Below, in pieces: positions 1 through 21,434 of a stretch of 21,434 nt of DNA. Made by a program: the position numbers and the translations under genes. Where the stretch lies: positions 1 through 21,434 of IMG/VR virus record IMGVR_UViG_3300047170_000088; one strand, given 5' to 3'. The notes below the pieces were generated by a model. It was given only the letters and a program-made list of their open reading frames with translations, was not told where the DNA came from and searched no databases. The number at the start of each line of letters is the position of its first letter. Positions within the stretch are counted from its first letter, which is position 1. Origin of the DNA: a virus.

Positions 1-127
1 GCCTTGACCGAGGCGGCCACTATCCCCGGCGCGTACTGGCGCATGACCCGGTGCACCATCGCGGCGGTCTGGGCCGGGTCGGTCGAGCCGCGCGCGTCCA
101 CGTGGAAGTTCTGGGTCACCCCGCCGC
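1..127 (-). repeat. Perfect 127-bp duplicate of the tape measure 3' region
   Basis: These bases are identical to 1733-1859, inside the 3' end of the tape measure gene. Identity stops at 128 (G here, C at 1860) and may continue beyond the left edge of the window. On the minus strand the copy encodes the tape measure C-terminal stretch containing NFHVDARGSTDPAQ. It lies in the same reading frame as the tail gene ending at 153, separated only by that gene's TGA and eight intervening codons. It carries no start or ribosome binding site of its own, so it is best read as a displaced gene fragment or an assembly artefact. Confidence 0.9.
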
Positions 128-152
128 GCGACGCAGCTTGTAAATATAAAAA

Positions 153-572
153 TCAGGAAATCGTGATCTTTGACTCTCGCCGCTTCGCCCGACTCAACCC
201 GCTGCTCTTCGCGCCGACCGCGTTGCCGGGCACCGTCATGTCGGCCACCGGCACGCTGGAGCTGCCGAAGGCCGTGCCCTGCGGCGAACCATACATCGGG
301 TCGCCCATCTGGAAGGCGTTGGCGCGCCCGCGCAGCTCCATCAGGAAGGCCTCCCAGGCGGGCGCATGCTCGCGCAGCGGCGGCAGCTCGATCGTGCCCG
401 CCCACATGTCGGCGCCCGGCCACTGCTGGGCCTGGGTCTGCCCGGTAAAGGGCGAGCTGACGATGGCCACCGCGTCCGAGATGTCGAAGGTCGCCGAGCG
501 CAGCCCCGGCCGCGCAGGCAGGGTGACGACGGTGACCGGGTTGCCGGCCAGGGTAATCGTTGTGCTGGGCAT
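153..572 (-). CDS. Phage tail protein, probably 3'-truncated
   Basis: The 139-residue product begins MPSTTITLAG. It contains a stretch (PFTGQTQAQQWPG, then WAGTIELPPL, WEAFLMELRGR and FQMGDPMYGSPQG) that I recognise from a common siphophage protein of about 200 residues encoded after the tape measure; I cannot name its Pfam family with certainty. Relatives normally continue past the GDP..G motif with a C-terminal domain. Here the protein ends soon after in a basic tail (SRAKRRESKITIS) encoded by a locally AT-rich stretch, which suggests a lost 3' end. ATG at 572 was chosen, 5 nt after the upstream stop; a GTG at 599 in the same frame would add nine residues. The Shine-Dalgarno is weak and coupling to the upstream gene is likely. 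Confidence 0.7.
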   Translation of the reverse strand: MPSTTITLAGNPVTVVTLPARPGLRSATFDISDAVAIVSSPFTGQTQAQQWPGADMWAGTIELPPLREHAPAWEAFLMELRGRANAFQMGDPMYGSPQGTAFGSSSVPVADMTVPGNAVGAKSSGLSRAKRRESKITIS

Positions 573-577
573 ATCGG

Positions 578-1675
578 TTAAGGGTGCGTCTCCCAGCACT
601 GCACTTCGCCGCCGCCCGCGGCTGTGGGCGTCATCGCATAGAGCACGTAGCCGATGCTGTTGGTCGCCCCGGCTGTGGTCGGCCCCATCACCGTGCCATC
701 GGGGGCGCCCATGTAGAGCGTGCAGTGGCCCAGGTAACCGGGCGCCGCCGGCACCGGCCAGGCCACCGTGCCGGTGCAGGATTTGCCCACCGCGCCGGGG
801 GCGATCGCGCAGCCGGTAGCGGTCGCCACCTGGTAGCCGGCCGCGTTGGTGATGCCGCCGGTGATAGAGACCTGGGCGGCGTCGAGCGCGATCGGGATCG
901 TGACCAGGCCGGTCCCATCGACCTTCAGCGCGTCGAAACCGGGCGCGCCTCCGGGCGCATAGACCTCCAGGCGGAGCGGGGCGGCGGCGAGAGTGGACTG
1001 ATCGAGCTGAAACTGGTAGGCGAACACGGCCGGGTTGGCTATGGCGCCGGTTGCGGGGAAGCGGTTGAAGCCGATGCCGCCGGCGCTTTCGATGCTGTTA
1101 GAGCCGATGCCGCCGGCGACCGTCAGGCCGTTGCTGCCATCGGTAGTCACGCCGGGATAGGCGGTGCCTACCGGTCCTGCGATACCCTGCGGCCCTTGTG
1201 GCCCGGTCGCGCCCGTCGGCCCGGACGAGGTGGTGAGCATCGGGGTAAGGTTGGGCGGATACTCATCGAAGTTGCAGGTCCCGGCGCTGCACCAGGAGTT
1301 GGTCGCCGAGGTGGGCTGTACGCAGCCGTAGCCCGGCCCCAGCATCTGCGCACCGGTCACGTTGTCGGTGATGGTGACGTTGAAGCACAGGTTGACCGGG
1401 GCGGTCCGGGTCGTGTCGGGAATGGTGGTCGAGAAGGCGCCGTTGGTCACCTGGGCCGCGATCGGGGTGATTGTCGACTGGCCGCCGGTGGTCCCGATGC
1501 GGTAGCTGGCCACCTGGCCGGTCGAGAGCACCGGGGTAAAGCTGATGGTGGCGTTCGAGATCGCAGCCTGGCCGCCGGCCGACAGGTGCGCCGCCGTGAT
1601 GGTGACCATCTGCGCGAGCGCGTGCGGCAGCGTACAGGCCAGCAGCAGCGCCGCTCCCAAAGATCGCTTGAACAT
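578..1675 (-). CDS. Signal-peptide-bearing collagen-like protein in tail fibre position
   Basis: The 365-residue product starts MFKRSLGAALLLAC and has a classical Sec signal (basic n-region, hydrophobic core, LPHALA cleavage site near residue 21). Residues 25-150 look beta-rich with several cysteines. A short collagen-like Gly-X-Y run (GPTGATGPQGPQGIAGPVG) covers about residues 152-170, followed by a Gly/Ala-rich region and a Cys-containing C-terminus. Its position directly after the tape measure and the Gly-X-Y run fit a tail fibre or host-surface protein. The signal peptide is odd for a virion protein assembled in the cytoplasm and would equally fit an exported moron product. The start has an AAAGG Shine-Dalgarno about 8 nt upstream and lies 14 nt after the tape measure stop. 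Confidence 0.75.
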   Translation of the reverse strand: MFKRSLGAALLLACTLPHALAQMVTITAAHLSAGGQAAISNATISFTPVLSTGQVASYRIGTTGGQSTITPIAAQVTNGAFSTTIPDTTRTAPVNLCFNVTITDNVTGAQMLGPGYGCVQPTSATNSWCSAGTCNFDEYPPNLTPMLTTSSGPTGATGPQGPQGIAGPVGTAYPGVTTDGSNGLTVAGGIGSNSIESAGGIGFNRFPATGAIANPAVFAYQFQLDQSTLAAAPLRLEVYAPGGAPGFDALKVDGTGLVTIPIALDAAQVSITGGITNAAGYQVATATGCAIAPGAVGKSCTGTVAWPVPAAPGYLGHCTLYMGAPDGTVMGPTTAGATNSIGYVLYAMTPTAAGGGEVQCWETHP

Positions 1676-1689
1676 ACGTTTAGCCTTTC

Positions 1690-4437
1690 TTACCGGCGCG
1701 ATGAGGGCAGCCGGCCCTGGCGGGCGCCGACCGCCTTGACCGAGGCGGCCACTATCCCCGGCGCGTACTGGCGCATGACCCGGTGCACCATCGCGGCGGT
1801 CTGGGCCGGGTCGGTCGAGCCGCGCGCGTCCACGTGGAAGTTCTGGGTCACCCCGCCGCCGCTCAAGGCGTGACTGGGGACGACATGCCCGGAGCTGCCC
1901 GGCATGAACAGCTCCGGGCCGCGCTCGCCGACAATAGCCATGCTGTTTGCGGTCATGACGCCGCCCTCGGCCATCATGGGCACGATCCGGGTAGCAAAAC
2001 CCAGCGCCTGGCTCAGAAAGCCCGCTCCGGCCGACGTAGCTCCGCCGGAAGCAGCTGCCGCTGTAGCCGCCCCCGCCGGTCCGCCGCCGATGCCGAGCAG
2101 CCGGGCGAGCAATCCCCCGGCGGCCGAGGACGCCGCGCCCGCCGCGGCCATCACCACATGCAGCGGATCGCTGGCCGTGCCGGTGGGCTTCCTGCCGCCG
2201 CCGAACCCCAGCGCTTTCATCAGCGAAGCCTCGCCGCCCTTGAGCGCCGAGCCGGCCACGTTGCGCGCGATGTCTCCGCCCAGCGCCTGGAAAGCGTGCC
2301 GCGGATGGCGCGTGGTCAGCTCGGTGAGGATGTCCTTGTTCAGCTCGTTCAGCGTGGAGCTGGCCAGCTCCTTCATGGCTTTGGCCCCGTCGAGCGAGGC
2401 GGCGATAAACTCCTCGAGCGCGTCGGTCGCCCCGCCCAGCATGGTTGCCGAGGCGGCGCTCTGCGCATCCTTGACGCCCTGCGCGTCGCGCTCGCCCATG
2501 GTCGAGGCCATCTGGTTCTGGATGCCCTGCGCCTGGGCCGCGGCCTGCGGGTTCAGGCCGAGGCCGCCCTTGAGCTGCAGCTCCGGATCGGCATTGATCC
2601 TGGCCAACTCGGCCGCCAGGATGTCCAGCTTCGCTTTGTAGCCGTCGGCGTGGATCTGGCCCGCCCGCATGGCCGCCGTGTGCCGATCGAGCGCGCCGGT
2701 CGCCACCTGGACCTCGATCGAGGCCAGCGCCATCGACGCCGCGGTTGCGGCCGTGATCTCCTTGGCTTTGGCGGCCTCGCGGTTGTACGCTTCCCACCGT
2801 GGCCCGATGCGATCGACGTCCTCCTTGGGCAGGGTTTCCGCCCACCGCTGGATCATGGCCATGCCTGCATCCCCAGGCAGAGAAACCATGGCGTATTCGG
2901 CATACTTTTTCTTGGCCTTGGTCAGCCGCTCCTGCTCTTTCTCGTCGGCCTCGAAGGCCTTCTTCAGCACCGCAGCATAGTTGGCCGAGCCGGCCTGCAG
3001 CGTGAGCAGCTTCGCGTTCCAGTAAGTCGCGTCCATGGTCAGGTTCCGGCCGTAGGCGGCCTGCATCGCGATCTCGCCCGCCTCGAAGGCCTTCATCCAC
3101 ACTTCGGCCGCCTTACGCATGGCCTCGGCCGCCGCCGTGCCGCGCTGCTTCGCTTCTTCGGCCAGCCGCTTCGTGTCTTCGTCCTTCTTCTCAGTCGCGG
3201 TCATGGCGGTCACCTGGAAGCCGCTGGCCACCTCCGCCCGCTGGTCCTGCAAATGCTTGAGTTGGCCTTCGGCGGTACTCGTCCGGGCGGAGTAATCGAC
3301 GTGGGACATGAGCCCCTGAGCTTCATCCGCGGCATCCTGGCGCTGCTGATCGTAGATGGCCTTGAGGTCAGACCTGGCCTTCGCAATCTCGGTATCCATC
3401 GCGGCCAGAATGGCAGTCTGGTTAGCTTTCTCGACCGCGTCCCGCGCCGCCCCGGGCGTCGCCCGGTCGAGCCGGTCCCGGGCGTCGATCTGGGCGCGAT
3501 CCACCCGGCTGTTGGCCGCGTTCGCTGCCGCCACATCCGCATTATCCGATATCACGTTGGCGCCGGTTACAAACGAGAACAGCTCGCGGCCCACGCCGAC
3601 CGACTTCTCCTTCATCAGTTTGGCGGCTTCGTCATTCGATTTGCGGAGCTGCTCGGTGAGGTTGTACGCGGAGAGTCTGCTTTCGTCGAGCGCCAGCTTT
3701 AGCAGGTTCTCCGGCTTGTGTTCGAGCTTGGCGATCTGGATCTGCAGCTTGTCGCTGGTGATGTCGAGCGATATGGCGGCCTTGCGGGTCGCAGCGTTGA
3801 TCTGCTCGAAGCCGTCCACGATCTCCCGCGCCATGCTCTCGGTAGCCTTTTCGAAGTCGTACACTTTCTTGATCAGCTCGCCGACCATGGCCCCGAAGGC
3901 CACGCCGCCGATGAGCGGGAAGGCCATCTGCAGGGCGGCCCCGACGCCGGGAATGGTAGTCAGAAACCGCTCGACGGCGCGGATGCCCGGGTTGCCTTCG
4001 AGCGAGCGCACGGCGGCCGAGGTGGCATTCATCTCGGAGACCGCGGCGTGCCCGGCGTTGTGGGTGGCCACAGCCTCCATCGCGCTCGCGGCGGCGCTTT
4101 CAACCTTGGCCGCAGTGAGCCGCTGCAGCGCGGCGGCGGCCAGGTTCGCGCCGGCCGCCTCGCCGCCGTAGCCGTCCTTCATCAGCTTCATTGCTTTGGT
4201 CAGCTCGACGGACGCCACCTTCTCGTTGACCCGCGCCGCGATGATGCGCAGCGATTGCGTGCTCACCGCATCGCCGGCCAACCTGGCCGCCAGCGCCTGG
4301 GCGGCGGCCGCCTTCTCGGCCGACATCTGGATGCCGCGCGAGCTGGCGGTCATCACCTGCTCGGCCTTCTTTGTCCCGGCTTCAAACTGGGAGCCGTCGA
4401 GAGTCATCCGCGCGGTTACGTCGCCGATAGAGCCCAT
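1690..4437 (-). CDS. Tail length tape measure protein
   Basis: At 915 residues this is the longest gene in the window. It is mostly Ala/Lys/Glu-rich helix, with coiled-coil character over much of residues 1-700. A hydrophobic segment near residues 155-190 (GVGAALQMAF, GGVAFGAMVG) resembles the membrane-active part of tape measures. A Gly/Ala-rich region precedes a C-terminal block with MAEGGVMTANSMAIVGERGP and ELFMPGSSGHVV, a pattern very typical of siphophage tape measure C-termini. The protein sets tail length and is ejected with the DNA. The start ATG lies directly after the TAA of the gp10-like gene and has an AAGGGG Shine-Dalgarno. Its 3' end is duplicated at the left edge of the window. 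Confidence 0.93.
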   Translation of the reverse strand: MGSIGDVTARMTLDGSQFEAGTKKAEQVMTASSRGIQMSAEKAAAAQALAARLAGDAVSTQSLRIIAARVNEKVASVELTKAMKLMKDGYGGEAAGANLAAAALQRLTAAKVESAAASAMEAVATHNAGHAAVSEMNATSAAVRSLEGNPGIRAVERFLTTIPGVGAALQMAFPLIGGVAFGAMVGELIKKVYDFEKATESMAREIVDGFEQINAATRKAAISLDITSDKLQIQIAKLEHKPENLLKLALDESRLSAYNLTEQLRKSNDEAAKLMKEKSVGVGRELFSFVTGANVISDNADVAAANAANSRVDRAQIDARDRLDRATPGAARDAVEKANQTAILAAMDTEIAKARSDLKAIYDQQRQDAADEAQGLMSHVDYSARTSTAEGQLKHLQDQRAEVASGFQVTAMTATEKKDEDTKRLAEEAKQRGTAAAEAMRKAAEVWMKAFEAGEIAMQAAYGRNLTMDATYWNAKLLTLQAGSANYAAVLKKAFEADEKEQERLTKAKKKYAEYAMVSLPGDAGMAMIQRWAETLPKEDVDRIGPRWEAYNREAAKAKEITAATAASMALASIEVQVATGALDRHTAAMRAGQIHADGYKAKLDILAAELARINADPELQLKGGLGLNPQAAAQAQGIQNQMASTMGERDAQGVKDAQSAASATMLGGATDALEEFIAASLDGAKAMKELASSTLNELNKDILTELTTRHPRHAFQALGGDIARNVAGSALKGGEASLMKALGFGGGRKPTGTASDPLHVVMAAAGAASSAAGGLLARLLGIGGGPAGAATAAAASGGATSAGAGFLSQALGFATRIVPMMAEGGVMTANSMAIVGERGPELFMPGSSGHVVPSHALSGGGVTQNFHVDARGSTDPAQTAAMVHRVMRQYAPGIVAASVKAVGARQGRLPSSRR
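1733..1859 (-). repeat. Source copy of the 127-bp duplication
   Basis: This is the tape measure internal copy matching positions 1-127 base for base. It is treated as the original because it sits inside an intact reading frame, whereas the other copy has no gene start. Confidence 0.9.
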
Positions 4438-4929
4438 TTACTTCACCCCTTCCTTCAGTTCGGCCGCCAGCGTTTCGGCCAGCGCTTCCTTTGCGGCCGC
4501 GATACTCTCTTCAAACGCCGGGCGCAGGAACGGGTGCGCCGGTACGTCGACCTCGGCAGCCGTGCCGGACCCCACGAACGCGCCGAAGGAATTCAGCCTC
4601 GATTTGCCGCCGGTCACCATGCGGTGGCCGTACTCAACCAGATGGGCGACGCGGCGGCCGGCCTTACCGGGGCCGATCAGCGCGGTGGTCTCAAAGAGCT
4701 GCTCTTTCTGCGGGAAGCGCACGCCGATGCTGCGCTTGACCGTGCCCGGCGGCAGCGCGTTCGAGCCCTCCGTCCTGTCGATCAGGATTGGGGTGCGGTC
4801 GCGCATGGCGGCGCGGATCACGCTGCCCCCGGCGCGCACCGCATTGACCGCGCCCGGGCCGTTCATGTGCTCGCGCAGCGCGGCCAGGTTGGCTTTCAGG
4901 CCGTCCAGTCCGCTGATGGTCATCGCCAT
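4438..4929 (-). CDS. HK97 gp10-like tail completion protein
   Basis: The 163-residue product has MTISGLDGLKANLAALREHM at its N-terminus, then a basic SVIRAAMRDRTPI helix, VAHLVEYGHRMV and PAHPFLRPAFEES. This order is characteristic of the HK97 gp10-like family (neck or tail completion proteins): an amphipathic N-terminal helix, a conserved HxxEYG-like segment and the PFxRPA motif. The start was set at ATG 4929 because GGAGG lies 7 nt upstream; an upstream ATG at 4959 has no such support. The gene is usually placed between head-closure and tail tube genes, but here it follows the tail chaperones and immediately precedes the tape measure gene, consistent with module shuffling. Confidence 0.85.
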   Translation of the reverse strand: MAMTISGLDGLKANLAALREHMNGPGAVNAVRAGGSVIRAAMRDRTPILIDRTEGSNALPPGTVKRSIGVRFPQKEQLFETTALIGPGKAGRRVAHLVEYGHRMVTGGKSRLNSFGAFVGSGTAAEVDVPAHPFLRPAFEESIAAAKEALAETLAAELKEGVK

Positions 4930-4968
4930 GGGTCGTCCTCCTTTCAGCCTTAAACTCAAGATTTCAGC

Positions 4969-4997
4969 TTGACTTCCTATTTATCTGTATATACAAT
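4969..4997 (+). promoter_or_regulatory. Sigma-70-like promoter reading against the tail genes
   Basis: TTGACT (4969-4974) and TACAAT (4992-4997) are separated by exactly 17 bp, each matching the consensus at five of six positions. Transcription would start near 5004 and run rightwards, antisense to the tail chaperone T and the G/T frameshift region. It is seen in sequence only; activity is inferred. Confidence 0.5.
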
Positions 4998-5004
4998 TAA
5001 ATAC

Positions 5005-5100
5005 ATGGAAGTTACCTATTTAACGAACTCGCGGCGCAAAACTTCATCCACCGCCGACTGCCAGCCTTTGCCGGTGGCTCGCAAGGCGCTGCCTCACTGA
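5005..5100 (+). CDS. Possible leaderless 31-residue peptide
   Basis: A short ORF starting METVYLTNS-like (read exactly: MEVTYLTNSRRK) begins within one or two bases of the predicted start site of the 4969-4997 promoter, so the transcript would be leaderless. The peptide is basic at its start and ends ARKALPH. It matches nothing I recognise, overlaps the 3' end of the tail chaperone on the other strand and has no Shine-Dalgarno. Chance is quite possible; the placement relative to the promoter is the only support. Confidence 0.15.
   Translation: MEVTYLTNSRRKTSSTADCQPLPVARKALPH
5016..5093 (-). pseudogene. Fragment resembling a BrnA antitoxin C-terminus
   Basis: Directly after the T stop codon, and in the same frame, 25 codons read through LRATGKGWQ, then a short helix and LRREFVK before TAG. 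The (R)ATGxGWQ..(x)..LR pattern is that of the C-terminal end of BrnA/DUF4415-type antitoxins of type II toxin-antitoxin pairs. No toxin gene, antitoxin N-terminus or start codon is present, so if the assignment is right only the tail of the gene has survived. The match is recognised by eye over a short stretch. The alternative is that this is an ancestral extension of T beyond a new TGA. Confidence 0.4.
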
Positions 5101-5447
5101 TTGCGGATGAAGTGAGCCATGACCCCGTGCAGCTCGTGGGCGATGACCGCGCGGCTGCGGCGCTTCGGCTTCTTCCGCTTCTGCGGCTTGTTCGAGCCGG
5201 CCTGCTGCTGCTTTGCCCACTGGCTGGGCATAAAGTCTTTGATCGCGACCGGCTCTTTCGGTCGACACATCGAGAAATTGACGACATAGGCGGTGAGCTG
5301 CGCAAGCATGAACTCCCCGTCCTCGACCTGGCGCAGATGGCGCCGCATCAGGGCGTCGAGCTGGCGCCCGGTGAGCGCGTAGAACTCCTCCGTCGCGAGC
5401 CCCAGGTCGATACGCGCCGTCGACCACAGCCGCAGCCAGTGCTCCAC
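5094..5447 (-). CDS. Tail assembly chaperone T domain (probably made as G-T frameshift product)
   Basis: The T frame is open from 5492 to the TGA at 5094-5096. The first in-frame start is a GTG at 5447 with no good Shine-Dalgarno. The encoded domain (GLATEEFYALTGRQLDALM, then KDFMPSQWA) resembles the second, T-type part of siphophage tail assembly chaperones, and it ends in a very basic stretch (KRKKPKRRSR). The frame is -1 relative to G, the classical relation for lambda G/GT and most long-tailed phages. T is therefore probably expressed as a fusion of about 325 residues that recruits the tape measure during tail tube assembly. Coordinates give the GTG-start form. Confidence 0.65.
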   Translation of the reverse strand: MEHWLRLWSTARIDLGLATEEFYALTGRQLDALMRRHLRQVEDGEFMLAQLTAYVVNFSMCRPKEPVAIKDFMPSQWAKQQQAGSNKPQKRKKPKRRSRAVIAHELHGVMAHFIRNQ

Positions 5448-5455
5448 CCTGCTGC

Positions 5456-5489
5456 AGCCCGGCTCTAAGCACCGGGCTCGGTAGGGTTT
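5456..5489 (-). promoter_or_regulatory. -1 ribosomal frameshift signal between G and T
   Basis: In the G frame the mRNA reads A AAC CCU (5489-5483), which fits the X XXY YYZ slippery pattern. After a -1 slip both tRNAs keep their first two pairs. Four nucleotides later a perfect 7-bp stem (AGCCCGG at 5478-5472 with CCGGGCU at 5462-5456) encloses a 9-nt loop containing the G stop codon. The overlap of the two frames is limited to 5465-5492, so any frameshift must occur here. CCU in the A site is less usual than AAR or UUY slippery codons, so efficiency is uncertain. Confidence 0.6.
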
Positions 5490-6070
5490 GTCTCATCCCC
5501 ATCTTTCTCGGGCTCGCCGGGGCCCCCGGCAACGGGTCCATGTTGCTGGGGTGGCTCGCCGGGGCCCCCGGCAACGGGTCCATGTTGCTGGGGTGGCTCG
5601 CCGGGGCCCCCGGCAACGGGTCCATGTTGCTGGGGTGGCTCGGGCGCGCCCAGGTTGTAGGCCTCGATAATGGCGGTTACGGCTGGGAGCAGGTAGGGCT
5701 GGGTGAGCAGCGCGAGCGCGTCTTCCCAGGCGATCTCGGGCTGGAACTTGCGCAGCGACGCGGCGAAGAGCACGCGCGTGTTCTTGAGCGTCAGCCTGCC
5801 CCAGCCGGGCAGGGCAAACAGCAGGTTGACATCGTGGCCGTTGGGCCGGCCGGGGGTGGGCGCGTTCAGCTCTTCTTCGGCCTGGGCCAGCGCGCCCAGG
5901 TCGAAGCACAGCCGGTACTCCCGGCCTTCGATGGTGATCGCGCTCGTGGGCAGGGTGGGGTCCCCGCGGACAGGTCCACGTCCGTGGGGTACTAGCGTGG
6001 GGTCCCCGCGGACAGGTCCACGTCCGTGGGGTACTAGCGTGGGGTCCGGTGCGGCTTTGGTCTTCGTCAT
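5465..6070 (-). CDS. Tail assembly chaperone G
   Basis: The core of this 201-residue product (residues about 42-155) contains ITIEGREYRLCFDLGALAQA, then LLFALPGWGRLTL and WEDALALLTQPY, the pattern of the gpG-like tail assembly chaperones (TAC family) encoded after the tail tube gene. The core is flanked by repeats absent from usual family members: two copies of a 14-residue unit DPTLVPHGRGPVRG near the N-terminus and three of EPPQQHGPVAGGPG near the C-terminus. Both are encoded by 42-nt palindrome-bearing repeats. The start lies 1 nt after the tail tube stop with a poor Shine-Dalgarno, so coupling is likely. A -1 slip near codon 195 would give the G-T fusion. Confidence 0.8.
   Translation of the reverse strand: MTKTKAAPDPTLVPHGRGPVRGDPTLVPHGRGPVRGDPTLPTSAITIEGREYRLCFDLGALAQAEEELNAPTPGRPNGHDVNLLFALPGWGRLTLKNTRVLFAASLRKFQPEIAWEDALALLTQPYLLPAVTAIIEAYNLGAPEPPQQHGPVAGGPGEPPQQHGPVAGGPGEPPQQHGPVAGGPGEPEKDGDETNPTEPGA
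5511..5636. repeat. Three tandem 42-bp REP-like palindromic units (in frame in G)
   Basis: Three identical 42-bp units start at 5511, 5553 and 5595. Each holds a 10-bp stem with one G:T mismatch, CCCCGGCAAC and GTTGCTGGGG, around an 8-nt loop GGGTCCAT. The period is exactly 14 codons, so the reading frame of G is preserved. Confidence 0.95.
5955..6047. repeat. Two tandem 42-bp REP-like units plus a 9-bp partial unit (in frame in G)
   Basis: Identical units start at 5955 and 5997, and the first 9 bp recur at 6039. Each unit has arms CCCCGCGGAC and GTCCGTGGGG (one G:T mismatch) and loop AGGTCCAC. Architecture (10-8-10) and loop (RGGTCCAY) match the repeats at 5511-5636, so both belong to one family although their arm sequences differ. 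Confidence 0.95.
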
Positions 6071-6071
6071 A

Positions 6072-6545
6072 CTAGGAGCCCGGGGTCAGCAGGCGCGGAC
6101 CGGAGAGTTGCAGCTTGACCGTCCAGGAGATCTCCTTGGCCACATCGATCTCGAAATCGATCGATTTAACCAGGGCGTTGAACGTGTAGATGTCGCCGGT
6201 GGTGGTCTGGGTGACGTTCTTCGGGACCAGTATCTGGAACATGTAGATGCCGCCCGACTGGAAGGCCGCTTCGCAGTTTACCTGCCCGAGGTCGGACGAG
6301 ATGCGGTTGCCGGCGATCGCGATCATGCCGGGGTCGCGCATGGTGGTGATGAACTCCTTGTCCACGCCCGACTCGAAGTTGGACACATCGACCGTGTCCC
6401 ACTGCGAGTTGGTGATGCCCGAAGTACGAATTTCGCCAATCGTCACATAGGCCGGGGTGGCCGCGGGCGCTCCGGGAACGAACAGGGGGCCGATGCCCAG
6501 AACCGCGCCGCGTCCCGCCTGCGCCTTGCTGCCTGTATATGCCAT
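6072..6545 (-). CDS. Major tail tube protein
   Basis: The 157-residue protein has an N-terminal part reading ITNSQWDTVDVSNFESGVDK, a central PGMIAIAGNRISSD, and a C-terminal beta-rich half ending in VKSIDFEIDVAKEISWTV and KLQLSG. This order, with an early (D/N)-T-V-DVSNF-like strand and a late E-(I)-DVAKEI-x-W-x-VKLQLSG strand, is that of siphophage tail tube proteins. It polymerises into rings around the tape measure. The start ATG at 6545 has a strong AAGGAG. Its place between the tail completion gene and chaperone G agrees with the call. Confidence 0.87.
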   Translation of the reverse strand: MAYTGSKAQAGRGAVLGIGPLFVPGAPAATPAYVTIGEIRTSGITNSQWDTVDVSNFESGVDKEFITTMRDPGMIAIAGNRISSDLGQVNCEAAFQSGGIYMFQILVPKNVTQTTTGDIYTFNALVKSIDFEIDVAKEISWTVKLQLSGPRLLTPGS

Positions 6546-6588
6546 GTGGTTCTCCTTTTAAGACTTGAGGTTGAAGCGAAATTTTGCT

Positions 6589-7290
6589 CTAGATGTAGAC
6601 TGCGGGGCCGAGGCAGAGCAGGCTGCCGCCGACCAGGCAGACCGCGGTTTGCATCGTCTTCTGGCCGGCATTCAGGGATACGGGCGAGGCGCCGGCCATG
6701 GTGGCGGGCCAGGTGAAGGAGTACTGGGTGCCGCCCGCGGCCTGGATGATCTCGAAAACGTAGATCTGGCCGGGAACCAGGTTCCTGGTTGTGGAGCCGA
6801 TCACGTTCTGCGCCAGGGTGTAGGGGAACACGGCTCCGCCGGCGCCATCGAAGACCGGCGTGGCCGAGGACGGGGTGAGGGCGATGCCGGTCATGGCCGG
6901 CCCGTTGAGGTTGAATAAGAAGTAATACTCAACCATGGTGTGAAAGTAGCGAGAATCCGGATCATAGCGGCCCCTGCCTGGAATCAGTTCGGCGTTTTGT
7001 ATCACCGTGCCGTCGGCGAGCGTGCCCTGGTAGCCATCGAGGAGCAGGCGTAGCGCCTCGCCCAGGCTGGCCACATCGCTCTTGCCCGCGGCGAAGAGAT
7101 CGAACTGGATGCGAATCTTCTGCATCCCCGAGGTGTCGAAGGTGGACCGCCGCGATCCGCCCGCCTCGAGGTAGGTCATTGCCGGCAGCGCTGTATTTTT
7201 CGGCAGGTCGGCCGCAAAGACCCGCCCGGCGATGACCGCCGAGAGCCCCGGATCGGTCGCGAGCAGGGTGTACAGCCCTTGCTCGAACAT
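6589..7290 (-). CDS. DUF3168-like tail completion protein with C-terminal extension
   Basis: Residues 1-130 (MFEQGLYTLLATDPGLSAVI, then LPAMTYLEAGG, FDLFAAGKSDVASLGEALR, and a final YFLF) have the pattern of DUF3168/gp17-like tail terminator proteins that cap the tail tube at the head side. Usual members are 110-140 residues; this one has about 100 further residues rich in Gly, Ala and Ser with strands such as GQIYVFEIIQAAGG. Those may be a decoration domain. The start codon overlaps the stop of the upstream gene (TGATG), implying translational coupling. Confidence 0.75.
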   Translation of the reverse strand: MFEQGLYTLLATDPGLSAVIAGRVFAADLPKNTALPAMTYLEAGGSRRSTFDTSGMQKIRIQFDLFAAGKSDVASLGEALRLLLDGYQGTLADGTVIQNAELIPGRGRYDPDSRYFHTMVEYYFLFNLNGPAMTGIALTPSSATPVFDGAGGAVFPYTLAQNVIGSTTRNLVPGQIYVFEIIQAAGGTQYSFTWPATMAGASPVSLNAGQKTMQTAVCLVGGSLLCLGPAVYI

Positions 7291-7739
7291 CAGCTCTGAT
7301 TGCCCGGCTCATCGTCGCGCAGCGGGGCGTCTACGCGGGTGCCGAACGGGCGCAGGCGGCCGCGCGACCTGCTCAGGAAGCCCGCTTGCTCGATGCTGTG
7401 ACTGTTTTCCGTGGCCAGGCGCAGCGCCTCGGTGGCCAGGCGCAGTGCCTCGGTCTGCCGCGACCCAGCCTGCGCCTGCTGGTCGGTAACCCTCCGGTTC
7501 AATTCCGTGACCCTCGTCTTGACCTGGACAGTCTCGTCTTTGGTCTGGTTGGCTATGGTGGTGAGATTGCTGACGTTCTTTGCGGCGAGCGTGGCGGTCT
7601 GGGCCCGGTCCTGGCGATCCCACTCGCGCTGCTTGGCCATCCGCGCCTCGCTCAGAAAATAGGTCACGCAGGGGCCCACGATCGACGCGAAAACCAGCGT
7701 GATCAGCGAGCCGATCAACGTCCATTCGGACTGGGTCAT
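7290..7739 (-). CDS. Membrane-anchored coiled-coil protein of unknown function
   Basis: The 149-residue product has one N-terminal transmembrane segment (about residues 7-29, LIGSLITLVFASIVGPCVTY). A charged coiled-coil stretch (about 35-110) follows, then a polar C-terminus. Within the coiled coil, TEALRLA is repeated twice, encoded by a 21-bp direct repeat at 7411-7452. I do not recognise a family. The architecture would suit a spanin-like, holin-like or superinfection-related membrane protein, but the gene sits between head-closure and tail-completion genes, an unusual place for lysis functions. It follows a 14-codon mini-ORF made from a REP-like repeat and may be translationally coupled through it. 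Confidence 0.65.
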   Translation of the reverse strand: MTQSEWTLIGSLITLVFASIVGPCVTYFLSEARMAKQREWDRQDRAQTATLAAKNVSNLTTIANQTKDETVQVKTRVTELNRRVTDQQAQAGSRQTEALRLATEALRLATENSHSIEQAGFLSRSRGRLRPFGTRVDAPLRDDEPGNQS

Positions 7740-7740
7740 C

Positions 7741-7775
7741 GGGGTCCCCGGCTACGGGTCCATGTTGCTGGGGTG
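7741..7775. repeat. Single REP-like palindromic unit at a gene junction
   Basis: Arms CCCCGGCTAC (7746-7755) and GTTGCTGGGG (7764-7773) enclose the loop GGGTCCAT. This is the same family as the tandem units at 5511-5636, with a mutated left arm. On the minus strand a 14-codon mini-ORF (7736-7780) reads through it. Its start overlaps the head-closure stop (ATGA) and its stop overlaps the start of the next gene (ATGA). Confidence 0.85.
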
Positions 7776-7776
7776 A

Positions 7777-8412
7777 TCATGAAACGCCATCCAGCACAAC
7801 GCAGTAGAGGTCGAGCTGCACGTTGCGCTGCTCGACGTTGTCGACATAGAGAATCCTGAAGATCGTTCCACCCGCGGCGCCGAGCCGGACCTGCCACTGG
7901 GGCAGCACGCCGGCCTGGTAGCGCATGGTGATGCGATGGGTGGCCTCGGCGACAAACGTGTCGCCGCCATACTGCTCCTTGCCGGAGACGAAGACTACCT
8001 CCGCCCAGGTGGTGGCGCCATCGAGCAGCGGCAGCGGGCTGCCGGTTGCGTCGAAAGCCGCCCGGCCGAGCATGGCGATCGCGCCGGTGACCGTGGTCAG
8101 GGCCGGGTCGGCCGCAGTTCCGTTTCCGCTTGCGTCGACTGCGAGCACGCTCGTGACCAGCGCGGCCGAGGGCGGAATGACGACGGGCGCCGGTGGTACG
8201 GGCGGGATTACTGGCGGCGCGGGCGGCGCGGGAAAGGGTACCGCGATCGCCGCGCCCGCGCCTGGCACGATGAGCGGCAGGCCCACATCCGTGGGCAGGA
8301 AGGCGGAGCCCGCAATCGCCGCCGAGCCCGCCGTCATGCTGACCGGGATGAGCTGGCCCTGCACCAGGAAGGTGCACTGGTGGCGCAGGCGTCCCGCCGC
8401 TAACGTCTGCAT
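7777..8412 (-). CDS. Head-closure (head-tail joining) protein with Pro/Ala-rich insertion
   Basis: The N-terminus (MQTLAAGRLRHQCTFLVQ) and the C-terminal part (THRITMRYQAGVLPQWQVR, then IFRILYVDNVEQRNVQLDLY) are the two halves of the phage head-tail joining family (SPP1 gp16/HK97 gp9 type, about 110 residues). They are separated here by an insertion of roughly 100 residues that includes a low-complexity Pro/Ala/Val stretch (APPAPPVIPPVPPAPVVIPP) and a beta-rich segment. Total length is 211 residues. The start overlaps the stop of the connector gene. The insertion may form an external decoration loop on the neck; this is inference. Confidence 0.78.
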   Translation of the reverse strand: MQTLAAGRLRHQCTFLVQGQLIPVSMTAGSAAIAGSAFLPTDVGLPLIVPGAGAAIAVPFPAPPAPPVIPPVPPAPVVIPPSAALVTSVLAVDASGNGTAADPALTTVTGAIAMLGRAAFDATGSPLPLLDGATTWAEVVFVSGKEQYGGDTFVAEATHRITMRYQAGVLPQWQVRLGAAGGTIFRILYVDNVEQRNVQLDLYCVVLDGVS

Positions 8413-9110
8413 TAGAGCTCAAACACCCGGTAAGGCCACCAGAGGTCTTTGGCCAGCATGGGAACCGTCTGCGGCGACACGCCGGCCTGCAGGATCACCG
8501 ACTCGCGGTTGGCGTACCAGTGGGCCACGGTCTGGAGCATGCCCAGCAGGATGGGGCTGTTCGGGGCCAGGCCGCCCGAGGTGTAGAGCACCGTTGCGGC
8601 GTCGGGCCGAACATAGGTCATGGGCCAGAAGTTGGGGTAGACGGGATAGATGAGCGGGTTGAGGTTGTCGCTCGAAATCAGGCTGTAGGTGCATGGGTCG
8701 AGCGTCTGGAGGGTGTTCGATCCGTCGTAGTACGTGATGGAGGTGACCGTGGTCAGCGTGGCGATGTCGGTCGCGGCCTTCGGGAGTTCGATGGCGAAGG
8801 CGCGGGGGCGGTTGAGGATGTAGTTTTGCTCGCTCTCCCACAATTCCGAGACGGGCTGGTTGAGAAAAGCGGCGTCGCGGAAATACCACAGCGGGAAGCG
8901 GTCCAGGGTGAGCTGCCAGGTGTCGCCCACCAGCAGCGGGCGGCGCAGAAAGACTTCCGCATAGCGCCGCGCCGCGCCGCAGAGCATGGTGATGATCGCG
9001 TCGTCCGCGGTGTTGGTGGTGTCGATGCGAAGCCACAGCTTGGCAGCGGCCAGGGTCAGCGGTTCCGCGCCGGCCTCGGTGAGCTGCACAAGCTGGGTGA
9101 TGGGCTGCAT
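8412..9110 (-). CDS. Head-tail connector protein (gp6-like adaptor)
   Basis: The 232-residue product begins with TEAGAEPLTLAAAKLWLRID, then DDAIITMLCGAARRYAEVFL and WQLTLDRFP. This is the standard N-terminal helical pattern of gp6-like connectors (phage QLRG/HK97 gp6 family) that dock beneath the portal. The remaining part contains strand-rich sequence and a C-terminal helix (VAHWYANRESVIL) as in longer members of the family. An AAGGAA Shine-Dalgarno precedes ATG 9110. It sits between the capsid and head-closure genes, as expected. Confidence 0.87.
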   Translation of the reverse strand: MQPITQLVQLTEAGAEPLTLAAAKLWLRIDTTNTADDAIITMLCGAARRYAEVFLRRPLLVGDTWQLTLDRFPLWYFRDAAFLNQPVSELWESEQNYILNRPRAFAIELPKAATDIATLTTVTSITYYDGSNTLQTLDPCTYSLISSDNLNPLIYPVYPNFWPMTYVRPDAATVLYTSGGLAPNSPILLGMLQTVAHWYANRESVILQAGVSPQTVPMLAKDLWWPYRVFEL

Positions 9111-9114
9111 TGGC

Positions 9115-9417
9115 TTATTCCTTGACGGGTTCGGAAACGGGTTCCGGTTCTACGGGTTTCGATTCGACCGTGAGCGGCTTCCGGGGTTGGGTCGTCTTGA
9201 ACTGGTCTGCCAGCGGGCTTTCCTTGCCATCGAGCGAGACAGAGACGGCCTTGGTGTCGCCCTGGCGTGGGTCCGGCGCCAGGCGCTCGTTGGGCGCGGC
9301 CTGCGGGTGCGGCACGTGGACGCCGGGCGCGACTTCGAGCGTGCTGCCGGCGGGTAGACGGGACTCCTTCACGACTTCGAAGTCGCCCCGTGCTTTGGGA
9401 AACGTTTGTGTGTCCAT
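9115..9417 (-). CDS. Small head-module protein of unknown function
   Basis: The 100-residue product starts MDTQTFPKARGDFEVVKE and ends in a Pro/Glu/Val-rich tail (PVEPEPVSEPVKE). No transmembrane segment or known domain is seen. The start at 9417 is supported by AAAGGAGGGG upstream. A gene of this size between capsid and connector could be a head decoration or completion protein, but nothing in the sequence proves it. It is followed within 4 nt by the connector gene. Confidence 0.65.
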   Translation of the reverse strand: MDTQTFPKARGDFEVVKESRLPAGSTLEVAPGVHVPHPQAAPNERLAPDPRQGDTKAVSVSLDGKESPLADQFKTTQPRKPLTVESKPVEPEPVSEPVKE

Positions 9418-9448
9418 GGAAAGGCCCCTCCTTTGTGGGCCGGTTGAG

Positions 9449-9478
9449 AAATGTTTCGGGTTTGTCCGCGAAACATTT
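9449..9478 (-). other. Perfect hairpin at the capsid gene stop codon
   Basis: A 10-bp perfect inverted repeat, AAATGTTTCG and CGAAACATTT, with a 10-nt loop overlaps the last bases of the capsid stop codon. No T-run follows on the minus strand, so it looks more like an mRNA-stabilising or processing hairpin after the most abundant structural gene than a terminator. Confidence 0.6.
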
Positions 9479-10667
9479 ATGAATGCTGGGTGAGGGTGAT
9501 GATTGCGGCGGGGATGAGCAGCTTGCCGTCGGTGCGCTCCCACACGCGGAAGCCGATCTGGCCGTTGCCGGCGTAAAGCTCGTTGAGCCGCTGCATGCTC
9601 CAGCCGATGCGGTCGACGATCTGGTAGTAGCTGAAGTCGCCGAACGCGGCCGAGACGGTGGTGGCCGCGACCTCCGGCAGGAAGTTGGACGTGTAGACGG
9701 GCCTGCCGAGCAGCGTGTCCGGCGCGCCCGCAATGAGGCTCATCTGCCAGATGTACTGGCCGGTGGTCGCCTTTTCCATGCGCACGGTCTTGATGGCCGA
9801 GTCCGCGAAGACGAAGCTCGCGTTGCGACGATAGGGCCGGGTGAGGCCGTAGTACATCGCGAAGACATCGAGCGTGCCGACGTTGGCGGGAGCGATCGAG
9901 GTGACGGTCGAGCCCGAGGCCAGCACCGTGGTCAAAAAGCCGGTGGGCTTTTTGTTGCCGTCGCCGCCGATGTAGGCCGCTTCTTCCGCGAAGCTCGCGG
10001 AAAGCGCCGCGCGCCCCGAGATGTAGTCGCCGATGTCCAGGAAGGCATCGTCCATCAGCTCTTCCGAGACCGTCATGATGCCGCCCAGCTTGTACGCCGA
10101 GAGGATGCTCTGGCCGAACGAGGCGTCCGTCGCCGGATAGGTGCCCAGCTCATCGATCCAGCCGAAGGTAGGCAGGTTGCCTTCCATCGGGATGTTCACC
10201 TGCGATGTGGTGCGGATGACCGTGCCCAGCTGTCGCATGATGTTGGCATCGCGCAGCTGCAGGACGATCTTGGTTTCAAAGTCGATCGGCACCACGTAGC
10301 CGCCGGCAGTGTTGACCGACTTCTCGAGCGTGGCCTTGATCTCCATGGGCGTCGCGCCGTCGCCGTGCCGGGCCCAGGCGATGAAGTTCTTTTTGTACTC
10401 CGCGGTGGCGCGGGGCTGGACCGGTTCGTCGGTGTCGAGCGAGCCCCTGATGCCGGTGCCGGTATGCGCGTTGTCCTTCTCCGCGGCATCGAGCTTGACC
10501 TGGCGGTCGACCTGGGCCTTGATGAGGTTGGCGTCGGCCTCCATCTTGTCATAGCTGGTCTTCTCCTCGGCGGTGAAGTCGCGCTTTTCGGCGAGGACCT
10601 TGTCGTTGAGAGCGCGCTGCTGGGCAATGATCGTTCCGCGCTCGGTCAGTTTTTCATTCACGTTCAT
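9477..10667 (-). CDS. Major capsid protein, HK97 fold
   Basis: This 396-residue protein has an N-terminal charged helical region (residues about 1-75, with KRDFTAEEKTSYDKMEADAN) corresponding to the cleavable delta/scaffold domain. From about residue 85 the HK97-type coat domain begins: KKNFIAWARHGDG, then TLEKSVNTAGGYVVPIDFET, VNIPMEGNLPTFGWIDELG, LSASFAEEAAYIGGDGNKKP and LLGRPVYTSNFLPEV. These elements and their order are typical of HK97-family major capsid proteins. A protease gene lies just upstream, consistent with maturation cleavage. A Rho-independent terminator and an alternative hairpin lie in its leader. Confidence 0.95.
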   Translation of the reverse strand: MNVNEKLTERGTIIAQQRALNDKVLAEKRDFTAEEKTSYDKMEADANLIKAQVDRQVKLDAAEKDNAHTGTGIRGSLDTDEPVQPRATAEYKKNFIAWARHGDGATPMEIKATLEKSVNTAGGYVVPIDFETKIVLQLRDANIMRQLGTVIRTTSQVNIPMEGNLPTFGWIDELGTYPATDASFGQSILSAYKLGGIMTVSEELMDDAFLDIGDYISGRAALSASFAEEAAYIGGDGNKKPTGFLTTVLASGSTVTSIAPANVGTLDVFAMYYGLTRPYRRNASFVFADSAIKTVRMEKATTGQYIWQMSLIAGAPDTLLGRPVYTSNFLPEVAATTVSAAFGDFSYYQIVDRIGWSMQRLNELYAGNGQIGFRVWERTDGKLLIPAAIITLTQHS

Positions 10668-10685
10668 GGTGTCTCCTTCGCCAGG

Positions 10686-10721
10686 TGGCGGGCATTAAAA
10701 AACCCGCCATAAAAAGGCGAG
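10686..10721 (-). terminator. Rho-independent terminator between prohead protease and capsid gene
   Basis: On the minus strand, CTCGCC (10721-10716) pairs with GGCGGG (10708-10703) around a 7-nt loop, followed directly by six T's (10702-10697). This is a typical intrinsic terminator. The same GGCGGG arm (with one more base each side) can instead pair with a downstream TGGCGGG/CCCGCCA partner at 10686-10692, giving a perfect 7-bp alternative hairpin in the capsid mRNA leader. Transcription of the capsid gene must either read through or start very near here. Confidence 0.7.
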
Positions 10722-10756
10722 TGTGGAGGGGTTGGGGTTGACTGAACTGGCTGGAA

Positions 10757-11611
10757 CTACAGTTCGGCGAGGCGGAGATTTTCGGCGCGGAAGCGGGCAG
10801 AAAGCATGGCAATTCGCTCGTTTTCCGCCGATTTCAGGGCGCTTGCGGCTGTTTCTGCCAGCTTTGCGCTTATATTTTCAGGGCAATCGCAGCCCTCGCA
10901 GTCGCAGTCGACGTGGTCGCAACTCTCGCAATTACCCTGCACACAGGGGTCGCACGAGCAGGTGCAGTCGTCGCTGGCCGCTTTCGGCGCATGCTTGAAC
11001 TTGCTGAGGTCGAACTTTGCCTTTGCGGCCGCGCTGGTCGCCTTGCTTGACACAGCGGTCACCGAGTCAGCCCAGCCTGCCGCGACCGCCTCGGGGCCCG
11101 TGTACCAAGTCTCCGCATTCATGATCGCCAGCAGATCGTCAGCGCTCTTGCCGGTGCGCGCATAGGCAGGCAGCATCATGCCGGCGCGGGTCTGGTCGAG
11201 CAGGTCGGCCATCTTGCGCATGTCGGTCGAGTCCCCGATCGCCAGCGCCCAGGGATTGTGAACCATCATCATCGCCGTGTCCGCGATGGAGATCGTGTCG
11301 CCGGCCATCGCGATCACCGTCGCGATGCTCGCGGCCAGGCCGTCGATCTGGACGCTGATCTTCGCGGTGTGCTGCTTGAGGGCGTTGTAAATCGCGATGC
11401 CCTCGAAGACATCGCCGCCGGGCGAGTTGATCCGCACCGTGATCGTGTCCACGTCGCCCAGGCCGGCGAGCTGCTGCACGAACTCCTTCGCGCCCAGACC
11501 GCCGAACCATCCCTCGCCGATCTCGTCGTAGATCAGGATCTCGGCCGACTTCTCCGCGGCGGACAATTTCGTCATCCGCACGACGCCGGGCTTCTTGCTG
11601 AAAATGCGCAT
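10757..11611 (-). CDS. ClpP-like prohead maturation protease with Cys-rich insertion
   Basis: The 284-residue protein shows the ClpP/S49-type fold: ITVRINSPGGDVFEGIAIYN near residues 57-76, the nucleophile Ser95 in GLAASIATVIAMAG, and His118 in AMMMVHNPW. It would cleave the capsid delta domain and scaffold during head maturation. Residues 216-243 form a cluster of ten cysteines (CTCSCDPC, then CESCDHVDCDCEGCDC), probably metal-binding. A helical C-terminus follows, which may act as scaffold. The start at 11611 is supported by AGAAAGG overlapping the stop of the upstream gene. It lies between portal and capsid genes as in HK97-like phages. Confidence 0.92.
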   Translation of the reverse strand: MRIFSKKPGVVRMTKLSAAEKSAEILIYDEIGEGWFGGLGAKEFVQQLAGLGDVDTITVRINSPGGDVFEGIAIYNALKQHTAKISVQIDGLAASIATVIAMAGDTISIADTAMMMVHNPWALAIGDSTDMRKMADLLDQTRAGMMLPAYARTGKSADDLLAIMNAETWYTGPEAVAAGWADSVTAVSSKATSAAAKAKFDLSKFKHAPKAASDDCTCSCDPCVQGNCESCDHVDCDCEGCDCPENISAKLAETAASALKSAENERIAMLSARFRAENLRLAEL

Positions 11612-11614
11612 AAG

Positions 11615-11806
11615 CTAACCTTTCTGCGGACTAAACACTACGGCGCCGCGGCGCTCGTAGACGCTTGGCCGGGCTGCCTTCACTGCTTCGAGAAGGCCGC
11701 GTTTTATACCTTCCAACTCGGCGCACGCGACAGTGACCCTGGCCAACAATTCACTCAGCTTCGCTTCAGTAACTTCCGTGGCCGCGTTAACAAACTGGTC
11801 ATCCAT
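11615..11806 (-). CDS. Small helical protein of unknown function
   Basis: The 63-residue product (MDDQFVNAATEVTEAKLSEL at its start) is predicted helical for about the first 45 residues and has no recognised domain. The start at 11806 lies within the end of the upstream gene, with a strong GGAGGGGG placed 6 nt before it, so the pair is co-translated. Its size and insertion between portal and protease suggest an accessory (moron-like) gene, but function is unknown. Confidence 0.6.
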   Translation of the reverse strand: MDDQFVNAATEVTEAKLSELLARVTVACAELEGIKRGLLEAVKAARPSVYERRGAVVFSPQKG

Positions 11807-12197
11807 TTATTGCCCCCTCCTGGCCTTCATCCGCCTCGACGAGACATTCACCTACGTCATCGACATCTACGTCGTCGAATAAGTAAAAGAATTCCTCACC
11901 TACTTTGAGCGGAAGGTCTTTCTGTGTAACGCCCGAATCAAGCAGCCGGTCAACTACCTTCGCCAGCTTTCCTATCGTTATCGACTTGCAGCCACAGTCC
12001 ATATCGCGGTGAGCCCTGCACGCGCCCCCCATAAACGGATTGTCCCAAGGTGTGTTTATAAACATGACGTGCGTACACTTACGTCCACAAATCACATTGC
12101 CGGAGACCGGAGATCCGCACTTGCTACAACAGCGACGCACGTATTGCTGGCAAACTGAAACCTCTAGCCATTTACCTGTTACTCGTTCGAGACCCAT
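11799..12197 (-). CDS. Cysteine-rich, probably zinc-binding protein
   Basis: The 132-residue product has paired cysteines (CCSKCGSPVSGNVICGRKC, then CRAHRDMDCGC), consistent with one or two zinc ribbons in residues 15-65. A helical and then very acidic C-terminal half follows (FDDVDVDDVGECLVEADEG). No family is recognised. The start ATG at 12197 has AAAGGA upstream that overlaps the portal stop codon. The gene interrupts the usual portal-protease order, its base composition is less GC-rich than its neighbours, and an acidic DNA-mimic-like tail is visible; all this fits a recently acquired accessory gene. Confidence 0.65.
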   Translation of the reverse strand: MGLERVTGKWLEVSVCQQYVRRCCSKCGSPVSGNVICGRKCTHVMFINTPWDNPFMGGACRAHRDMDCGCKSITIGKLAKVVDRLLDSGVTQKDLPLKVGEEFFYLFDDVDVDDVGECLVEADEGQEGAING

Positions 12198-12202
12198 TAC
12201 AT

Positions 12203-13453
12203 TTATCCTTTTTGTGGATCGGGAATCGGTTCGTTCGGCTTGGTCGCGCCGGCGGTGGTGTTGGGATTCTCGAATTTGTCGCCGCCCTCGCGCGGATTGA
12301 GGAACTCCTTTGCGCGCGCCTCGTTCGGACTGAACCATGTGTTCGCAATGCCGGAGGCGTAGTAGTTCGCTCGCGCCTGCATGTCGCCGCGCTGCAGCGA
12401 GTCCACATCGAAGCGCGCGAAGTATTTCTTCCGCTCGTTCGGCAGCAGCAGGTCGCGATTGATGCTCTCTTCGAACTTCTTCAGCCACGGCATCAGGCTC
12501 GAATTCACGAAGTCCATCGACAGGTGCTCGATGTTATTGAAGGTCGCGCGCGCCAGGTCCTGGATCTTGTGAGGCGGCACCCGGTAGATGCGGCAGATTT
12601 CTTCGAGCTGGTACTTGCGCGCCTCGATGAATTGCGAATCGACCGATGTCATGGCCAGCTTCGCGACCTTCATTCCCTCCTCGAGGATGATGGTCTTAAA
12701 GGCGTTATGTGAGCCGGCATACTTGCTGTGAATCGACTCCTGAAAGCGCTTTTGCGCCTCGGGCGACATTACGCCGGGATGCTCGAACGCAGTCGCGATC
12801 TGGGCGCCGTTCGAGAACAGCTTCGCGCCGTGCTCCTCGGTAGCCATCGAGAGCCCGATCGACTCCCGCGCGTAGGAAATCGGACTCAGTCCGTTAAGTC
12901 CGTTGAAGCTCATCCCGGTGATGCGCCAGACCTCGTCGTCGCCGAGCGTGACCTTGCCACCGTTGGGCGGCGTGTAGTCGTAGGCCAGCCGGCCATTCGC
13001 GCCGCGGTACATGCGCACATAATCCGGATGCAGCGAATTGATCTCTGTAACCTGGCCGCCGGAGCGCACAATCTGGTGGTACGCGTTGCCGCGCAGGCAC
13101 AGGTGCAGCATGGCCATCTCGCGCATGTCCTGCGAACTGACTTCCGGGTTCGGCAGGTGGCGCAGCAGCGGGTAAAGCGGGTGGTCGAGCGCGGGCTCGG
13201 TCGAGCCGTCCCGGCCGTACTTGTAAAAGATCAGCGGCAGCTGCCCCACCGATTGCGAGAGTACCGCAACGCAGGCATAGACCGCCGCGACGCGCATCGA
13301 GGTCTGCGGCGTGACCACTTTGCCGGCCGCCGAGGGCGACATCTGGAAGGCCTCGCCGATCCAGGGCGCGGGGTTGGCCAGCGTCGATTCGCCCGGAGCG
13401 AGCGCATGCACAATGGCGCGCCAGGCGTCCGCGATGGTGGTCTGCAGGCTCAA
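12203..13453 (-). CDS. Portal protein, HK97 family
   Basis: The 416-residue protein contains the portal hallmarks in order: VVTPQTSMRVAAVYACVAVL near residue 50, LPLIFYKYGRDG, DHPLYPLLRHLPNPEVSS, MAMLHLCLRGNAYHQIVRSG, then GLSPISYARESIGLS, ICRIYRVPPHKIQDL and FNNIEHLSMDFVNSSLMPWL. These match the HK97-type portal (phage_portal family), the dodecameric ring through which DNA is packaged. Its start overlaps the terL stop codon. Length is normal for the family. Confidence 0.95.
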   Translation of the reverse strand: MSLQTTIADAWRAIVHALAPGESTLANPAPWIGEAFQMSPSAAGKVVTPQTSMRVAAVYACVAVLSQSVGQLPLIFYKYGRDGSTEPALDHPLYPLLRHLPNPEVSSQDMREMAMLHLCLRGNAYHQIVRSGGQVTEINSLHPDYVRMYRGANGRLAYDYTPPNGGKVTLGDDEVWRITGMSFNGLNGLSPISYARESIGLSMATEEHGAKLFSNGAQIATAFEHPGVMSPEAQKRFQESIHSKYAGSHNAFKTIILEEGMKVAKLAMTSVDSQFIEARKYQLEEICRIYRVPPHKIQDLARATFNNIEHLSMDFVNSSLMPWLKKFEESINRDLLLPNERKKYFARFDVDSLQRGDMQARANYYASGIANTWFSPNEARAKEFLNPREGGDKFENPNTTAGATKPNEPIPDPQKG

Positions 13454-15186
13454 TAGACTAAGGCTCCTCGCGTCTCGTAAATCGAACTCTTTGCCACGCC
13501 GACCAGCATGGCCCGGTAGAGCGCCATGCAGATAGCCACCATGCCGTCGATTTTTTCTCGCGACTTGGCCTTGTCCAGCTTGATGTTGCCGGCCGGATCA
13601 ATGCTCGCCATCGCGTTCGAGGCCATCCAGCGCAGCACCGGGTTGCCCCCGTGCGCCAGCTGCTCGTTCAGAACCAGCTCCATCAGCCGCTTGGTCGGAG
13701 CATTCATCGAGGCGTAGCCCTGGCCGCACTCAACCATTGTGAAGCCGTCGTCTTCCAAATCCCGCACGATGTCGCTAGAATTCCAGCGGTCGAAACATAT
13801 TTCTTTGATCTTGAAATCGCGGGACAGGGTATTGATCCTCTCGCGGATGAAGCCGTAGTTGATAATCCGTCCCTCGGTCAGCTCGAAGAGCCCCTGGCGG
13901 TTCCAGATGTCGTAGGGCACACGGTCCCGTTTGACCCGCTCCTCGATGCTCTCGGCGGGCAGAAAAAAGCTGGGCAGCACCGACCAGTGCAGGTCGCTGC
14001 CGCGCGGCGGAAAGAGCAGTACGAAGGCGCTGATATCGGTCGTCGTCGAGAGGTCGAGGCCCCCGAAACAGGGCCGGCCGCGCAGTTGCTCAGCGTCGAC
14101 CACCGCCTGGCAGCCATCCCAGATGTGCAGCGGCATCCAGGCGGTGTGCGAATGGGTCCACCGCGAGAGCCGGAAGCGCAGAAAGCTGTTCAGCGCGCTG
14201 GGATCGTTGCGGGCTTTCGCGGCCTGCTGGCGCATGTCGTCGAGCGAGACCACGGTGCCCAGCGCCGGGTTGGCCTTGATCCAGGTGCGCTCATCCTCCC
14301 AATCATCCCCCTCGTCGATGCCGGAAATCCAGGCGAACCAGGTGTCATCGTCGAATACCCGGTCGAGCACCTTGATCGAATACTCGCGCTGCTGCCAGCA
14401 GACCGAGTGGCGGTCCCAGCCGGAATTGGTGATGGCAAAGAGCAGCGGGTTGCGCCGCTTGCCCATCGCCGAAACAAACACATCCCACACCCCGGAGGTG
14501 GCATGCACGTGCAGCTCGTCGAGACAGATGAACGACGGCTTGAGGCCGAGCAGGTTCGTGTCTTCCGACGCGCACGGCTCGAACTTCGAGGCGGTCCCGG
14601 GGATGTGCATGTTCTCCCGGAAGGTGGTGATTCGAGCCCGGAGCAGGGGCGAGCGCGAGACCATCAGGGCGGCCAAGTCCCAGACGACCTTCGCGGTCTT
14701 TTTGTCCGTCGCCGCGCTGTAGACCTGGGCGCCTGCCTCCCCGTACCCGATCAGCTCATAGATGCACAGGCCGCTGGCCAGCGCCGACTTACCGTTGCCC
14801 CGGCCGATCTCGTTGTAAGCGAACTTGAAGCGGCGGTACCCCGTGCCCGCGCGCTTCCAGCCGTACAACATCCAGAGCTGCGCCTGCTGCCAGGGGAGCA
14901 GGAGAAACGGCTGCCCGTCGTACTCGCCCTCGCAGTGGCAGAGAAACTCCTTGAAGAACTTGAAGAGCCGCCGGGGCTCGGCCGGGTCGAAGTACAGCCC
15001 GCGCTTGTGGCCATCCTTGAGGTCGCGGGCGTGCCGCTCGATCTGCTTCCGGACGAACGACGACGTGAGCTGGCGGCCGGAGAGCACGTCTTCGATGAAG
15101 CGCTCCGGGATGGAGAGCCGCCGCGGCCTGGTCGCGGCCCGCGCCGCAGTGCGATCCGCCTGCCCGGTCCTCGCCAGTGTCGCCAT
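13450..15186 (-). CDS. terL: Terminase large subunit
   Basis: This 578-residue packaging motor has an N-terminal ATPase with a Walker A-like GRGNGKS at about 128-134, Walker B ICLDELH at about 220-226, and a coupling motif near AITNSGW (251-257). A C-terminal nuclease domain follows, whose first acidic motif is GGLDLSTTTD with Asp378 and Asp384. This is the HK97/phage YmfN-like terminase group, usually associated with cohesive ends. The gene starts 3 nt after the terS stop and overlaps the portal start. Length is normal and no defect is seen. Confidence 0.96.
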   Translation of the reverse strand: MATLARTGQADRTAARAATRPRRLSIPERFIEDVLSGRQLTSSFVRKQIERHARDLKDGHKRGLYFDPAEPRRLFKFFKEFLCHCEGEYDGQPFLLLPWQQAQLWMLYGWKRAGTGYRRFKFAYNEIGRGNGKSALASGLCIYELIGYGEAGAQVYSAATDKKTAKVVWDLAALMVSRSPLLRARITTFRENMHIPGTASKFEPCASEDTNLLGLKPSFICLDELHVHATSGVWDVFVSAMGKRRNPLLFAITNSGWDRHSVCWQQREYSIKVLDRVFDDDTWFAWISGIDEGDDWEDERTWIKANPALGTVVSLDDMRQQAAKARNDPSALNSFLRFRLSRWTHSHTAWMPLHIWDGCQAVVDAEQLRGRPCFGGLDLSTTTDISAFVLLFPPRGSDLHWSVLPSFFLPAESIEERVKRDRVPYDIWNRQGLFELTEGRIINYGFIRERINTLSRDFKIKEICFDRWNSSDIVRDLEDDGFTMVECGQGYASMNAPTKRLMELVLNEQLAHGGNPVLRWMASNAMASIDPAGNIKLDKAKSREKIDGMVAICMALYRAMLVGVAKSSIYETRGALVY

Positions 15187-15189
15187 CGC

Positions 15190-15609
15190 TCATCCTGTTT
15201 TTTTCGCGCGCTGCATGAACTTCTCGAAGGCATCCTTCGGCTGCTCGGAAGGTTTATTCATCTGGGCGCGCGACTCGTCGGTGATCCTCTTCAACTTCTC
15301 GTCCAGCTGCACCTGGTACTTGATCACGCTCAGCTTGCAGCCAACCCGCTCGGCCTCGACCGTGATATCGCAGAGTCGTTCGAGCGTGTTGCGATCGGCG
15401 ACGGTCAGGGTGCGGCCGGCCTCGGCAATCTTCTCGAACCAGATCTCGAGCTTGCGGGTTCCGGTGCTCGATGGATTGAGAAAGCGGGCCGGTGGATCGC
15501 CCAGTGGTCCGAGCAACGGCGCTTCCACTCGGTTCTGGCGCCGGGCTGGATTCTTCTTGAAGGCTCCCGTCATTTCGAGTACAGCGGTTGGTTTGCGAGG
15601 TCTTGCCAT
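15190..15609 (-). CDS. terS: Terminase small subunit
   Basis: The 139-residue product begins MARPRKPTAVLEMTGAFKKN, the N-terminal signature of the P27-like small terminase family, followed by helical segments (LTVADRNTLERLCDITVEAE) and a Lys-rich C-terminus. It recognises the packaging start and recruits the large subunit. ATG 15609 was chosen because the family signature starts there and AGGGG lies about 5 nt upstream; the frame stays open further upstream without family similarity. Helically phased ACGCGT motifs lie 43-92 bp before the start, a plausible binding site. Confidence 0.9.
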   Translation of the reverse strand: MARPRKPTAVLEMTGAFKKNPARRQNRVEAPLLGPLGDPPARFLNPSSTGTRKLEIWFEKIAEAGRTLTVADRNTLERLCDITVEAERVGCKLSVIKYQVQLDEKLKRITDESRAQMNKPSEQPKDAFEKFMQRAKKTG

Positions 15610-15651
15610 GGTTGCCCCTACGCGCTTCGCGCCATGTTTTTGATCAGGCCG

Positions 15652-15701
15652 ACGCGTAGCGCGAAATGAAGCCACGCGTGGCTAACGCGTCGAGAACGCG
15701 T
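15652..15701. repeat. Four helically phased ACGCGT motifs upstream of terS
   Basis: The palindrome ACGCGT occurs at 15652, 15674, 15685 and 15696, i.e. spaced 22, 11 and 11 bp, so all copies face the same side of the helix. I found only one other copy in the window (13081). The array sits 43-92 bp before terS and about 190 bp from the CRISPR array. A terminase (pac/cosB-like) or regulator binding site is the natural guess. Confidence 0.55.
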
Positions 15702-15888
15702 GCAAAGTCGCAGGTGTCGTGAGGCAAGATGGCTATCTTGAGTTCTCGCGGACGCCACTTGAACCTGCCAGCCCGGTCGCGTAAGAGAGGGCAAGGGTAA
15801 GAAACCGCAGTAGGAATTCAGGCTCGCATTCGGGTTCGCGAAATAGGCCACGAAACCTGCTGAAAAGACATCCGTTACGATGATGGCA
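15702..15888. other. Non-coding leader segment before the CRISPR repeats
   Basis: No convincing gene is present in this 187-bp stretch. From repeat orientation it is the leader side of the CRISPR array, which would be transcribed on the plus strand. No promoter better than a poor TTGAAC-N17-TAAGAG (from 15769) was found, so expression of the array is uncertain. Confidence 0.4.
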
Positions 15889-16125
15889 GTCGCGCCCCGC
15901 AAGGGGCGCGTGGATTGAAACTGAACTAAGCGCAAGGAAGGCCAGGCGCGGCACGAGGTCGCGCCCCGCAAGGGGCGCGTGGATTGAAACACCAACGCGC
16001 CGGGATTCGCCCCGAAGACGACCAGGTCGCGCCCCGCAAGGGGCGCGTGGATTGAAACACTCTGTAGTTGGGCAATTGAACAGTATCTGTTCGTCGCGCC
16101 CCGCAAGGGGCGCGTGGATTGAAAC
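15889..16125 (+). CRISPR. Four-repeat CRISPR mini-array, type I-C-like, without cas genes
   Basis: Four identical 33-bp repeats lie at 15889-15921, 15958-15990, 16026-16058 and 16093-16125, separated by unrelated spacers of 36, 35 and 34 bp. Each repeat begins GTCGCGCCCC, forms an 8-bp stem (CGCGCCCC with GGGGCGCG) capped by the GNRA-type loop GCAA, and ends GTGGATTGAAAC. That end and the stem are those of type I-C repeats, and they set the transcription direction to plus. The last repeat is not degenerate. No cas gene occurs in the window. Phage genes lie on both sides (terS to the left, HNH endonuclease to the right). I saw no copy of any spacer elsewhere in the window. Confidence 0.97.
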
Positions 16126-16291
16126 AGTCCATGATTTGTGCCCTATGTGCCACTGCTCGCGGTTAGTAGAGCCTCTGGCGGCACGTTTGACCGCGCTGAC
16201 TTTTCGCGCGCAAACCCGAAAAAATCATTAGTTTTGTGGATATATAAACGACCCTAAGCGTCGGTCTTCGCGGCCGAGGGTCTGGAGAATT
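16126..16291. other. Intergenic segment between CRISPR array and HNH gene
   Basis: This 166-bp stretch has no gene. It contains an AT-rich part (16220-16248, including TATATAAAC) that might hold the minus-strand promoter of the packaging operon, though no -35 partner is convincing. An inverted repeat (GACCCT at 16250-16255 with AGGGTC at 16277-16282) lies next to it and lacks a T-run. Confidence 0.35.
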
Positions 16292-16687
16292 TCACCCGCC
16301 CCCGGTCCTCGCCGCCATCTCCTTCATTCCACGCGGCTTATGTCCTAAGCCTCCATCCTCCAGCACCGTCTTGCGGTCATGGCAGGCCTTGCACAAACCT
16401 TGGCGGTTCTCAGGCGCGCGGAACAACTCAAGATCGCCCTTGTGCGGCACGATGTGATCCACCACCGTCGCCAGTTCCAGCCGCTCGCCGTGCGCGCCAT
16501 ACGGATCGACACAGAACGGATGGCTGCGGAGGTACCACAACCGCTGCACTTGCCAGGTGCGGCCATATCCGCGAACAGCCGCGCTTGGCCTGGTCTCCTT
16601 GCCCGCGCCTTTGGCCTTGCAGCCATCGCAGTAGCCGCTCACCACCAACGACGCGCAACCCACCCGCGCGCACGGCCGCTTGGCCAT
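16292..16687 (-). CDS. HNH endonuclease
   Basis: The 131-residue protein has the HNH core VVDHIVPHKGD (Asp77-His78), NRQGLCKACHDRK (Asn94, His103) and two pairs of structural cysteines (C20/C23 region and C99/C102), plus an N-terminal CxxxxC zinc element. HNH proteins encoded next to terminase genes are required for packaging-related DNA cleavage in HK97-like cos phages (HK97 gp74 is the model). The gene here is separated from terS by the CRISPR array and ACGCGT motifs rather than abutting it. The start ATG overlaps the end of the upstream gene region closely (1 nt gap), implying co-transcription with it. Confidence 0.93.
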   Translation of the reverse strand: MAKRPCARVGCASLVVSGYCDGCKAKGAGKETRPSAAVRGYGRTWQVQRLWYLRSHPFCVDPYGAHGERLELATVVDHIVPHKGDLELFRAPENRQGLCKACHDRKTVLEDGGLGHKPRGMKEMAARTGGG

Positions 16688-16688
16688 C

Positions 16689-17030
16689 CTACGTCTTGCG
16701 CTTGGGCAGCGCGATGCCCAGCTCGGTGAAGTCCGACACGATGATTTTCTCGCCGGCGTGAAAGTCGGTCACCACCTGCTTGACCAGGGCGATGGTTGTC
16801 TGGCTCAGGGTAATGGCTGCCGGGACGTTGCCGGTGGCAGCCGTGGCCGCTGCACCCTCACCCGCATCGACCGCCTTGACCACGTCGTAGAACACTGCGG
16901 CCGACGCTGCAATGGTCGGCCCGGAAAGCTGCGAGATGATGGTTTTCAACTTACTTACTCCGCTCACGAGATTACTCAGGAACGTCGAAATCTTTTGCCC
17001 GTCGGTTGCGAGATCGGAAAATAATGCCAT
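16689..17030 (-). CDS. Small helical protein of unknown function
   Basis: The 113-residue product (MALFSDLATDGQKISTFLSN at its start) is rich in Ala, Thr and Val with alternating hydrophobic helices, but none clearly long or hydrophobic enough for a transmembrane segment. No family is recognised. The start is supported by GAGGAG about 9 nt upstream. It is followed after 1 nt by the HNH endonuclease gene, so the two are probably one operon. Confidence 0.65.
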   Translation of the reverse strand: MALFSDLATDGQKISTFLSNLVSGVSKLKTIISQLSGPTIAASAAVFYDVVKAVDAGEGAAATAATGNVPAAITLSQTTIALVKQVVTDFHAGEKIIVSDFTELGIALPKRKT

Positions 17031-17060
17031 GAATTGTTGTCTCCTCTTGGTGCCTGGCTT

Positions 17061-17528
17061 TCAGACTTTGGGATACACACGCACTGCCTTGTCCGGCGTG
17101 GTCTTTTCGATAGGACGCGGCCACTGCTCGATCTTCGCCGCCGCTAGCTCGACATAGTCTTCCGGACGGCGTTTCTGCGCGACCCGTTCCAGTTTCTGCG
17201 GTTCGCTCAGCGTAGCCGTAAATGAGCGGCCATCGTCGAATATCTGGAAGGCTATGGCTTCGATCTCGCCTCTCGAAAACACGCAAGACGAGGGCGCGAG
17301 CGGCGTCTGCTCAGAGCGAGGCGCCTCTGCGCACAGGTTGTATCCGCTGTGATGATTGAATGTATCGAATCGCCGGACAGCCGTGCCCGCCTCGACCATC
17401 TGCTCGCCTTCTTCGCGAGAGATGCGCCGCGGCTGGTCGATGCCATCGGTTGTGTGTGGGTTATGCAGGCGCAACTCTCGTATCGAGTTGTGCCGACGTT
17501 TGTGCTGAGTCTCTCGCGCTCGTGCCAT
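17061..17528 (-). CDS. Hypothetical phage protein
   Basis: From ATG 17528 the product has 155 residues, starting MARARETQHKRRHNSIRELR. A basic N-terminal part (RRHNSIRELRLHNPHTTDG) precedes a region with GEQMVEAGTAVRRFDTF and a C-terminal part with IEAIAFQIFDDGRSFTATLS. No domain is recognised. A GTG at 17582 in the same frame would extend it by 18 residues; neither start has a good Shine-Dalgarno. The gene ends 30 nt before the next one in the same direction. Confidence 0.6.
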   Translation of the reverse strand: MARARETQHKRRHNSIRELRLHNPHTTDGIDQPRRISREEGEQMVEAGTAVRRFDTFNHHSGYNLCAEAPRSEQTPLAPSSCVFSRGEIEAIAFQIFDDGRSFTATLSEPQKLERVAQKRRPEDYVELAAAKIEQWPRPIEKTTPDKAVRVYPKV

Positions 17529-17584
17529 AAACGATGCGCGAACGAGGCATGAATGGGAGTCTCCGTAAACGAAACCGGGCACAC

Positions 17585-17801
17585 TACAACTTGAGCGGCG
17601 TGGACCGGGGGCTGGATCGTTTTTTGGAGACGGTGCGGCTAACCTGGGCTGAATATCAATTCCGTCGCCGGGTTATCCCCTTTGACTGACATCAACCGGA
17701 ATCCTATATAGGCGGACCCCGTGGAATTATCCACGCCTTGCTCTTTCACTAACTACAGCGAAGAGCGTCGATTCTTTCTTCGCAGATATTACTACCGTGT
17801 T
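17585..17801. promoter_or_regulatory. Regulatory-looking intergenic region with promoter-like and operator-like elements
   Basis: This 217-bp gap holds a plus-strand TTGACT (17683-17688), a 17-bp spacer and TATATA (17706-17711, itself palindromic). Directly downstream is a perfect 6-bp inverted repeat CGTGGA-ATTA-TCCACG (17721-17736) positioned like an operator. Within it TTATCCACG (17728-17736) matches the DnaA-box consensus at eight of nine positions. No plus-strand gene follows, so the promoter would give antisense or regulatory RNA. No clear minus-strand promoter was seen. Confidence 0.35.
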
Positions 17802-18281
17802 TCAATTTGAAGCAAACACTTTCTCACTCTGCTCCGGGGTCACGAATTTAACCGCCTGCGCAATCTGCGTCTTTTTCAGCCGTTCGCGTTTCTGCTGCGC
17901 GGGTTCTCGCATGCAGCCAGGCTGCGCTTTCGGCCCGGGTTTTTTCGCCATCAGGCACTTCACCTGCTCGACGATCTCCGCGATCTCGTCGCTCGCCACT
18001 GCATTCTGCAAGCCCGTTTCTCGCGGCCAGTCGGGAACGCCGGCGACCAGCACTGGCAACTCACTCACCTCAGCCTTCACGGCGAGCACCGCATCGAGCA
18101 TGGCGGCCGTGCCGAAGCCCTGCAGCAACACCAGGTCGGCCCCGCGCGTCATGGGCAGCGCCTCCTCGATCGAGCCTGCCTGCAGCACGTCGAAGCCGCG
18201 CACCCACAGCGCAAAGGCCCGCACACTCAGCGCAATTTCACGGGGATCTACCAGCAGCACCCACTTCGATCTCATGGCCAT
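17802..18281 (-). CDS. Degenerate response-regulator receiver domain protein
   Basis: Residues 1-110 follow the CheY-like alternation of strands and helices: WVLLVDPREIALSVRAFALW, then GFDVLQAGSIEEAL, ADLVLLQGFGTA and LPVLVAGVPDWP. The first acidic site (Asp12) is kept, but the phospho-acceptor Asp expected after DLVLL is Gln, so ordinary phosphorelay is unlikely. A basic C-terminal tail (KKPGPKAQPG, then KRERLKKTQ) follows. The gene sits right behind the replication initiator (1-nt gap), where lambdoid phages often carry a helicase loader. It is not a loader by sequence; it may be a protein-protein interaction module. Confidence 0.7.
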   Translation of the reverse strand: MAMRSKWVLLVDPREIALSVRAFALWVRGFDVLQAGSIEEALPMTRGADLVLLQGFGTAAMLDAVLAVKAEVSELPVLVAGVPDWPRETGLQNAVASDEIAEIVEQVKCLMAKKPGPKAQPGCMREPAQQKRERLKKTQIAQAVKFVTPEQSEKVFASN

Positions 18282-18282
18282 C

Positions 18283-19230
18283 TCACATCCCCACCCTGCA
18301 GTTTTTCCAATTCGCTAATTTCACCGCATCGACCGGCCAGCTGTTCTGCCTCTCCCAGTGCCCCTGGCCGAAGAACTTGCGCGGACCCCAGGTAAAGCGC
18401 AGCAGATCGCCCCACTCGCCATAGTTCTCCCAGGCCGCGATCATGGCCTCGGCGGTAGCCTGCACCCGGTCCGGCGGCGAGCGGCCCAGCACCCCGCGCA
18501 GCACTGGAGCCAGCCGCGGATCGACAAAGCCGCACCTCCGCATGACCAGGCCCACGGTCTGCGAGATTGGATTGCATGGCAAGTCTGGATCGCCCTGCGC
18601 CGTTGCCTCGTCCTGCGTACTTGCCTCGTCTTGCGTACTTGAATCTTCAACACATCCCCCCTCGCTTTTTGAGGGGGGTAGGGGGGTGTTTGTACTTGTA
18701 GTCTCTGAAGTACTCTCTGAATCATGAATTTCACCAAAGGGTAAATTCAGTTCTTCACCTTTGTGTAAAAACGGAATTTCACCTTTCGTCAATTTCCGTT
18801 TTTCACCTTTGTGTAAAAACGGGAGACCGTCGAGAGCCTTCACCAGGGCCTCGAAACGAACAGAAAGATGCTTCATAGGCTTGCCCTGGAAGCGGGCGAC
18901 GCGCGTCTCCACCAGTCCCAGTTGCTCCAGCATTTCGATTGCGCGGTCGAACTGCCTGGGCGTGATGCGGCACTCCTCCCACCAGTCCACTCGGCCTTTG
19001 ACCAGCCAGCGCCGCCCGTATTTTTCGACCATCAGTTTGCTCTCGCCGTGTCTGGACGGCAGGAACCAATAGACGATCTGGCTCAACAGCAGCCCCGCGA
19101 TCAGGTCGCCCGCAATATCCACGTAGCAGCGCTTCACGTCGAGCGTGTCCCGCGAGCGCGCCTCCCAGTGCAGAAAGTCGAGCTCGATCTTCGCGGCCAT
19201 CTCGACCGTCATCATTTCTTCTATATGCAT
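18283..19230 (-). CDS. Phage replication initiator (winged helix, O-like organisation)
   Basis: The 315-residue protein has an N-terminal domain with LIAGLLLSQIVYWFLPSRHG, then WLVKGRVDWWEECRITPRQF and MLEQLGLVETRVARFQGKP, a winged-helix pattern common to prophage replication proteins. Its central linker (about 136-168) is encoded by four 24-bp tandem iterons, giving 8-residue units such as PFLHKGEE. An acidic Ser/Thr-rich linker with the repeat STQDEA follows. A C-terminal domain (GDLLRFTWGPRKFFGQGHW) resembles those that contact replisome partners. ATG 19230 was chosen; in-frame ATGs at residues 6-7 are alternatives. Domain function is inferred from architecture. Confidence 0.78.
   Translation of the reverse strand: MHIEEMMTVEMAAKIELDFLHWEARSRDTLDVKRCYVDIAGDLIAGLLLSQIVYWFLPSRHGESKLMVEKYGRRWLVKGRVDWWEECRITPRQFDRAIEMLEQLGLVETRVARFQGKPMKHLSVRFEALVKALDGLPFLHKGEKRKLTKGEIPFLHKGEELNLPFGEIHDSESTSETTSTNTPLPPSKSEGGCVEDSSTQDEASTQDEATAQGDPDLPCNPISQTVGLVMRRCGFVDPRLAPVLRGVLGRSPPDRVQATAEAMIAAWENYGEWGDLLRFTWGPRKFFGQGHWERQNSWPVDAVKLANWKNCRVGM
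18603..18638. repeat. Two 18-bp tandem repeats in the initiator gene
   Basis: Two 18-bp copies (each starting TTGCCTCGTC, one mismatch) lie at 18603-18620 and 18621-18638. They encode the STQDEA repeats of the initiator's acidic linker. Confidence 0.85.
18656..18678. repeat. G/C-tract hairpin in the initiator gene
   Basis: CCCCCCTC (18656-18663) and GAGGGGGG (18671-18678) form a perfect 8-bp stem with a 7-nt loop. A second G6 tract follows at 18681-18686. It lies 51 bp from the iterons. Confidence 0.8.
18730..18825. repeat. Four 24-bp iterons inside the initiator gene: putative replication origin
   Basis: Units start at 18730, 18754, 18778 and 18802, all beginning TTCACC on the plus strand. 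Units two and four share 21 identical bases including CCTTTGTGTAAAAACGG; units one and three are diverged. The block is markedly AT-richer than the surrounding gene. Four iterons in the linker of an initiator gene is the layout of the lambda ori within gene O, hence the origin call. Confidence 0.6.
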
Positions 19231-19349
19231 AATCCCACTCTTTCAAAAAACGCAGCGCTGCCCCGCTCTCCGCTCAAGGCGCACCTGGGCGCCATCAGCA
19301 AAGCACTTACTACTCCACTTTCATTCCAGGGAATTACTGCAAAGAACTA
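19231..19349. other. Intergenic region upstream of the replication initiator
   Basis: No gene is seen in these 119 bp. A weak 5-bp hairpin (GGCGC with GCGCC) lies near 19278-19293, and a T6 run on the minus strand sits just before the initiator. Neither a convincing promoter nor a terminator is visible. Confidence 0.35.
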
Positions 19350-19661
19350 CTAAGCCTGCCGGGGCAAGTCCTCCGGATCATCTTCCTTGCGCTCGACCAC
19401 TTCCATATCGAGTTCATGGCGAAAGTCTCGAAACGCCTGCAGAAACTGCGACGCAACCTGGTCTAAGGCCCCGATATGTCGAAAGAATTTCAGGGCCATC
19501 GCGTCGGCCTCGGTGCGCGCCGCCATCAACAGGATGTCGTGCGCGATCGAGCGTGCCTCGCTCACCGATAACTGCGCGATCATGCCCTTCTCATTCGAGA
19601 GCTGGATGTAGGGCTTCCCATCGCGCGCGGCCACAATGCCGTTGACCCAGAAGTCGCTCAT
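19350..19661 (-). CDS. Hypothetical phage early protein
   Basis: The 103-residue product (MSDFWVNGIVAARDGKPYIQ at its start) has a short beta-rich N-terminal part, then amphipathic helices with SVSEARSIAHDILLMAARTE and an acidic end. I recognise no family. GGAGG lies about 10 nt before ATG 19661, and the start overlaps the stop of the upstream gene (ATGA), so the two are co-translated. Confidence 0.7.
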   Translation of the reverse strand: MSDFWVNGIVAARDGKPYIQLSNEKGMIAQLSVSEARSIAHDILLMAARTEADAMALKFFRHIGALDQVASQFLQAFRDFRHELDMEVVERKEDDPEDLPRQA

Positions 19662-19852
19662 CGGCTCCGCACCTCCGTCGCTACCTCAACATCTTCGGTC
19701 ACAAGCTGGCCGCCCAGCACTTTGAGCGCCTGCTGGATCTGCATGCGCACCACTTTCGCGCCGATCTCGGGACCCAGGCGGGCGATGTTTTCGCAATTCG
19801 ACTCCGCGCACTGTAGCAGCCCAATCGCTTCCAGCACCACACTGTTCTTCAT
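19658..19852 (-). CDS. Small hypothetical protein
   Basis: The 64-residue product begins MKNSVVLEAIGLLQCAESNC and is largely helical. ATG 19852 was preferred over an upstream in-frame start at 19981 because the extension is a low-complexity Arg-rich stretch, shadowing the neighbouring gene, and GAGG lies just before 19852. Function is unknown. Confidence 0.6.
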   Translation of the reverse strand: MKNSVVLEAIGLLQCAESNCENIARLGPEIGAKVVRMQIQQALKVLGGQLVTEDVEVATEVRSR

Positions 19853-19865
19853 CCTCGCGTTCCCC

Positions 19866-20111
19866 TCACCCCGTCTTACCCATCCTCTGCCGCGTGAGCG
19901 CTTCCGCCATCCCCGGCGCTTCCTCTTCGAGCAGGCCTCGCAGCTGCGCCGGCGACACACTCGCATCGACGGAGTAGACAACGTCGGTCGCGCGAATCAC
20001 CACCACCACGTACGCGCGATTGCCATGCACCGAGGCCCGCTTGCGTATCCATTCCGCCGCGCCGATCAGCGAGTGCGTGCTGGTCAAGTCCCATGGCTTC
20101 TTATCGCTCAT
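19866..20111 (-). CDS. Small hypothetical protein
   Basis: The 81-residue product starts [20 protein letters not shown] and contains a beta hairpin-like [20 protein letters not shown] followed by helices. No known domain is recognised. Its start codon lies inside the last codons of the truncated DUF5131 ORF, so it may depend on translation of that fragment. Confidence 0.6.
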
Positions 20112-20250
20112 CGCGCCTCGCTCCCGGCTGTATCTGCATGCTCGAAAGAGGGAGCCCGGGCTTCATGCTGCAGCCCGCGCTCACCGGCGTGCAACCCCGG
20201 GTCGGGTTCCAGGTCGCGTCGGTCCACTCGATGCCGGTAGTCGCGCTCAT
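20101..20250 (-). pseudogene. Truncated DUF5131 (Gp37/Gp68-like) gene
   Basis: A 49-codon ORF begins [20 protein letters not shown] and continues TPVSAGCS. This is the conserved N-terminus of DUF5131 phage proteins (IEWTDxTWNPxxGCxxVSxGCxxCYA), which are normally over 200 residues with a radical-SAM-like cysteine pattern. Here the sequence departs from the family exactly before the next expected CYA cysteine and ends about 20 residues later, with no further domain downstream. Its start overlaps the upstream stop (ATGA) and its end overlaps the next start, so the remnant keeps the translational coupling of the cluster. A deletion of the gene body is the simplest reading. Confidence 0.65.
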
Positions 20251-20432
20251 GCGGTCCTTTCTATCTCTCGCTCGATCGCCCGCGCGACCGCAGCGTCAGC
20301 CAGTTCGCGGCGCTCGCCGTGCGGCAAATCCCGCACCTCGCCATCCGGCCCCGACGTGCACGGATCATCCGGCAGCGCGTGACACACCGGGCACGCATAG
20401 CCATACGCTGCGTCCTGCTCTTCGTCCGACAT
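20247..20432 (-). CDS. Small zinc-binding protein
   Basis: The 61-residue product has [12 protein letters not shown], then RDLPHGERR. This is the pattern of phage and actinobacterial-type small zinc-binding domains (CPxCxAxxxxPC...HxxR) often encoded in early regions, thought to bind nucleic acid. GGAGGG lies 6 nt before ATG 20432. It overlaps the following truncated DUF5131 ORF by four bases. Confidence 0.7.
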
Positions 20433-20456
20433 ACCGGCCCTCCTTCTCAGTGTTCG

Positions 20457-20936
20457 CTACTCAAATTCCTCGAACAGCGATAGATTCGCATCCGGCCGCG
20501 CGTGATATCCGGCCAGCGCCACCTCGAACAATCCCTGCGCGCCGCGCACATACACCGGCTCGTCGAGCACGCACAGCCTGGTGAGCTGAAAGGCGTAGCG
20601 CCCCTTGCCATCGTCGCCATCGGAGAAGTCGCCCCAGAACTCGGTATCCGGATCGATGTGTCCTCGCAGCATCGACGTTGGCACGCAATCTTTCAGATCC
20701 ACCACGCAGACCACCGCGCCATACTCCATGCCAAACCTGCCGCAGTCCTCCATGCGGCGCTTGAGTTTGTGCCGCGCGCTGATATCCCACTCGTGCTCGT
20801 TCTCGGTCCACGCACGCCTGGCCGCATGGATGGCCAGAGGCCCGCGATAGCGGGTCGACCAGTGCCGCGTCTCGAAGGTCTTCAGCCCCAGCGCGATGGC
20901 CTGCGCATGCGGCTGCCAGAGCGAAAGCGCTTTCAC
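20457..20936 (-). CDS. ASCH domain protein
   Basis: The 159-residue protein opens with MKALSLWQPHAQAIALGLKT, then FETRHWSTRYRGPLAIHAA, the unmistakable N-terminal half of the ASCH domain (a PUA-like RNA-binding fold; some members hydrolyse modified nucleosides such as N4-acetylcytidine). The rest (GAVVCVVDLKDCVP, EFWGDFSDGDDGKGRYAFQL, QGLFEVAL) completes the barrel. The start is GTG at 20936, placed where the family motif begins and 10 nt after the upstream stop. Such genes are frequent in phage early regions; the substrate is unknown. Confidence 0.88.
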   Translation of the reverse strand: MKALSLWQPHAQAIALGLKTFETRHWSTRYRGPLAIHAARRAWTENEHEWDISARHKLKRRMEDCGRFGMEYGAVVCVVDLKDCVPTSMLRGHIDPDTEFWGDFSDGDDGKGRYAFQLTRLCVLDEPVYVRGAQGLFEVALAGYHARPDANLSLFEEFE

Positions 20937-20946
20937 CGGAGCCCGC

Positions 20947-21180
20947 TCACAGGATCAGCCGCAGCGGGATCGCTTCGACCGCCGGGGAAGGCGCGCGCTG
21001 CTCCAGCAACTCCTGCTCGAACTGCCTCGAGTCCTCGCCATGCGCCACCGCGATGCGCGTGATGTAGGCATGCACCTTCACGCCCGACTCGGTCACGCCC
21101 TCCCATATCCGCGCCGGCACCGTGGCCCCGCCAATAATCAATCCAGTCATCTTCGTGGTCGATTCCAGATTCACTTTCAT
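20947..21180 (-). CDS. Small hypothetical protein
   Basis: The 77-residue product begins MKVNLESTTKMTGLIIGGAT and appears mainly beta-stranded up to residue 48, then helical. It has no recognised family. AAAGGA lies about 9 nt before ATG 21180, a good Shine-Dalgarno. It precedes the ASCH gene by 10 nt. Confidence 0.65.
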   Translation of the reverse strand: MKVNLESTTKMTGLIIGGATVPARIWEGVTESGVKVHAYITRIAVAHGEDSRQFEQELLEQRAPSPAVEAIPLRLIL

Positions 21181-21233
21181 CGCCTCATCCTTTCGTTGTC
21201 ACAACATCAGTTTCAAATACGCTCACGTGCGCC

Positions 21234-21434
21234 CTAAGCGACGATGGCCGCATCCGGCAGTTGTTTCGCGAGCCAGTGTTTGACCGACTGCATCGCGTCG
21301 AGCTTCCACTTGTTGCCATCCACTTCAAACAGCGCCACCGTGGGCACCGACTTGTCGGCGCCTTTCATGCGCACCAGGAAATGGGTCATCACCTGCGGCG
21401 CTTCGCGAAAGGTGCGAAAGGGTGCGAGCGGGAT
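21234..21434 (-). CDS. C-terminal part of a phage protein, possibly YfdQ-like (DUF2303)
   Basis: The last 66 codons of a gene enter from the right edge. The visible part reads IPLAPFRTFREAPQ, then THFLVRMKG and PTVALFEVDGNKWKLDAM. The pattern PLAPFRTFxE...ALFExDGxxW reminds me of the C-terminus of DUF2303/YfdQ-type early phage proteins, but without the rest this is tentative. It ends in TAG at 21234-21236, 53 bp before the next gene. Confidence 0.55.
   Translation of the reverse strand: MPLAPFRTFREAPQVMTHFLVRMKGADKSVPTVALFEVDGNKWKLDAMQSVKHWLAKQLPDAAIVA

Follow-up and report, generated by a model that had tools for sequence, protein, structure and literature searches.

The window analysed here, the whole 21,434-bp IMG/VR virus record IMGVR_UViG_3300047170_000088, is a contig of an HK97-like phage and carries a cas-less, apparently leaderless type I-C CRISPR mini-array in the intergenic region between its HNH endonuclease and terS genes. 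We consider it most likely, with a probability of about 0.5, that this array supplies guides to a type I-C system of the host for use against competing phages.

A type I-C array among phage packaging genes

The array occupies positions 15889-16125 on the plus strand (237 bp) and consists of four identical copies of the 33-bp repeat GTCGCGCCCCGCAAGGGGCGCGTGGATTGAAAC, separated by three spacers of 36, 35 and 34 nt. The repeats, located as exact 33-mers, lie at 15889-15921, 15958-15990, 16026-16058 and 16093-16125, with spacers 1, 2 and 3 at 15922-15957, 15991-16025 and 16059-16092, respectively. This agrees with the preliminary description of the region, which had reported four perfect repeats and three spacers between terS and the HNH gene. 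No copies of the repeat are expected by chance, even when up to three mismatches are allowed. A CRISPR array is recognised by at least three near-identical repeats with unique, evenly sized spacers, all of which are seen here, and four repeats within 237 bp distinguish the locus from a solitary repeat unit, defined as a single repeat outside any array. We conclude that the phage carries a true I-C array that lacks cas genes.

The repeat folds into an 8-bp stem closed by a GCAA loop (-18.9 kcal/mol, z -3.9) and has the GTGGATTGAAAC end of the type I-C repeat class. Among approximately 85,000 species genomes, the exact repeat was found in one, a Thermoguttaceae metagenome-assembled genome (MAG) that contains two array fragments with this repeat and, on a different contig, cas5c, cas8c (Csd1) and cas7c. 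As this MAG shares the repeat exactly and carries cas5c-cas8c-cas7c, the I-C label is sound, and together with the hairpin fold this confirms the type assignment made earlier. The exact repeat was absent from every other viral contig searched. Thermoguttaceae are not supported as the host of the phage, since the family has distant TerL matches only (at most 43%), and our attempts at host assignment found no host for the HK97-like phage. The search of candidate hosts proposed in the preliminary description was thus successful in finding the exact repeat in a genome with I-C cas genes, but did not establish a host with the same repeat.

None of cas3, cas5c, cas8c and cas7c was found beside the array, where the neighbouring proteins are phage proteins, and PADLOC gave no defence match for the ten unassigned proteins of the contig, so the array is cas-less, as had been proposed. 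The same contig encodes HNH, terS, terL, portal, protease and capsid, and the array is in this respect a typical virus-borne mini-array: a viral genome with no cas genes. The gene order is that usual for HK97-like phages. The HNH endonuclease gene (16292-16687; Pfam PF01844, PHROG 144/2323), terS for the terminase small subunit (15190-15609; PHROG 83) and terL for the large subunit (13450-15186; Pfam PF20441 and PF03354, TerL_ATPase and TerL_nuclease) all lie on the minus strand with intact frames, followed by the leftward-reading portal (12203-13453), ClpP-like protease (10757-11611) and capsid (9477-10667) genes, with connector and tail genes after the capsid. The closest TerL relative (60%) likewise has HNH and then terS upstream of terL. 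The array therefore has phage genes on both sides and runs antisense to the late operon; both points had been claimed previously and both stand. The late genes also hold 42-bp tandem repeats at 5511-5651, 5952-6047 and 7733-7777, which encode repeated peptides and have a related copy elsewhere.

The 279-bp left flank can be ruled out as a CRISPR leader. At the expected leader site, positions 15647-15778 on the minus strand contain the remnant of a phage replication-initiation gene (approximately codons 36-78; PHROG 16167, E 6.5e-14) that ends in a stop and shows 75% DNA identity to a Shinella prophage-like region; identity at the protein level is 74%. A different replication gene, that of the phage itself, lies at 18283-19230. 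Given this foreign fragment, the terS-array gap is evidently a place of foreign DNA uptake, and the putative packaging signal previously placed beside the array is at least partly this gene fragment. No leader with a promoter was recognised on the 5' side of the array, and a search for promoters of the sigma-70-like type found none within 15500-16400. The 166-bp right flank between the array and the HNH gene (16126-16291) has no plus-strand terminator and no nucleotide match among the collected loci, and no relative of it was found. A shared array was not found in relatives of the phage: there was none in 80 terL relatives, many of whose contigs are short upstream of terL, and no I-C repeat lay near intact replication genes, where a single 12-nt partial match was seen (in L234).

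Guide, decoy or passenger

The preliminary description had proposed searching the three spacers against phage, plasmid and metagenome sequences; our searches of viral contigs, phages and plasmids found no target for any of them. The 17-nt 5' seed of spacer 1 had no match in viral contigs, and those of spacers 2 and 3 gave seed-length matches only, with at most 24 matching positions (of 35 and 34, respectively). BLAST of all three spacers against phages and plasmids returned nothing significant, and an ungapped scan of the collected loci and the window gave a best score of 24, compared with 22-24 for shuffled spacers. Nor did these searches show a spacer match to a related virus, the nearest relative being at only 60% in TerL.

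Insight into what such an array may do comes from a relaxed search, which recovered at least 119 viral contig stretches with I-C type repeats. Among these are two related T7-like phages with 80-88% DNA identity, G003 (L116/L309; IMG/VR 3300032004_000065) and G004 (L186/L312; 3300031901_000009). Each carries a cas-less I-C array of four repeats and three spacers, at L309 5939-6171 in G003 and at about L312 3116-3350 in G004, in the same late intergenic site between head and tail genes and in antisense orientation. Spacer 1 is common to both in homologous form while spacers 2 and 3 differ, indicating spacer turnover. Spacer 3 of G003 matches G004 at 31 of 35 positions, with the first, PAM-proximal 24 nt perfect, approximately 0.25 kb from the G004 array, whereas the equivalent site in G003 itself matches at only 25/35. 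For spacer 3 of G004 the equivalent site, about 0.4 kb away, matches at 27/34 in both phages. The 3-nt motif beside the G003 spacer 3 match in G004 is CTT rather than TTC. Viral mini-arrays have been reported to show such a pattern, with targets in relatives that lie near the array (PMC6858448). The two phages resemble the HK97-like phage in having a cas-less I-C array of four repeats and three spacers, intergenic in the late region and antisense, but belong to another phage family, use another locus (head/tail) and have different repeat stems. They support the same role for the array studied here by analogy only.

We propose a sequence of events in which the array would have been captured from a host array by recombination and would be transcribed rightwards during infection or lysogeny. 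Host Cas5c would cut its repeats, and the predicted products are plus-strand crRNAs of approximately 65-70 nt with an 11-nt TGGATTGAAAC 5' handle. Guided by the three crRNAs, host Cascade/Cas3 could then act on competing phages, which are probably related ones. The repeats may in addition titrate Cas proteins, either as a by-product or, in some hosts, as the chief advantage. The perfect repeats, the I-C spacer lengths, the hairpin, the repeat shared with the MAG, the intact phage setting, the k=127 assembly signature described below, the parallel with G003/G004 and the inter-viral use of such arrays in archaeal viruses support this guide role; the missing spacer target, the missing sigma-70-like promoter, the lack of a known host, the absence of the exact repeat from other viral contigs, the lack of an array in terL relatives and the CTT motif in G004 count against it.

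An alternative is that the array acts mainly as an RNA anti-CRISPR, supplying repeat RNA to occupy host Cas5c/Cas7c and thereby block the I-C system, with the spacers being incidental. In its favour, many viral contigs have solitary I-C repeats, mostly in intergenic positions, a solitary I-C repeat, RacrIC1, has been shown to inhibit type I-C (PMC10651486), and no target was found for the three spacers. Three full-length spacers between four perfect repeats nevertheless exceed what a decoy needs, and in the T7-like phages spacers have turned over and one matches a relative, leaving this explanation rather unlikely in our view. It seems more doubtful still that the array is an unexpressed piece of a host array, captured with foreign DNA in a variable intergenic site and of no benefit to the phage. 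The adjacent replication-gene fragment shows that the gap collects foreign debris, and neither a promoter nor a terminator was found beside the array on its own strand, yet the four repeats have stayed identical, with their spacing undisturbed, and the array lies in an intergenic position.

Solitary I-C repeats and a possible route of capture

Prompted by the array, we also surveyed the viral contigs L084-L212, in which 101 I-C repeats are strictly solitary. The canonical I-C PAM is TTC. In 29 of the 101 a TTC ends exactly 34-36 nt upstream of the repeat, compared with 5.4 expected from other offsets (p=5e-14), while the sequences between TTC and repeat are unrelated to each other. Neither TTC downstream (3) nor GAA upstream (5) of the solitary repeats was enriched, and GAA 34-36 nt downstream occurred 13 times, slightly above its local range of 4-12. 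Approximately two thirds of these repeats are in sequence not covered by ORFs, as against 19% of random positions; this was the case for 19/30 of the TTC class and 55/81 of the remainder. As they are mostly intergenic and some recur in separate contigs, the solitary repeats seem mostly to be real phage features that sit behind a PAM and a stretch of spacer length, and for the same reasons we reject assembly chimerism as a general explanation of viral I-C repeats. The simplest account of the TTC offset is recombination between a host spacer and a phage protospacer that brings the repeat along.

Several further features of the solitary repeats were observed. To their right, AAAC is often found in L084-L212, with AAC at +2 in 16 cases compared with 2.3 expected. 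Direct flank duplications of 34, 33 and 15 bp accompany the repeats at L166 8764, L094 4858 and L143 7018, the last of which separates the terL stop from the portal start. Flank duplication was considered as a general mark of insertion and rejected, being present in only about 3-5 of 115 cases. A degenerate solitary I-C repeat is located between two longer genes at L308 2001-2033, which corresponds to positions 8206-8235 of Akkermansia phage Chantilly, a sequenced isolate; this repeat has no TTC 34 nt upstream.

Based on this survey, we tentatively suggest, as a reading somewhat short of even odds, that phages acquire I-C repeats and mini-arrays from the arrays of their hosts by way of the match between a host spacer and its protospacer in the phage. 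A captured repeat would end an intact PAM-protospacer unit, and the spacers of a captured array would point to sequence beside the array in relatives; the captured elements could then function as RNA anti-CRISPRs or be turned on relatives. The array in the HK97-like phage does not show the TTC signature, the nearest TTC lying 51 nt upstream of repeat 1, and it would represent a multi-repeat product in which the mark of the junction is no longer present or is to be sought on the right-hand side.

It is improbable that the array is an assembly chimera between the phage and a co-sampled host array. Such an origin is conceivable from L091 (12586-12721), where an I-C array interrupts a phage HNH gene immediately behind a TTC and 36 further nt and continues up to the end of the contig, the layout expected from a merged host spacer and phage protospacer, and from the TTC-protospacer-repeat-protospacer loop of L166, both of which could be assembly products of a spacer/protospacer match, but our array has phage sequence on both sides, flanks that are not repeated within it, no TTC 33-37 nt upstream of repeat 1 and a contig with a k=127 assembly signature. 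This signature is an exact 127-bp repeat of bases 1-127 at 1733-1859, within the 3' portion of the tape measure gene, which suggests an assembly end at k=127. With words of this length the 33-bp repeats should not give a false join, which makes misassembly at the repeats less likely, although assemblers also carry over contigs from shorter words.

Relation to known elements and significance

Virus-borne mini-arrays are already known, and the present one adds another. Inter-viral use of such arrays has been documented in archaeal viruses (PMC6858448). The arrays of the Sulfolobales portogloboviruses SPV1/SPV2 are likewise cas-less, intergenic and reliant on host Cas proteins, but have one or two spacers and a leader, and their targets in related viruses are known (PMC6858448), whereas ours has three spacers, no recognised leader, no target found and an I-C repeat, and belongs to a tailed phage. 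Nostoc cyanophage N-1 (Chenard 2016, PMC4916379) is similar in being a tailed phage with a cas-less, host-like array whose spacers lack database matches; its array differs in having five 37-bp repeats of the DR5 type, an AT-rich leader, demonstrated transcription and a location in another genome region. Clostridioides difficile prophage arrays, as far as they are described where cited in PMC4916379, also have host-like repeats and lie in the structural/morphogenesis module, but their spacers match other C. difficile phages and their hosts are of another group. Solitary repeat units and RNA anti-CRISPRs including RacrIC1 share with our array a hairpin-forming I-C repeat in a phage genome without cas genes, but lack its four repeats and three spacers; the published finder for these units classes full repeats that occur in clusters as arrays and discards them (PMC10651486). 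Recombination with host arrays has already been suggested for leaderless phage mini-arrays (Medvedeva 2019, PMC6858448).

With the array described here, the small set of virus-borne arrays gains an HK97-like phage whose packaging genes adjoin a three-spacer I-C array. Together with the T7-like phages, it points to a recurrent class. To our knowledge, the excess of solitary I-C repeats placed one spacer length behind a PAM is new, and this offset is a sign of how such elements enter phage genomes. If capture through a targeting spacer is true, the origin of RNA anti-CRISPRs would become testable, as would the proximity of mini-arrays to their targets, which Medvedeva et al. called 'unclear' (PMC6858448).
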